This document shows, piece after piece, positions 1-64,000 of a DNA stretch of 64,000 nucleotides. This stretch comes from an uncultured Cohaesibacter sp. (GTDB lineage Bacteria; Pseudomonadota; Alphaproteobacteria; Rhizobiales; Cohaesibacteraceae): NCBI RefSeq assembly GCF_963676275.1, contig NZ_OY781091.1:2458775-2522774 (forward strand), in the 5' to 3' direction. Both the position numbers and the translations under genes were made by a program. How positions within the stretch are numbered: the first letter of the stretch is position 1; the number at the start of each line of letters is the position of its first letter. Below the pieces are notes generated by a model. It searched no databases, was not told where the DNA came from, and saw nothing but the letters and a program-made list of their open reading frames with translations.

Positions 1-1
1 C

Positions 2-148
2 TTCCTTCCCATACTGGGTTTTTGGATGCTTCCGCTCGGGCTGATCATCCTGTCAATTGATTTGCCATTTCTGCGCAAATATCGCAGAAAGATCTCGATC
101 AGAATGGAAAAGCGCAAACGGAGTGCAAATCCCTCCGGCGCCGCTTAA
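2..148 (+). CDS. Small membrane protein, C-terminal part (PGPGW-like), partial
   Basis: The reading frame is open from the window edge, and 48 codons precede a TAA stop. The visible part has a hydrophobic segment (FLPILGFWMLPLGLIILSID) followed by a strongly basic tail (LRKYRRK, MEKRKRS). One membrane helix with a positive cytoplasmic tail resembles the C-terminal half of small PGPGW-type transmembrane proteins common in Hyphomicrobiales. The naming motif itself lies outside the window, so the family call is an inference. It ends 24 bases before cobU on the same strand and could be cotranscribed with it. Confidence 0.6.
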   Translation, partial: FLPILGFWMLPLGLIILSIDLPFLRKYRRKISIRMEKRKRSANPSGAA

Positions 149-172
149 TCGATATCAGGAGCAAAATCTGGC

Positions 173-727
173 ATGAATAGGCATTCCGCACGCACAACCC
201 TCGTTGTCGGCGGGGCAAGATCCGGCAAAAGCGCATTTGCCCAGCAGCTCTGTGAAGCCAGTCCCTATAATCTTGTCTATGTGGCAACATCGCCGGTATT
301 TGCCGATGATGGCGAGATGTCCGCTCGCATTCAAAAGCACAAGGACGACAGAGGACCTCGCTGGCGCGCTGTCGAGGAAGAGATCGACATAACCAATGTG
401 ATCAAAGACAATGATCATGCGGACAACGCTCTGCTGATCGATTGCGCCACCCTTTGGCTCAACAATCTGCTCTATCATCAATTGCCGCTTACAGATCACA
501 TCAATGCCTTCCTGCAGGCTCTGGAGGCATCTCAGGCGCATATCGTGATCGTTTCAAATGAAGTGGGGCAGGGGATCGTACCCAGCGCGCCAGAGGTGAG
601 AGCATTCCGTGACCATCAGGGGCGGTTCAATCAGCAGCTGGCATCTGCTTGCGAGCGAGTTGTGGAAGTGCGCTGTGGTTTGCCCATCTTGCTCAAACCC
701 ATCCAGCAACCCCACATCTGCCTCTAG
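173..727 (+). CDS. cobU: Bifunctional adenosylcobinamide kinase / adenosylcobinamide-phosphate guanylyltransferase
   Basis: CobU (CobP) phosphorylates adenosylcobinamide and then transfers GMP from GTP to give adenosyl-GDP-cobinamide, in nucleotide-loop assembly of cobalamin. The 184-residue protein has the family P-loop GGARSGKS at residues 13-20 and the conserved segment HKDDRGPRW from residue 56, whose histidine is the expected guanylylated residue. IVSNEVGQGIVP near residue 125 is the family signature around the Glu/Gly loop. AGGAG sits about 11 bases before the ATG. The gene converges on cobD with a 29-base gap, so the cobalamin genes here form a small cluster. The last ten residues run slightly past the usual end of the family. 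Confidence 0.95.
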   Translation: MNRHSARTTLVVGGARSGKSAFAQQLCEASPYNLVYVATSPVFADDGEMSARIQKHKDDRGPRWRAVEEEIDITNVIKDNDHADNALLIDCATLWLNNLLYHQLPLTDHINAFLQALEASQAHIVIVSNEVGQGIVPSAPEVRAFRDHQGRFNQQLASACERVVEVRCGLPILLKPIQQPHICL

Positions 728-756
728 CAAAAGCGGCACCAAGCGATCATCGAAAT

Positions 757-1764
757 TCAGATGAGGGCGATGGCTGCCAGAACAGCAACCACCAGAAACT
801 GAATCTGACAGGCGCGCAAATAGAGCCGCAAAGCCATTTGGATGTCGTTCGCCCCAAGCGCGCGCTTGCCTCCATCATTGACAAATGGCTCATCGACCAG
901 TTCTCCCTCATAATAACGAGGGCCGGAGAGAGCGATATTGAGCCGACGGGCCATTGCCCCCTCTGGCCACCCTGCATTGGGAGAGCGATGTCGTCGCGCA
1001 TCCGCCAAAAAAGAGCGCCAAGACTGGCGAGCGTGCCCGTCCGGGTCATAGAGACTTACCGGGAGACTTACCGGAGAATAGAGCAGCAGGATCATCGTCA
1101 GGCGCGCCGGAACCAGATTGAGCAGATCATCCAGCCGCGCTGCCGCCCAGCCGAAATAGAGATAGCGCTCATTGCGATGCCCTATCATGCTATCGGCCGT
1201 GTTGACGATCTTGTAGCAGATGATCCCGGGCAATCCCAACAGCACCAGCCAGAAAAGCGGCGCGACGATCCCGTCAGAATAATTTTCGGCCAGACTCTCG
1301 ATCGCAGCCCGCGTGACACCTGCCTCATCCAGCTTGCGCGTATCCCGCCCCACAATCATCGAGACCGCCTGTCGACCGCCTTCAAGGTCAAATCGGGCAA
1401 GAGGCTCGGCAACATGTAGCACATGTTCATAGAGGCTTCTCTGGGCTATCAGGCTGGAAGCCAACAGCGCAACAATCAGCCAGCCAACGAAACCGAAGGA
1501 CATAAGCCAGAGCTGAAGGAAATATCCGCCCGCTGCGCCAAACAGAAGAAGGGTGGTGATGGAAAGAGAGCCAGCCAACCGGCCAGTAAGGGCGCTTTGC
1601 ACCGCTGGCCGATTGAGCCACTTTTCCAGCAGGGAAATCGCCTTGCCGAAAAGCACCACAGGATGGGGGAGCCGACGCCACAGCCAGTCCGGCTCACCGA
1701 ATATAGCATCCAGAATCACAGCCATGAGGACGGTTACAGCGAACAGCCCACCAAACAGGATCAC
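757..1764 (-). CDS. cobD: Adenosylcobinamide-phosphate synthase, membrane protein
   Basis: This is the CobD/CbiB family, which attaches the aminopropanol (phosphate) arm to adenosylcobyric acid. The 335 residues are rich in membrane helices. Family landmarks are DAIFGEPDWLWRRLPHPVVLFG at the N-terminus, ESLAENYSDGIVAPLFW in the middle and NTADSMIGHRNERY after it. It overlaps the upstream cobC by four bases (ATGA), so the two are translationally coupled. This product uses the aminopropanol phosphate made by the CobC decarboxylase. The symbol follows Pseudomonas/rhizobial naming; in Salmonella naming it would be cbiB. Confidence 0.93.
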   Translation of the reverse strand: MILFGGLFAVTVLMAVILDAIFGEPDWLWRRLPHPVVLFGKAISLLEKWLNRPAVQSALTGRLAGSLSITTLLLFGAAGGYFLQLWLMSFGFVGWLIVALLASSLIAQRSLYEHVLHVAEPLARFDLEGGRQAVSMIVGRDTRKLDEAGVTRAAIESLAENYSDGIVAPLFWLVLLGLPGIICYKIVNTADSMIGHRNERYLYFGWAAARLDDLLNLVPARLTMILLLYSPVSLPVSLYDPDGHARQSWRSFLADARRHRSPNAGWPEGAMARRLNIALSGPRYYEGELVDEPFVNDGGKRALGANDIQMALRLYLRACQIQFLVVAVLAAIALI

Positions 1765-2789
1765 CGATACATCACCTTGCCGAGGGCTTCATCAAATCGG
1801 GTCATCGACTTCTCATCGATTGGAATGCCGAAGCGAATATAGTCAGACCGATAATCAAAGATACGAGACCAGATATGCATCTCGGCCAACTTACGGTGCA
1901 GATCCTGCGCATCTTCCTTGATGACAAGGCGAAACAGCGAGGTGCCCCCTGCGATATAGAGGCCGCGCTTATCAAGGATCTTGTCCATGAGTTCAGCCTG
2001 ATCGCGCAATTTGACGCGCTGTGTCTTCTGCCACTCGAGATCGCCGAGGGCCTGAGTTCCAACGCGCAAGGCCGGAGTTGAAACCGCCCATGGCCCCAAC
2101 ATGTCGCGTATCTTGCTGATCTGGACCTCGTGCCCCATCAGAAATCCCAACCGGATCCCGGACAGACCGAAAAATTTGCCGAAGGATCTCAGAATCACGC
2201 AATTGGGCATCTCTGCCAGATGCGGCATGACGCTCAGGCTCGGATTCACATCGGCAAAGGCCTCATCGACGATCAGCAGCCCGCGCTGCCGGTGCAGCTT
2301 GCTGGCCAGATCCACGAGCAATTCGGCATCCAGCGTCCGGCCGTCGGGATTGTTCGGATTACAGACCAGCAGACAATCGCCTGGGAAAAACTCCTTTGGC
2401 AATTCGTTGATCATGGCAACGTCGACCCCGGCGCGGGCCATAGCTCGCTGATGCTCGGAATAGGTCGGCCCGAGAATAAGGCAGCTCTGGTTCGTTCCCA
2501 GAAGCACCGGCATGGACTGGATGAGAGACTGTGTGCCGGGCGATGCTACGATCGAAACCTCATCAGGCACATTATAAGCGATGCGCGCGGCCGCCAGACA
2601 ATCGACCAGATCACCTTGCGTCGGCAGGCAACCGATTGAGTCCAGAGCAGATTCCCTGTCAAATGGATAGGAAACGTGATTGATACCAGCAGATAGATCA
2701 AGCCAGCCTTCTCGCGTCCCCCCATAGCGGTTCATGGCGGCAGAAAGATCGCCTCCATGCATCATAATGTTGTCGTCACTGGCTACCAT
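1761..2789 (-). CDS. cobC: Threonine-phosphate decarboxylase, PLP-dependent
   Basis: A class I/II aminotransferase-fold enzyme that decarboxylates L-threonine phosphate to aminopropanol phosphate for the cobalamin nucleotide loop. The 342 residues start with the family-typical MMHGGDLSAAMNRYGG and LDLSAGIN. Further landmarks are VCNPNNPDGR, the aspartate motif LIVDEAFADV that contacts the PLP ring nitrogen, and RSFGKFFGLSGIRLGF, which carries the Schiff-base lysine. The gene is the promoter-proximal member of a cobC-cobD pair on the minus strand. In Salmonella nomenclature the decarboxylase is called CobD. Confidence 0.93.
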   Translation of the reverse strand: MVASDDNIMMHGGDLSAAMNRYGGTREGWLDLSAGINHVSYPFDRESALDSIGCLPTQGDLVDCLAAARIAYNVPDEVSIVASPGTQSLIQSMPVLLGTNQSCLILGPTYSEHQRAMARAGVDVAMINELPKEFFPGDCLLVCNPNNPDGRTLDAELLVDLASKLHRQRGLLIVDEAFADVNPSLSVMPHLAEMPNCVILRSFGKFFGLSGIRLGFLMGHEVQISKIRDMLGPWAVSTPALRVGTQALGDLEWQKTQRVKLRDQAELMDKILDKRGLYIAGGTSLFRLVIKEDAQDLHRKLAEMHIWSRIFDYRSDYIRFGIPIDEKSMTRFDEALGKVMYR

Positions 2790-3306
2790 AATCCAAGCCC
2801 CAAATTGTTCGGCGAATGTGACTAACGCATATCCCTTTTAGCCATGCGATGCAAACTCAAACGCCCAATTTGGAACCTCTGTCCAGTTTCGCGTAACCAA
2901 CCGGTAGGGAGGAGGGTGGTTTATTTATAATATTACTAAATTCATAAATATTTCAAATAGCAATCATTAAGACAATGCAGCTTCTTTCCGCAATTTAAAG
3001 ACAGTGAACAGAAGCGATTCGACGCGCGCATTCAGCCCGACGCAAGCATGATATCGCCGGCAAAAATATAACCAGATTCTTCCAAAATCACGCCTGACAG
3101 CAGCCAACCAGTTGAACTGATGTATCTTTCAAACTTCAAACAGCGATAGATGAATGCCTAAATCTTATAGAATAGCCCCAAAACAACACCCGAAAGACCG
3201 TCGGGTTTTGCTCAAACATTGTTACAACTTACAATTACATTTTATTAAGAAACCCTGTGCAAAATTACATGTCAAATATTACATTCATTTTTTAGGAGTT
3301 CTTGGG
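2790..3306. other. Intergenic region between divergent cobC and the GAF-GGDEF gene
   Basis: I see no protein gene here. The part next to cobC (minus strand) contains AAAAGGGAT, which recalls the AdoCbl riboswitch core, but the diagnostic GCCCCCGCAAC-type block is absent. Positions 2925-2965 are very AT-rich. A hairpin followed by a T run lies at 3188-3209 (listed separately). For the downstream gene, TTGCTC at 3208-3213 and TACAAT at 3230-3235, 16 bases apart, form a weak sigma-70-like promoter. Confidence 0.5.
3188..3209 (+). terminator. Rho-independent terminator-like hairpin with no gene upstream
   Basis: ACCCGA (3188-3193) pairs with TCGGGT (3201-3206) around a seven-base loop and is followed by TTTT. 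The nearest plus-strand gene upstream ends at 727, so the transcript it would end is unknown. The stem is only six pairs and it may be fortuitous. Confidence 0.3.
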
Positions 3307-4278
3307 GTGACTGGATCTGAAATTCGCCGCCTGCAGGAGTTGAAACGATACGCGCTTCTAGACACAGAACCGGAAGAGGCATTTGATCGAATTACGCGCC
3401 TGACCAAAGGCCTTATGAATACACCAATTGCACTTATTTCCCTTGCCGATGCAGATCGCCAATGGTTCAAGTCCCGTCAGGGCTTGCAGATTTGCCAGAC
3501 GTCCAATGAGGGGTCATTCTGCACCTTTGCAATGAAAAGCAATCAGCCCTTCATCATCGAGGACACACTTCTGGACGATCGTTTCAAAGACACTGAAATG
3601 GTTGTTGGCGAGAATAATATTCGCTTTTACGCAGGGGTTCCCCTGATATCGCCGACAGGCAGCCGCCTTGGCGCTCTTTGCATCATGGACCATATTCCTC
3701 GCAAATTGACGCCCGAGCAAATCGACAATCTTTATGATCTGGGCAGGATCGTTATCGATGAAATCGAACTGCGCTCGCTGGCGACCACCGATTGCCTGAC
3801 CGGACTGCAACAAAGGCAAGGCTTCTGGCTCACGGCACGGCAGGAGCTGGATCGTTTCAAGCGTTATGATAGCGACCTTAGTCTGCTGCTTATCGATATC
3901 GACAGCTTCAAGATGGTCAATGATACGCTGGGCCACGCTGCCGGGGACAGGGTTTTGCAGAAACTTGCCGACATCTGCCGGGACAACTTGCGTATTTTTG
4001 ACACGGCAGCCCGCATCGGTGGTGATGAATTTGCCATCCTGCTGCCACAGACAGAGCTTTTCGCTGCCTGCAAGATGGCAGAAAAGCTGCGGATGATCAT
4101 CGCGAGCACACCGGCCACCTATGGCGACAAGTCCATCTCCATCACAACAAGTTTCGGCGTTGCATCGCTCAACACCAGCCATGTTGTCTCGGTAACGGAA
4201 TTGCTTCGTGCTGCGGATGAGTGTCTCTATCAGGCAAAGAGCAAAGGGCGCAACAAGACCGTTTCCATTGCCGCCTGA
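3307..4278 (+). CDS. GAF-GGDEF diguanylate cyclase
   Basis: Predicted to make cyclic di-GMP from two GTP. The open frame extends 51 codons further upstream, but that stretch is AT-rich and unlike any domain. The GTG at 3307 has AGGAG eight bases before it, and the protein then begins with the GAF-typical EIRRLQELKRYALLDTEPEE. From this start it has 323 residues: a GAF sensor domain (about 20-150) with the common SFCTFAMKSNQPFIIEDT segment, then a GGDEF domain (about 160-320). The active-site GGDEF is intact at 238-242. An RxxD inhibitory site (RIFD, 229-232) lies exactly five residues before it, so product feedback is likely. There is no membrane segment, so it is cytoplasmic. The GAF ligand is unknown. 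Confidence 0.9.
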   Translation: MTGSEIRRLQELKRYALLDTEPEEAFDRITRLTKGLMNTPIALISLADADRQWFKSRQGLQICQTSNEGSFCTFAMKSNQPFIIEDTLLDDRFKDTEMVVGENNIRFYAGVPLISPTGSRLGALCIMDHIPRKLTPEQIDNLYDLGRIVIDEIELRSLATTDCLTGLQQRQGFWLTARQELDRFKRYDSDLSLLLIDIDSFKMVNDTLGHAAGDRVLQKLADICRDNLRIFDTAARIGGDEFAILLPQTELFAACKMAEKLRMIIASTPATYGDKSISITTSFGVASLNTSHVVSVTELLRAADECLYQAKSKGRNKTVSIAA

Positions 4279-4462
4279 GCTGGCGCCTTCGCCACCACCC
4301 CATATCCCGGAGAGGGAAACAACCGGCCGCCTTGCCGCGTCGGGCGTTTACTGCTGTCATATGCCTGCTGGTATCAGCCAAGCATGAGCACACAAAACTG
4401 CCCCCTCAATGACATCAAGCCATCATATTCGCTGCATATAAGGATTTTGCTTGGAAGAAGGT

Positions 4463-4536
4463 TGGAGGCTCGAGCCGGAATCGAACCGGCGTACACGGAT
4501 TTGCAATCCGCTGCGTCACCACTCCGCCATCGAGCC
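4463..4536 (-). tRNA. tRNA-Cys (GCA)
   Basis: The minus strand folds as a cloverleaf. The acceptor stem is GGCTCGA with TCGAGCC, the anticodon loop is TTGCAAA with anticodon GCA, and the T arm carries GGTTCGATTCC. The discriminator is U, as expected for cysteine tRNA, and the CCA end is encoded. The 74-nucleotide gene stands alone between the GGDEF gene and the methyltransferase gene. Confidence 0.97.
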
Positions 4537-4823
4537 TTCCTGCGTGTGGTGGAAGGTGCATAGCAAATGGTCATTGATGTCTCAAGTGCAAATCCACGAC
4601 ATTTTTGACATTTTCACGAACACCCCCAGAATTTTTGAAATGAGTGCAACGCGCTTGCACCGCATTAAGTATATATACAGCAATTGCGCTTGCAACCACG
4701 CCAGCAGAGCGATATGCAAAGCCAATGATACGTCTTTTCGGCTTTGCTGTATGATATAAGCGCCCCATGCGCCATACTGTCACACAATATAAAGCCACTT
4801 CAGGACGATGAGGAGTTCGGAAA

Positions 4824-5477
4824 ATGATCCCGTTTGATCAAGCGCGCCGCAACATGGTGGACAGTCAAATCCGCACCACCGACGTAACCTCATACAAGGT
4901 TCTGGACGCCTTCCTGAAAGTGCCGCGTGAGAAATTCGTGCCCGAATCTCAAGTTGCCTTTGCCTATTCGGATGCGGATATTCGGGTTTCACCAACCCGC
5001 GTAATGACCCAGCCATCCTCTTTGGCAAGAATGATGCAACTGGCGGACATCAAGCCTGACGATCTGGTTCTGATCATAGGATCCGGATCGGGCTACACGG
5101 CTGCAATCGCCTCAAAACTCTCCAACACGGTTGTCGCCGTTGAAAGCGATGAAAAACTCGCGGCCAATGCCGAAGCCGCCATTTCGGCATTGGGCTATGA
5201 CAATGTCGCCGTGATCTGGGCCGATGTAAAAGAGGGGGTTCCGTCCGAAGGTCCTTATGATGTGATTTTCATCAATGGCGTTGTCGAGGAAGTCCCGCAA
5301 GCCTTGCTCATGCAGCTCAAGGATGGTGGTGCGCTGGTAACGGCAAAGGGCAACGACCATATGGCAGAAGCAATCCGAATTCTGCGCGTCGGAGACAGTT
5401 TTTCCAGCCTTTCCGCCTTTGATACCAACGCCCCCATGCTGGAAGAGTTCCACAAGTCACAAGGCTTTCAATTCTAA
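4824..5477 (+). CDS. Protein-L-isoaspartate O-methyltransferase family protein
   Basis: A 217-residue SAM-dependent methyltransferase of the PCMT family, which normally repairs isoaspartyl residues. It opens with FDQARRNMVDSQIRTTDVTSYKVLDAF, typical of the alphaproteobacterial branch that lies upstream of tolC. VMTQPSSLARMMQL and the SAM-binding loop VLIIGSGSGYTAAIAS (about residues 82-97) are present. The family's usual aspartate after the first beta strand is weakly conserved (loop IGSGSG). AGGAG lies nine bases before the ATG. Repair activity for this branch is inferred from the family only, so I leave the symbol blank. Confidence 0.88.
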   Translation: MIPFDQARRNMVDSQIRTTDVTSYKVLDAFLKVPREKFVPESQVAFAYSDADIRVSPTRVMTQPSSLARMMQLADIKPDDLVLIIGSGSGYTAAIASKLSNTVVAVESDEKLAANAEAAISALGYDNVAVIWADVKEGVPSEGPYDVIFINGVVEEVPQALLMQLKDGGALVTAKGNDHMAEAIRILRVGDSFSSLSAFDTNAPMLEEFHKSQGFQF

Positions 5478-5820
5478 AGACGAATCGCAAGGCGGGGCAC
5501 AAGAGCAGTTCATCACCAGAGCGAGTGGTGAGAGGGGCGGATTTTGCGACTATTCTTGAGAATTACATAGAGAAATTCATCAATAGCGACAATGTGATAC
5601 ATATATCCAGAAAAAACCCTGCATAGAATAACGACTGCTTCATGGCCAACATGTTTCTTAAAGTGTTGCATTAAAGCCGTATTCACATTTTTTTAAGGGA
5701 ATCGGACCACCGAGCACTAGGAATAAATTAATCTTCCTATTATGGTCCTCATCAACAAACATCCAAGTAGCGACGTGATGAGGCTAATCATGTCGAAAAT
5801 TCATATAATGGAGTAATGGT
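5478..5820. other. Intergenic region upstream of tolC
   Basis: No gene is visible. A short TCACCA/TGGTGA hairpin near 5514-5532 follows the methyltransferase gene but lacks a T run. The rest is AT-rich and presumably holds the tolC promoter. I could not single out convincing -35 and -10 boxes. Confidence 0.45.
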
Positions 5821-7206
5821 GTGGCTGGGCTTCGGACAATAACGCTATGTGCTTTCACTGCACTCTTATGCAACGTGCATGGTGCTTCTGCTGAAAATCT
5901 CTCAAACGCACTGTCTCTCGCTTACAGTAACAACCCCACCCTGAATGCGGCCCGCGCCGGATTGCGGGCAACGGACGAGGGCGTTCCTCAGGCGCTGTCG
6001 GGCTATCGCCCGACCGTTACCGCCACAGGTTCTGCCCAGCGCTCCTGGACCCAGTCTGATTATCGTTCCGGTTATCTCAAGAATAGTCAGGCCAATACGG
6101 CGAGCATGGCCATTCAGGTCCAGCAGATTCTCTATCGCGGCAACCGTACCAAAAACGGCGTGAAGCAGGCCGAAGCTGCAATTCAGGCTGCAAGAGAAAG
6201 CCTCAAGAGCACCGAACAATCCGTGCTGCTCGAAGTCGCAACCGCTTATATGGATATTTTGCAGAATCAGGCCATTCTGGAATTGCGCAAACAGAATGTC
6301 GCATTTCTGGAAGAACAGGCCCGTTCAGCAAGAGACCGCTTTGCCGTTGGTGAGACAATCAACACCGACGTCAATCAGGCAGAAGCCAGTCTGGCAGCAG
6401 CGATCTCGCTGGTCCATGCAGCAGAAGCCAATCTGACATCAAGCAAGGCCACCTATGAGCAGTATGTCGGCAAGAAGCCCGGCACGCTCGTCGCAGGCTA
6501 TTCGGTGGACAATCTGTTCCCGAACTCTCTGGAAGCGGCTCTCAGTCAGGGACTGTCCCAGCATCCTTCCATTATCGCTGCCAAATTCAATGTTGATGTT
6601 TCCGACCTTGAAGTGAAGATCGCGCAAGGCGCACTGTTGCCAACCGTATCTGTCACTGGTGAGGCAGGGACGTCCTGGACGAACAATACCAGCAGTTCGA
6701 ATGTTGACAGCACCACCAACAGTGCATCCATTCTCGGCTCCGTCAGCATTCCGCTTTATTCCGGTGGTGCAAATCACTCGGCGGTTCGCGAAGCCAAGGA
6801 AAGCTTGGGGCAGGCCCGCATTCAGCTTGATCTGGCCCGCGCCCAGATCCGCGCCGGCATCATTTCCGCATGGGCCTCGCTGCAAGCCAGCATTCCGTCC
6901 ATCACCGCAGCTCAGGCTGAAGTCAAGGCGGCTCGTCTGGCCACGCAGGGCGTGATCGAAGAGCAAAAGGTTGGCCAGCGCACCCTGCTTGACGTACTCG
7001 ATCAGCAGGAAGATCTGATTTCCGCCCGCATCTCTCTGGTTCAGGCTCAGCATGACCGGATCGTGGCCTCTTTCTCGATGGCTTCGGCAACCGGCAACCT
7101 TTCCGCTGCCAATCTCAAGCTGAAGGTCAAGCGCTACGATCCGAACGAGCATTATAATGCAGTGCGCGACAAATGGGTTGGCCTGCGCACACCCGATGGT
7201 CGCTAG
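5821..7206 (+). CDS. tolC: TolC-family outer membrane efflux protein
   Basis: An outer-membrane channel of type I secretion and tripartite efflux systems. The 461-residue product starts at GTG; the nearby ATG at 5816 runs into a stop after eight codons. A signal peptide of about 24 residues ends at GASA before ENLSNAL. The tandem outer-membrane-efflux-protein repeats follow: the first from AYSNNPTLNAARAGLRATDE, the second from LEAALSQGLSQHPSIIAAKFNVDVS. Both contain the long heptad-rich helices expected of the periplasmic barrel. No inner-membrane pump gene is adjacent. The RND pair about 19 kb away lacks its own outer-membrane component and is one possible client. Confidence 0.93.
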   Translation: MAGLRTITLCAFTALLCNVHGASAENLSNALSLAYSNNPTLNAARAGLRATDEGVPQALSGYRPTVTATGSAQRSWTQSDYRSGYLKNSQANTASMAIQVQQILYRGNRTKNGVKQAEAAIQAARESLKSTEQSVLLEVATAYMDILQNQAILELRKQNVAFLEEQARSARDRFAVGETINTDVNQAEASLAAAISLVHAAEANLTSSKATYEQYVGKKPGTLVAGYSVDNLFPNSLEAALSQGLSQHPSIIAAKFNVDVSDLEVKIAQGALLPTVSVTGEAGTSWTNNTSSSNVDSTTNSASILGSVSIPLYSGGANHSAVREAKESLGQARIQLDLARAQIRAGIISAWASLQASIPSITAAQAEVKAARLATQGVIEEQKVGQRTLLDVLDQQEDLISARISLVQAQHDRIVASFSMASATGNLSAANLKLKVKRYDPNEHYNAVRDKWVGLRTPDGR

Positions 7207-7247
7207 GCGCAAATCCAGACAAGTCTAGATAGAAATGAAATAGTGAG

Positions 7248-7273
7248 AAGCTGGCTATAGATGCCAGCTTTTT
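7248..7273 (+). terminator. Rho-independent terminator of tolC
   Basis: AAGCTGGC (7248-7255) pairs perfectly with GCCAGCTT (7263-7270) around a seven-base loop. A run of five T follows. It lies about 40 bases after the tolC stop codon. Confidence 0.88.
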
Positions 7274-7537
7274 ATTTTGCCAAATGATTCTTCTCATCAT
7301 GTTGCCGATATTCAGCAAGTATTTGAATGTTCAAACATGATGCTTTCCGGGTGATCTGTGCAGGATAACGGGGAAATTAACGGATATTTCCTTCACTCCA
7401 CATCTCATTGATGCTTTTTTGCGTAACGGATTTCAACAAATTGACAAACACTCTATAGTTAAAGGATGGGCGAATCATGTTCGCGGCGGAACATGCTCAG
7501 CTCATTGACCTGTTTGTCGTTAGTTTCGGGTGAGGCC

Positions 7538-8275
7538 ATGTCAAATTCCAGTGCAGCTCAAGAACCCTCGATGGAGGAGATTCTCGCATCCATCCGCAGA
7601 ATCATCTCGGATGAAGAAGCTGCCATCGGGGAAGAGGCTGCTCCAGCAGAAGAGCCAGAAGCCGATCCAAATGAGGCCATGAGTCAGGATGCGCTAGACG
7701 CGCTGTTTGACGAACCTGCGCCAGCGCCGGAACCAGAACCCGAACCTGAGGAAGAAGAAGAAATCGACATGGCTGCGGCCATGGCTGCGATGGAAGAGGA
7801 AGAAGCGCCTGAGGAAGAAGAGGAAGATGTCCTCGAACTTTCTTCAGAGTGGCAGGAATCCGATTTCGTTGAACCACAGGAAGACGATCTGGTTTTTGCC
7901 AACGCCGAGGAAGAACCCGAGCCGGAAGCTGCCAAACCGGTTGAAGAAATCCTCAGCAAGAAGCTTGAAGAGGCGGTTCCAAAAGCACTCGAAGCCGCTT
8001 TCAGCGCAGCGCCAATGCCGGATGGGCCTCTGCCCAATCTTCAACGTGGCGCTCCTCTTGTATCCGATGACACTTCACAAAAAGTAACGAGTGCCTTTGG
8101 CGATCTCACCCATACAATCCTGAACAACAATTCCCGCACGATAGAGAATGTTGTCGAGGATATGCTGCGCCCGATGCTGAAGGCATGGCTTGATCAGAAT
8201 TTGCCAGTGATGGTGGAACGTCTGGTGCGCGCCGAGATCGAACGAGTGTCCAGGGGCGAGCAGCATTACCGCTGA
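7538..8275 (+). CDS. DUF2497 / PopZ-family polar organizing protein
   Basis: PopZ-like proteins form a polar scaffold that anchors chromosome origins and cell-cycle factors in alphaproteobacteria. I place the start at the ATG preceded by GGTGAGG; the frame continues 24 codons upstream without family similarity. The 245 residues have the classic layout. The N-terminal helix is SMEEILASIRRIISDEE. A long acidic, proline- and glutamate-rich middle (about 30-130, many E-E-E and P-E repeats) is presumably disordered. The C-terminal oligomerisation segment is NVVEDMLRPMLKAWLDQNLP. The position just upstream of valS is typical for Hyphomicrobiales. Polar scaffolding is known for Caulobacter PopZ and inferred here. 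Confidence 0.88.
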   Translation: MSNSSAAQEPSMEEILASIRRIISDEEAAIGEEAAPAEEPEADPNEAMSQDALDALFDEPAPAPEPEPEPEEEEEIDMAAAMAAMEEEEAPEEEEEDVLELSSEWQESDFVEPQEDDLVFANAEEEPEPEAAKPVEEILSKKLEEAVPKALEAAFSAAPMPDGPLPNLQRGAPLVSDDTSQKVTSAFGDLTHTILNNNSRTIENVVEDMLRPMLKAWLDQNLPVMVERLVRAEIERVSRGEQHYR

Positions 8276-8383
8276 TCGCCCGCACCAACTCGCCAAAACG
8301 CCTTCTCCCCCCCTTGAAAGCTGCTTTTTCTAGGAAAATTTGCGCCCTTTGCAGGAAGAATGACCTGTTGGGCCTGCAAATGG

Positions 8384-8412
8384 TTGACAGCTTTGGGGGA
8401 ATGGGATTTACA
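8384..8412 (+). promoter_or_regulatory. Possible sigma-70 promoter of valS
   Basis: A perfect TTGACA at 8384-8389 is followed after 17 bases by TTTACA, a poor -10 match. It lies about 120 bases before the valS start and is the best candidate in the gap. No clear terminator separates it from the popZ-like gene. Confidence 0.3.
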
Positions 8413-8535
8413 CCATAACCGATACAGTTTTCGTACCGACCAGCGGGCCGTTGCCGCCCGTCTTGAGTTGGTTCAAGCCTCAGAATGACAGCTTCGCGAG
8501 CCCGTGAGCTTGGCGATCTGCAATATGGATGTGCA

Positions 8536-11394
8536 ATGCTTGAAAAAACGTTTGATGCGGCCACCGTCGAGCCGCGCCTTTATGATGAGTGGGAAAAAGC
8601 CGGCGCATTCCAAGCCGGCGCTGGTAAAAAGGATGGGCAGGACAGTTTCTCCATCGTGATCCCGCCGCCCAATGTCACCGGTTCCTTGCACATGGGACAC
8701 GCCCTGAACAACACGCTTCAGGATGTCATGATCCGATACAATCGCATGAAGGGGCTGGATGTTCTCTGGCAGCCGGGCATGGACCATGCCGGTATCGCCA
8801 CCCAGATGGTGGTTGAACGCCAGCTGGCTGCCAATCAGGAACCGGACCGCCGTTCCATGGGCCGCGAGGCCTTTGTCGAGCGTGTCTGGAAATGGAAGGG
8901 CGAATCCGGCGGCACCATCTTCAATCAGCTGCGTCGCCTCGGCGCCACAGCCGACTGGTCTCGCGAACGCTTCACAATGGACGAGGGCCTCTCAAAGGCC
9001 GTTCAGAAGGTCTTCATTCAGCTTTATGAAGAAGGTCTCATCTATCGCGGCAAGCGCCTTGTCAACTGGGACCCGAAATTCGAAACCGCGATTTCCGACC
9101 TCGAAGTCGAGAATAAGGAAGTCGACGGCCATATGTGGCATTTCAAATATCCTCTCGCTGGTGGTGAAACCTACACCTATGTCGAGAAGGATGAAGACGG
9201 CAATGTCATCTTCACCGAAGAACGCGATTATATCTCCATCGCCACGACCCGTCCGGAAACCATGCTGGGCGATGGCGCTGTGGCTGTTCATCCGTCTGAT
9301 GAGCGCTATGCGCCGATCATCGGCAAGCTGTGCGAAATTCCGGTTGGTCCGAAAGAGCATCGCCGCCAGATCCCGATCATCACTGATGAATATCCCGATC
9401 CCACCTTTGGCTCGGGCGCGGTCAAGATCACCGGCGCGCATGACTTCAACGACTATCAGGTTGCCCGTCGCAACAAGATCCCGTGCTACCGCCTGATGGA
9501 CGTCAAGGCATCCATGCGTGCCGATGGTGCCCCTTATGCGGAATGCGCGCAGCAGGCTGTTGCCATCGTCAAGTCTGGCGAACTGCCCAGCGAACGCGAT
9601 GTTGACGCCATCAACCTTGTTCCCGATGAATATCGTGGCCTTGATCGCTTCGAGGCACGCAAGCTCATCGTCGAAGCCATCAATGCCGAAGGCCTCTGCG
9701 TCTTTACCAAGGATGAAGACGGCAACGACATCCCGATGGTCGAGAGCAAGAAGATCATGCAGCCATTCGGCGACCGCTCCGGCGTTGTCATCGAGCCAAT
9801 GCTGACCGATCAGTGGTTTGCCGACGCCAAGACCCTTGCCGGACCGGCCATCGCATCCGTGAGGGAAGGGCGCACCAAATTCGTTCCGCAGAATTGGGAA
9901 AAGACCTATTTCGAGTGGATGGAAAATATCGAGCCATGGTGTATCTCGCGCCAGCTCTGGTGGGGTCATCGCATCCCGGCATGGTTCGGGCCGGACGATC
10001 ACATCTTCGTTGCCCATGATGATGAGGAAGCCGCTTCTCAGGCCAAGGCTCATTATGGCAAGGACGTTGAGCTGCGCCGTGACGAGGATGTCCTCGACAC
10101 ATGGTTCTCTTCCGCTCTTTGGCCATTCTCGACGCTCGGCTGGCCGGACAAGACCCCGGAACTGGAGCGCTATTACCAGACCGACGTTCTGGTCACCGGT
10201 TTTGACATCATCTTCTTCTGGGTCGCCCGCATGATGATGATGTCCATGCATTTCATGAAGGAAGAGCCGTTCCACACGGTCTATGTGCACGCACTGGTGC
10301 GCGATGAACATGGCGCCAAAATGTCCAAATCCAAGGGCAATGTCATCGATCCGCTCAACCTGATCGATGAATATGGCGCAGACGCAGTCCGCTTCACCCT
10401 GACGGCCATGGCCGCACAGGGCAGGGACATCAAGCTGGCTACCAGCCGCGTTGCCGGTTACCGTAATTTCGGCACCAAGCTCTGGAACGCAACCCGCTTC
10501 ACCCAGATGAATGGGTGCGAGCGCAAGGCGGACTTTGATCCTGCTGCGGTCAAGGAAGCCGTCAACCAGTGGATCGTTGCCGAATTGGCCAAAACCGCAA
10601 CCGAAGTCTCCGACGCGATCGAAAATTATCGCTTCAACGATGCGGCCAATGCGCTCTACCGCTTCGTCTGGAACCTCTATTGCGACTGGTATATCGAGCT
10701 CAGCAAACCTGTTTTGCAGGCGGAAGGCGAAAGCGAAGCCAAAGCCGAAACACAGGCTTGCGCCGCTTGGATTCTGGACCAGATCTGCCTGCTGCTGCAT
10801 CCGATCATGCCATTCATCACAGAGGAACTCTGGGCTGAAACCGGTAAGACCGGCCCGACCCGCAATGGCCTGCTGATTCTGGAACAATGGCCAAGCTACA
10901 ACATCAAGGACAGCGGCGCGGCTGATGAAATCAACTGGCTGGTTGACATGATTTCCGCCATCCGCTCAATCCGCTCGGAAATGAATATCAAACCGTCCAC
11001 CCAGCTCAAGCTGGAGGTTGTCGGTGCATCCGAAGAGACCAAGGCGCGCATTGCATCTCACGATGCGGTCATCAAGCGTCTGGCCCGTGTTGAGGATATC
11101 GCGATTTCCGACAAGGTGCCGCAAGGCTCCGCGCAGGTTGTCGTTCATGAAGCAACTGTAGCACTGCCACTGGCTGGCATCATCGATCTCGATGCTGAAA
11201 AGGTCCGCCTGGAAAAGGAGCTCGACAAGATCTCCAAGGTGGCTGAAAAATTCGAGAAAAAGCTGGGCAACGCAAAATTCGTCGCCAACGCCCCGGCCGA
11301 AATCGTTGAAGAACAAAAAGCCAAGCTGGCTGAACAGAATGAACTGAAAGCAAAAGTGCAGGAAGCCCTCGACCGCATTCTGGCTGCGCTCTAG
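8536..11394 (+). CDS. valS: Valine--tRNA ligase
   Basis: A class I aminoacyl-tRNA synthetase that charges tRNA-Val. I chose the ATG giving MLEKTFDAATVEPRLYDEWE, which matches family N-termini; the frame could extend 17 codons further. The protein then has 952 residues. It shows the HIGH signature as HMGH in PPPNVTGSLHMGHAL, GMDHAGIATQ, a CP1 editing domain with TTRPETMLGD, and the KMSKS loop in HGAKMSKSKGNVIDP. An anticodon-binding region follows. The last 70 residues form the ValS-specific C-terminal coiled coil (LEKELDKISKVAEKFEKKL). All catalytic signatures are intact. Confidence 0.97.
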   Translation: MLEKTFDAATVEPRLYDEWEKAGAFQAGAGKKDGQDSFSIVIPPPNVTGSLHMGHALNNTLQDVMIRYNRMKGLDVLWQPGMDHAGIATQMVVERQLAANQEPDRRSMGREAFVERVWKWKGESGGTIFNQLRRLGATADWSRERFTMDEGLSKAVQKVFIQLYEEGLIYRGKRLVNWDPKFETAISDLEVENKEVDGHMWHFKYPLAGGETYTYVEKDEDGNVIFTEERDYISIATTRPETMLGDGAVAVHPSDERYAPIIGKLCEIPVGPKEHRRQIPIITDEYPDPTFGSGAVKITGAHDFNDYQVARRNKIPCYRLMDVKASMRADGAPYAECAQQAVAIVKSGELPSERDVDAINLVPDEYRGLDRFEARKLIVEAINAEGLCVFTKDEDGNDIPMVESKKIMQPFGDRSGVVIEPMLTDQWFADAKTLAGPAIASVREGRTKFVPQNWEKTYFEWMENIEPWCISRQLWWGHRIPAWFGPDDHIFVAHDDEEAASQAKAHYGKDVELRRDEDVLDTWFSSALWPFSTLGWPDKTPELERYYQTDVLVTGFDIIFFWVARMMMMSMHFMKEEPFHTVYVHALVRDEHGAKMSKSKGNVIDPLNLIDEYGADAVRFTLTAMAAQGRDIKLATSRVAGYRNFGTKLWNATRFTQMNGCERKADFDPAAVKEAVNQWIVAELAKTATEVSDAIENYRFNDAANALYRFVWNLYCDWYIELSKPVLQAEGESEAKAETQACAAWILDQICLLLHPIMPFITEELWAETGKTGPTRNGLLILEQWPSYNIKDSGAADEINWLVDMISAIRSIRSEMNIKPSTQLKLEVVGASEETKARIASHDAVIKRLARVEDIAISDKVPQGSAQVVVHEATVALPLAGIIDLDAEKVRLEKELDKISKVAEKFEKKLGNAKFVANAPAEIVEEQKAKLAEQNELKAKVQEALDRILAAL

Positions 11395-11436
11395 GCGGCG
11401 AATGCTGCAGACAGCTTAGATATAGCAAAAGATAAG

Positions 11437-11464
11437 AAAAGGGAGCCTCAAGGCTCCCTTTTTC
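11437..11464 (+). terminator. Bidirectional terminator between valS and the HD-domain gene
   Basis: GGGAGCC and GGCTCCC pair around a TCAA tetraloop. The stem is flanked by AAAA on the left and TTTTT on the right, so it can end valS on the plus strand and the convergent HD-domain gene on the minus strand. Confidence 0.9.
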
Positions 11465-11503
11465 AGTTTCTGTTAGCTGTGTCTTTTCAAGTGATGGGTG
11501 GCA

Positions 11504-12112
11504 TCAATCCGGCATCTTTGCCCGGGTTATGTTGTCAGCCAACTCGCGCATCTGACGGGTGAGGGCATGCCTGTCCGTTGCGGAACGCCCGTAATCGAGA
11601 TTAAAGGCATAATTGAAATCAGATGGGTTCTGCCCGATCCCATGCTGAAACACGGTTTCCAACTTGTCCAATCCCTTGGCCAGAATGGCTTCCTTTGTCT
11701 CGCTCGCTTCATATTCTTCCCACAATTGAAGAATTTCCACGCGGATATCCTCAGGCAAAGGAGCGCAAAGCGTGATCAGGTCTGCCCGTTCCCGATCATG
11801 CCGGCCATCATTGGCGCTTTGTTCCACGGCAGGAACATCGCCGGAAAGCGTCTCACCCAGATCGTGAATGAGGCAGATCTTGAACAATTTCAGAATATCG
11901 ACATCACCCAGATCATTCTGAAGAACCAGCACCATCATGCAGAGCCGCCACGTATGCTCAGCAGTGCTTTCTGTCCGCCCCTGCGAGGTTACCGATCGCC
12001 GGAGCGTATTTTTCAGCTGTTCGATGGACTGCAAAAAGGTCACAACCTTTTCCAGCCGTTCCGGCTCCATTGGCAACAATCCGATTTCATCCATTTTCAT
12101 GAAATATTCCAT
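11504..12112 (-). CDS. HD-domain phosphohydrolase, YfbR/HDDC2-like
   Basis: A 202-residue protein of the metal-dependent HD superfamily. Relatives include 5'-deoxynucleotidase YfbR and human HDDC2. The metal motif is visible as TAEHTWRL (first His), ICLIHDLGET (the HD pair) and the downstream aspartate in GLDKLETVFQ. LKNTLRRSV near the N-terminus is typical of the HDDC2 branch. The ATG at 12100 (MKMDEIG) has a better-spaced GGAA than the ATG used here, so the protein may be four residues shorter. It follows the DUF815 gene by 28 bases on the same strand, probably as an operon. The substrate is not known. Confidence 0.85.
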   Translation of the reverse strand: MEYFMKMDEIGLLPMEPERLEKVVTFLQSIEQLKNTLRRSVTSQGRTESTAEHTWRLCMMVLVLQNDLGDVDILKLFKICLIHDLGETLSGDVPAVEQSANDGRHDRERADLITLCAPLPEDIRVEILQLWEEYEASETKEAILAKGLDKLETVFQHGIGQNPSDFNYAFNLDYGRSATDRHALTRQMRELADNITRAKMPD

Positions 12113-12140
12113 TCTTGAAAAACAGTACGATTGGCTCTTG

Positions 12141-13019
12141 TCATTTAATCACGATGCCCTTTTCCCCGGCAAGATCCTGAATATATTGCCAAGCAACGCG
12201 GCCGGAGCGGGAGCCTCGGGTTGTGGCCCATTCCAGCGCCGAGGCACGGAGTTTTTCCGGCTCGATGTCGATGCCATATTCGGCGACATAGCCCTCGACC
12301 ATTGCGAGATAGTCATTCTGCGTGCAATTGTGAAAGCCGATCCACAGCCCGAACCGGTCTGAAAGCGAGACCTTTTCCTGCACCGCTTCGCTGGGATTGA
12401 TCGAGGTGGAGCGTTCATTCTCGATCATATCGCGCGGCATCAGATGGCGGCGATTTGATGTGGCATAAAAGAGCACATTGTCCGGACGCCCCTCGATGCC
12501 ACCATCCAGAACAGCCTTCAGCGACTTATAAGCCGTCTCGCCCGGATCAAAGGAAAGATCATCGCAAAAGAGAATGCAGCGTTCCTTGTGTGCCCTCAAG
12601 ATATTCATCAGGATCGGCAGGCTGTCGATATCCTCACGCGCAATCTCGATCAGCTTCAGAGTGCCTTGATTGCTTTGCATCCCTTTGTTGACCGCAGCAT
12701 GGCATGCCTTGACCAGCGAGCTTTTGCCCATGCCACGCGCGCCCCATAACAGCGCATTATTGGCAGGTAGCCCGGCCGCAAAGCGCTTGGTATTTTCCAG
12801 AATCATGTCCCGGTTGCGATCCACCGCCTTGAGCAGGGAAAGATCGACCCGGTTGACTCTGGCAACGGCTTGCAGATGAGGAACCGGATCGGCATGCCAG
12901 ACGAATGCGTCGGCCTGCGACAGGTCCACATCAGCCGGCACAGGAGGCACCGCACGCTCGATGCTGGTATGAATTTCTTTGAGAATTGCAGCAATTTCTG
13001 CAAGCACTTCCTTCGTCAT
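12141..13019 (-). CDS. DUF815 family ATP-binding protein
   Basis: An AAA-like P-loop ATPase of the DUF815 family, whose function is unknown. The ATG used here is preceded by GGAGG ten bases upstream; the open frame runs 50 codons further without family similarity. The 292 residues include Walker A GARGMGKSSL near residue 100, Walker B CILFCDDLSFD, and a sensor-like YATSNRRHLMPRDM with the following arginine. The C-terminus, GSRSGRVAWQYIQDLAG, is conserved in the family. It is the first gene of a two-gene minus-strand unit with the HD-domain protein. It is diverged from yajC by 252 bases. Confidence 0.88.
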   Translation of the reverse strand: MTKEVLAEIAAILKEIHTSIERAVPPVPADVDLSQADAFVWHADPVPHLQAVARVNRVDLSLLKAVDRNRDMILENTKRFAAGLPANNALLWGARGMGKSSLVKACHAAVNKGMQSNQGTLKLIEIAREDIDSLPILMNILRAHKERCILFCDDLSFDPGETAYKSLKAVLDGGIEGRPDNVLFYATSNRRHLMPRDMIENERSTSINPSEAVQEKVSLSDRFGLWIGFHNCTQNDYLAMVEGYVAEYGIDIEPEKLRASALEWATTRGSRSGRVAWQYIQDLAGEKGIVIK

Positions 13020-13177
13020 GAAACAGAAGCCTCCAACTTTTATAGTCTTGTGCCGAATATGGTGAAAAAAAGCACAACAAAGCGCCTTTTCGCCCTTTCC
13101 CTTTGCATAAAGGAACATTATGTCTAGGCCTTGATTAGCAGAGTTGGACCAGGCGTTGCAAACGATCAACTGACTAT

Positions 13178-13205
13178 TTGCAAACTCCGCCGGGACCGCT
13201 ATAGT
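13178..13205 (+). promoter_or_regulatory. Candidate promoter of the yajC-secDF cluster
   Basis: TTGCAA at 13178-13183 and TATAGT at 13200-13205 are separated by 16 bases. Transcription would start about 60 bases before yajC. The -10 matches the consensus at five of six positions and the -35 at four. Confidence 0.45.
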
Positions 13206-13271
13206 CCGCTCAAATCTAGATAAGCCGACAGGGACGGGAAAACGTCCATACTGGCCTCAAAGGAGCAAGAA

Positions 13272-13607
13272 ATGTTTGTAACGCCAGCTTATGCACAGGG
13301 TGCAGGCGCCGCCACCGGGCCGGAATTCCTGATTTCCGTACTTCCGTTCATCCTGATCTTCGTGATCATGTATTTCCTGATCATCCGGCCACAGCGTCAG
13401 CAGATCAAAAAGCATGCCGAACTGGTTTCCAATGTTCGTCGTGGTGACACCATCATCTCAAACGGTGGCATTGTGGGCAAGGTTACCAATGCGACTGATG
13501 AAAATGAAATTACGGTAGAAATCGCAGAAGGCGTCAAGGTCAAATTGATGCGCAAGTCGATTGCCGAAGTACGCTCCAAGAATGAGCCTGCCGGCGACGC
13601 GAAATAG
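13272..13607 (+). CDS. yajC: Preprotein translocase subunit YajC
   Basis: A small single-pass inner-membrane partner of SecDF. The 111 residues have one hydrophobic helix (about 22-42, ISVLPFILIFVIMYFLI) followed at once by the family signature RPQRQQIKKH and then GDTIISNGGIVGKV. AGGAGC lies eight bases before the ATG. It precedes secD by 76 bases on the same strand, the standard alphaproteobacterial order. Confidence 0.95.
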   Translation: MFVTPAYAQGAGAATGPEFLISVLPFILIFVIMYFLIIRPQRQQIKKHAELVSNVRRGDTIISNGGIVGKVTNATDENEITVEIAEGVKVKLMRKSIAEVRSKNEPAGDAK

Positions 13608-13634
13608 TCGTCATCCAATCTTTGATACTCATAG

Positions 13635-13657
13635 GCACTCGGACAAAATCCGGGTGC
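13635..13657 (+). repeat. Intercistronic hairpin between yajC and secD
   Basis: GCACTCGG (13635-13642) pairs with CCGGGTGC (13650-13657), including one G-U pair on the plus strand, around a seven-base loop. No T run follows, so it is unlikely to be a full terminator. It could protect or attenuate the mRNA before secD. The role is unknown. Confidence 0.45.
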
Positions 13658-13683
13658 ACTGCCAATGGTGGTAGGATAGCCGA

Positions 13684-15318
13684 ATGCTTCATTTTGCCCG
13701 ATGGAAGGTTACGCTGGTTTTACTGGTAATACTTGTAGGCCTTCTCTTTTCCGTTCCCAACCTCTTTTCCGACCAAACCGTAAAAGACAAATTTCCAAGC
13801 TGGTTGCCCAGTAGCAAGATCGTTCTCGGCCTTGACCTTCAGGGTGGCGCGCATATTCTCATGCAGGTGGAAAAAGAGGGCATCATCGAGGATCGCCTCG
13901 AAATTCTCCGTGGTGACGTCCGCTCCGCTCTGCGCGAAGACAAGATCGGTTATGCCGGTCTCGCAGCCCGCGATGGTGCCGTTCAGGTCCGCATACGTGA
14001 CCTAACTCAACTGGAAGAAGCTCGGACAAAATTGAAGGAACTGGTTCAGCCGGTTTCCACCTCCATCCTGACCGGCGGCGGCGCAATGGAAAGCACTCTG
14101 GAAGTCAATGATGATGGCCTTATCCGCCTCGTCCTGACCGAAGAGGGCATCAGCGCGCGCGTCTCCAGCGCAGTTGCCCAGTCTGTTGAAGTCATCCGCC
14201 GCCGTGTTGACGAGCTTGGTACCACCGAGCCATCGATCCAGCGCGAGGGCGAGGATCGCATTCTGGTTCAGGTGCCCGGCTTGCAGGATCCGGATCGTCT
14301 CAAAGACATTCTGGAAACCACAGCCAATCTGTCCTTCCGCATGGTGGACACCTCCATGGCACCGGAAACGGCCTTGCAAACGCGCCCACCGCTGGATTCC
14401 GAAATTCTCTATGAAGCAGACGATCCTCAGAATCCAACGCCGAAGGAAGCCCGCGTTCCCTATCTGGTCAACAAGCGCGTGCTGATTTCCGGCGACGAGC
14501 TTGATGACGCGCAGCCAACCTTTGATTCCCGCACCAACGAACCGGTCGTATCCTTCCGTTTCAATACTTCTGGCGCAAAGAAATTTGCCCGCGTTACGGA
14601 ACAGAATGTCGGCCTGCCTTTCGCCATTGTGCTTGATGACGAGGTCATCTCGGCGCCCACCATCCGCGAGCCCATTCGCGGCGGCTCTGGCATCATTTCC
14701 GGCTCCTTCACGGCTGAAAGCGCCAATGATCTGGCAGTTCTGATGCGCGCCGGTGCATTGCCTGCCAAACTGACAATCGTTGAAGAACGAACGGTAGGAC
14801 CGGGCCTTGGTGCCGACTCGATTGCCGCCGGTGAGATCGCCGGTATCGTCGGCTCGCTCGCCGTGGTGGTCTTCATGATCATCGCCTATGGCCTGTTCGG
14901 CATCTTTGCCAACATCGCTCTTGTGGTGAATATCGGGATGCTGCTTGGCGTTCTGTCCTTCCTTGGTGCCACGCTCACCTTGCCGGGCATCGCCGGTATC
15001 GTATTGACCGTGGGCATGGCGGTGGACGCCAACGTCCTGATTTTTGAACGCATTCGAGAAGAGAATAACTATGGGCGATCAACGATCGCGGCCATTGACG
15101 CAGGTTACTCACGCGCCTTGGGCACCATTCTCGACGCCAACATTACGACCTTCATTGCAGCGGTCATTCTCTTCTCTCTCGGCTCCGGTCCGGTCAGAGG
15201 ATTTGCCATCACGCTGGCTGTCGGTATCGTAACCACCGTCTTCTCGGCCTTCACCTTCAACCGACTGCTGGTCGCGACATGGATCAAATATCGTCGCCCA
15301 TCCAGTCTGCCAATCTGA
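13684..15318 (+). CDS. secD: Protein translocase subunit SecD
   Basis: An RND-superfamily partner of SecYEG that uses the proton gradient to pull exported proteins into the periplasm. The 544 residues have an N-terminal helix (LVLLVILVGLLFSVPNLF), the signature LGLDLQGGAHILMQVE and a large periplasmic P1 domain. Five C-terminal helices follow, carrying TVGMAVDANVLIFERIREE, the conserved SecD/F motif with the functional aspartate. It is separate from secF, which starts 18 bases later. AGGAT precedes the ATG. Confidence 0.97.
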   Translation: MLHFARWKVTLVLLVILVGLLFSVPNLFSDQTVKDKFPSWLPSSKIVLGLDLQGGAHILMQVEKEGIIEDRLEILRGDVRSALREDKIGYAGLAARDGAVQVRIRDLTQLEEARTKLKELVQPVSTSILTGGGAMESTLEVNDDGLIRLVLTEEGISARVSSAVAQSVEVIRRRVDELGTTEPSIQREGEDRILVQVPGLQDPDRLKDILETTANLSFRMVDTSMAPETALQTRPPLDSEILYEADDPQNPTPKEARVPYLVNKRVLISGDELDDAQPTFDSRTNEPVVSFRFNTSGAKKFARVTEQNVGLPFAIVLDDEVISAPTIREPIRGGSGIISGSFTAESANDLAVLMRAGALPAKLTIVEERTVGPGLGADSIAAGEIAGIVGSLAVVVFMIIAYGLFGIFANIALVVNIGMLLGVLSFLGATLTLPGIAGIVLTVGMAVDANVLIFERIREENNYGRSTIAAIDAGYSRALGTILDANITTFIAAVILFSLGSGPVRGFAITLAVGIVTTVFSAFTFNRLLVATWIKYRRPSSLPI

Positions 15319-15336
15319 TCCACCGGAGATAAGAAA

Positions 15337-16299
15337 ATGAAACCACTTCGTTTTATCCCGGATGGCACCACAATCCGGTTCATGCGGCATCGGTACTGGA
15401 GCTTTCCGCTTTCAGGATCCCTGCTGATTGCATCCATTGTCCTTTTCCTGATCGCAGGCCTCAACTATGGCATCGATTTCAAGGGCGGCACGCTGATTGA
15501 AATCCAGACCGCCGAAGAAGTCGCCGATCTGGCCAATATCCGCGGCTCGCTCAATGCGCTTGATCTGGGCGATGTCGAGGTGCAGGAATTCGGCGCACCC
15601 AACGATGTCCTGATCCGTGTCCAGACACAGGGCGGGGAAGGCGAGAGCGCCGAGGAAGCCCAGCAGCGCGTCGTCTCGCTCGTCAAGGAAACCCTTGGCA
15701 ACAACGTGACCTACCGTCGCGTTGAGGTCGTCGGCCCGCGCGTCTCCGGTGAGCTGGCCACCACGGGTGCCATATCCGTCCTATCGGCCCTGTTTGCCAT
15801 CATGGTCTATATCTGGTTCCGCTTCGAATGGCAGTTTGCCGTCGGCGCGGTGGCCGCCACGGCCCATGACGTGATCATGACCATCGGCGTCTTTGCGCTG
15901 TTGCAAATCGACTTCAACCTGACAACGATCGCAGCCATCCTGACCATCGTCGGCTATTCGCTCAACGATACCGTGGTGGTCTATGACCGTATCCGGGAAG
16001 ATTTGCGCAAATACAAGAAGATGCCATTGAAGGAAGTGCTCGATCAGGCGATCAACCGTACGCTCTCTCGTACGACGCTGACCTCCTTCACAACCTTGCT
16101 TGCTTTGGGCTCGCTCTATTTCCTCGGCGGGGAGGTCATTCGTTCCTTCACTTTCGCCATGATCTGGGGCGTGTTTGTCGGCACCTATTCCTCTATCTTC
16201 ATCGCAGCTCCGTTGCTGATCTTCTTCAACCTGCGTTCTGATCATGTTCAGAGACCGGGTGAGGGAGAAGAAGAAGCCGAAGGCGCTCCCGCGTCCTGA
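15337..16299 (+). CDS. secF: Protein translocase subunit SecF
   Basis: The SecF half of the SecDF complex, 320 residues with six predicted helices. Landmarks are YGIDFKGGTLIEIQTAEE after the first helix, RRVEVVGPRVSGEL before the membrane domain, and GYSLNDTVVVYDRIREDLRKY, which carries the conserved aspartate region. GGAGAT lies nine bases before the ATG. The next gene begins three bases after the stop, so the translocase genes and the two genes after them are probably one transcript. Confidence 0.97.
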   Translation: MKPLRFIPDGTTIRFMRHRYWSFPLSGSLLIASIVLFLIAGLNYGIDFKGGTLIEIQTAEEVADLANIRGSLNALDLGDVEVQEFGAPNDVLIRVQTQGGEGESAEEAQQRVVSLVKETLGNNVTYRRVEVVGPRVSGELATTGAISVLSALFAIMVYIWFRFEWQFAVGAVAATAHDVIMTIGVFALLQIDFNLTTIAAILTIVGYSLNDTVVVYDRIREDLRKYKKMPLKEVLDQAINRTLSRTTLTSFTTLLALGSLYFLGGEVIRSFTFAMIWGVFVGTYSSIFIAAPLLIFFNLRSDHVQRPGEGEEEAEGAPAS

Positions 16300-16302
16300 T
16301 TG

Positions 16303-16818
16303 ATGATATTCAAATGGCTGCAGGGCAAAAAAGCCTCGCCCAGCTTGAAAGACAATTCCCGCGCCGGAACGGACAATCCGTCCGGCGCGGAAGGCGCTTC
16401 CAATGCGGACCCCATGCGCAAAGACGGCCCGGCATCAGGCCTTGAAATGACAGATGCCTACTATCCCCGTCACGACCCGATCGACTATTACGGAGATGGC
16501 GGCTTCCGCTTTGGAAGCATGTCCCATCAGGGGGCAATCCTGTTCCTGCCCAGCGGCATCCATCGCTGGGATGTCGAAACACCAACCTCCCTCAAAGAGC
16601 AGGACTTTGCCAAGATTTTGAGGGAAGCGGGAGAAATCGAGATCCTGCTGATCGGAACAGGCAACAGCATCATTCCTCTGGCCCCTTCGCTCGCCGCAGA
16701 AATTCGCTCCCATGGCCTAAAACTCGACATGATGGATACCGGCGCAGCCGTTCGGACGCTGAATATCCTGCTTTCGGAAGACCGCGCCGTTGCCGCCGCC
16801 CTGTTTCCGGTAGACTGA
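16303..16818 (+). CDS. Mth938-like (DUF498) protein, NDUFAF3-related
   Basis: A DUF498 / Mth938-like domain protein of 171 residues. The domain runs from DPIDYYGDGGFRFGSMSHQG (about residue 55) through EIEILLIGTGNSIIPL to GAAVRTLNILLSEDRAVAAALFPV, all well conserved. The N-terminal 50 residues are longer than usual and look disordered. An internal in-frame ATG just before RKDGPASG could give the usual family length. The human relative NDUFAF3 assembles respiratory complex I. Position directly after secF is conserved in alphaproteobacteria. The bacterial role is not established. Confidence 0.85.
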   Translation: MIFKWLQGKKASPSLKDNSRAGTDNPSGAEGASNADPMRKDGPASGLEMTDAYYPRHDPIDYYGDGGFRFGSMSHQGAILFLPSGIHRWDVETPTSLKEQDFAKILREAGEIEILLIGTGNSIIPLAPSLAAEIRSHGLKLDMMDTGAAVRTLNILLSEDRAVAAALFPVD

Positions 16819-16837
16819 CGACAGGGCCCCACCAACC

Positions 16838-17707
16838 ATGCCTAACGCATCCGATGCATTTGCCTTCTGCCAGAATGAGCTTAAACAGCTCGATCCCGTC
16901 AGTCATTTTGCAGCCCTGACAGCGCCGCAAGACAATCGCGCCGCACTGATGGTGCTCTATGCCTTTGTCGTCAATCTCCAGCGCATCCCCATGCTGGTAT
17001 CAACCCCGGAAATGGGACAGATCCGCCTGCAATGGTGGCGGGACATCATCGCAGACGCCAACAAGGGATATGGCCAGGGCTGCGGGTCGGACAATATCGG
17101 CCCATTGGCCTTCGCGCTCAAACAAATCCAGAAACAATATCGCCTGCCAGCCGACCAGCTTGAAGCCATGATTGACGCGCGGGAATTTGATCTTGCCGGG
17201 ACTCCGATGGCCGATCTTGCCAGCTATCGCGATTATAGCCGCAAGACAGGGGCCATCACGCTGGCTCTGGCAAGCCAGATCCTCGATCGTGGCAAAGCGC
17301 AGCATCAGCACGCCGAATTGTTCATTTCGGCTGCTGCGGCCATTCAACTCTGCGGACATCTGCAGACATGGCCAGAGGATGCTGAAAGGCGCAAACTCTT
17401 CCTGCCGCAAGAGATATTCACCCGTCAGGGTGCCGAGCTATCGGACATTTTAGCAAAAGCGCAAGGGATCACCATCGAGAAATCCATTGAGGATCTCTGC
17501 AAACTGGCCCATGAATGGCATAGTGACGCCATGGCGCGCCTTGGAAACCTGCCCGACGAAAAAAGAGCGCAGCTGCTGCCGGCCTTTTTGCTTCTGGCTC
17601 CAACCAGCCTCATTCTCAAACGCCGACGGAAACGCCCCTTGGCGCCAATCACCATCCCGCATTGGCGAAGCTATTGGTCGATCTGGCGGATGGCGGCCAA
17701 CACCTGA
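16838..17707 (+). CDS. Squalene/phytoene synthase-fold protein, NDUFAF6-like
   Basis: A 289-residue protein of the squalene/phytoene synthase superfamily. True synthases bind the diphosphate magnesium through two DxxxD-type motifs. Here the first is replaced: YAFVVNLQRIPMLV stands where YAF..(D)xxxD is expected, followed by the typical LQWWRDII. The second is only AREFDLAG. That pattern matches the NDUFAF6-like branch, linked to complex I assembly in mitochondria. It lies 19 bases after the Mth938-like gene, the homologue of NDUFAF3. It is therefore unlikely to be a carotenoid enzyme, and no other carotenoid gene is nearby. The C-terminus, WRSYWSIWRMA, looks normal. Confidence 0.82.
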   Translation: MPNASDAFAFCQNELKQLDPVSHFAALTAPQDNRAALMVLYAFVVNLQRIPMLVSTPEMGQIRLQWWRDIIADANKGYGQGCGSDNIGPLAFALKQIQKQYRLPADQLEAMIDAREFDLAGTPMADLASYRDYSRKTGAITLALASQILDRGKAQHQHAELFISAAAAIQLCGHLQTWPEDAERRKLFLPQEIFTRQGAELSDILAKAQGITIEKSIEDLCKLAHEWHSDAMARLGNLPDEKRAQLLPAFLLLAPTSLILKRRRKRPLAPITIPHWRSYWSIWRMAANT

Positions 17708-17731
17708 CCCCATCCTCAGCCCATCAGACGC

Positions 17732-19138
17732 TCAGCCCAGCGCTATTGCATCCAGCCATTTTTGCGTATCTTCAAGCGCCCGTCTGGAAAGCGCCTTTTT
17801 CTTGGAGAGCTGTTTCTCGACGCCACGCATCTTGGAACCATCCTCACGTCGGCGGGAAAATTCTACCGGCGGGAACAGCCCGAAATTGACATTCATAGGC
17901 TGGAAAGAACGCCGCCCGCCGTTGGAATCGATCAGATGGCCGCCTGTAATATGGCCGAGCAGGGCACCAAATGCGGTGGTTTCCGGAGGTGTCAGAACGG
18001 TACGATCATGCATCTCGGCGGCGAAGAAACGACCGGCGAGCAAGCCGATCGCCGCCGACTCGACATAACCCTCGCAACCGGTAACCTGTCCGGCAAACCG
18101 CAAATAGGGATGTTCCTTAAGCCGCAGACTTTCATCCAGCAACTTGGGAGAATTGAGGAAAGTATTGCGATGAATGCCGCCCAGACGCGCAAACTGGGCA
18201 TTTTCCAACCCCGGAATCATGCGAAAGACTTCGCTTTGCGCGCCATACTTCATCTTGGTCTGAAAGCCGACGATATTAAAGAGCGTGCCAAGCTTGTTAT
18301 CCTGCCGCAATTGCACAACCGCATAAGGGTCTTCATCCGGTTTATGCGGGTTGGTCAGGCCAACCGGCTTCATCGGTCCATAGCGGGGCGTGTCGCGACC
18401 GCGCTCGGCCATGACTTCAATCGGCAAACACCCGTCAAAATATTTGGCGCTCTCCCATTCCTTGAATTCGGCTTTCTCTGCCGCCAGCATGGCATCGAGA
18501 AAGACATTATATTCCGCCTCATCCATGGCGCAGTTAATATAGTCAGCCCCGGTTCCTGACGGACCCTTCTTGTCATAACGCGACTGGAACCATGCCTTGC
18601 TCATGTCAATGGAATCGAAATGAATGATCGGCGCAATGGCATCATAAAAGGCAAGCGACTCTTCGCCCGTCAAAGACAGGATAGACCGGGACAGAGCCTC
18701 GGACGTCAATGGACCGGTCGCAATCAGACATGGCCCCTCGCTGGCCGCAGGAACCTCCGCTACCTCGCCACGCTTGATCGTGATGAGGGGATGGGCAGCA
18801 AGTTTGGCAGAAACCGCTTCAGAAAAAGCCTCGCGCGCCACAGCCAATGCGCCACCGGCGGGAATGGAGTTTGCATCGGCGCATTCCATGATAAGCGAGC
18901 CTGCAAGTCGCATTTCCTGATGCAAAAGGCCTACGGCATTGGCCTCATGATCATCCGAGCGGAAGGAATTGGAGCAGACCAGCTCGGCACAATGATCGGT
19001 TACATGGGCATCAGTGGAGCGAATCGGACGCATCTCATGCAGATCTACCGCAATACCGGCATTTGCCAATTGCCAGGCGGCTTCCGATCCCGCAAGCCCG
19101 GCGCCAATGATGCTGACTCTCTGATTGCTTTTTGACAC
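17732..19138 (-). CDS. trmFO: Methylenetetrahydrofolate--tRNA-(uracil-5-)-methyltransferase TrmFO
   Basis: A flavoprotein that makes m5U54 in tRNA using methylenetetrahydrofolate as carbon donor, instead of the SAM-dependent TrmA. The 468 residues begin with the FAD-binding motif [18 protein letters not shown], and continue with [17 protein letters not shown] and [12 protein letters not shown], all diagnostic for TrmFO as opposed to GidA. The CNSF-region cysteine is present. It converges on the squalene-synthase-like gene with a 24-base gap and has no visible terminator of its own. Confidence 0.96.
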
Positions 19139-19382
19139 GATCCCGATCTTTCCTTAATGCGAACAAACTCTGCCAAATCGGCAGAAAACCAATAGGAAGC
19201 GATACCTACCACTGTTGGGAGAAAATGCAAGACAGTCGATCATTTGGGCGCGACTTTGTTGCCTTTTCACCTGTTGCCACAGCCCTTGGCAAAAGAGACA
19301 GCTTTTTTATTGGCAGAAAGGTAAACCGGTGTTAACACATTGACACCATTCGACTGTAGTGACAAGAAAAGGGAACAACAAA

Positions 19383-20003
19383 ATGCATTTCAAACAACTG
19401 ACAGCCGTTCCCATTTTGCTTGCCCTTGCGGCCTGCAATCCCCAAACCACCAGCTCTACCGCAAGCTGGGTAAGCGCCATGAATAATCGCGCACCAACAG
19501 AGACCACGATTTATGTTTGCCACGCTTTCGGATGCCAACTCAAATATGGCTATCGTTTCACCAAGGCCGACCTTTCAAAGCTGAAACGCATCCTCAGGGC
19601 AGGGAGCAAAAACCCGCAAGCCGAACGCAAGGCAATCGGCAATGCTGTCGCCTGGTTTGAAAAGCGTGTGGGGCCGATCATCGGTTCTGACAAGGACAAG
19701 GGCGGACTGGACATGAAAAATGCCGGCGTTCCGGGGCAGATGGACTGCATCGATGAGGCCAGCAACACCACATCGCTTATCTCCTTCGCCCAGAAGCACG
19801 GCTTCCTGAAATATCACAAGGTTCAGTCACCCGTTGCGCGCGGCTATTTCCTCGACGGGCGCTACCCGCATGCAACAGCCGTCATTCTGGAAACAGAAAG
19901 TAACGAGCGTTATGCAGTCGACAGCTGGATCTATGACAATGGCGTCTTCCCCAAGATCAAGCCTTTGAAAGATTGGATGGCAGAAACCCCATCGCGAGGC
20001 TGA
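19383..20003 (+). CDS. Conserved lipoprotein of unknown function
   Basis: I recognise this only as a protein conserved in alphaproteobacteria. The ATG is preceded by AAAGGGAAC. The first 20 residues are a lipoprotein signal peptide with lipobox LALAAC, so the mature 189-residue protein would be anchored by cysteine 18-19. Strongly constrained segments are GVPGQMDCIDEASNTTSLI, ARGYFLDGRYPHATAV and YAVDSWIYDNG. The order Cys, then His, then Asp in these blocks resembles a transglutaminase- or NlpC-like catalytic triad. That is an inference from the pattern only. It is monocistronic, with a terminator 75 bases after the stop. Confidence 0.8.
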   Translation: MHFKQLTAVPILLALAACNPQTTSSTASWVSAMNNRAPTETTIYVCHAFGCQLKYGYRFTKADLSKLKRILRAGSKNPQAERKAIGNAVAWFEKRVGPIIGSDKDKGGLDMKNAGVPGQMDCIDEASNTTSLISFAQKHGFLKYHKVQSPVARGYFLDGRYPHATAVILETESNERYAVDSWIYDNGVFPKIKPLKDWMAETPSRG

Positions 20004-20077
20004 CCCGGCAGGTTGACCCGGAAGACGGGCCGACATCCATAATCCGGCCCATCAGCAATCTGGCTGGAACCACAAAG

Positions 20078-20110
20078 CCACGTCACGAGCAATCGGACGT
20101 GGTTTTCTTT
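20078..20110 (+). terminator. Rho-independent terminator of the lipoprotein gene
   Basis: CCACGTC (20078-20084) pairs with GACGTGG (20096-20102) and is followed by TTTTCTTTT. It is positioned to end the upstream lipoprotein transcript. Confidence 0.8.
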
Positions 20111-20180
20111 TATGCAGGATACTGTCGACTGGTGGCTGGTGGAATGGTCTGATCTGGAACAAACAGCCAAATGATTGCCC

Positions 20181-20297
20181 AAAATACGAAAAGCCCACCG
20201 GGGGAGGAGGTCCGGTGGGCTTCGTAGGGTGTTTCAAAACGGGGAGGAATCGTTTCGAAACGTCTCAGACCTTCGGGAGGAGGAGAAGGCCTGAATT
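20181..20297 (-). ncRNA. Anti-Shine-Dalgarno sRNA, alpha-r14 (NfeR1) / cuckoo type
   Basis: On the minus strand three hairpins follow one another with short spacers. In transcript order, the stems are 20285-20293/20266-20274, 20251-20261/20231-20241 and 20212-20222/20191-20201. Their loops read TCCTCCTCCC, ATTCCTCCC and ACCTCCTCCC, each complementary to ribosome-binding sites. The first two stems have one imperfect position each, A-C on the plus strand, which becomes a G-U pair on the minus strand. The third stem is a perfect 11-pair helix followed by TTTTCGTATTTT and serves as terminator. TAAAAT (20309-20304) is a possible -10, giving a 5' end near 20297 and about 117 nucleotides. NfeR1 in Sinorhizobium is similar in size and loop motif. 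The exact 5' end is uncertain. Confidence 0.85.
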
Positions 20298-21004
20298 CTT
20301 CAAATTTTACATCCCTACCGCGCGTCTAGCGGTCTGGGTTACGTCTGCTCTGGAAATGCTCAACTCGCATTCCCTGTTTGACAGACGATTTAGATTATCG
20401 ACCGTGTCACGAAAATTGCGCCACTGTCTATAATTCTGAACAACCGTATCTGGCATCATTGCGATCCTACGTTGCCGAACCTTAGTGACTTGCCATCCTC
20501 AGGATGACTATTTCGTTTTCAATCAACATCTCGCTGTTGTTGATAAATAGATAGCAAAAAGTTTTTAATATTTGCACTGCGAAAAAATGCATAGCTGGCC
20601 TGCACATCATGCAAAACCATTGGTACTCAAAATTTTGCCCCACAGATTCCGCATGACGAAATCGAGAAAAGGCATTTAATCAAATTATTTCAATTACTTA
20701 GAAAGTTAGCAAAATTCGAATATTACATTTCAAAAAATAGGCAATTTTTCGAAATTTATTCACAATTGAAATAGTTTGCCGATTATTGCAGCAAAACGGC
20801 AATCGCATTCAGCCTGAAAATGTCAAAGCCAAAGCCATATATTGCAGCGCAACACAAACGCAGAGAATCAAGATGATTTAGGTCAATGCAAATGAATTAC
20901 ATGACAAGAGATCACGCTTATCATTTTAATTTCAGATACTTAAATAAATTTGACCATAAAAAAAACATGCTGCACCGCCAAAGGTATTACGTATTAATAC
21001 GCAG
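20298..21004. other. AT-rich intergenic region between the sRNA and uvrA
   Basis: About 700 bases with no credible open frame. The part nearest 20310-20400 should hold the sRNA promoter, including CTAGAC on the minus strand at 20329-20324. Small inverted repeats are CATCC/GGATG near 20495 and the 12-base palindrome CGTATTAATACG at 20990-21001. Composition is far more AT-rich than the genes on either side. I find no tRNA and no recognisable family of structured RNA in it. Confidence 0.5.
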
Positions 21005-21029
21005 ACAAAAGTGAGCAGAATCACTTTTT
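21005..21029 (-). terminator. Rho-independent terminator of uvrA
   Basis: On the minus strand AAAAGTGA pairs with TCACTTTT around a six-base loop. It overlaps the uvrA stop codon and ends in a T run. Confidence 0.7.
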
Positions 21030-23915
21030 CGCATCTCGTCTTTCCCTTAGCTCTTTCAGGAAATGACCGGTATAGCTCTGCTCACAATGCATGACATCAT
21101 CAGGAGTTCCGGCGACCACGATCTGACCGCCACCATCTCCACCTTCCGGCCCCAGATCCAGAATCCAGTCGGCCGTCTGGATCACTTCCAGATTATGCTC
21201 GATCACGGCAACCGTATTGCCCTGATTGACCAGCTCATGCAGAACCTCGAGCAGCTTGGCCACATCATGGAAATGCAGTCCCGTCGTCGGCTCATCCAAT
21301 ATATAGAGTGTGCGACCGGTGGACCGCTTGGAAAGCTCCTTGGCGAGCTTGACCCTTTGTGCTTCACCGCCAGAGAGCGTCGTTGCCTGCTGTCCCACTT
21401 TCACATAGCCAAGCCCGACCCGTTGCAGCGTCACCATCTTGTCGCGCACGGCGGGCACGGCAGCGAAGAAATCGGCGGCCTCGTCAACCGTCATTTCCAG
21501 AATGTCCGAGATCGACTTGCCCTTGAACTGGACCTCCAGCGTTTCCCTGTTATAGCGATGCCCCTTGCAGACATCACATGTCACATAGACATCGGGCAGG
21601 AAATGCATCTCGATCTTGATGACGCCATCGCCCTGACAGGCTTCGCAGCGCCCACCCTTGACGTTGAAGGAGAAACGCCCCGGCGCATATCCGCGCGCCT
21701 TGGCTTCGGGCAAACCGGCAAACCAGTCACGAATGGGCGTAAAGGCACCGGTATAGGTGGCCGGATTGGAACGGGGCGTGCGCCCGATGGGCGACTGATC
21801 GATATCAATCACCTTGTCGACATGTTCCAGCCCCTCGATCCGATCATGCGGGGAGGGCATGTCTCTGGCGCGATTGAGCTTCATCGCCGCGCTTTTATAA
21901 AGCGTATCAATAAGGAATGTCGACTTGCCGCCCCCCGAAACACCCGTCACGCAGGTGAAGGTACCCAAGGGAATCGAGGCGGTGACATTCTTGAGATTGT
22001 TACCGCGTGCATTGACCACGGTAATCTGCTTTTTCTTCTTGCCCTTGCGTCGCTCATGCGCAACGGAAATGCTCATCGCACCGGAGAGATATTGCCCGGT
22101 CAGCGAAGCCGGATCCGCCATGATTTCGGCAGGTGTCCCCTTGGAGACAACATGGCCGCCATGAACACCGGCGCCGGGGCCCACATCCACCACATAATCG
22201 GCCTCCAGCACGGCGTCTTCGTCATGTTCGACGACAATCACCGTATTGCCCAGATCGCGCAGATGCTTGAGCGTTTCCAAAAGGCGGGCATTGTCGCGCT
22301 GATGCAGACCGATCGAAGGTTCATCGAGCACATAAAGCACCCCCGTAAGGCCGGAGCCGATCTGCGAGGCAAGTCGAATGCGCTGGCTCTCGCCACCCGA
22401 GAGCGAGCCGGACCCGCGCGACAATGTCAGATATTCAAGCCCCACATCATTGAGGAACTTCAAACGATCCCGGATTTCCTTCAGGATGCGCTCGGCAATT
22501 TCCTTCTGCTTGTCGCTCAAGGTGGCAGGTAGATCCTGCACCCATTTTGCCGCCGCCCGAATGGAAAGATCCGCCACTTGCGAAATATGCTGCCCATCCA
22601 GCTTGACCGCGAGCGCTTCGGGCTTGAGGCGATGCCCCTCACAGGCCGAGCAGGCATGGGCCGACTGATATTTGCCGATGTCCTCGCGCACCATGCTGCT
22701 TTCGGTTTCCCTGAAGCGACGCTCCAAATTGGGTATCACGCCCTCGAATGGCTTGGTTGTCTTGTAGGAACGGGCCCCGTCATCATAGACAAAGAGCAGC
22801 TTCTCCTTACCGGTCCCATAGAGAATGACTTCCTGTGCCTTGAAGGGCAGCTCGATCCAGGGAACCGTGAGAGAAAAGTCGAAATGCTTGGCCAGAGCTT
22901 CCAGCGTCTGACGGTAAAAGGGCGACGATGTCTTGGACCATGGCGCAATCGCCCCGTCCTTGATGCTGCGCGACGTATCCGGAATGATCAGCTCCGGACT
23001 GATCCGCAATTCGCTGCCCAGACCGTCACAGACCGGGCAGGCACCAAACGGATTGTTGAACGAAAATAGCCGCGGCTCAATCTCGGGAATGGTGAAACCG
23101 GACACAGGGCAGGCGAATTTCTCCGAGAAGGTAACCCGCCGAGGCTCGCCATTGTCCTCCTTCTCGTCGACCATTTCAACAATCGCCAAACCATCGGCCA
23201 ATTCAAGCGCCAGTTCCAGCGAATCGGCAAGACGCTTCTCAATGCCTTCCTTGACCACCATGCGGTGAACGACAACCTCGATATTATGCTTGAATTTCTT
23301 GTCCAGAGCCGGCAGGTCGCCGTCATCATACATTTGCCCGTCGATGCGAAAGCGCGTCAGCCCGCGCTTGACTAGTTCCGCCAGCTCCTTGCGAAATTCG
23401 CCCTTGCGCCCGCGCACAATGGGCGCCAGCAACAGAAAACGGGTCTTTTCGGGCAGTTCCATCACCCGGTCCACCATCTGACTTACCGTCTGGCTTTCAA
23501 TCGGCAAGCCGGTTGCCGGACTATAGGGGATGCCGACACGGGCAAACAGCAGGCGCAGATAGTCGTAAATCTCGGTGACAGTCCCGACGGTCGAGCGCGG
23601 ATTGCGCGAGGTCGTTTTCTGCTCGATGGAAATGGCGGGTGAAAGCCCTTCAATCGAATCGACATCGGGCTTCTGCATCATCTCCAGAAACTGCCTTGCA
23701 TAGGCAGAGAGGGATTCGACATAACGCCGCTGCCCCTCGGCATAGATGGTATCGAAGGCCAGAGAACTTTTGCCCGAGCCGGAAAGCCCCGTCATGACGA
23801 CGAGCTGATCGCGCGGAATATCGAGATCAACATTCTTGAGATTGTGCTCGCGCGCGCCGCGAATCGAAATCACTTTCTGCGAGGGCATCTGAGGCACTTT
23901 TTTATCAAAACTCAT
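21021..23915 (-). CDS. uvrA: Excinuclease ABC subunit UvrA
   Basis: The damage-recognition ATPase of nucleotide excision repair, 964 residues from the ATG giving [14 protein letters not shown]. The frame is open 33 codons further. Two ABC modules are visible, with Walker A motifs [10 protein letters not shown] and [10 protein letters not shown], and ABC signatures [12 protein letters not shown] and [12 protein letters not shown]. The second zinc finger is intact (CEAC...CDVC). In the first, CPVSGFTI carries serine where Escherichia coli has the second cysteine, while ACPVCDGLG keeps the other pair. It is divergent from ssb across a 386-base gap containing a LexA-type site. Confidence 0.97.
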
Positions 23916-24121
23916 GTCAAACGTTCTTTCTCTCACCGCGGGACATAGATCCCGATTGCTCCGAATATGCGATACGAAGCAATCATCGCCGGGGATCACC
24001 AGCACGCCGCGCAAACCATCGCATTTTCCACCCGATGCAATATCGATTTATAAAAATCAAGGCAATGGCCAATTCTTCGCGGCCTTCCGGCATTGCCAGA
24101 ATAGTCGCCGGGCTTTTCTTT

Positions 24122-24136
24122 GTACATGATTTGTTC
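24122..24136. promoter_or_regulatory. LexA-type SOS box in the uvrA/ssb intergenic region
   Basis: GTAC at 24122-24125 and GTTC at 24133-24136 are separated by seven bases. This is one mismatch from the alphaproteobacterial LexA site GTTC-N7-GTTC. TATATT follows at once and, with TTTTCT 17 bases upstream, could be the ssb promoter with the box in its spacer. Both uvrA and ssb are classic SOS genes, so a shared site makes sense. Confidence 0.65.
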
Positions 24137-24301
24137 TATATTGTGAAGCAATAGATTGCAAAGCGCCCATGCCATCTGCGCATGGGCCAAAGGATGGGGA
24201 TTGCGCCAAAGCCATATGGAAGTCATGGCCGAAGCCGCATATGCTGGGCCAAATGCCTGATCGGATCATCAGGAAACAGCCAATATACAAAGGACAATGC
24301 A

Positions 24302-24835
24302 ATGGCCGGTAGCGTAAACAAAGTCATTCTGGTGGGCAACCTGGGCGCGGACCCCGATATTCGCAGAACACAGGATGGCCGACCAATCTGCAACCTGTCT
24401 GTCGCCACATCGGAAAGCTGGAAAGATCGCAACAGCGGTGAACGGCGCGAACGGACCGAATGGCACCGTGTGGTCATTTTCAATGAAGGCCTGTGTCGCA
24501 TCGCAGAGCAGTTTCTGAGAAAAGGCTCCAAGATCTATCTCGAAGGCCAGTTGCAAACCCGCAAATGGCAGGATCAGAATGGTCAGGACCGCTATTCCAC
24601 TGAAGTCGTGCTTCAGGGTTTCAACGGCAACCTCACCATGCTGGACAACCGCGGCGAAGGCGGCGGCGGTGGTGGCGGCAGCTTTGGTGGCGGTCAGTCC
24701 GGCGGCGACTTTGGTGGGCCTGGCGGTGGCTATGGTGGCGGAGCCCCTGGCGGCTTTGGCGGGCAGGGCTCTTCGGGCGGCGGACAGCCTTCCGGCGGAT
24801 ATCGCGACGAAATGGACGACGACATTCCATTTTGA
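24302..24835 (+). CDS. ssb: Single-stranded DNA-binding protein
   Basis: The main SSB of replication, recombination and repair, 177 residues. AAGGA precedes the ATG that gives [21 protein letters not shown]; the open frame reaches 40 codons further up through the regulatory region. The OB fold spans about 5-110 and includes [26 protein letters not shown] glycine-rich flexible linker (about 118-165) leads to the acidic tip DDDIPF, which binds partner proteins. Confidence 0.97.
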
Positions 24836-24913
24836 TGCACGCCCATCAGGCCCTTTTGATAGTGCGAAACACCATAAGCAGCCTGACGACGCGATTTTTG
24901 CAAGCAATAAAGA

Positions 24914-24936
24914 AACCCGGCTGTCAGCCGGGTTTT
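24914..24936 (+). terminator. Terminator of ssb, probably bidirectional
   Basis: AACCCGGCT (24914-24922) pairs with AGCCGGGTT (24926-24934) around a three-base loop, with T following. On the minus strand it is followed by TTTCTTTA, so it can also end the convergent cation transporter transcript. Confidence 0.85.
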
Positions 24937-24986
24937 CCATTTCTGCAAATTTGTGCTGATGTCGCAGGTCAAAGCCGCAGTATGGA

Positions 24987-25934
24987 TCAGTCCGAAGCCT
25001 CCAGCTGTTCTTCAACCGCCTTGTGATCGAGATAGGATTGAGCCTCGATATAGACCCGGTGAACCTGTGGCACACGCTCGCGAATATGCTTCTCCAGATC
25101 AGCAATGACATGCTCCAGATGCCCGACAATCATGTCATTTCTGAAATCGAGACTGAGCGCCAGCAGGATTTCATTTGGCCCCCGGTGCATGGTGCGCAGC
25201 TCATTGACCATCGTTACCGCCGGATGTGCGGTTACAATCGCCGCAATCTCGGCCTCGCTCTCGCTGGACGCCGCCTCGCCAATCAACAGGCTCTTGGTTT
25301 CAAAAGCCAACAGAATCGCTGTCATGCCGAGTATCACGCCGATGGCAATCGACGCCGCCCCATCCATCCATGGAATTTGCAGATAATGGGACAGGGCGAT
25401 GCCGACCGCAGCAACGATCAAACCCAGCATTGCGGCGCTGTCTTCAAACAGAACCGTAAAGACAGTTGGATCTTTCGAGTCGGTCACGGCTCTCAAATAA
25501 CTGCGATTGCCCTTGGTGTTGCGGAATTCGCGCAAGGCAATGAACCACGCCCAACCCTCGAAACAGAAGGCTGCCCCCAGCACGACAAAGTTGATGGTGG
25601 GATCACCAATCGGTTCGGGATGCAGAACCTTTTCAATCCCCTCATAAAGGGACAAACCCGCACCGACAGCGAAAATCAGAAGGGCAACGACAAAGGCCCA
25701 GAAATATAATTCGGCCCCATAGCCGAAAGGATGCTTCTTGTCTGCGGGCCGATTGGAACGTCTAATACCATAGAGTAACAATCCCTGATTACCGGTATCG
25801 ACAAGACTATGTATGCCTTCAGAGAGCATGGCCGATGAACCGGTGATCGAGGCTGCAATAAATTTAGTAATAGAAATCAGAGTATTACCAGCCAAAGCTG
25901 CATAAATGACTTTCTTGGAACCGTGCGCTGCCAC
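24987..25934 (-). CDS. Cation diffusion facilitator family transporter
   Basis: A 315-residue CDF-type inner-membrane metal/proton antiporter. It starts with GTG, preceded by GGGGGA six bases upstream. Helix II carries SEGIHSLVDTGNQ, with the H-xxx-D metal site, and helix V carries LFEDSAAMLGL with the second pair (E/D-xxx). HPFGYGAELYFWAF is the loop typical of the SLC30A9/MMT1-like branch. The cytoplasmic C-terminal domain (about 215-300) includes MHRGPNEILLALSLDF. The substrate could be zinc, iron or manganese; the sequence does not settle it. Confidence 0.88.
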   Translation of the reverse strand: MAAHGSKKVIYAALAGNTLISITKFIAASITGSSAMLSEGIHSLVDTGNQGLLLYGIRRSNRPADKKHPFGYGAELYFWAFVVALLIFAVGAGLSLYEGIEKVLHPEPIGDPTINFVVLGAAFCFEGWAWFIALREFRNTKGNRSYLRAVTDSKDPTVFTVLFEDSAAMLGLIVAAVGIALSHYLQIPWMDGAASIAIGVILGMTAILLAFETKSLLIGEAASSESEAEIAAIVTAHPAVTMVNELRTMHRGPNEILLALSLDFRNDMIVGHLEHVIADLEKHIRERVPQVHRVYIEAQSYLDHKAVEEQLEASD

Positions 25935-26032
25935 GTCAAATCCCCCGTTTGCGACCCCATAAGCAAATTGTCGCTCATTCTTCTACCGGATAGACCTCCG
26001 CATGAAAATAGACAAAAACTAGGGATGAGCCT

Positions 26033-26083
26033 TTGACAATGCGAAATATTTCTTATATTCGTAATTACTAATATACGTAATTA
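26033..26083 (+). promoter_or_regulatory. Promoter and candidate operator of the RND efflux operon
   Basis: A perfect TTGACA at 26033-26038 is followed 15 bases later by TATATT (26054-26059). Immediately after comes CGTAATTA at 26060-26067, repeated at 26076-26083 with a 16-base period inside a palindrome-rich stretch. A repressor bound there would block the promoter. TetR-type repressors often control RND pumps this way, but no regulator gene is nearby. Confidence 0.5.
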
Positions 26084-26104
26084 GACAGCAGGAGAGAGTT
26101 TTCC

Positions 26105-27118
26105 ATGCGCAAGGCACTCCCAAAACGAAACATTTTTCTTTCGGCCTGTTTGTTCGCTCTGACCCTAGCAGCCAGTTCAACCGGTGCAAACAGCTTTACG
26201 GTCCAGCAAACATCCATTGTCGATAAAAAGGCGGTATTTGCCACGGTCCAGAGCACGGATTCCCTCTCGGCGCGCGTGCGCACATCTGGCACTGTGGAAG
26301 AATTGAATGTAACCGAGGGCAGTTATGTCGCTGCCGGGGAGACCATTGCCATGGTCCGCGACCCCAAGCTGAGCCTTCAGATCGAAGCGCTGGACGCCCA
26401 GATCAACGCCGCCGAACGTCAGGTCGCCAATCTCAAGACCGAGTTGGAAAGAGCCCAGCAGCTTTTCGAGCGCGGCTCCACCACCAAGGCCAGACTGGAC
26501 GCAGCGAACACCGAGTTTGATGTTGCCCAGAGCAATCTCGAAGCGGCAAGAGCTGAGAAGGCCGTTGTCGTGCGCCAGATGGAGGAGGGGGCTGTTCTCG
26601 CCCCTCAGGCCGGACGCGTTCTGGAAGTTCCCATCACGGTTGGCGCGGTGGTCATGACCGGAGAATCCATCGCCACGATCGCCAAGGACAATTATATCCT
26701 GCGCATGGCCCTGCCGGAACGCCACGCCCAGTTCCTTAAGGAAGGCGACCCGATCGAATTGGCTGGCCGTGGCATGAATTGCGATAGCACCTGCACCCAG
26801 CAGGGCAAGATCGTCAAAGTCTATCCGGAAATCTCAGAAGGTCGCGTTCTGGCTGACGCGAAGATCGACGGGCTGGGCGATTATTTCGTCGGAGAGCGCA
26901 TTCAGGTGCGCGTCGGCGCTGGCAGTCGCATGGCCTATCTGGTGCCCGGTGCCTTTGTATTCACCCGCTCAGGCATCGATTTCGTGCGCATCAAGGGCAC
27001 AGATGGCAATGCCACAGAAATCGCAGTGCAAACAGGCCAGCCCTATATCCAGAATGGCGAGGACATGATCGAGATCCTGACCGGTCTTGCCGCTGGCGAC
27101 GAACTTATTCAGCCTTAA
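26105..27118 (+). CDS. RND efflux periplasmic adaptor (membrane fusion protein)
   Basis: The periplasmic adaptor that links an RND pump to an outer-membrane channel, 337 residues. A signal peptide covers about residues 1-30. The first lipoyl half-motif is SGTVEELNVTEGSYVAAGETIA. A helical hairpin (about 90-155) has a strong coiled-coil pattern (IEALDAQINAAERQVANLKTE). The second lipoyl half is GAVLAPQAGRVLEVPITVGAVV. Beta-barrel and membrane-proximal domains follow, ending in VQTGQPYIQNGEDMIEILTGLAAGDEL. GGAGAG precedes the ATG. The permease gene starts 18 bases later. Confidence 0.92.
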   Translation: MRKALPKRNIFLSACLFALTLAASSTGANSFTVQQTSIVDKKAVFATVQSTDSLSARVRTSGTVEELNVTEGSYVAAGETIAMVRDPKLSLQIEALDAQINAAERQVANLKTELERAQQLFERGSTTKARLDAANTEFDVAQSNLEAARAEKAVVVRQMEEGAVLAPQAGRVLEVPITVGAVVMTGESIATIAKDNYILRMALPERHAQFLKEGDPIELAGRGMNCDSTCTQQGKIVKVYPEISEGRVLADAKIDGLGDYFVGERIQVRVGAGSRMAYLVPGAFVFTRSGIDFVRIKGTDGNATEIAVQTGQPYIQNGEDMIEILTGLAAGDELIQP

Positions 27119-27136
27119 GGGGACGGAAGTCGCAAA

Positions 27137-30100
27137 ATGGATAAAAAAGCCCTTCACCTTGGCATCTCGGGCAACCTGGCCAAGAATTTTATCACATCAC
27201 CGCTTACGCCCCTGATGCTGATCACGGCCTTCGCCCTCGGCCTCATCGCCCTGATGATGCTGCCGCGCGAGGAAGAGCCGCAGATTTCCGTGCCGATGGT
27301 CGATATTCAGGTATCCGCCGATGGTCTGAAGGCCGAAGATGCGGTGAAACTGATCACCGAGCCGCTCGAGACCATCATCAAGAGCATCAATGGCATCGAC
27401 CATGTCTATTCCAACACCTATGACGACAAGGTCGTGGTGACGGCCCGCTTTCTGGTCGGCACGGATGCCGACGCTGCCGTCTTGCGCGTTCATGACAAGG
27501 TCCGGGCCAATCTCGACCAGATTCCGGTCGGCATATCCGAGCCGCTGATTGTCGGTCGCGGCATTGACGATGTCGCCATCACGGTACTGACCCTTTCGCC
27601 CGAACCAGCCGTCGCCGACAAATGGAACGATACCGCTCTCTATGATATCGCCGACGAATTGCGCGTCGAGCTGGCCAAACTAGACAATATCGGCCTGACC
27701 TATATCGTCGGCGGCCAGACCAACCAGATCCGAGTCGAGCCGGACCCGGAAAGACTGGCGCTTTACGGCGTTACCCTGCAACAGCTTGTTGCCAAGGTGC
27801 AGGCTGCCAACAAATCCTTCATGGTCAATCCTCTGCGGGAGGCAGGCAAGACCGTGCCCGTCGCCGTCGGCCAGACATTGCATGGCGTGCCGGATATCGG
27901 CCTGTTGCTGCTGACCACGCTCGATAGCCGTCCGGTCTATGTCAAGGATGTGGCAACCATCACCGTTGGCGGCAGTCAGGAAGACCATAGGGTCTGGAAT
28001 CTGACGCCGAAGGAGGGCGGCGGTTTTGATCGTTTGCCAGCGGTGGAACTGGCCATTGCCAAGCGCAAGGGTGCCAACGCCGTGGTCATTGCCCATTCCA
28101 TTCTGGAACGGGTCGAACAGCTCAAGGGTGAGATCATCCCTCAGGGCGTCCATGTCGACATCACCCGCGACTATGGCGAAACCGCCAATGAAAAGGCCAA
28201 CGAGCTGCTTTACCATCTTGGTCTGGCAACCGTGTCCATCGTCATTCTGGTGGGGCTGGCCATTGGCATTCGCGAGGGCATCGTGGTCCTGATCGTCATC
28301 CCGACCACCATTCTGCTGACCTTGGCGGCGGCCTATCTGATGGGCTACACCATCAACCGCGTCTCGCTGTTCGCGCTCATTTTCGCCATCGGCATTCTCG
28401 TTGATGATGCCATCGTGATGATCGAGAATATCGCGCGGCACTGGTCGATGAATGACGGCCGATCAAAGATACAGGCAGCCATCGAAGGGGTGGCCGAAGT
28501 GGGCAACCCGACCGTGATTGCCACGCTTACGGTCGTCGCAGCCCTGCTGCCAATGATGTTCGTCTCCGGCATGATGGGCCCCTATATGAGCCCGATTCCT
28601 GCCGTTGCCTCCGCCGCCATGGTCCTTTCATTCTTCGTCGCCGTGATGCTGACCCCGTGGCTGATGAATATCATCGGCAAACCGGGCCATAGCGAAGCAG
28701 CAGACGGCGGGCTACTGGGGCGCATCTATCGCTCCTTTGCAAAGCCTGTTCTGCATGGTCGCAGCCATGCATGGGCCTTTCTGCTGATCGTCGGCTTTGC
28801 CACCATTGGATCGACCCTGCTGATCTATACCAAGCATGTGACGGTGAAACTGCTGCCATTCGACAACAAGTCGGAAATGCAGGTGATTGCTGACCTGCCG
28901 GAAGGCTCTTCCATGGAAGACACCGACCGCCTGCTGCTGGCAGCAGCCCACAAGCTGGAGGGCATCGAGGAAATCAGATCGATCCAGTCCCATGCGGGCA
29001 CGGCAGCGCCATTTGGCTTCAACGGCCTCGTGCGTCACTATTTCTTCCGCTCGAACCCGGAAATGGGCGATCTTCAGATCAACCTGACCGGCAAGGCGGA
29101 GCGCAGCCGCACCAGCCATGAAATCGCACTGGAAGTGCGCGAGCTGATCAAGGGCCTGCCGGCTCCTGAAGGCACCGTACTCAAAGTGGTCGAAGTGCCG
29201 CCCGGACCGCCGGTCCTCTCGACCCTGCTGGCCGAGATCTACGGACCGGACCCGCAAACCCGCCGCGCCGTGGCAACCGAGGTGCGCAAGCTGTTTGAAG
29301 AGGTGCCCTTCATAGTCGATGTCGACGACAGTTTCGGCACCCCGACAACACGCGCCCGCTTGCGGATTGATCAGGACAGCCTTGAATATCACAATGTCGA
29401 TCAGGGCGATGTCTATGACACCATCTCCTACTATATGAATGGTCAGGTCGTCGGCTATTCCCACAAGGGGGGCGGCCGGCGACCGGTCGAGATTGCCGTC
29501 AAGCCGGACAAGTCCGATCTCACCCTGTCCGAGCGTCTGCTGACCATTCCGGTGCCGCAGAATGCCATTCCCGATGAACGCGGCGTGGTCGAACTCGGCG
29601 ACGTGATCCGCATTGATCGCGAACAGGCAAGCTTCCCGATCTATCGCCATAATGGCCGCGCCAATGAAATGGTTCAGGCCGATCTGGCGGGAGATTTCGA
29701 AGCCCCGATCTATGGCATGCTGGCGGTGCAGGAAAAGATCGACGCCCACGACTGGGGCGATCTGCCAAAACCGAAGATCATCCTCAATGGCCAACCCAAG
29801 GATGATTCAGAAGTGGCCCTGCTGTGGGATGGCGAATGGGAAGTGACCTGGGTCACCTTCCGCGACATGGGCGCAGCCTTTGGCGTGGCGATCCTTGCGA
29901 TCTATGCGCTGGTGGTTGCCCAGTTCCATTCCTTCCGAGTACCGCTGGTGGTCCTGACGCCAATCCCGCTGACGCTGATCGGCATCATGATCGGCCACTG
30001 GATCTTCCATGCGCCATTCTCGGCCACCTCGATGATTGGCTTCATCGCGCTGGCTGGCATCATCGTTCGAAACTCGATCCTGCTGGTCGATTTCGTTGGT

Positions 30101-30343
30101 CGTGAAAAGGGTTCTGGCAGGCCGCTTGAAGAGGTCTTGCTAGAGGCTGGCTCCATCCGCTTCAAACCGATCATGCTGACAGCCCTTGCCGCCATGATCG
30201 GGGCAGTGGTGATCCTCGCCGACCCGATCTTTCAGGGTCTGGCCATATCGCTGCTGTTCGGTCTGGCCTCCTCAACCCTGCTGACCGTACTGGTCATCCC
30301 GGCCATCTATATCGCTCTCAAAGGCACGGACAGACCGGTCTAG
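27137..30343 (+). CDS. RND efflux transporter permease
   Basis: A proton-driven inner-membrane pump of the AcrB/MdtB superfamily, 1068 residues with the usual two repeats of one helix, a large periplasmic loop and five more helices. Helix IV carries the paired aspartates in GILVDDAIVMIENIARH, needed for proton relay. The second repeat has ALAGIIVRNSILLVDFV. LPREEEPQISVPMVDIQV near the N-terminus is typical of a branch often found with a short adaptor and no dedicated outer-membrane gene. TolC at 5.8 kb is a plausible partner. The substrate is unknown. Confidence 0.93.
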   Translation: MDKKALHLGISGNLAKNFITSPLTPLMLITAFALGLIALMMLPREEEPQISVPMVDIQVSADGLKAEDAVKLITEPLETIIKSINGIDHVYSNTYDDKVVVTARFLVGTDADAAVLRVHDKVRANLDQIPVGISEPLIVGRGIDDVAITVLTLSPEPAVADKWNDTALYDIADELRVELAKLDNIGLTYIVGGQTNQIRVEPDPERLALYGVTLQQLVAKVQAANKSFMVNPLREAGKTVPVAVGQTLHGVPDIGLLLLTTLDSRPVYVKDVATITVGGSQEDHRVWNLTPKEGGGFDRLPAVELAIAKRKGANAVVIAHSILERVEQLKGEIIPQGVHVDITRDYGETANEKANELLYHLGLATVSIVILVGLAIGIREGIVVLIVIPTTILLTLAAAYLMGYTINRVSLFALIFAIGILVDDAIVMIENIARHWSMNDGRSKIQAAIEGVAEVGNPTVIATLTVVAALLPMMFVSGMMGPYMSPIPAVASAAMVLSFFVAVMLTPWLMNIIGKPGHSEAADGGLLGRIYRSFAKPVLHGRSHAWAFLLIVGFATIGSTLLIYTKHVTVKLLPFDNKSEMQVIADLPEGSSMEDTDRLLLAAAHKLEGIEEIRSIQSHAGTAAPFGFNGLVRHYFFRSNPEMGDLQINLTGKAERSRTSHEIALEVRELIKGLPAPEGTVLKVVEVPPGPPVLSTLLAEIYGPDPQTRRAVATEVRKLFEEVPFIVDVDDSFGTPTTRARLRIDQDSLEYHNVDQGDVYDTISYYMNGQVVGYSHKGGGRRPVEIAVKPDKSDLTLSERLLTIPVPQNAIPDERGVVELGDVIRIDREQASFPIYRHNGRANEMVQADLAGDFEAPIYGMLAVQEKIDAHDWGDLPKPKIILNGQPKDDSEVALLWDGEWEVTWVTFRDMGAAFGVAILAIYALVVAQFHSFRVPLVVLTPIPLTLIGIMIGHWIFHAPFSATSMIGFIALAGIIVRNSILLVDFVGREKGSGRPLEEVLLEAGSIRFKPIMLTALAAMIGAVVILADPIFQGLAISLLFGLASSTLLTVLVIPAIYIALKGTDRPV

Positions 30344-30369
30344 CGACCAGAAGAAACACGCAAACAAAA

Positions 30370-30398
30370 AAGCCCGACACCACCTGCCGGGCTTGTTC
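30370..30398 (+). terminator. Terminator after the RND operon
   Basis: AAGCCCG (30370-30376) pairs with CGGGCTT (30388-30394). The following TGTTCTTT is a weak T tract on this strand. On the opposite strand the hairpin is followed by five T, so it also blocks transcription from the right. Confidence 0.65.
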
Positions 30399-30603
30399 TT
30401 TGGAAGCAGAGACGCAATGATTTTTGCGGAAACGCAATTTAATGGTTGAAAGGACTTTAAAGACGCATAGGGTGAAAATGAACTTCTTGAAGCTATTTCC
30501 TGTTTCCGGCGGTTTTCATATTCTCGTTTGCCCCATATAATTGTAGCCAGCCTAGGCAAATAGAAGCAACAAGTGAAAATCGCGGTTCGAAAGGGCGTAA
30601 TAA

Positions 30604-31143
30604 ATGTCTATATTGTCTCCATTGACGGGAGTTCTAATCGCGGGTGTATCTGCTTGGATAACTGCAGCTGTAAAAAATGCATTCGAAGAGAAAAAGCAGC
30701 GTACAGAGTGGCGTAAAGAGCTTCTGGACCGATACAGGGAAGATTTATCAAATTTCCAAAAATTTAGTCAGCAATTCGCTATTGGAATAGTTTTTCTCGA
30801 CGACAAATCGAATCTCTCTGAACTACATCAAAAGTATTTTATTCCACAGAATTTTAAATATACGGTAGGACGCGATAAAACTTGCGACATTAAAATCGAC
30901 GATCAAACTGTTTCTAGGCTTCATTGCCTAGTAACAGCAACTAACAAAAAAATTTTTCTTGAAGATCTTGTTCCCACCAATCCAACATTGATTGATGGGA
31001 AGCCAATTTCTGGTCGCATTGAAATCAAGAGCAGTCTCAAGGCAACCATCGGGTGTACAGAAATTGAAATTGTAAAACTGAGATCGACTGATGACGATAT
31101 GAATATCATTGAAAGATCGATTGTCAATTTACTCTCAATCTAG
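30604..31143 (+). CDS. Orphan membrane-anchored FHA-domain protein, AT-rich
   Basis: A 179-residue protein with an N-terminal membrane helix (ILSPLTGVLIAGVSAWITAAV), a charged helical linker (EEKKQRTEWRKELLDRYRED) and a forkhead-associated domain (about 85-160). The phosphothreonine-binding motif is good: YTVGRDKTCDIKIDD then VSRLHCLV. The usual S-x-N-G turn reads TNPTLIDGK instead, so binding may be altered. AAAGGG precedes the ATG. No kinase, phosphatase or secretion gene is nearby. Codon use and composition are clearly more AT-rich than the neighbours, which suggests recent transfer. The function is unknown. Confidence 0.8.
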   Translation: MSILSPLTGVLIAGVSAWITAAVKNAFEEKKQRTEWRKELLDRYREDLSNFQKFSQQFAIGIVFLDDKSNLSELHQKYFIPQNFKYTVGRDKTCDIKIDDQTVSRLHCLVTATNKKIFLEDLVPTNPTLIDGKPISGRIEIKSSLKATIGCTEIEIVKLRSTDDDMNIIERSIVNLLSI

Positions 31144-31265
31144 TTAGCAACATTGATTTTCAAAATCGAGTTTTCGCAACGACCTTGTATAAAAAGAAGA
31201 ATACTCCATGCATCCAGAATCATCATTCTGAAAATTCCAAGTCACCTCCAGCCCCCCCAAGTCAC

Positions 31266-31898
31266 CTAACCTGCAGCCATGATTGCCTTGATGCCGTCGG
31301 CTATAAATTGCACTGAGAGGGCAGCCAGCAAAACGCCCAGCAGACGGGTCAGAATATTGCGGCCGCTGTCTCCCATCATCTTCTCGACCCAACCGGCAAC
31401 GGCAAAGGTCAGCAGCACCAGCAGCAAAACGAAGATGACGATGATGAAAATCGTGCCCCGACCGATCCAGTCGGACGATTGGGAGGCCAGCAGCAACACG
31501 GCGGAAATCGCGCCGGGCCCCGCAATGAGCGGAATGGCGAGCGGGAACACCGCAATATCATGCATCTCGTCATCGGAAAGCGCCTGCTCGGCGGACTGCG
31601 ATTTGCGTTTCTCGCGCTTCTCGAACACCATTTCAAAGGCGATGGCAAACAGCAGAAGGCCACCGGCGATTCGGAATGCCGGCAGCGAGATGCCAAGAAG
31701 TTGCAGGATGACATGCCCGATCAGGGCGAAAACCAGCAAGATTCCCCCCGCAACAACCACGGCCCGGACGCCGATCTTGATTCTTGCCTGCTTGGAAGCC
31801 CCGCTCGTGATCGCCAGAAATATCGGCGCAAGCCCGATCGGATCAATGGTAACGAAAAGGGTTACAAAGGCATTGAGGATTACGTCAAGTGGCGGCAT
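31266..31898 (-). CDS. MarC family integral membrane protein
   Basis: A six-helix membrane protein of the MarC/UPF0056 family, 210 residues. Landmarks are FVTLFVTIDPIGLAPIFLAI in the first helix, AFRIAGGLLLFAIAFEMV in the third, and the family signature FPLAIPLIAGPGAISAVLLL in the fourth. The family is sometimes called NAAT for amino-acid transport, but despite the name it has no proven role in multidrug resistance. It is divergent from gyrA across 214 bases. Confidence 0.88.
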   Translation of the reverse strand: MPPLDVILNAFVTLFVTIDPIGLAPIFLAITSGASKQARIKIGVRAVVVAGGILLVFALIGHVILQLLGISLPAFRIAGGLLLFAIAFEMVFEKREKRKSQSAEQALSDDEMHDIAVFPLAIPLIAGPGAISAVLLLASQSSDWIGRGTIFIIVIFVLLLVLLTFAVAGWVEKMMGDSGRNILTRLLGVLLAALSVQFIADGIKAIMAAG

Positions 31899-32112
31899 TC
31901 AGTCATCTTTCTGCTAAAAATGCGGTCGATCCGATGGAAATAAACAACGCAAAACCGACTTTGGCTTCCATCATTGACCAAGCGTGTAGCATATTCAACA
32001 TCCATCCTGTGATTGATGCGTCATTTTGCGCACAGGAACGGAGCAAAACTTTGCCGCGCGGTGCTAAATCGGCTATACAGGGATACCTTTTGACAGGGAT
32101 AGAGATTCTCCT

Positions 32113-34914
32113 TTGACAGACAGACAAGATACACTTTCGGGCGACGGTCCCGCTACCGATATCAAGCCCGTATCCATTACGGATGAAATGAAGCGCAGCT
32201 ATCTCGATTACGCCATGAGCGTGATCGTCAGCCGTGCGCTGCCTGACGTTCGCGACGGGCTCAAGCCGGTGCATCGACGCATTCTCTATTCAATGCACGA
32301 AAACGGCTATGAGCATAACAAGCCATATCGTAAATCCGCCCGCGTCGTCGGTGACGTCATGGGTAAATATCACCCTCATGGTGACAGCGCGATTTATGAT
32401 GCTTTGGTGCGCATGACGCAGGATTTCTCCTTGCGCGTTCCGCTCATCGAGGGCCAGGGTAACTTCGGCTCGGTTGACGGCGACAGCGCAGCGGCCATGC
32501 GTTATACGGAATGTCGCCTTGAAAAGGTCGCCTCCACATTGCTGGACGATCTGGACAAGGACACGGTCGATTTTGTCGACAACTATGACGGCTCGGAAAG
32601 AGAGCCTGCAGTTCTTCCGGCCAAATTCCCCGATCTGCTCGTAAACGGGGCAGGGGGTATCGCCGTCGGCATGGCGACCAACATTCCACCGCACAATCTG
32701 GGCGAAGTCATTGATGCTTCAGTCGCTCTCATCGACAATCCGAGCATGAGCCCTGAGGAATTGATGGAAATCGTGCCCGGTCCGGACTTCCCGACCGGCG
32801 GCATCATTCTTGGTCGCGCCGGCATTCGCAGCGCCTATGCCACGGGCCGTGGCTCGGTCATGATGCGAAGCAAGGTCGATGTGGAGGAAATCCGCAAGGA
32901 CCGCACGGCCCTCATCGTCACCGAAATTCCCTATCAGGTGAACAAGGCAACGATGATCGAGAAGATCGCCGAAGCGGTGCGTGACAAGCGCATCGAGGGC
33001 ATCTCCGATATTCGCGACGAATCCGACCGCCAGGGCATGCGCGTCGTTATCGAATTGAAGCGCGATGCGGTGCCCGATGTGGTGCTCAACCAGCTCTTCC
33101 GCTTCAGCCAGTTGCAAACCTCCTTTGGCTGCAACATGGTGGCGCTGAATGGCGGCAAGCCGGAACTGATGAATCTGCGCGACATTCTGGTCGCCTTCAA
33201 CGCTTTCCGCGAGGAAGTCGTCAGCCGACGCACCAAATTCCTGCTCAACAAGGCCCGCGATCGCGCTCATGTTCTGGTTGGTCTGGCCATTGCGGTTGCC
33301 AATATCGACGAGGTCATCCGCACCATCCGTCAGGCTCCGGATCCGGCAACGGCCCGCGAGCAGTTGATGGAACGGCGCTGGCCAGCCTCCGACGTCGCCT
33401 CGCTGATCACCCTGATCGACGATCCGCGCCACAAGATCAATGAAGACGGCACTTATTATCTGTCCGAAGAACAGGCCCGCGCCATCCTTGATCTACGCCT
33501 GCAGCGCCTGACGGCTCTTGGCCGCGACGAAGTCGGCGACGAGCTGAACGGTCTGGGCGAGAAGATCGCAGACTATCTCGATATCCTGCGCTCGCGCGAA
33601 CGCATCTACACCATCGTCAAGGAAGAAATGCTCGCTCTGAAGGAAGAGTTTGCCACACCACGCCGGACGGAAATCGTCGAGGGTGGGGCAGATTTCGATG
33701 ACGAGGATCTGATCCAGCGCGAAGACATGGTCGTGACCTTCTCCCATTCGGGCTATATCAAGCGCGTACCGCTTTCCACCTATCGCGCCCAGCGCCGCGG
33801 AGGCAAGGGACGCTCCGGCATGACCACCAAGGACGAGGATTTCGTCACGCGGCTGTTTGTGGGCAACACCCACACACCGGTGCTGTTCTTCTCCTCGCGC
33901 GGCATTGCCTACAAGATGAAGGTCTGGCGCCTGCCGCTCTCTGCCCCGCAGGGCAAGGGCAAGGCACTGATCAACCTGCTGCCTCTACAGCAGGGCGAAA
34001 CCATCACCTCAATCCTGCCATTGCCGGAGGACGAGGAGAGCTGGGATACGCTCGATCTGATGTTCGCCACCGTGTCCGGCTCGGTCCGCCGCAACAAGCT
34101 TTCCGATTTCAAACTGGTCAACCGCAACGGCAAGATCGCAATGAAATTCGAAGAGGGCGTTGACGATGGCATCGTCGGGGTGGAAACCTGCAACGCGACC
34201 GATGACGTCATGCTGACCACGGCAAAAGGGCAGTGCATCCGCTTCCCGGTCGATGATGTCCGCATCTTCCAGTCTCGCGGGTCTACCGGCGTGCGTGGCA
34301 TCCGGCTTGAAGAAGACGACAAGGTCATTTCCATGTCGATCCTTCATCATTTCGACGCCACACCGGAAGAGAGAAACGAATATCTCCGTCAGGCCAATGC
34401 CGCCCGTCGCGCCCTCAATGGCGAAGACGGATCGGACGTGTCGGTCGATATTCCGGCAACAGCATTGCCGGTTGAGCGCTATGCCGAAATGGGAGCTGCG
34501 GAACAGTTTGTTCTGACCATCTCCGAGAATGGCTATGGCAAACGCTCCTCCAGCTATGAGTACCGCACCTCGGGCCGCGGCGGCAAAGGCATCGTTGCCA
34601 TGGCCGTCAACGAGCGCAACGGGCGTCTGGTTGCCAGCTTCCCGGCGGAAGAAACCGACCAGATCATGCTTGTCACCAATGGCGGCCAGCTCATCCGTTG
34701 CCCGATCGACGGCATCCGCATCGCGGGCCGCTCCACGCAGGGTGTCACGGTCTTCAAGACCCGTGATGAAGAAAGCGTGGTCTCTGTCGAGCGCATCCCT
34801 GAAGATGAAAAGGATGAGACGGACGAGATCGAAACCGTCGCCTCTGATGACGCGCCAAGCGGCGAGGCACCTTCCGGTGAAACGCCAACCAGCGATGAAG
34901 CGGATGAGGATTGA
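32113..34914 (+). CDS. gyrA: DNA gyrase subunit A
   Basis: The breakage-reunion subunit of gyrase, 933 residues from a TTG start. No upstream ATG fits and the N-terminus then aligns with [26 protein letters not shown]. The catalytic tyrosine lies in [10 protein letters not shown]. The quinolone region reads [15 protein letters not shown], with serine and aspartate at the positions equivalent to Ser83 and Asp87 of Escherichia coli, that is, the susceptible form. The GyrA box QRRGGKG in the C-terminal domain confirms gyrase rather than topoisomerase IV. The acidic tail is rich in D, E, S and P. Confidence 0.97.
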
Positions 34915-34950
34915 TCCCCGAAAGGATCATTCCGCGCCAAACCATCTAGA

Positions 34951-34974
34951 AAGGGCTCCCATGGAGCCCTTTTT
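34951..34974 (+). terminator. Rho-independent terminator of gyrA
   Basis: AAGGGCTCC (34951-34959) pairs perfectly with GGAGCCCTT (34963-34971) around a three-base loop, followed by T to 34974. It lies 36 bases after the gyrA stop. Confidence 0.92.
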
Positions 34975-35033
34975 CTTTGCCATTTTCCTGCCCACCTTGG
35001 TGCAGGCAGGCGAAAGCAAGCCCAACAGGCACA

Positions 35034-35076
35034 GCAAAAAAAGAAAGAGCAAGAGATCCGTCAAGATCCCTTGCTC
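35034..35076 (-). terminator. Strong minus-strand terminator downstream of the small membrane protein
   Basis: On the minus strand a 12-pair stem (35076-35065 with 35058-35047) is followed by TTTCTTTTTTT. Its one imperfect position is A-C on the plus strand and G-U on the minus strand, which favours minus-strand transcription. It lies about 70 bases beyond the stop of the small gene at 35148. Confidence 0.85.
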
Positions 35077-35147
35077 GTTGCTTCAGGTCAGAAATGGGTG
35101 GCGTCGCTATGGAAACGGGTTCCAAACCACCGGGGAGGAAAAGCGGT

Positions 35148-35420
35148 TCAATTGAACGGGCCTTGCACGACAGAGCAGGATTTGGCTCCCTTCTGCGCGA
35201 TGCATTGGCCGGATTGGTCACCAATCCAGAAAGGCAGACTGGAAAGTTCAAATTCGGCACCATAGCCACCGGAAAGCGCCACGCGGCCGCTGATTGCGAA
35301 AAAGGCTAGCCCCAGAAGGCAAACCATGATTGCCGATGCTACGATAAGTCTGGTTCTTTCAAGTGAAGTCATGACACCAGTTCCGTTTTTGAAGTCTCCA
35401 TTCTGTCTTTGCCTGACCAT
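35148..35420 (-). CDS. Small membrane protein of unknown function
   Basis: I do not recognise a family. The proposed start has GGAGAAGG five to six bases upstream; a second ATG five codons earlier overlaps that site. The 90-residue product has a basic N-terminus, one membrane helix (about 25-45, RLIVASAIMVCLLGLAFFAI) and a short outer part with two cysteines (SGQCIAQKGAKSCSVV) that could form a disulfide. Support for a real gene is the good ribosome-binding site, the membrane segment, and a strong terminator in the right place and orientation. Open frames on the opposite strand lack such support. Confidence 0.6.
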   Translation of the reverse strand: MVRQRQNGDFKNGTGVMTSLERTRLIVASAIMVCLLGLAFFAISGRVALSGGYGAEFELSSLPFWIGDQSGQCIAQKGAKSCSVVQGPFN

Positions 35421-35599
35421 ATTAGCCTTCTCCATATGAAAGGGGGCTGAGTGAGCCGTTCATCTTTCATTCATCTTTTTGACACGCTTCACAGGTAAGA
35501 CGCGCGAGCTGCCGATTTGGTTCACAAAAAGAATTCTTCCCTGTTTGTTAGACCATTTCTGTCTTGTACTTGCGCATCGGGGAGTCTAGGACTTTTGTC

Positions 35600-36100
35600 A
35601 TGACAGACAAAATCGCCATATATCCGGGATCCTTTGATCCGATTACTTTGGGCCATCTCGACATTGTCGAGCGCGCCTGCCACATCGTGGACAGGCTCGT
35701 TCTCGCCATTGGCGTGCATCATGGCAAAAAGCCATTCTTTTCGCAGGAAGAGCGCTTTGCCCTGATCAACGAAGTGGTTGGCCCAATCGCACAGCAGACC
35801 AACACCATTCTGGAAGTCGTCGCCTTTGACGATCTCGTCATTGATGTGGCCAAACGCGTCAAGGCGACCATCCTGATCCGCGGTCTGCGCGATGGCACCG
35901 ACTTCGATTACGAGATGCAGATGACGGGCATGAATGAAACGCTGGCGCCCGAACTCCATACAATCTATTTGCCCTCCAGCGGAGCGGTTCGTCATATTGC
36001 TGCCAGCCTTGTGCGGCAAGTGGCTACTCTGGGAGGGGATATTGCCCCATTCGTGCCTGACGCAGTTCAGGCCGCTTTCGAAAAGAAGCTTTCTAGCTGA
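35600..36100 (+). CDS. coaD: Phosphopantetheine adenylyltransferase
   Basis: The penultimate step of coenzyme A synthesis, making dephospho-CoA from 4'-phosphopantetheine and ATP. The ATG used gives TDKIAIYPGSFDPITLGHLD, with the nucleotidyltransferase TxGH motif (TLGH); the frame is open 12 codons more. Other landmarks are LIRGLRDGTDFDYEMQM and the C-terminal LPSSGAVRHIAASLVRQ, the ISSSxVR-type motif. At 166 residues it is normal length. It is followed closely by two cyclophilin genes. Confidence 0.96.
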   Translation: MTDKIAIYPGSFDPITLGHLDIVERACHIVDRLVLAIGVHHGKKPFFSQEERFALINEVVGPIAQQTNTILEVVAFDDLVIDVAKRVKATILIRGLRDGTDFDYEMQMTGMNETLAPELHTIYLPSSGAVRHIAASLVRQVATLGGDIAPFVPDAVQAAFEKKLSS

Positions 36101-36111
36101 CAGGAAACGAC

Positions 36112-36660
36112 ATGGCTCTTTTACATCGCACACTGGCCAGCCTTGCCCTCATGATGGCTCTGGCATTGGCCGCTCCCATCGCCGCACAAGCGCAGGACAA
36201 GGAAAACACGCTCTATCTTGATACAAAATATGGTCGTGTCGTCATTGAATTGCTGCCTGATCTGGCTCCCAATCATGTTGAGCGCATCAAGACCCTTACC
36301 AGACAGGGCTTCTATGATGGCCTGAAATTCCACCGCGTCATTGACGGCTTCATGGCCCAGACCGGTGATCCGCGCGGCAATGGCACTGGCGGCTCTGATC
36401 TTCCCGATCTGAAGGCCGAATTCAACCAGCGCTCCTTCACCCGCGGCATTGTCGGCATGGCCCGCAGCAGCAACCCCAACAGCGCCAACAGCCAGTTTTT
36501 CATCATGTTTGATAAAGCGCCATGGCTGGATGGACAATATACCGTCTGGGGCAATGTCACATCCGGCATGGAATATATCGACCAGATCCAGAAGGGCGAA
36601 CCTCCGCGCAATCCGGATGTCATCGTCAAGATGCAAGTCGCCGCCGACGCAGACAAATAA
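36112..36660 (+). CDS. Peptidyl-prolyl cis-trans isomerase, cyclophilin type, periplasmic
   Basis: A 182-residue cyclophilin with a clear signal peptide (LALMMALALAAPIAAQAQ, cleavage after AQA near residue 27), so it should act in the periplasm. The fold carries GFYDGLKFHRVIDGFMAQTGDP with the catalytic arginine, and NSANSQFFIMF for the substrate pocket. The usual active-site tryptophan region reads APWLDGQYTVWG. It starts 11 bases after coaD. The second, cytoplasmic copy follows 87 bases later. Confidence 0.93.
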   Translation: MALLHRTLASLALMMALALAAPIAAQAQDKENTLYLDTKYGRVVIELLPDLAPNHVERIKTLTRQGFYDGLKFHRVIDGFMAQTGDPRGNGTGGSDLPDLKAEFNQRSFTRGIVGMARSSNPNSANSQFFIMFDKAPWLDGQYTVWGNVTSGMEYIDQIQKGEPPRNPDVIVKMQVAADADK

Positions 36661-36747
36661 TCACGAATTTCTGCGGAAATTCAGCTTCAGGAAGCCGACG
36701 ATTGGCTTCAATTCAAGGACCCTTTCTAACCTATAAGGAAGAGACAA

Positions 36748-37221
36748 TTGGCAGAGATCAAAGATCCCGAAAACACACTCGTCATGGAAACCACCAAGGG
36801 CAAGGTCGTCATTGCACTGCGTCCCGATCTGGCACCGGGCCATTGTGAACGCCTCAAGGAACTGGCGCGCGAAGGCTTTTATGATGGCATTGTTTTCCAT
36901 CGCGTGATTGACGGCTTCATGGCCCAGGTCGGCTGCCCGCATGGCACCGGCACCGGCGGCTCTGACAAGCCGAACCTGAAGGCAGAATTCACCGCCACCA
37001 AACATGTGCGCGGCTCTTGCTCCATGGCCCGCGCCATGGACCCGAACTCCGCCAACAGCCAGTTCTTCATCTGCTTCGATACCGCACCTTGGCTCGACAA
37101 CCAGTATACCTACTGGGGCGATGTCATCGAGGGCATGGAAAATATCGACCAGATCAAACGTGGCGAGCCGGTTCAGGATCCTGACAGCATCGTTTCCATG
37201 AAGGTCGCAGCAGACCTCTAG
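36748..37221 (+). CDS. Peptidyl-prolyl cis-trans isomerase, cyclophilin type, cytoplasmic
   Basis: A 157-residue cyclophilin without signal peptide, starting at TTG with AAGGAAGAG just upstream. It shares the blocks GFYDGIVFHRVIDGFMAQVG, NSANSQFFICF and APWLDNQYTYWG with the periplasmic copy, so the two arose by duplication and serve different compartments. A terminator follows its stop. Together with coaD the two genes look like one transcript. Confidence 0.93.
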   Translation: MAEIKDPENTLVMETTKGKVVIALRPDLAPGHCERLKELAREGFYDGIVFHRVIDGFMAQVGCPHGTGTGGSDKPNLKAEFTATKHVRGSCSMARAMDPNSANSQFFICFDTAPWLDNQYTYWGDVIEGMENIDQIKRGEPVQDPDSIVSMKVAADL

Positions 37222-37245
37222 AACCTGCGGCTTGATCAGTCTGTT

Positions 37246-37276
37246 AAGGGCTCGGATCTTCTGATCCGGGCCTTTT
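37246..37276 (+). terminator. Rho-independent terminator after the cyclophilin genes
   Basis: AAGGGCTCGGATC (37246-37258) pairs with GATCCGGGCCTT around a TTCT loop with one bulge, and five T follow. Confidence 0.85.
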
Positions 37277-37557
37277 TCTATGGCATCTCCGGCCATCATC
37301 AAACGGCCCCTCGCCATGACCTCAGTTCCCTTGAAGGATCGCCATTGCGGCGCGGACAGAAGACAAAAGGGCAGAAACAGGTTGATATGATGCGCCATGC
37401 GGGATATGAAGCCCAACATTCCAGCACTGAGTAATCGGGATGCCGACGGGTTGCCTTGCAAAATCCCGGTCACAATCCGTCATTTGCTAAAAACCGCGCC
37501 GGGTCGAGCTGAAGACCGGACGCCCTGAAAACGCCCATTCGAGAATCGTTTAGTACC
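37277..37557. other. Intergenic region upstream of queA
   Basis: I see no gene. A minus-strand open frame crosses this stretch but also runs through the terminator and the cyclophilin gene, so it is not believable. The queA promoter must be here, but no clear -35/-10 pair stands out. Confidence 0.4.
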
Positions 37558-39845
<2,288 letters not shown>

Positions 39846-39883
39846 GCCATTGGCCGCTAAGAAACAATTACAAAAAGAAATCA

Positions 39884-39914
39884 AGCCACGGTCACATAGG
39901 CCGTGGCTTTTTTG
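39884..39914 (+). terminator. Rho-independent terminator of queA-tgt
   Basis: AAGCCACGG (39884-39892) pairs perfectly with CCGTGGCTT (39902-39910) around a nine-base loop, with six T at the end. Confidence 0.93.
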
Positions 39915-40000
39915 ATGCCATACAGCCACGAGAACACACTGATGCAAACGCACCAACGCCAGCGCTAATGCATCAAACAGCAAGAAATAGCGAGAAGGGG

Positions 40001-40076
40001 TGGTACGCCATCAAGGGTTCGAACCTTGGACCGTCCGATTAAGAGTCGGATGCTCTACCAGCTGAGCTAATGGCGC
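40001..40076 (-). tRNA. tRNA-Lys (CTT)
   Basis: The cloverleaf on the minus strand has acceptor GCGCCAT with ATGGCGT (first pair G-U), D arm TAGCTCAGCTGGTAGAGCA, anticodon loop CTCTTAA with anticodon CTT, and T arm GGTTCGAACC. CCA is encoded. Its body differs from the two TTT copies mainly in the acceptor and T stems. Confidence 0.97.
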
Positions 40077-40296
40077 ATAACCAAAACAGGACCAGAAGTC
40101 TTGTTTATCAATTTGATGACAGTCTTTTACCAGAGCGGAGCAAAAAATCAATATACGCGCTACTACGCTTTTGCATGTTCTGCACTGCTTTGTTCGCTAA
40201 AATTGGAAAAAATGCAAGCGAGACAAAAGAAGCAGGCCGCGAGGCACGCACGTCATCCACGCTGAGGGAAAAACTGAAAATCGAGGGGGAGGAGGA

Positions 40297-40372
40297 TGGT
40301 ATGCCCGGAAGGATTCGAACCTTCGACCGTCCGATTAAAAGTCGGATGCTCTACCAACTGAGCTACGGGCAC
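40297..40372 (-). tRNA. tRNA-Lys (TTT), copy 1
   Basis: The minus strand folds with acceptor GTGCCCG and CGGGCAT (first pair G-U), anticodon loop CTTTTAA with anticodon TTT, T arm GGTTCGAATCC and encoded CCA. It is identical over its 76 bases to the copy about 290 bases away. Confidence 0.97.
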
Positions 40373-40587
40373 ATGTTCCAAGCGCGAAGGTAAAACCAAC
40401 GCATTGCCTTTCCGTTAAAGGCTGGACCCTTGTAGCAGAAAAACCCCCTCAGTCGAGCGATGAATTCTGCTTAATACGGTTTTCTACAACATATTTGGCC
40501 GAGACAACCGCACCAACGCAAACCAGCAAACGCTCTCATCGCAGCCCCGAAGGAACTCCAGCTAAATAGTTGCAATTGCGGGAGAAA

Positions 40588-40663
40588 TGGTATGCCCGGA
40601 AGGATTCGAACCTTCGACCGTCCGATTAAAAGTCGGATGCTCTACCAACTGAGCTACGGGCAC
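40588..40663 (-). tRNA. tRNA-Lys (TTT), copy 2
   Basis: The same 76 bases as the neighbouring TTT gene, again with encoded CCA. The spacers between the three lysine tRNA genes are unrelated in sequence, so the duplication covers little more than the gene. Confidence 0.97.
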
Positions 40664-41101
40664 TTAACGTTGGTGAGCGCTTTTGTAACGCATTTTTCGC
40701 CTCAGTCAACACCCTCGCCAAATTCATTTCACTTTTCGTGGAAAACCCTGATAACGGTCATAAAGTGGTGATTTCAATCCAGAAACTGCTATCAGACTGA
40801 ATATTTGCGATTGCCTCATCAGGCAAAGCGGTAATCGTTCAGAGCATCAGGAATGCAGCCTGCCGAATATTTCCCGCGATCGAGGCCACTATGTCGCGCA
40901 GACTTTTTCTGGCATCCATGGATAAAAATCTATAACACAGTCATATTCAGACCGTCCGCAGCATCCTGATCGTAAAGGGTGACAAGAGACAATCGCAAAC
41001 GCTTGATTGGACTTGCCCCTTTAGACAGACTAGATCGGAAGGCATGAACGGGCAGAGCGCTTTGCTGATACTGGACGAAATGAAGATCGAAGGAGCAGGA
41101 A
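40664..41101. other. Intergenic region between tRNA-Lys and ccdA
   Basis: No convincing gene. On the plus strand CGATTGCC (40808-40815) can pair with GGTAATCG (40830-40837), and an alternative TTGCCT/AGGCAA hairpin lies inside it; neither has a T run. The promoters of copy 2 of tRNA-Lys (minus) and of ccdA (plus) should lie here. Confidence 0.45.
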
Positions 41102-41839
41102 ATGAATTTTGATGTATCAATCACCGGCGCGATTCTCGCTGGCTTCATCTCCTTTATCTCGCCTTGCGTCTTGCCGCTCGTGCCGCCTTATCTCTGCTAT
41201 ATCGCCGGCGTCAGCATGGACGAATTCACCGGCAATGAAGACAAGCAGCGGGCCGCGATGCGCATCTTCATTTCCGCCGTCGCCTTCGTTCTCGGCTTCA
41301 CCACCATTTTCGTGCTGCTCGGGGCAGGTGCCTCGGTCATCGGGCAATATCTGAAACTCTATTCGGGTATCTTCTCCTATGTTGCCGGTGCCATCATCAT
41401 CATTATGGGCCTGCATTTTCTCGGCCTGTTCAGAATCGCTTTTCTGTATCGCGAAGCCCGCGTCAATGTGCAGAACAAGCCCGCAGGCATTCTCGGGGCC
41501 TATCTCATCGGTCTGGCCTTTGCGTTCGGCTGGACGCCCTGCATCGGTCCTGTGCTCGCAACGATTCTGGCCATTGCCGGTACCGAGGAAAATATCCAGC
41601 GCGGCATGCTGTTACTGACCGCCTACAGCCTTGGGCTGGGCGTGCCCTTTCTTCTCGCCGCGCTGTTTGCCGGACAATTCATGAGCACCATGAAGCGCTT
41701 TCGCAAACATATGGGCCGGGTGGAAAAGCTGATGGGGGCCTTGCTGGTATTGACCGGCATTCTCTTCATCACCGGTCAAGTCCAGAATGCCGCCTTCTGG
41801 CTTCAGGAAATGCTCCCCGGCCTCAGCTCCATCGGATAA
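41102..41839 (+). CDS. ccdA: Cytochrome c biogenesis protein CcdA
   Basis: Carries reducing equivalents across the inner membrane for cytochrome c maturation and related periplasmic thiol reduction. The 245 residues contain six predicted helices. The two redox cysteines are in the expected contexts: FISPCVLPLVPPYLCYIAG in helix I and AFGWTPCIGPVLA in helix IV. AAGGAG is ideally spaced before the ATG. It is followed by a convergent transporter gene. No thioredoxin-like partner is adjacent. Confidence 0.95.
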   Translation: MNFDVSITGAILAGFISFISPCVLPLVPPYLCYIAGVSMDEFTGNEDKQRAAMRIFISAVAFVLGFTTIFVLLGAGASVIGQYLKLYSGIFSYVAGAIIIIMGLHFLGLFRIAFLYREARVNVQNKPAGILGAYLIGLAFAFGWTPCIGPVLATILAIAGTEENIQRGMLLLTAYSLGLGVPFLLAALFAGQFMSTMKRFRKHMGRVEKLMGALLVLTGILFITGQVQNAAFWLQEMLPGLSSIG

Positions 41840-41861
41840 AAAGGCCGGAAATGATCCGGCC
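41836..41861 (-). terminator. Terminator between ccdA and the DMT transporter gene
   Basis: GGCCGGA (41843-41849) and TCCGGCC (41855-41861) form a stem. On the minus strand five T follow directly, so it mainly ends the transporter transcript. On the plus strand only CTTG follows. Confidence 0.7.
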
Positions 41862-41900
41862 CTTGATCGTGAGTGACTTTTCGGCAGCAATTCCAGAGCT

Positions 41901-42833
41901 CTATTCGGGCAAGGCAACAGCGCTCGCTCTTGCTTTCTTGAGAAGGCTGAGAGGGAAGGTTGCCAACAACACACCCGACATCACCAGAATGAAGCCCACC
42001 AGATGGAAGGGGCGGAAAATTTCTCCAAGGAATACCACAGCCATCAGAATGCCCAGCGGCGGCATCAGATACATGACCAGTCCGGCAGTGGAGGGGCCAA
42101 GCACGCGGATGATATATTGATAGGCGAGCAGGGCACCAATGGACGAGAAAAAGATCATGCCCGCCAGACTGAGAAACTGCTCGGTATGGCTCGGCCAGGT
42201 ATCAGAAACAACATTCTCCCAGATGACGAAGGGAATCTGGATCGTGGCCCCGGCGATTCCGACAATCGCAAACATCGCAAGCGTGGGGACCGACTGAAAG
42301 ATCTTGCGCTTGGAGAGCACCGTATAGATTGCCCAGCTGATCGCCGCCGCCACAAACAGAAGATCACCGCTGGAAAAGCGTATCGAGAGCAGGGTTTCCA
42401 GATGGCCCTTGCAGACGATGAAAGCGACTCCGACAAAACCGAGCAAAATGCCAATCACCTCGCGCAGAGAAACCTTTCGCCCCCGAAACATCCATTCGAA
42501 CAGGATGATAATCACCGGGGAGGATGAATAGATGAGAGTGCCGTTCGTCGCAGAAGTGTGTTTGAGCGCCATATATACGCCGGATCCGCTGATCCCCATT
42601 CCCATGAAAGCTGTCAGCAATATGAGCTTCCATTGATCGCGAAACATGTGGCGATGATCAACCAGCATTTTCCAGGCGAAGGGCAAAACCACAAGGGAGG
42701 CACCACCCCAACGCAAAAATGCCAGTGTGAAGGGTTCAATCGTGCGGACGGCGACAGCGCCGATGATAATGTTGGAGGCAAGCAAAAAGGGGCATACCGC
42801 CATGAGAAGAAAGGCGAAAAACTTGGGAGACAA
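41901..42833 (-). CDS. EamA-type DMT superfamily transporter
   Basis: A 310-residue, ten-helix transporter with two EamA repeats: the first from LASNIIIGAVAVRTIEPFTLAFLRW to IGILLGFVGVAFIV, the second from SSGDLLFVAAAISWAIYTVL to HLVGFILVMSGVLL. The start used is TTG; an ATG ten codons in (MAVCPFLLASN) is possible, but family members usually have a few residues before that point. Export of small metabolites is typical, but the substrate cannot be read from sequence. Confidence 0.85.
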   Translation of the reverse strand: MSPKFFAFLLMAVCPFLLASNIIIGAVAVRTIEPFTLAFLRWGGASLVVLPFAWKMLVDHRHMFRDQWKLILLTAFMGMGISGSGVYMALKHTSATNGTLIYSSSPVIIILFEWMFRGRKVSLREVIGILLGFVGVAFIVCKGHLETLLSIRFSSGDLLFVAAAISWAIYTVLSKRKIFQSVPTLAMFAIVGIAGATIQIPFVIWENVVSDTWPSHTEQFLSLAGMIFFSSIGALLAYQYIIRVLGPSTAGLVMYLMPPLGILMAVVFLGEIFRPFHLVGFILVMSGVLLATFPLSLLKKARASAVALPE

Positions 42834-42965
42834 GAGACAGTTCCGAAAATTGGAAAGGGCAGGATAATTTGGCGCGGATATTAGTGACTTTCACCGGCCG
42901 AGACAATCGCTAACTGTCGACAACCATCATGCAATGTCAAAAACCCAAAGAAAAGAGAGCGATAC

Positions 42966-44066
42966 CTATTTCAAGGCCAGACTCTGCCCTCGGTAGGCGG
43001 AGACGGAACATTCAAAATTTGAATAATTCAGCTGGGCACATATCGACGCAGCCTGCGCCGCATTCGATATCGGCCCCAGAACGAGATGCAGCGCCAATTG
43101 CCCTTCGGTATTCTGGGTTACCCGGCTCAAGGGGCGAAGATCTCCCACCAGACTTTTCTTTGTCTCGGAAATCTCGCGCCATGCCGCATTGATATCCGAA
43201 ATCGAAACAAAGGTCCCCAGATCGAGCCCAAATGCAGTCTGGCCAAAGGTGGGCTGACTTGACAGAGGATCAAAATTCGGTGCCGAAACAACTTCACTCA
43301 CGGCCCGAAGATCGTCACTGACAGAGGCTTGAGGGGCTTGGTTAACATGCCCTCCATGCCCTGCAGGCTTGTCTCTGGGCAACATCTGGCCAACCGGATG
43401 AGCCTTGGCTTCATAATCAAGGGTGAGCGGCTCTTCAGTAATCCTGAGCTGGGGCTGGTCATTCTGCTTGAAGGGATCAAACGCCCCTCCATTTTCCAAA
43501 CCGCCGACACGTCCGATGGATCCGGTAGATTGAGTATCAACCGGCATGCTGACCTGACCATTGCCAAGAATGAACGGATTGCGGCTATCCACACGCTGTG
43601 GCAATTCGACCACACGAACGGGAGCATCCACTTCCGGCCCGTCCAGTTCCAGCTTTGCCAGTCGCTGTTTCAGCCGATTATTCTCGTCGCGCAATCTTTG
43701 CGTGGTGGTATGAAAGGCGCTGACTTCCTGCTTCAGGCTTTTCAGCTCCGCCATCAGATCCTGCAACTGGTGGGCATTGTCCCCCGATTGTTTCGCAAAC
43801 GGATCGAAGCTCTGATTCTGCTGGGCAACCAGATTATTCTGAGCGGAAGCGTGGGATTTGTCGTCAAGGCTTGAGGCGGTTTTGTCGATTGACCCGGTAA
43901 CAAGACGCGCGTCACCATTATCCAACGATACAACAACGCTGGGGTCTTTGGCGGAATCACGGGTATCATCCACCATCGTCAAGGCAACCAAACCTGTTAG
44001 CACCGCCGCAAATGCCCAACCGGCCATCATGGTTACATCGAAGATGGATTTGCCTGGCCGCGCCAT
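42966..44066 (-). CDS. Membrane-anchored coiled-coil protein with a SPOR-like C-terminus
   Basis: A 366-residue protein with one N-terminal membrane helix (VTMMAGWAFAAVLTGLVALTMV) and a short coiled coil (about 100-145, LQDLMAELKSLKQEV to NNRLKQRLAKLE). A long low-complexity stretch with several FDPF repeats (FDPFAKQ, FDPFKQN) follows. The C-terminal domain is about 80 residues (FGLDLGTFVSISDINAAWREI to FECSVSAYRGQSL). The latter has the beta-alpha-beta look of SPOR domains that bind denuded peptidoglycan. It is divergent from glmU, which makes a peptidoglycan precursor. An envelope role is plausible but unproven. Confidence 0.75.
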   Translation of the reverse strand: MARPGKSIFDVTMMAGWAFAAVLTGLVALTMVDDTRDSAKDPSVVVSLDNGDARLVTGSIDKTASSLDDKSHASAQNNLVAQQNQSFDPFAKQSGDNAHQLQDLMAELKSLKQEVSAFHTTTQRLRDENNRLKQRLAKLELDGPEVDAPVRVVELPQRVDSRNPFILGNGQVSMPVDTQSTGSIGRVGGLENGGAFDPFKQNDQPQLRITEEPLTLDYEAKAHPVGQMLPRDKPAGHGGHVNQAPQASVSDDLRAVSEVVSAPNFDPLSSQPTFGQTAFGLDLGTFVSISDINAAWREISETKKSLVGDLRPLSRVTQNTEGQLALHLVLGPISNAAQAASICAQLNYSNFECSVSAYRGQSLALK

Positions 44067-44231
44067 ACAAATGCCTCCTTAACGCGCGAATCTTTTGATT
44101 CACGCTCTGTTAAGCAAAGTCTTTTTTTACTGTTACCGCAAGGCCCGTTCGTATAACTGTTTCATTTGTTCCTTAGGAATTTTCCTCAGAACGGACTTTT
44201 ATCGCTTAAGAATGGTCTCAGGAGGCTATAG

Positions 44232-45578
44232 ATGACACATCGCACATGTCAGGCAATCATCCTGGCTGCGGGGCAAGGCACCCGCATGAAGTCGAAAACC
44301 CCGAAGGTCCTGCACAAGATTGCCGGACTGCCAATGGTCGGGCATGTGTCAGCAGCAGCGCTCAAGGCAGGCGTGGAGCGTGTGGCGCTCATTGTCGGGC
44401 CGGACATGGACGCCGTCTTGCAGGAAGCGCAGAAAAAGCATCCTTCAGTCATTGCATGCGAGCAGACCGAACGCCTTGGCACCGCTCATGCGGTTCTGGC
44501 AGCAAGAAGTGAACTGGAAAAGGCCTGCGACGATGTCATCATCCTTTTTGCAGATACCCCGCTTCTGCGCCCCGAGACCATTTCTGCCATGCGCGACAAG
44601 CTCGCAGAAGGCTTCGACGTGGTTGTTCTGGGCTTCAGGACCGATGCTCCGGATCCTTACGGAAGGTTGCTCCAACAGGATGGAAAACTCATCGCCATCC
44701 GCGAGGCCAAGGACTGCACGGATGAAGAATTCAAGGTCAATTTCTGCAATGGCGGTATCATGGGCTTTTCCGGAGCCCATTTGCTCGGCCTTCTGGACGA
44801 GATCAGCAATGACAATGCTCAGGGCGAATATTATCTCACCGATGCGGTAGAGATTGCCAACGCCCGAGGGCTCAAAGTGACCGCGATAGAGGCCGATGAA
44901 GCCGAACTGCAAGGCGTCAATAGCCGCGCCCATCTGGCGAAAGTGGAAGCCACCTTCCAGACCCGCGCCCGCGAAGAGGCCATGGCCAATGGCGTTACGC
45001 TCACCGCGCCGGAAACTGTTTTCTTTTCCCATGATACCAAACTGGGGCAGGATATCATCATCGAACCCAACGTCTTTTTCGCGCCCGGAGTAACCGTTGG
45101 CGATGACGTCACGATTCTGGCCAATTGCTATTTTGAAGATGCCACAATCGGGAAGAGCTGCTCGATTGGCCCTTATGCCCGCCTGCGGCCGGGAACCGTG
45201 CTGGAGAAAAAAGCCAAAGTCGGCAATTTCGTCGAGATCAAGAAGTCGCTTGTCGAGGAAGGTGCCAAGGTCAATCACCTGACCTATATCGGCGACGCCC
45301 GCGTCGGAGCCAAGGCGAATATCGGCGCCGGTACGATTACCTGCAACTATGATGGCTTTAGCAAATTCAAGACCGATATCGGCAAGGGCGCCTTCATCGG
45401 CTCCAACACCTCACTGGTCGCCCCTGCGAGCATTGGAGACGGTGCCATCATCGGAGCCGGAAGCGTGATAACAGACGCTGTTAACGCTGATGATCTTGCA
45501 TTCACACGTGCAAAACCGATCGTCAAACCCGGCTGGGCGGCTGCTTTCAGAAGCAGAAAATCCAAAGAAAAGAAATAG
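44232..45578 (+). CDS. glmU: Bifunctional UDP-N-acetylglucosamine pyrophosphorylase / glucosamine-1-phosphate N-acetyltransferase
   Basis: Makes UDP-GlcNAc for peptidoglycan and lipid A. The 448 residues have an N-terminal uridylyltransferase with LAAGQGTRMKSKTPKVLHKIAG and TERLGTAHAVLAA. The C-terminal left-handed beta-helix has hexapeptide repeats, including GARVGAKANIGAGTITCNYDG with the active-site region. AGGAGG lies six bases before the ATG. glmS, which supplies glucosamine-6-phosphate, follows on the same strand but behind a terminator. Confidence 0.97.
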   Translation: MTHRTCQAIILAAGQGTRMKSKTPKVLHKIAGLPMVGHVSAAALKAGVERVALIVGPDMDAVLQEAQKKHPSVIACEQTERLGTAHAVLAARSELEKACDDVIILFADTPLLRPETISAMRDKLAEGFDVVVLGFRTDAPDPYGRLLQQDGKLIAIREAKDCTDEEFKVNFCNGGIMGFSGAHLLGLLDEISNDNAQGEYYLTDAVEIANARGLKVTAIEADEAELQGVNSRAHLAKVEATFQTRAREEAMANGVTLTAPETVFFSHDTKLGQDIIIEPNVFFAPGVTVGDDVTILANCYFEDATIGKSCSIGPYARLRPGTVLEKKAKVGNFVEIKKSLVEEGAKVNHLTYIGDARVGAKANIGAGTITCNYDGFSKFKTDIGKGAFIGSNTSLVAPASIGDGAIIGAGSVITDAVNADDLAFTRAKPIVKPGWAAAFRSRKSKEKK

Positions 45579-45590
45579 ATGGAACAATCA

Positions 45591-45617
45591 GGAAGGGTCA
45601 GAAACACCCTTCCTTTT
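45591..45617 (+). terminator. Rho-independent terminator between glmU and glmS
   Basis: GGAAGGGT (45591-45598) pairs with ACCCTTCC (45606-45613) around a seven-base loop and is followed by TTTT. It implies that glmS has its own promoter in the next 110 bases. Confidence 0.85.
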
Positions 45618-45727
45618 GCCCTTCGTTAGAAATTGCAACTGGATTTGATTTCATAAATCAAGCTCCTTTGCGTTACTGATCATTCAAATCAAATTTTCCA
45701 AAATCAATTATCGGGAAGAATATTGCC

Positions 45728-47554
45728 ATGTGTGGAATTGTCGGAATTCTGGGTAAGGAAGCGGTTGCGCCTCAATTGGTAGACGCCCTGAAGCGTCTGG
45801 AATATCGCGGATATGATTCCGCCGGTGTAGCCACCATCTGCAACAACACGCTCGACCGCCGCCGCGCTCCGGGCAAGCTGCGCAATCTGGAGCAGTTGCT
45901 GCTGGAAAACCCGCTTCCCGGAACCATCGGCATCGGCCACACCCGCTGGGCCACCCATGGCATTCCCAACGAAACCAACGCCCACCCGCACAGAGCGGGC
46001 AATGTGGCTGCCGTCCATAACGGCATCATCGAGAATTTCCGCGAATTGCGCGAAGAACTCGCATCCAAAGGCCATCATTTCGAGACGGAAACCGACACCG
46101 AAACCGTGGTCCATCTGATCCATGATGAAATGCTCGCGGGCAAAAAGCCGGTTGAAGCCGTAGCCGCAGTGCTTGGCCGACTGGAAGGCGCCTTTTCACT
46201 GGCCATCATTTTCGGCGGTGAAGAAGATCTGATGATCGGTGCCCGTCGCGGCTCTCCGCTCGCAGTGGGCCATGGCGATGGCGAAATGTATCTGGGCTCG
46301 GATTCCTTTGCCCTTGCTCCCTTCACCGATGAAGTGACCTATCTGGAAGAAGGCGATTGGGTTGTCCTTACGCGCCATTCGGCCACCTTCTATGATGAAG
46401 CCAACAATCAGGTCGCCCGACAGGCCACCACGGCGCTTGCCTCTGCCAATATCGTCGACAAGGGCAACTACAAGCATTTCATGGAAAAGGAAATCCATGA
46501 ACAGCCCGAAGTCATCCAGCATACGCTGGCCCATTATGTCGATTTCGCCAAGGGCACCATCCGCTTCAAGGACAAGCTTCCCTTTGATTTTGCCAATCTA
46601 AACCGGATTTCGCTCAGCGCCTGCGGTACAGCCTATTATGCAGGGGTCGTCGCCAAATACTGGTTCGAGAAGCTGGCCCGCATTCCGGTCGACATGGATG
46701 TCGCTTCGGAATTCCGCTATCGCGAAATGCCGATGCAGGAAAACGGCCTTGCGCTGTTCATCTCCCAATCGGGCGAAACCGCCGATACACTGGCCTCCCT
46801 GCGCTATTGCAAGCAGCAGGGGCAGCATATCGCCGCCATTGTCAATGTGCCCGAAAGCACCATCGCACGCGAAAGCGACGTCATTTTCCCCACGCTGGCC
46901 GGAGCCGAAATCGGGGTGGCATCGACCAAGGCCTTCACCTGTCAGCTATCGGTGCTACTCGCCCTCGCCATCATGGCCGGTCGCGCCCGCGGTACAATCT
47001 CGCAGCAGCAGGAAGCCGATTATGTCAAGGCGCTGAGCGAATTGCCCAAATACATTCGTCAGGCGCTCAAGGCCGACGCCACCATCGCAGAGCTTGCCCA
47101 TGATCTGGCCAAGGTTAAACATGTGCTTTATCTGGGGCGCGGAACCAATTTTCCGCTCGCTATGGAAGGCGCACTCAAGCTCAAGGAAATCTCCTATATT
47201 CACGCCGAAGGCTATGCGGCTGGCGAACTCAAGCATGGACCGATTGCCTTGATCGATGAGACCATGCCCGTCGTCGTCATCGCTCCCGATGATGCCTATT
47301 ATGACAAGACCGTATCCAACATGCAGGAAGTAGCTGCCCGCGACGGGCGCATCATTCTGATCACCGATGAGGCGGGCGCGAAGAAAAACGCACTGGAAGA
47401 CAGCACGACCATCGTCATGCCAACCGTACCGGAAGTCATTGCCCCGATTGTTTTTGCCCTGCCTGTGCAAATGCTGGCCTATTATACGGCCAATTTCATG
47501 GGAACCGACGTGGATCAGCCGCGCAACCTTGCAAAATCCGTGACGGTGGAATAG
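45728..47554 (+). CDS. glmS: Glutamine--fructose-6-phosphate aminotransferase (isomerizing)
   Basis: The entry step to amino sugars, making glucosamine-6-phosphate. The 608 residues begin CGIVGILG, with cysteine 1 (after Met removal) as the glutaminase nucleophile, and contain LEYRGYDSAG and HTRWATHG. Two SIS sugar-isomerase domains follow (ISLSACGTAYYAG, ISQSGETADTLASLR, VASTKAFTCQL). The C-terminus DQPRNLAKSVTVE is the family ending. No glmS ribozyme precedes it. Confidence 0.97.
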   Translation: MCGIVGILGKEAVAPQLVDALKRLEYRGYDSAGVATICNNTLDRRRAPGKLRNLEQLLLENPLPGTIGIGHTRWATHGIPNETNAHPHRAGNVAAVHNGIIENFRELREELASKGHHFETETDTETVVHLIHDEMLAGKKPVEAVAAVLGRLEGAFSLAIIFGGEEDLMIGARRGSPLAVGHGDGEMYLGSDSFALAPFTDEVTYLEEGDWVVLTRHSATFYDEANNQVARQATTALASANIVDKGNYKHFMEKEIHEQPEVIQHTLAHYVDFAKGTIRFKDKLPFDFANLNRISLSACGTAYYAGVVAKYWFEKLARIPVDMDVASEFRYREMPMQENGLALFISQSGETADTLASLRYCKQQGQHIAAIVNVPESTIARESDVIFPTLAGAEIGVASTKAFTCQLSVLLALAIMAGRARGTISQQQEADYVKALSELPKYIRQALKADATIAELAHDLAKVKHVLYLGRGTNFPLAMEGALKLKEISYIHAEGYAAGELKHGPIALIDETMPVVVIAPDDAYYDKTVSNMQEVAARDGRIILITDEAGAKKNALEDSTTIVMPTVPEVIAPIVFALPVQMLAYYTANFMGTDVDQPRNLAKSVTVE

Positions 47555-47582
47555 GTCATTCGCAAATCCACTTCACAAACAG

Positions 47583-47608
47583 GCCCATTTGCCCCAAGGC
47601 AAATGGGC
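47583..47608 (+). repeat. Perfect inverted repeat between glmS and the GNAT gene
   Basis: GCCCATTTGCC (47583-47593) pairs perfectly with GGCAAATGGGC (47598-47608) around a CCAA loop. Neither strand has a T run next to it, so it is not a standard terminator. It may act on mRNA stability or as a weak terminator. Confidence 0.7.
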
Positions 47609-47624
47609 AAGCAAGACAATAGCC

Positions 47625-48176
47625 ATGAAACTCATTTTGCGGACAATCACCCTTGAGGATCTCCCCAAGTATCGCAGCCTGATTGCCCCCAGCCAGCCCT
47701 TTCATCGGCTCAATGGCCCTTATCTGGGCATGCCCACACAAGCGGATCAGAACAAGAAAATCATGGAATTCGGGTTCGAGCTGACCAAGCAGAATCCGGG
47801 CTTCAATTTCGAACTGATATGCGACGGCGATGATGGCCGAATTCTGGGCGAAGTTTCCTACTATTGGAAAGACCAGCGCACCAACTGGCTTGAGGTGGGC
47901 ATCGTCCTTTTCAACCAGTCAGACTGGGGCAAGGGCATTGGCACTCTGGCGCTGCCCATGTGGATCGACAAACAGCTTGCAGAACGTCCCGCACTGGTGC
48001 GCATTGGCCTGACGACATGGTCCGGCAATGCCGGCATGATGGCGCTTGCTACGAAAATCGGCCTCACACAGGAGGCCTGTTATCGCAAGGCGCGCATTCT
48101 GGATGGCAAATATTTTGATTCTTTGAGCTATGGCATTCTGCGCGAGGAATGGCAGGCATTGCGCGGCAAGGCATAA
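47625..48176 (+). CDS. GNAT family N-acetyltransferase, RimJ/RimL-like
   Basis: A 183-residue acetyltransferase fold. I chose the ATG giving MKLILRTITLEDLPKYRSL because the hairpin at 47583-47608 overlaps the longer reading. Core features are LGEVSYYWKDQRTNWLEVGIVLF, the acetyl-CoA loop region SDWGKGIGTLALPMW (Q/R-x-x-G-x-G/A motif as WGKGIG), and LTTWSGNAGMMALATKIG near the end. The motifs fit the RimJ/RimL-like branch. The substrate is unknown. It may be cotranscribed with glmS. Confidence 0.82.
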   Translation: MKLILRTITLEDLPKYRSLIAPSQPFHRLNGPYLGMPTQADQNKKIMEFGFELTKQNPGFNFELICDGDDGRILGEVSYYWKDQRTNWLEVGIVLFNQSDWGKGIGTLALPMWIDKQLAERPALVRIGLTTWSGNAGMMALATKIGLTQEACYRKARILDGKYFDSLSYGILREEWQALRGKA

Positions 48177-48237
48177 GGCGCCACAACAAAGCTCCCAATC
48201 CCTATAGAAATTGCAGCTCCGCAAGTCCGGCACCGGG

Positions 48238-48615
48238 TCATTCATCCGGACCATCAGGCCGCGTTCCCACATAGAGCGCAGAAGCGGCAAAAAACAGGAT
48301 CACCAGAACAAGCAGCCAGACGCCGGGCCGCACCGCCGTAACGAACATCGCAAAGCCAAGCGCCATACCGCCAAAGGCCAGATATTTTGCCTTGCGCGGG
48401 ATCGCGCCGTGATCGCGCCAGGCCACGACCGGTGGACCAAACACCCTGTGATTGAGCAGCCAGCGCTCCAGTCGCGGCGATGAGCGGGCAAAAAAGAAGG
48501 CCGCCAGAATGAAAAAGCCGGTAGACGGCAACAAGGGCAAGAAGACACCAATGATGCCAATCGCCACGAATGCGAGGCCCGCCAACAGATAAAGCGGCTG
48601 CTGTAACCTTTTCAT
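48238..48615 (-). CDS. YbaN/DUF454 family inner membrane protein
   Basis: A 125-residue protein of the YbaN (DUF454) family, function unknown. The start used gives MKRLQQPLYLLAGLAFVAIG; the frame is open 30 codons more, but the family starts here. Three to four helices are expected. The signature LPLLPSTGFFILAAFFFARSSPRLERWLLNH, with conserved P-x-x-P-S-T-x-F, is clear. LNHRVFGPPVVAWRDHGAI follows it. It converges on the GNAT gene. Confidence 0.87.
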   Translation of the reverse strand: MKRLQQPLYLLAGLAFVAIGIIGVFLPLLPSTGFFILAAFFFARSSPRLERWLLNHRVFGPPVVAWRDHGAIPRKAKYLAFGGMALGFAMFVTAVRPGVWLLVLVILFFAASALYVGTRPDGPDE

Positions 48616-48915
48616 ACCATTGCCTTTGGAGTGTCGCAAAATCGACCGAAGGAATAATATTATGAAGAATACATACAAAATATTTATCTCGATCCCATCC
48701 TGCAACCGATAAAGCTCATTATTCGGGCGGGAAACTGTTTTCTTAATCTTTTAAGTCAGGGCAAGCCACACTATCTTGTATATATTGAGAGCGTGAACGG
48801 GTCCTCGTCACGGTTCCCCATTGATCGTGCGGCCAGCAGTCGAGTAATCGTCTCTTTCGGGCCGAGAGCACGTCATTTGCGAGGCCTTTTACCAAGTCAT
48901 ACGGAACAGATAGAG

Positions 48916-49818
48916 ATGACACCGAAGAATGAAGAAAAGAAAGGCCCCCTTGATCTGGGCAGACTGACCTTTGGCGCCCGCGTGCGAAATTATTTTCTGA
49001 CCGGCCTTGTCATCGCCGCCCCAATCGGAATCACGCTCTATATCACATGGGCTTTCATCGGCTGGGTCGATTCAACGGTTAAGCCCTATATACCGCATAT
49101 CTACAATCCGGACAATTATCTGCCATTCTCCGTGCCCGGTGTGGGGCTGGTATTCTCATTCCTGATCCTGACCATTCTGGGTTTCCTGACGGCAAATTTC
49201 GTCGGTCGCTCTTTGCTGACCTTCGGTGAAGTGCTTGTCGGGCGCATGCCGCTGGTGCGAAATCTCTATAATGCTCTCAAGCAGATTTTCGAAACGGCAC
49301 TTTCCCAAAAGGGCAAGACCTTCACCAAGGCTGTCGTGATCGAATATCCCCGCCGCGGATTGTGGGCGCTGGCCTTCGTTGCCACGGAAACCAAGGGTGA
49401 GGTTGCCCATCGCATCGAGGATTATGAACAGCCCGGCGACGATCATCAGGGCTATATTTCCGTTTTCCTGCCGACAACCCCGAACCCGACATCGGGCTTT
49501 TTGCTGTTTGTTCCGCGTGCAGACATCATCATGCTGGACATGAGCGTTGAAGATGCTGCCAAACTGGTGGTTTCTGCCGGACTGGTCTCGCCCAACTTCA
49601 TCAAGAAGAATGCAAGCCCGGAAGATCAGAAAAAGGCATTGGAACTGCTCGGAGTGGAAAAGGGCGAAGGGCAAAAGGCAAAAGCGTCCAACGGTGCGAA
49701 CACCGAGAACAAGGAGAGCAAAGAGGGCAAAGAGGGCAAAGAGCCCAAGATCTCTCAATCCGAACCGGCCCGAGCCGAGGAAGCCAGCGAGCAAAAAGAG
49801 GTGGAACCGGCGCAATAG
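48916..49818 (+). CDS. DUF502 family membrane protein
   Basis: A 300-residue DUF502 protein of unknown function, from the ATG after AGATAGAG. The frame extends 41 codons upstream without family similarity. It has two helices (YFLTGLVIAAPIGITLYITW, and VGLVFSFLILTILGFLTANF) and the family signature GRMPLVRNLYNALKQIFETAL. The soluble domain with TTPNPTSGFLLFVPR follows. The last 60 residues are a highly charged low-complexity tail with KEGKEGKE repeats, probably a lineage-specific extension. It converges on recG. Confidence 0.88.
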   Translation: MTPKNEEKKGPLDLGRLTFGARVRNYFLTGLVIAAPIGITLYITWAFIGWVDSTVKPYIPHIYNPDNYLPFSVPGVGLVFSFLILTILGFLTANFVGRSLLTFGEVLVGRMPLVRNLYNALKQIFETALSQKGKTFTKAVVIEYPRRGLWALAFVATETKGEVAHRIEDYEQPGDDHQGYISVFLPTTPNPTSGFLLFVPRADIIMLDMSVEDAAKLVVSAGLVSPNFIKKNASPEDQKKALELLGVEKGEGQKAKASNGANTENKESKEGKEGKEPKISQSEPARAEEASEQKEVEPAQ

Positions 49819-49965
49819 CCTGACATCATTGATCCGGCGATAGTGGCCCCGAAGCATTAAAAATCATTCGCCACACCGGAACCTTGGCTGGACTGTCAAC
49901 GCGCGCGACAACAGCAATGCAAGGTCCGAGGGCAGGTGTCAAGCGCAAGCCACTTGGCCCATGCC

Positions 49966-52071
49966 TCAACCGGCTTTCAAGAGCCTTATGGCTTCATCCC
50001 GCCCGAACAGATAGAGCAGATCTCTGAGGGCTTCCCCTCGTTTTCCTTCAAGTCCCGGATCCTTCTCGATCAACAGCCGCGCTTCCTTGCGGGCCATTTC
50101 CATCAGATCCTTATGGACTTCCGCATCGGTGACGCGAAAACCGGGCATGCCGGACTGTTTGGTGCCCAGCACATCGCCTTCACCGCGCAAGCGTAAATCT
50201 GCCTCGGCAATGCGGAAGCCATCCTCGGTCTCACGCATCATATTGAGGCGTTCCTTGGCGATGGCCCCCAAAGGCCCCTGAAACAGCAGAATGCAGGAGG
50301 AGGCCTTGTCGCCGCGTCCAACCCGCCCACGCAACTGATGCAACTGCGCCAACCCGAAACGCTCGGCATGCTCGATCACCATAATGGTTGCCTCGGGCAC
50401 ATCCACCCCCACTTCAATCACGGTCGTCGCCACCAGAATCTGGGCGTCTCCATCCTTGAAATGATCCATCGCCGACTTCTTCTCTTCTGCCGACATGCGC
50501 CCGTGAATAAGTTCGACCCTGTCGCCGAAAACCTTCTTCAAGCTCTCATAGCGATCTTCTGCCGCCGTAACATCCAGCAGTTCGGACTCTTCCACCAACG
50601 GGCAGACCCAATAGCATTTGGCTCCGATTTCAAGCGCACTTGTCAGGCGCGAGACCAACTCGCCAAGCCGGTCCAGCGACATGGTGCGCGTCTCGATCGG
50701 CTTGCGCCCGGCGGGCTTTTCTGTCAGCAGGGAAACATCCATATCGCCATAATGGGTCAGCACCAGAGTGCGCGGAATGGGAGTGGCAGTCATCACCAAA
50801 AGGTCCGTCGCGACGCCCTTGTCGGAAAGGGTCAGCCTTTGATGCACGCCAAAACGATGCTGCTCATCAACGATTGCCAGACCAAGATCGGCGAATATCA
50901 CCGCCTGCTGAAACAGCGCATGGGTGCCGATCAGAAAATCGATATCGCCCTGTTCCAACGCAGCAAGTATCTGCCGCTTGACGCCAGCGCTGTCCTTGCC
51001 CGTCATCACCGCAACCCTAATGCCCACCGCATCACAAAGCGCCTTGACCGACTGATAATGCTGGCGCGCCAGAAGGTCGGTTGGCGCCATCATGGCCGCC
51101 TGAGAGCCGGATTCGATGACATCGGCAGCCGCCATCAGTGCCACCATGGTCTTGCCACTGCCGACATCGCCTTGAACGAGCCTGAGCATCCGCTCGGGCA
51201 GCGCCAGATCGGCCTCGATCTCGGCAATTGCCTGCTGCTGACTACCGGTCAGGGTGAAGGGCAGGGCATCAATCAATGCGCCCTTGAGCTTGCCCTGCCA
51301 TTGCCGCGCCAGCCCCTTGGCTTTCTTCACATTGGAGCGCACCAGCGACAGCGCCAGTTGACTGGCCAGACATTCATCATAGGCAAGTCTGCGCCGCGCG
51401 CCCGAGGTAAGGTCAAGATCAGCCAGCCCCAGCGGATTATGCACCCGATCAAGCGCTTCATGGAAAGCGGGCCAGCCTTCGCGATCCATGAGGGCCGTGT
51501 CCTGCCATTCGGGCAGGGGAGGCATATCCTCAAGACAGGCTTGCACCGTCTTGTGCACCATCTTGCCCGAAAGCCCGGCGGTGAGCGGATAAACCGGCTC
51601 GATCAGCGGCAGCAGGGCAAAATCATCCTCATCCACCACATGGTCGGGATGGGTAATTTGTGGCGCCCCATTAAAGCGCTCCATCCTGCCAGAGACATAA
51701 CGCACGGACCCAACCGGCATCTGGCGTTCCAGATAGCCGCCATTGGCATGAAAATAGGTGAGCGTTATCTCGTCCGTCTCGTCATGGGCAAGAATGCGAT
51801 AGGGCACGCGCTTGTTATGTCTTGGAGGCACCAGATGCTTGTCGATGGTCAGCTTAACGGTCACAATCATCCCATCGGGCGCTTCGGCGAGCGAAGGCTG
51901 TAGGCTGCGGTCTATGACGGCCACCGGCATATGCAGCAAAAGGTCAATCCGGCGCGCATCAAGCAACACATCCCCGCGCAGCAGCCGCGCAAAAGCCTGT
52001 CCGATTTTCGGACCGACGCCCTTGAGGGTCGTCAGGGAAGCGAAATAGGAGTTGAGACGGTTCGGACGCAT
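49966..52071 (-). CDS. recG: ATP-dependent DNA helicase RecG
   Basis: A branch-migrating helicase that remodels stalled forks. The 701 residues start at the ATG giving RPNRLNSYFASLTTLKGVGPK; the frame is open 40 codons more. The wedge domain (about 60-180) precedes the SF2 core with Walker A LVQGDVGSGKTMVALMA, DEQHRFGVHQR (DEQH box), TATPIPRTL and QLRGRVGRGD. The TRG region near the C-terminus is normal. It is divergent from sdhE, the usual arrangement with mfd in these bacteria. Confidence 0.96.
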   Translation of the reverse strand: MRPNRLNSYFASLTTLKGVGPKIGQAFARLLRGDVLLDARRIDLLLHMPVAVIDRSLQPSLAEAPDGMIVTVKLTIDKHLVPPRHNKRVPYRILAHDETDEITLTYFHANGGYLERQMPVGSVRYVSGRMERFNGAPQITHPDHVVDEDDFALLPLIEPVYPLTAGLSGKMVHKTVQACLEDMPPLPEWQDTALMDREGWPAFHEALDRVHNPLGLADLDLTSGARRRLAYDECLASQLALSLVRSNVKKAKGLARQWQGKLKGALIDALPFTLTGSQQQAIAEIEADLALPERMLRLVQGDVGSGKTMVALMAAADVIESGSQAAMMAPTDLLARQHYQSVKALCDAVGIRVAVMTGKDSAGVKRQILAALEQGDIDFLIGTHALFQQAVIFADLGLAIVDEQHRFGVHQRLTLSDKGVATDLLVMTATPIPRTLVLTHYGDMDVSLLTEKPAGRKPIETRTMSLDRLGELVSRLTSALEIGAKCYWVCPLVEESELLDVTAAEDRYESLKKVFGDRVELIHGRMSAEEKKSAMDHFKDGDAQILVATTVIEVGVDVPEATIMVIEHAERFGLAQLHQLRGRVGRGDKASSCILLFQGPLGAIAKERLNMMRETEDGFRIAEADLRLRGEGDVLGTKQSGMPGFRVTDAEVHKDLMEMARKEARLLIEKDPGLEGKRGEALRDLLYLFGRDEAIRLLKAG

Positions 52072-52252
52072 CATTCTGCAATTGATTCTGGAAATAACCA
52101 CGGACTTGAAGCAAGCATGGCCAACTCCGGCGGCAACGTCAATACATGTTCTCCTTTTGTTTTGTGATAGACCGTGATCAATAGCTGACAAGAGGCATTC
52201 CAGCCGCTATACAGGGGCAACGAATGACAACGCCCTAAAGGAGCTAGCAATT

Positions 52253-52552
52253 ATGTCCCACGGCACCACCCGCAGCAGTGAAGGTTTGGATGTTCGGCAC
52301 AAGAAGATTTTGATGCGTGCCTGGCACCGTGGCGTCAAGGAAATGGACCTGATGCTGGGTCGGTTCGTTGATAATGAACTGGACAATCTGACCGATGAAG
52401 AACTGGATCAGCTGGAAATGCTGATGGACCAGCATGACAGGGACCTGATGCAGTGGTTCACCAACGAATTGCCGGTTCCTGCCGCATATGATTGCCCTCT
52501 GTTCCACAAGATCAAGAATTACCACAAGAATTTTGAATCCGGACTGCTCTAG
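52253..52552 (+). CDS. sdhE: FAD assembly factor SdhE
   Basis: A small helical protein that helps attach FAD covalently to succinate dehydrogenase. The 99 residues carry the essential R-G-x-x-E motif in AWHRGVKEMDLMLGRF and the family LTDEELDQLEMLMDQHDRDLMQWF. AGGAG precedes the ATG by ten bases. It sits between recG and mfd, as in most Hyphomicrobiales, and is followed by its own terminator. Confidence 0.93.
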   Translation: MSHGTTRSSEGLDVRHKKILMRAWHRGVKEMDLMLGRFVDNELDNLTDEELDQLEMLMDQHDRDLMQWFTNELPVPAAYDCPLFHKIKNYHKNFESGLL

Positions 52553-52589
52553 AGGTTTACCGACCCCGGTTCCAGAAACGTGATTGGCA

Positions 52590-52623
52590 GAAAGGCTCTA
52601 TTCCTGCTATAGAGCCTTTCTTC
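52590..52623 (+). terminator. Terminator between sdhE and mfd
   Basis: GAAAGGCTCTA (52590-52600) pairs with TAGAGCCTTTC (52610-52620), extendable by one pair, followed by TTC. It lies inside the longest open frame of mfd, which argues against the earliest mfd start. Confidence 0.75.
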
Positions 52624-52667
52624 ACTTTGACCCTCGTTGCCAGCCCCAACCATATCCATTCCTTGCC

Positions 52668-55600
52668 ATGTCGACCATTGCCCAATCCCTTGAAACTTCG
52701 ATGATGCTCCATGTCAGTCATGTGCCTGACGGACTGGAGGGACTGGCTGTGGCTGAAGTGGCCAATGCGCATCTGGAGGCAGCAAAGGGCAAGAAGATCG
52801 CAGCCATCTATATCGCCCGTGATGACAGGCGCATGGCCTCGATGCAGCAGGCGCTTTCCTTCTTTGCGCCCAAGCTTTCCTGCCTGTCCTTCCCGGCGTG
52901 GGATTGCGTGCCTTATGACCGGGTTTCTCCCAATGCGGAGATTTCCGCCCGTCGCATGACGGCCCTTTCGCGCCTTTCCTATAACAGCGTCTCGGAGCCG
53001 ACCATTCTGCTGACTTCGGTCAACGCCATGCTTCAGCGCGTGCCCAGCCGGGCCTCGGTCAAGAAGCAGAGCTGGTCTGCCAAGCCCGGCAATGCCGTGG
53101 ATATGGACGAGCTGATCGAATGGCTGGAGACCAATGGATTCCTGCGCACACCAACCGTCCGCGAGCATGGCGAATATGCGGTAAGAGGCGGCATTGTCGA
53201 TCTGTTCGTGCCCGGAGCGGAAGAGCCAGTGCGGCTGGATTTCTTCGGCGACACCTTGGAAAGCATCCGCAAATTCGACCAGCAGACCCAACGCACCGTG
53301 GGCCAGCTAAAGGGCATCGATCTTGTATCGGCGTCAGAAGTGGTTCTGACGGAAGAGGCCATTTCCAATTTCCGCCGCCGCTATACCTCCAATTTCGGAG
53401 CGGCACAGCGCGACGATCTGCTCTATCAGGCCATATCAAACGGTCATCGCTATCAGGGCATCGAGCATTGGTTGCCCTATTTCAACGAAGATCTGGAAAG
53501 CCTGTTTGATTTCACCGACGATGCGCCGGTCATTCTCGATCCTCTGAGCGATGACGCGATTGCCGAACGGCTCGAATTGATCAAGGACCATTATGCTGCC
53601 CGCCGCGAAACCCTCGATAGCGGTCTTGATCAGGGCGTGCCCTACAAGCCGGTTGAGCCGCATCTGCTCTATCTGGACAGGGAAGGCTGGAGCTCCATTC
53701 TCGGCACACAAAGACGGGTAAGGCTCACGCCCTTTGACGTGCCGGAAACAGGCATTGAGACTGTCGTCAATCTGGGCGGCAAGCAGGGGCGCACCTTCGC
53801 CGCCGAGCGCAGCGCCGAAAATGTCAACGTTTTCGATGCGGTCATCGACCATATCAAGGCCGTCAAACAGAACAGGAAGCGGGTCACCATTGCCTGTTGG
53901 ACGCCGGGCTCGGCCGAACGCATGCATCAGGTGCTGACCGACCATGAAATGACCGGTCTGGTGCCTTACGAGACATGGCAGGCACGACAGGTCATCAAGC
54001 CCAATCAGGTCGGCCTGACGGTTCTTGAGCTGGAAAGCGGCTTTGAGACCGACAAGGATGTGGTCATCGGCGAGCAGGATATTCTGGGCGACCGTCTTGT
54101 CCGCTCCAAGCGCCGCCGCAAGAAAAGCTCGGATGTCCTGACCGAAGCCGCCAGCCTGACCGAAGGCGATATCGTGGTTCATATCGAACATGGTATCGGC
54201 CGCTTCATGGGGCTGCAAACCGTGGATGCGGCAGGCGCTCCGCATGATTGCCTTGAAATCCATTATGCCGGTGGTGACAAGCTGTTCCTGCCGGTCGAGA
54301 ATATCGAACTGCTCTCTCGCTACGGCTCGGAAGACACCGAAGCCCAGCTCGACAAGTTGGGCGGGGTCGCATGGCAGGCCCGCAAGTCAAAAATGAAAGA
54401 GCGGATCCGCATGATGGCGGATCAGCTCATCAAGGTGGCCGCCGAACGTGAATTGCGTCAGGCCGAACGGATCGTGCCGCCCGAAGGCCTTTACGACGAA
54501 TTCGTCGCCCGCTTCCCGTTTGACGAGACCGAAGACCAGTTCAGCGCCATTGAGCAGGTATTCGACGATATGGGCTCGGGCCGCCCGATGGATCGCCTCA
54601 TCTGCGGCGATGTCGGCTTTGGCAAAACCGAAGTTGCCCTGCGCGCCGCCTTCATTGCCGCCATGAACGGACGGCAGGTGGCCGTTGTCGTCCCCACCAC
54701 CTTGCTCGCCCGTCAGCATTACAAGAATTTCATCGACCGTTTCACAGGCTTCCCGCTGGTCATCGAGCAGGCGTCCCGACTGGTTTCCACCAAGAAACTG
54801 AATGAAACCAAAAAGGGCCTCAAGGACGGCTCGGTCGATATCGTCGTCGGCACCCATGCCCTGCTTGGCAAGAGCGTTGATTTCCGCGATCTGGGCCTGC
54901 TGATCATCGACGAGGAACAGCATTTCGGCGTCAAGCACAAGGAACGACTCAAGGAGCTACGGGCCGATGTCCATGTGCTGACACTGTCGGCAACGCCAAT
55001 TCCGCGCACCCTGCAACTGGCCCTGACGGGCGTGCGAGAATTGTCGCTCATCGCGACGCCGCCAGTGGACCGTCTGGCAGTGCGCACCTTCATTTCGCCC
55101 TTTGACAAGCTGACCATCCGCGAAGCCCTGCTGCGAGAACGCTATCGCGGCGGCCAGAGCTTCTATGTCTGCCCGCGCGTGGCCGATATCGCCGAGGTTC
55201 AGGTCTTCCTTGAAGAACAAGTGCCAGAGGTTAAGGTCGCCATTGCCCATGGCCAGATGGCCGCAGGCCAGCTCGACGACATCATGACCGCCTTCTATGA
55301 CGGCAAGTTCGATGTGCTGCTCTCCACCACCATCGTGGAATCGGGCATTGACGTGCCAACGGCCAATACGCTGATCGTGCATCGCGCCGACATGTTCGGC
55401 CTTTCCCAGCTCTATCAGCTGCGCGGACGGGTAGGGCGCTCCAAGACCCGGGCCTATGCGCTCTTCACTGTGCCAGCCAGAAAGACCCTGACGCCAACCG
55501 CCGAACGTCGCCTCAAGGTACTCCAGAGCCTCGACACGCTGGGCGCCGGTTTCCAGCTCGCCAGTCATGATCTGGATATTCGCGGCGCGGGCAACCTTCT

Positions 55601-56171
55601 GGGCGAGGAACAGTCCGGCCATGTCAAGGAAGTCGGTTACGAGCTCTATCAGCAGATGCTGGAAGAAGCGGTCGCCTCCCTGCGCTCCGGCGATCTCACG
55701 ATCATGGAAGACAAATGGTCACCGCAGATTTCAATCGGCACGCCGGTGCTCATCCCGGACAGCTATGTGCATGATCTGCAACTGCGGCTCAATCTCTATC
55801 GCCGCCTTGCCGATCTGGTGGAAGCCAACGAGATCGACGAATTTGGTGCAGAATTGATCGACCGTTTCGGCCCGCAGCCCGAAGAGGTCAAGCATCTGCT
55901 CAAGATTGTCTATATCAAGGGATTGTGCCGCAAGGCCAATGTCGAGAAAATCGACGCAGGTCCTAAAGGGGCCGTGCTTGCCTTCCGCAATAATGAATTC
56001 TCAAATCCGGCTGGCCTTGTGCAATATATTACCGAGCAGGGCACTCTGGCCAAGATAAGACCGGATCAGAAGATTTTCCTTGCCCGCAACTGGAATTCGG
56101 CCAGCGACCGCCTCAAGGGCACCGCTGTGATCATGACGCAATTGGCAAAGCTGGCCCAGATGGCCCAATGA
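52668..56171 (+). CDS. mfd: Transcription-repair coupling factor
   Basis: Removes RNA polymerase stalled at lesions and recruits UvrA. The 1167 residues start at the ATG giving STIAQSLETSMML. An alternative TTG 84 bases upstream lies before the terminator hairpin and is unlikely. The UvrB-like region and AFDVP-type blocks occupy the first half. The RNA-polymerase interaction domain includes DIVVHIEHGIGRFMGL. The motor has CGDVGFGKTEVALRA, IIDEEQHFGVKHKERLK, SATPIPRTLQLA and QLRGRVGRSKTRAYA. The C-terminal TRCF domain is complete. There is no strong ribosome-binding site before the ATG. Confidence 0.95.
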   Translation: MSTIAQSLETSMMLHVSHVPDGLEGLAVAEVANAHLEAAKGKKIAAIYIARDDRRMASMQQALSFFAPKLSCLSFPAWDCVPYDRVSPNAEISARRMTALSRLSYNSVSEPTILLTSVNAMLQRVPSRASVKKQSWSAKPGNAVDMDELIEWLETNGFLRTPTVREHGEYAVRGGIVDLFVPGAEEPVRLDFFGDTLESIRKFDQQTQRTVGQLKGIDLVSASEVVLTEEAISNFRRRYTSNFGAAQRDDLLYQAISNGHRYQGIEHWLPYFNEDLESLFDFTDDAPVILDPLSDDAIAERLELIKDHYAARRETLDSGLDQGVPYKPVEPHLLYLDREGWSSILGTQRRVRLTPFDVPETGIETVVNLGGKQGRTFAAERSAENVNVFDAVIDHIKAVKQNRKRVTIACWTPGSAERMHQVLTDHEMTGLVPYETWQARQVIKPNQVGLTVLELESGFETDKDVVIGEQDILGDRLVRSKRRRKKSSDVLTEAASLTEGDIVVHIEHGIGRFMGLQTVDAAGAPHDCLEIHYAGGDKLFLPVENIELLSRYGSEDTEAQLDKLGGVAWQARKSKMKERIRMMADQLIKVAAERELRQAERIVPPEGLYDEFVARFPFDETEDQFSAIEQVFDDMGSGRPMDRLICGDVGFGKTEVALRAAFIAAMNGRQVAVVVPTTLLARQHYKNFIDRFTGFPLVIEQASRLVSTKKLNETKKGLKDGSVDIVVGTHALLGKSVDFRDLGLLIIDEEQHFGVKHKERLKELRADVHVLTLSATPIPRTLQLALTGVRELSLIATPPVDRLAVRTFISPFDKLTIREALLRERYRGGQSFYVCPRVADIAEVQVFLEEQVPEVKVAIAHGQMAAGQLDDIMTAFYDGKFDVLLSTTIVESGIDVPTANTLIVHRADMFGLSQLYQLRGRVGRSKTRAYALFTVPARKTLTPTAERRLKVLQSLDTLGAGFQLASHDLDIRGAGNLLGEEQSGHVKEVGYELYQQMLEEAVASLRSGDLTIMEDKWSPQISIGTPVLIPDSYVHDLQLRLNLYRRLADLVEANEIDEFGAELIDRFGPQPEEVKHLLKIVYIKGLCRKANVEKIDAGPKGAVLAFRNNEFSNPAGLVQYITEQGTLAKIRPDQKIFLARNWNSASDRLKGTAVIMTQLAKLAQMAQ

Positions 56172-56262
56172 TGGCGCAGTGATTGCGTAGGGATGGCCCA
56201 CCCAGTGATGGCTCAAGGATCCCACAGGCCGACAGGCCAGATCAGGGCAGGAGGAGTCGAAA

Positions 56263-57612
56263 TCAGAAGCGTACGACCGGATTTTCAAACAGATCCTTCA
56301 AAATCTGCTCGACATTGAAATCCGGGCTTCTGGTATCGCAATAATGCAGCGAAAAATCGAGGGTAACATGAACAGCCCGCGATGAATGCTGCTCAACAAA
56401 CGGGCTGAGCTGGACAATCGAGCGAATCCTTTGCAGCGCCATGCGCGCCTCGAAAAGATCCGTATCGGGAAAGAAAGCCACCATATAGCCATTATCAAGC
56501 CGCGCAAGCAGATCTTCCGCCCGCATCAGCGACAGAATGAGCCGTCCGACCTTGGCCAACAGGGCAGGAGGCAGGCGATTGCCACCCCGCTTTTCATGCA
56601 CCGCATCAAAGGAGATATCGAAGCCGACAAAGGTGACCGACGCGCCGGCATCCTCCTGCTGCAAGACCTCCAGATGCGATTTGAGAAATTCTTCCGAATA
56701 GAGCCGCGTCACCGCATCAGTCGGCATCAACAGGCGCGCCTCGGAAAAGATCTTGCGCAACTGCTGCCGATAGCGCTCTTCCCGCACCAGAATATCAAAG
56801 CGGTTCTCGAAAAAGCGCTCAGAGAATGGGAAGGAAACGATGTCATTGGCTCCGGCGGCCAATCCGGCCAGCCCGTCCTGCACCGCCTTCTTGTGACAGA
56901 CCAGAATGATCGGGAATGAGAAATAATTGGGGTTGCGCCGCAAATCCGAAATGAACTCGATCAGATGCTCATTATAGTCGCTCAACTCCACCACCAATGC
57001 ATCAAACGGCTTGATATCCAGATAATGCATCGCCATGGCAGGTGTCAGGGCGGCAATCGTCTCAACGGTATCGGGCAAGGCCAGCTGAACCGGCAGGAAG
57101 GCGGCGCCAGCTCCGATATAAAGCAGGCTCTGCTCATCGAGATTGCGCGGAGGCGGCACGATCGGCAAGCCCACTCCGAAGCGCTTGAAGGTCAGCGAGC
57201 GACGCTCGGCTTCCCGACGCATCGTCGCCAGTCGCATCAGCGAAGTGAGGCGGTTGGCAATCAGATCCTGTGTCAGTGGAGGTTTGAGCACATCGGCGAA
57301 GGGCTTCATCTGCTCTTCCGACAGCTTGATGGAAGAATCCGCAATGGCCACCATCGGCACCCGCGCATCGGCAAAACCGAATTGCCGCCGCAGCTTGTCC
57401 GCCTGAGCAACCAACTCGGCAACATCCTCGCCCTTCACATCGAACAGATCCACCAGAAGAATACCGGCCTGCGATGACACCTCATCAAGCGCGTCTTCGG
57501 AATAGAGATAGTGGGACCAGACAGCGAAATTGACTTGAATGAGCACTTCAGCCCATGCGGGCGTATCAAGGCCAAGGTCCGAAGAAGTAAAAATGAGAGC
57601 ATGCTTGGCCAT
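56263..57612 (-). CDS. PleD-like protein with two receiver-like domains and a degenerate GGDEF domain
   Basis: A 449-residue protein arranged like PleD: a first receiver-like domain (about 1-130, GILLVDLFD), a second (about 155-275, DALVVELSDYN then SFPIILVCHK), and a GGDEF-like domain (about 290-449, TDAVTRLYSEEFL, then the GGDEF position). The signature reads RLDNGYMVAFF where R-x-GGDEF is expected, so diguanylate cyclase activity is very unlikely. The receivers also lack the canonical D-D...D...K set. It is best read as a non-enzymatic signalling or scaffold protein. It lies 66 bases after the adenylate-forming gene on the same strand, probably cotranscribed. Confidence 0.82.
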   Translation of the reverse strand: MAKHALIFTSSDLGLDTPAWAEVLIQVNFAVWSHYLYSEDALDEVSSQAGILLVDLFDVKGEDVAELVAQADKLRRQFGFADARVPMVAIADSSIKLSEEQMKPFADVLKPPLTQDLIANRLTSLMRLATMRREAERRSLTFKRFGVGLPIVPPPRNLDEQSLLYIGAGAAFLPVQLALPDTVETIAALTPAMAMHYLDIKPFDALVVELSDYNEHLIEFISDLRRNPNYFSFPIILVCHKKAVQDGLAGLAAGANDIVSFPFSERFFENRFDILVREERYRQQLRKIFSEARLLMPTDAVTRLYSEEFLKSHLEVLQQEDAGASVTFVGFDISFDAVHEKRGGNRLPPALLAKVGRLILSLMRAEDLLARLDNGYMVAFFPDTDLFEARMALQRIRSIVQLSPFVEQHSSRAVHVTLDFSLHYCDTRSPDFNVEQILKDLFENPVVRF

Positions 57613-57678
57613 GAGGCAGACTTACGCCTTTGTAAACGAGGATCTGAACTGCGCAATCAAACAATGCGCGAGGCGGAA

Positions 57679-59388
57679 CTATGCGACATCAGCCACCTGA
57701 CTGGCTTCAATCAGGCTTTCGCGCATCACCTTGCCATTTGTCCGGCGCGGAATAGCTTCTACAAATATAATATCTCGCGGCCATTTCATGCGGGAAACGC
57801 GTTTATTCTTAAGAAAGGCATAAAATTCTTCCCGCGCAATATCCTTGTCATCAACCACCAGAGCGGCCATCAAATGCGCTGGCCCTTCATCCTCTGAAGG
57901 CACGATGAAAGCAGCGGCGTCCGAGACGACGATGCATTCGCGATAAAGCGCATCCAGATCTTCACCGCGCTCGGCAAAGCCGCCGAAGGAAAGCACGTCT
58001 CCCAGATCCCCCAGCGGGCGGAAGAGGGCGCGCTGTTCACCATGCTCCTCCGTTACCAGATGACAGCCGATCTCGGTATGAATGAAGCCATCCTCGGTCG
58101 CCCGCAGCGCTTTGCCCTCAATGGCACCGGCAAGCGGAAATGCGCATTCGGGCAGCATGGCTCCCTTAACGCAAAGCTCACCACCAATGATGGCTGCGTC
58201 CGGTTGCGCCTTGCGGGCTTCCTCCATGCCGAACAGGAAGGTCTCCATCCAGACCTTGGCCGGATCAATCAGCGAGTTGATCGGTCCCAGAGGAATGGAG
58301 CCAACTTCGCTTGGATGGCGGCGCAACTGCGAGAACAGCACCAGATCCTTGAAATTGGTAAGATCAATGAGCCGGGCAGCCGTTTCATTCTCTCCATAAA
58401 CGCTTTGCTCCGCATGCGCCCGGTTCCAGACCAGCGAGACACTGATCAGCTGTTCGCGCACATTCATCGGCAAAAGGTCATGAGCGCCCTGCCACAGAGA
58501 ACCGGGCAGGCTTACATGCTGGCCGCCAAATTCGGCGAGCGCCTCGACAAAACCATGGGTCGTGCGGAAATTGTGAAACTGGATCCTTGCGCCAATATCA
58601 AGGGCGCCGACAAGACCGACCGCAAAGCCCACCAGCCCGGACATGTGATGGGTTACAAACAGACAGCTTTCCGCCTGCAAGACAGTCTGCTCATGGACAT
58701 AGCGCCCGATTGCCAGCAATTGATTATGACTGCGCCCGATTGGCTGGGCGACATCGCTGCCAGCCGCGCTCCAGTGAATCGCCAACACAACATTGGCGCC
58801 GATCTGCCGGGAATGCTGAAACAGGCTTTCCTCATCCACATTGTCTTCCTGATCAAGGATTTCGCCAAGATCAATGAGACCCTCGGGCGCATTTTCTCCG
58901 ATGCAGAAAACAAAGCGGATAGAGAACATGTCGGCGGCGACATTTCGGACCCGTTCGGCCACAGGCTCGTCTTCATAATGGGAACAACAGACAATCGCCT
59001 TGGCTCCCACCTGTTCGAGCTTTTCCCTCAGATCGGCTTCCCCGCTGGTCAGCGGAATGGGGGCAAGAATGATCCCCATTCGACTGGCCACCAGCGCGAG
59101 AACCGCAGCATCGGAGCTGGGCGGGATGAGCATCGCGACAACGGTATCACTTTTCATGCCGATACCGGTCAGGAATTCTGAAACAGCAACAACCCGTCGC
59201 CAGGTCCGGATGAAGGAGAGACATTGCGGTCTGCGGCCACTAACCGAATGCAAGGACTGATCATCAATCAGCGCAAGATCGTCCGCCCGCAGCTCAGCAT
59301 GCCGGGCAAAAACCAAATCAAGACGATCTTCCCCCCAAAGACCTGATGTCGTGTAATTTTCTATTTGTTCAGGGGTGGAGAGGAGCAT
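57679..59388 (-). CDS. Divergent adenylate-forming (ANL) superfamily protein
   Basis: A 569-residue protein with the outline of acyl-CoA synthetases and fatty-acyl-AMP ligases. The N-terminal half shows SEFLTGIGMKSDTVVAMLIPPSSDAAVLALVASRMGIILAPIP, a normal ANL block. The ATP phosphate loop, normally S-G-T-T-G-x-P-K-G, reads AIHWSAAGSDVAQPIGRSH and has lost the lysine. The C-terminal hinge block is FRPLGDLGDVLSFGGF. The A10-type RRTNGKVMRESL keeps its lysine. AAGAGG lies before the ATG. Catalysis may be changed or lost. Pairing with the PleD-like gene is the only context clue. Confidence 0.8.
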   Translation of the reverse strand: MLLSTPEQIENYTTSGLWGEDRLDLVFARHAELRADDLALIDDQSLHSVSGRRPQCLSFIRTWRRVVAVSEFLTGIGMKSDTVVAMLIPPSSDAAVLALVASRMGIILAPIPLTSGEADLREKLEQVGAKAIVCCSHYEDEPVAERVRNVAADMFSIRFVFCIGENAPEGLIDLGEILDQEDNVDEESLFQHSRQIGANVVLAIHWSAAGSDVAQPIGRSHNQLLAIGRYVHEQTVLQAESCLFVTHHMSGLVGFAVGLVGALDIGARIQFHNFRTTHGFVEALAEFGGQHVSLPGSLWQGAHDLLPMNVREQLISVSLVWNRAHAEQSVYGENETAARLIDLTNFKDLVLFSQLRRHPSEVGSIPLGPINSLIDPAKVWMETFLFGMEEARKAQPDAAIIGGELCVKGAMLPECAFPLAGAIEGKALRATEDGFIHTEIGCHLVTEEHGEQRALFRPLGDLGDVLSFGGFAERGEDLDALYRECIVVSDAAAFIVPSEDEGPAHLMAALVVDDKDIAREEFYAFLKNKRVSRMKWPRDIIFVEAIPRRTNGKVMRESLIEASQVADVA

Positions 59389-59527
59389 TCTGGACCTCTT
59401 GGTATGTTAAACACGCGAACAATTAAGCATAAGTGTAGCTGATTCCGATGTCTTCTAGACAGCCCCCATAAGGGGCTATCATTCGCTTTCCATCAGTTTC
59501 CAGCGCAAAAAAGGCGAAATTATTCAA

Positions 59528-61402
59528 CTATTCCCCATCATACCAGAAGGTTGTCGGGCTGTATCCGCCCAAAGGACGCCCCTTTGCCTCCTCTTGCGGA
59601 AACCGAATCCGCTTCCACATGCCAACCCATTGTTCACCCTTCTGGAACAGGGGAACGACATAATAGCCGTTGATTAGCACACGATCAAAGGCCCGCACGG
59701 CTGCGGTGAAATCCTCCTCGCTGCGCGCAGCCAGAAGCGCATTGATCATTGCATCCACCGCAGGGTCATTGGCTCCGGCCTGATTGAACCAGCCGTCGAT
59801 ATCACGCTGGGAAGAATGCCAGCGGGCAAATTGCTCATTGCCCGGCGAAAGAGACGCACTCCACGACATCTTCATCATGTCGAAATCCATGGTCTTGCGA
59901 CGCTCCCAATATTGGGCGGAATCAACGGTACGGATCGACATCTTGATGCCGAGCCGCTCAAGTATGCGGGCATAAACAAGCGCGAGCCGCTCTTCTTCCT
60001 TGGTGGTGGAGAGAAATTCAAAGGCGAGGGGCTCGCCATTCTTCTCATTCACCATTACGCCATCCTTGAGAACAAAGCCCTCAGATGCCAGATCCTTGAT
60101 GGCCTTGCGCATCACCTTGCGCATCTCGGCATTGTTGGCAGCGGAAACCGGCATATAGCTGCCATCCAGAATTTCCGGATCGATCTCGCCAAGATAGGGC
60201 GCCAGCAGAGCTTTTTCCTTCTCGCTCACGGGAACACCAAGCGATGAAAGGCGGGAATTCTGGAAATAGCTCGCCGAACGGGTGAAAAGTCCATAATAGA
60301 GATTCTTGTTCACCCACTCAAAATCAAACAGGGTCGCCAGAGTACGCCGCACAATGCGATTTTCAAAAGCGGGCTTTCGGCTGTTGAAGACAAAGGCCGA
60401 CATGCCGGTGGGAAGACTGGACTGGAACAGCTTCTTCTCGACCTGCCCATCCTTCACGGCATTGAAATCATACTGATCGGACCAGCGGGCCGGATCGGAT
60501 TCGGGCTGAATGTCGAATTTGCCTTTCTTGAAGGCTTCAAACATGGCCGTACCATCGCGGTAATATTCAACACTGATCTTGTCGAAATTATCCTGCCCGA
60601 TCTTGATCGGCAGATCCTTGGCCCAATAGTCCGGATTGCGCTTGAGCACGACCTTCGAGCCGGCATCCACCTCATCAATCAGATAGGGGCCGGAACCGAT
60701 AAACTGATACATGCCGGATTTGGAAAATTTCTCTCGATCAATCGCGTGTTTTGGCAACACCGGAAACATACCGACAAGCAACGGCAACTCGCGGTCCTCG
60801 CCATTCTCGAACACGAAACGAATCTGCCCCGGTCCCGGCTCCTCAATCGCCGAGATTCGCTTGATCTGGGTCTGGAATGCCGGTTTGCCATAGTCGCGCA
60901 ACAATTCAACTGTGAATTTCACATCTTCGACGGTGACCGGTTCTCCATCGGAAAATCGGGCTTCATCACGAATCTTGAAGGTTATCGAGCTGCGGTCTTC
61001 AGGCAGATCGACCCATTCGGCAATCAGGCCATAAAGCGAGAAGGCCTCGTCTGAGCTGCGCTCAAGCAGCGGTTCATAGACATTGTGACCATATTCCACA
61101 TCCCATAATCCGCGCGGCGCAACGCCCTTGAGAATGAAGGGATTGAGGCTGTCAAAACTGCCCTGACCGGCATAAGTGATCTGCCCACCTTTCGGAGCGT
61201 CTGGATTGACATAATCCAGATACTTGAAATCCTTTGAATATTTAGGTTGCCCATGCATGGCAATGCCATGCATCGGTTCCGCCAGTCCTTCATTTGGATA
61301 GCAGGAAAGGGCCATCAGCCCACAGCCAACGAACACCGGCAGCAGTTTTCTTCTGACAGAAGATCTGGTCAGTAATGACTGGCAAATATCCCTAAAAACC
61401 AT
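59528..61402 (-). CDS. Periplasmic oligopeptide-binding protein, YejA type (ABC family 5)
   Basis: A 624-residue solute-binding protein with a signal peptide (LLPVFVGCGLMALSCYPNEGLA, cleavage near residue 40). The start of the mature part, HGIAMHGQPKYSKDF and YVNPDAPKGGQI, is typical of the YejA branch, which feeds peptide and microcin C importers or muropeptide uptake. GSGPYLIDEVDAGSKVVLKRNPDYW is the family-5 signature. The C-terminus ending GGYSPTTFWYD is complete. No permease or ATPase gene lies within the window. GGAAATC precedes the ATG. Confidence 0.92.
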   Translation of the reverse strand: MVFRDICQSLLTRSSVRRKLLPVFVGCGLMALSCYPNEGLAEPMHGIAMHGQPKYSKDFKYLDYVNPDAPKGGQITYAGQGSFDSLNPFILKGVAPRGLWDVEYGHNVYEPLLERSSDEAFSLYGLIAEWVDLPEDRSSITFKIRDEARFSDGEPVTVEDVKFTVELLRDYGKPAFQTQIKRISAIEEPGPGQIRFVFENGEDRELPLLVGMFPVLPKHAIDREKFSKSGMYQFIGSGPYLIDEVDAGSKVVLKRNPDYWAKDLPIKIGQDNFDKISVEYYRDGTAMFEAFKKGKFDIQPESDPARWSDQYDFNAVKDGQVEKKLFQSSLPTGMSAFVFNSRKPAFENRIVRRTLATLFDFEWVNKNLYYGLFTRSASYFQNSRLSSLGVPVSEKEKALLAPYLGEIDPEILDGSYMPVSAANNAEMRKVMRKAIKDLASEGFVLKDGVMVNEKNGEPLAFEFLSTTKEEERLALVYARILERLGIKMSIRTVDSAQYWERRKTMDFDMMKMSWSASLSPGNEQFARWHSSQRDIDGWFNQAGANDPAVDAMINALLAARSEEDFTAAVRAFDRVLINGYYVVPLFQKGEQWVGMWKRIRFPQEEAKGRPLGGYSPTTFWYDGE

Positions 61403-61774
61403 AGCAAGATTTCCTTTATCTCGGACCGGTACACCAAAAAAACAATTGAATCATACTCACCAGGCAATCTAACACAGGCAGGAAAAAGGCCACAGCTTGA
61501 TTCTGCCACTGGAATTTTGCGTCGACAGCTTGTAGAAGAAAATGCACATAGTCACTATTCTGCCCAATTCATTGTGAATGAAGAGACTAGTTTTGGATTC
61601 AAGACTGCTGTTGAATTGCAACCGAACCCCGCACTCGGCATGGAGACCGAATATACCGGGGCACGCCATGAGCAATCAATGCCAGTCGGAAACGATCACA
61701 TGTCGCAATGATCGACATTTTGAACGGGAACTTCGCCTTCCTGCAGTAACGGAACAAAATCGGGATTCTTATTA
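61403..61774. other. Intergenic region upstream of ialB and the YejA-type gene
   Basis: No convincing gene. Two hairpins overlap and exclude each other: CGATCA (61693-61698) with TGATCG (61709-61714), and ATGTCG (61700-61705) with CGACAT (61713-61718), the latter followed by TTTT. Divergent promoters for both neighbours must lie here. Confidence 0.45.
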
Positions 61775-62431
61775 ATGCTCAAGTTTGACAGGGCTTCGAA
61801 ACACATCAAGCCAATTGCGGCCGCTACGATGGCCCTTGCAGCGGTTGCATTCCTCACGCCTGTGCAGCATGTGCAGGCACAAGAGAACGCCAATGCCAAC
61901 GCTCAACACTGGCTGAAATTCTGCAGCGAAGATGCAAAGAGCAAAAAGCAGCTCTGCGCCATCACGCAGGAATTGAAGGCCGAAACAGGCCAGTTCCTTG
62001 CCTCCATCTCGCTGCGTGAGCTTGAAGATGCAAAACGCAAGGCTCTTGTAATTGCGATTACACCGGGCATGCTGCTGCGCCATGGACTGACCATCCAGAT
62101 CGACAAGGGCAAACAGATCAAGGGTACATTCTCGATCTGCTTCCCGAATGCCTGTTTCTCCGACGTTGCTGTTGATGCGACCTTCGTGGACCAGATGAAA
62201 AAGGGTGCGACCATTTCGGTCACCGCACTCAATCAGCAGGCGCAGCCCGTGCGCTTTGACCTGACGCTTTCCGGCTTCACCTCAAGCTATGACGGCGAAC
62301 CGATCGATCTGAAAAAGACCGCTGAAGAACAGCAGAAACTTCAGGAACTGCTGCGCAAACGCGCAGAAGAGCAGCGCCAGAAGCTGATTGAACAGAAACA
62401 GAAATCCGAGCAGCCGGCTCCTGCCAACTAG
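61775..62431 (+). CDS. Invasion-associated locus B (IalB) family protein
   Basis: A 218-residue periplasmic or envelope protein with a signal peptide (AAATMALAAVAFLTPVQHVQAQ). The IalB core (about 45-170) shows WLKFCSEDAKSKKQLCAITQEL, GMLLRHGLTIQIDKGKQ and the two cysteines in FSICFPNACFSD, which probably pair. The last 45 residues are a helical, Q/E/K-rich tail. IalB was named from Bartonella invasion, but the family is widespread in free-living relatives. Its function is not known. Confidence 0.9.
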   Translation: MLKFDRASKHIKPIAAATMALAAVAFLTPVQHVQAQENANANAQHWLKFCSEDAKSKKQLCAITQELKAETGQFLASISLRELEDAKRKALVIAITPGMLLRHGLTIQIDKGKQIKGTFSICFPNACFSDVAVDATFVDQMKKGATISVTALNQQAQPVRFDLTLSGFTSSYDGEPIDLKKTAEEQQKLQELLRKRAEEQRQKLIEQKQKSEQPAPAN

Positions 62432-62454
62432 GCCAGCCCTGCAAGCGATATTAA

Positions 62455-62488
62455 AAAACCGCGGTCCGACATTCGGATCGCGGTTTTT
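62455..62488 (+). terminator. Terminator between ialB and hspQ
   Basis: A 15-pair stem (62455-62469 with 62473-62487, one G-U) around a three-base loop is flanked by A on the left and five T on the right. It can act in both directions between these converging genes. Confidence 0.9.
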
Positions 62489-62541
62489 GTTTGATCAAAT
62501 TTGTTCACCAGCATCTGATCACCGGCATCTGACCACCAGAA

Positions 62542-62874
62542 TCAGTTTACCAGATCGTCCTCTGGCTGATAGACACCTTCTTTCATGCCCTTGAACAATT
62601 GCCGCACCTGCGGATGCCGAATGGGCTCGCCTGAACTGTCCTTAAGCAAATTCTGCTCGGAAACATAGGCCACATACTCGGTTTCATCATTCTCGGCAAA
62701 GATATGATAGAAGGGCTGATCACGGCGCGGGCGCACATCTTCGGGAATGGAATCATACCATTCTTCAGAATTGTCAAACTCAGGGTCGACGTCGAACACG
62801 ACACCACGGAAAGAATAAACCCGATGGCGCACGACCTGACCGATCTGAAATTTTGCTATTTTCATTTCCGCCAT
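62542..62874 (-). CDS. hspQ: Heat shock protein HspQ
   Basis: A 110-residue member of the HspQ/YccV family, a hemimethylated-DNA-binding-type fold. In enterobacteria it modulates Lon protease and DnaA stability. Landmarks are KFQIGQVVRHRVYSFRGVVFDVDPEF and PFYHIFAENDETEYVAYVSEQNLL. The ATG at 62865 (MKIAKF) is an alternative start. It is followed by ialB in convergent orientation. No sigma-32-like promoter was identified with confidence. Confidence 0.93.
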   Translation of the reverse strand: MAEMKIAKFQIGQVVRHRVYSFRGVVFDVDPEFDNSEEWYDSIPEDVRPRRDQPFYHIFAENDETEYVAYVSEQNLLKDSSGEPIRHPQVRQLFKGMKEGVYQPEDDLVN

Positions 62875-63170
62875 GAGACCAGGCTCCAGATTGTCTTATA
62901 GGTGCCTCACAAAAGGCCTTTGCGCATAGCTTATCACACAATTTGTCGCAGGCGCTATGACCATTCTCTTGATCAGCTCGTTAAAAAACGAAAGCCAGTA
63001 CACACCACAGACCGCCATCCAAGTCAAGAAAGGCCCGCTTTCGGTGAGCCTTTATCGACCAGTTTTGAAATTTTGCAAATTCGGGGAAAACCGCAGCAAT
63101 CTTTTCATGTCAGACTGAAACGACGGTAGGGCATCCCACGAATAACAAAATGCCGCACAAGGAGAGCCGC
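62875..63170. other. Intergenic region between malyl-CoA lyase and hspQ
   Basis: No gene is visible. An imperfect hairpin at 63029-63053 (AAAGGC with GCCTTT, inner CGC with GTG) lies about 120 bases past the malyl-CoA lyase stop. On the minus strand it is followed by a short T-rich stretch, so it may be that gene's terminator. The hspQ promoter should lie nearer 62900. Confidence 0.4.
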
Positions 63171-64000
63171 CTATCCGGCAAGACCATAAAGCGCACCCAT
63201 TTGCGGATCTTTCTCGGCCACCTGTTTTGCCAGATCAACGATCACCTTGGCCTGTTTCCATGTCGCATCATCCTGCATCTTGCCATCGATCATGACGGCC
63301 CCGGTTCCATCGGGCATCGCTTCGAGAATGCGCATGGCCATTTTGACCTCGGCAACATCCGGGCTGAAGACTCGTTTGGCTATGGCAATCTGGCTAGGAT
63401 GCAGCGACCATGTACCCATGCAGCCCAGAAGGAAGCTGTTACGAAACTGTGCCTCACAAGCATCCGGATCGGAAAAATCGCCAAATGGCCCATAGAAGGC
63501 CTTGAGACCATAGGTCATGCAGGCATCGACCATCTTGGCCATGGTATAGTGCCAAAGATCCTGCTGATAAAAGGCCCGTTCCTTGCCTTCCTCCATGTCC
63601 GCCAGAACCCGATAGCCCGGATGGCCACCGCCAACACGGGTGGTCTTCATGCCACGGGAGGCCGCCAGATCGGCTGGCCCAAGAGAGATGCCATGCATGC
63701 GGGGCGAAGCGCCGCAAATTGCTTCAACATTGGCCACACCTTCGGCCGTTTCCAGAATGGCATGGATCAGAATCGGTTTTTCCACCCCGTTCTTGGCTTC
63801 AAGCTGGGCCAGAAGCTGGTCGAGATAATGGATATCCCATGGCCCTTCCACCTTGGGCAGCATGATCACGTCCAGCTTGTTACCCACCTGCGAAACAATC
63901 TCGACCACATCATCCAGAAACCAAGGCGAATTGAGGCAGTTGACCCGGGTCCACAGACCGGTCGAACCGAAATCATTATCCTTTGCCAGTTGGATGAACC
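63171..64000 (-). CDS. mcl: Malyl-CoA / beta-methylmalyl-CoA lyase, 3' part
   Basis: The frame stays open to the window edge, so the 5' end is missing. About 275 residues are visible. They match the HpcH/HpaI aldolase fold of Mcl1: [20 protein letters not shown], then the metal- and CoA-binding [45 protein letters not shown] and [13 protein letters not shown]. In the ethylmalonyl-CoA pathway the enzyme splits beta-methylmalyl-CoA to glyoxylate and propionyl-CoA, and in the serine cycle it splits malyl-CoA. The residues shown fit Mcl better than citrate lyase beta. It is on the minus strand, upstream of hspQ. Confidence 0.9.

Follow-up and report, generated by a model that had tools for sequence, protein, structure and literature searches.

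The 64,000-nucleotide stretch of Cohaesibacter DNA analysed here (the window) carries on its minus strand a member of the known ar14 (cuckoo-type) small RNA family, located 7 nt behind a short gene for a DUF1127 protein. We consider it probable that the two belong to one LsrB/VtlR-activated transcript, from which the small RNA would be cleaved and whose three loops would then block Shine-Dalgarno sequences. The first-pass annotation had described a small RNA between a lipoprotein gene and uvrA, and both neighbours are present, but the DUF1127 ORF immediately before the RNA had been overlooked. The features of the locus are as follows.

20186-20299, minus strand: ar14 (cuckoo-type) sRNA, full covariance-model match (Rfam RF02344, 77.1 bits)
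20266-20293, minus strand: hairpin 1, loop UCCUCCUCCC (sequence and fold; 6 of 9 pairs changed on both sides)
20231-20261, minus strand: hairpin 2, loop AUUCCUCCC, core UCCUCCC kept (sequence and fold; 3 of 11 pairs changed on both sides)
20181-20222, minus strand: hairpin 3 (20191-20222), loop ACCUCCUCCC, and U-rich tail to 20181; presumed intrinsic terminator (sequence; 3 of 11 pairs changed on both sides)
20300-20306, minus strand: AU-rich 7-nt linker AAUUUGA from the DUF1127 stop codon to the sRNA; candidate processing site
20307-20459, minus strand: DUF1127 small-protein gene (Pfam PF06568), 50 codons from ATG 20459; the ortholog-aligned start is ATG 20456 (49 codons)
20524-20542, minus strand: short CAACA...UGUUG inverted repeat within the presumed 5′ leader, kept in nine aligned orthologs
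20548-20576, minus strand: presumed core promoter from ortholog comparison, TGCAAA (20571-20576), 17-nt spacer, TATCTA (20548-20553)
20588-20602, minus strand: predicted LsrB/VtlR-type box CAGGCCAGCTATGCA, whose reverse complement fits GCAT-N3-TG-N3-T (sequence, orthologs, published consensus)
21021-24014, minus strand: uvrA, conserved neighbour (ORF named from its sequence; synteny)
19359-20003, plus strand: convergent lipoprotein-like gene, conserved neighbour without a Pfam family (ORF; synteny)

Identity and fold of the small RNA

The Rfam ar14 covariance model (RF02344) matched 20186-20299 over its entire length (model 1-123 of 123) with 77.1 bits against a gathering cut-off of 58.8 (E 3.7e-12), and the match in the window lies on the minus strand only. 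Both the family and the transcribed strand proposed in the first-pass annotation were therefore borne out by the covariance search that it had suggested. The minus strand folds with -50.1 kcal/mol (z -6.76), while the plus strand gives z -3.08. Sequence, fold and the presence of UCCUCCC in each loop confirm the three stem-loops with anti-Shine-Dalgarno loops described earlier, and the two imperfect stem positions do read as G-U on the minus strand.

Comparison with orthologous loci, also named beforehand as a check, revealed compensatory changes in all three stems. Among 37 same-genus copies (29 distinct rows), 98.1% of the cells of the 31 named pairs are paired and 12 of these pairs have changed on both sides, values that were each reached by 0 of 500 shuffles. 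The number of further pair types in the ar14 alignment, 26, is less clear, as 30 of 500 shuffles reached it. Pairing drops to 26-57% when the structures are slid by 1-3 columns. The last hairpin is presumed to be a terminator from its GC-rich stem succeeded by UUCGUAUUUU; it was not in the output of a terminator scan with a loop limit of 8, its own loop being 10 nt long.

Every loop of all 37 same-genus copies contains UCCUCCC. The full CCUCCUCCC stands in loops 1 and 3 of the window RNA, with AUUCCUCCC in loop 2 instead; 25 of the 37 copies have the full motif in loop 2, and the paralog at C1:712780 carries it three times. Identical CCUCCUCCC in all three loops is given as a typical ar14 trait in the literature (PMC10746234), a trait that the window RNA lacks; it is filed under ar14 despite its loop 2, since membership in the family is decided by the covariance model. 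The middle loop has thus diverged from the conserved motif, as had been noticed, but the accompanying idea that target choice may differ is unsupported, since the first bases of loop 2 vary among copies (AUU, UCU, AAU, ACC and others) and UCCUCCC is kept throughout. On these grounds we rejected the proposal that the middle loop confers a target specificity of its own.

The DUF1127 gene and its association with ar14

The ORF at 20307-20459 matches Pfam DUF1127 (PF06568) with 24.0 bits, barely above the cut-off of 23.3, and an NCBIfam search gave no match at E 0.01. Across nine orthologs the mean dN is 0.018 and the mean dS 0.75 (dN/dS about 0.02), and given this low dN relative to dS the protein looks real and constrained, that is, the ORF looks to be under purifying selection.

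A DUF1127-like ORF stands directly before ar14 in 35 of the 37 same-genus copies over the cut-off, at a gap of 0-52 nt. At least 26 of these 35 ORFs were recognised by a Pfam match and nine by inspection of the translated ORF, namely those of eight loci aligned as orthologs with that of the window, plus the one in genome G016. Counting all 75 ar14 rows, strong and weak, at least 44 have a DUF1127 match no more than 600 nt upstream; among rows from outside the genus this applies to at least 18 of 33. The pairing covered DUF1127 rows on contigs that also carry an ar14 row, and the DUF1127 gene of the window came from a separate genome search.

The ar14 search covered 61 genomes, with a match in 34 and a match over the cut-off in 23. 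Two copies in the window genome pass the cut-off (the window RNA and C1:712780-712892), and a third is weak. That genome has three DUF1127 matches over the cut-off, two of which sit right before the two strong ar14 copies.

Several further elements were seen. The third DUF1127 match (C1:1199064-1199147) lies inside a longer ORF (131 aa) with no listed ar14 copy nearby. The weak third ar14-like element (C1:948617-948719; 35.1 bits, under the cut-off) lies 13 nt behind the gene of a solute-binding protein (Peripla_BP_4), and weak ar14 matches with comparable scores are present in G007, G012, G014 and G016. Between its ORF and its RNA, the second DUF1127-ar14 locus contains an additional inverted repeat, CTTTCGCT...AGCGAAAG, which is also found in several same-genus copies. 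Two other genera of the family (G018, G019) have several DUF1127 matches together with tandem ar14 or weak ar14-like RNAs.

Promoter and regulator

Nine orthologs share a TGCA half-site block followed by exactly 17 variable bases (9/9) and then by TATCTATTT or TATATATTT. The candidate box lies within the TGCA array at 20571-20616 and fits GCAT-N3-TG-N3-T, the published VtlR/LsrB consensus (PMC8844928, PMC7486931). In reverse sense, this pattern was found at most 480 nt upstream of 35 of the 37 same-genus ar14 copies; equally long stretches downstream, used as the control, contain it in 1 of 37 cases. By inspection, the two copies without it have one mismatch each, and both lack the DUF1127 ORF. 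A narrower pattern, CANNNCAGCYATGCA, has five matches in the genome and none with the reversed-pattern control. Two of the five are the promoters of the two DUF1127-ar14 loci, two lie inside ORFs and one lies just before an ORF. Results beyond the genus vary: among 26 of the 33 ar14 rows, each set against 100 single-base shuffles, 10 had a box-like match reached by 0/100 shuffles, 6 gave p 0.01-0.05 and 10 gave p 0.14 or more.

The DUF1127 ORF ends 7 nt from the sRNA and the conserved promoter signature is found some 250-300 nt before the RNA, so that the sRNA is most readily interpreted as the 3′ portion of a DUF1127 transcript. An RpoH-type sigma factor, instead of LsrB, might drive such an operon, as the RpoHI/RpoHII promoter of ccaF1-CcsR in Rhodobacter sphaeroides would suggest (PMC10253847), but the conserved upstream block here is a TGCA array with an LsrB/VtlR box and a spacer of constant 17 nt, and we judge control by RpoH unlikely.

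A LysR-type gene in the window genome (C1:3665543-3666433) has as neighbours an oxidoreductase gene resembling trxB and a weakly matching ar15-like (AbcR-like) RNA, which scores 25.5 bits, under the cut-off of 40; another weak ar15 match elsewhere scores higher, at 30.0. A thioredoxin reductase adjoins vtlR in Brucella with abcR2 nearby (PMC12595884), and AbcR1/2 adjoin lsrB in S. meliloti (PMC8844928). From gene order and published descriptions, the LysR gene is putatively assigned as LsrB/VtlR-like. The AbcR-like RNA after this gene (C1:3666588-3666723) carries CCTCCTCCC. The LsrB/VtlR regulator and small RNAs in Agrobacterium were reportedly the subject of a study by Eisfeld in 2021.

Gene order and loss of the ORF

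Eight genomes of the genus, taken with long flanks, and one from a different genus of the family share the gene order ssb - uvrA - ar14 locus - lipoprotein - trmFO - phytoene-synthase-like, and uvrA, lipoprotein and trmFO are present at seven shorter loci of the genus. At the orthologous uvrA locus of G008 and G013 the DUF1127 ORF is absent, with the RNA and a similar promoter motif kept. The motif starts 85-88 nt before the RNA in these two genomes, compared with 281-321 nt elsewhere, from which we infer that a similar promoter was moved closer by the loss of the ORF. In a tree of ten UvrA sequences G008 and G013 form one clade (support 0.989; two deeper nodes are weak, at 0.37 and 0.43), which suggests that the ORF was lost once, in their lineage.

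These two species bear on two other explanations of the locus. That the RNA is kept without the ORF could mean that the sRNA is transcribed separately, from a promoter within the DUF1127 ORF, the ORF being a mere neighbour, in the manner of stand-alone NfeR1, for which an own promoter is described (PMC10746234). Against this, the conserved motif of the ORF-less species lies 85-88 nt before the RNA, brought there by loss of the ORF, and a scan of 20150-20700 for TTGACA/TATAAT-type (sigma-70-like) sites found nothing, though it missed the proposed promoter too; an internal promoter seems improbable to us. Still less plausible is that the RNA is just a structured 3′ end that stabilises or terminates the DUF1127 message and has no action in trans. 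That it immediately follows the ORF in 35 of 37 copies would fit, but all loops of the 37 copies preserve the core while the stems covary, the promoter motif and the RNA outlast the ORF in two species, and the characterised relative NfeR1 acts in trans (PMC10746234, PMC7143759).

Predicted targets

The start-proximal motif GGGAGGA occurs at 113 sites in the genome, against 15 for the reversed pattern. It was used because the full 9-mer pattern, GGGAGGAGG-N2-8-ATG, barely exceeded its reversed control (4 sites against 2). Of 100 sites taken from the 113, 81 precede a usable ORF (60 aa or longer) and 19, with shorter ones, were dropped. At least 29 of the 81 usable ORFs encode solute-binding proteins (ABC, TRAP, tripartite tricarboxylate), a figure obtained by adding up six Pfam tallies (8+7+7+3+2+2), on the assumption that they do not overlap, among the 25 families listed of 64. 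The control motif AAGGAGA (125 sites, reversed 13; 100 taken, 67 usable) gave no solute-binding family among the 25 listed of 53, and the excess for GGGAGGA over it is significant (Fisher p 1.7e-9).

Closer controls gave a different result. AGGAGGA has 76 sites (reversed 6) and TGGAGGA 102 (reversed 9); the first 30 loci of each yielded 38 usable ORFs out of 60, at least seven of them solute-binding, counting NMT1_3 (2 members), among the 25 families listed of 32. The excess of GGGAGGA over these controls was not significant (p 0.058), nor was it with a matched sample of the first 30 GGGAGGA loci (9 of 24 solute-binding, with SBP_bac_6 and SBP_bac_11 counted as one protein; p 0.14). The first G of GGGAGGA, which pairs with the last loop C, thus had no significant effect relative to the AGGAGGA/TGGAGGA controls, and solute-binding genes appear, from motif counts, to go with strong GGAGGA sites, those with A or T as the first base included. 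Given this non-significant difference the list of GGGAGGA targets serves as no more than a lead. The solute-binding proteins predicted here agree with the transport targets that have been reported for NfeR1 (PMC8844928, PMC7143759).

Proposed mechanism

On the reading that we prefer, a single minus-strand transcript would start near 20540, run through the DUF1127 ORF and the ar14 sRNA, and end at the third hairpin. A putative LsrB/VtlR-like LysR regulator probably activates it at the predicted box (20588-20602). The sRNA would probably be freed by cleavage in the AU-rich linker, presumably by RNase E and perhaps with the aid of the DUF1127 protein. Pairing through UCCUCCC, its loops would cover the Shine-Dalgarno regions of many mRNAs and so prevent their translation; those of transporter solute-binding proteins are plausible targets.

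The proposed cleavage has a precedent in Rhodobacter, where RNase E and CcaF1 process the ccaF1-CcsR transcript (PMC10253847). Other DUF1127 proteins reportedly act via protein contacts, such as with PhoR in Agrobacterium, and Salmonella YjiS is described without evidence of RNA binding (PMC12501420). A role of the DUF1127 protein in maturation here, which we offer with a perhaps, is therefore only borrowed from Rhodobacter.

Relation to known systems

The RNA resembles S. meliloti NfeR1, the ar14 reference, in its three anti-Shine-Dalgarno hairpins, its model match over the cut-off and the LsrB-type site upstream; LsrB binds and activates the NfeR1 promoter (PMC10746234). It differs in standing behind a DUF1127 ORF, whereas NfeR1 has an adjacent promoter of its own, and in a middle loop that has UCCUCCC but lacks the full CCUCCUCCC. 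The ORF-less loci of G008 and G013 resemble the stand-alone layout of NfeR1.

Short DUF1127 genes with CcsR-like sRNAs are frequent in alphaproteobacteria and have been named CIN1 (PMC10253847), a layout (short DUF1127 gene beside a CcsR-like sRNA) found at the window locus and in 35 of the 37 genus copies. Like the CIN1-type ccaF1-CcsR1-4 of Rhodobacter sphaeroides, the window locus has a short DUF1127 gene followed by a cuckoo-type RNA and a terminator; the two differ in that four sRNAs are described there and one is present here, that processing here is predicted, and that an RpoHI/RpoHII promoter there contrasts with an LsrB/VtlR-type box here (PMC10253847). The LsrB/VtlR regulon of Agrobacterium and Brucella includes AbcR RNAs, VrsA and DUF1127 genes (PMC7486931, PMC12595884). 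The shared points are GCAT-N3-TG-N3-T before a DUF1127 gene and a LysR gene that has a trxB-like gene and a weakly matching AbcR-like RNA as neighbours. The difference is that here DUF1127 and the ar14 RNA would share one presumed transcript, under a predicted box. In the literature covered, which was available in part and to which the primary cuckoo/CcaF1 papers did not belong, no report was found of an LsrB/VtlR box upstream of an operon that combines DUF1127 with ar14, and the search returned no paper on a Cohaesibacter small RNA.

Implications for LsrB/VtlR-type regulation

It could equally well prove right or wrong, in our estimation, that an LsrB/VtlR-type protein-plus-sRNA operon of Cohaesibacter joins the LsrB-NfeR1 and VtlR-DUF1127 relations, described separately in other bacteria, and that a single ORF loss (G008, G013) made an NfeR1-like gene from it. 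Since one such loss would give an NfeR1-like gene, the operon and stand-alone layouts may derive from one ancestral unit. The natural deletion would allow RNA maturation to be compared at the same place between species with and without the DUF1127 ORF, as a way of asking how the protein serves its RNA. One conserved locus would thereby tie together two outputs of LsrB/VtlR that have been studied separately, DUF1127 proteins and ar14 RNAs.
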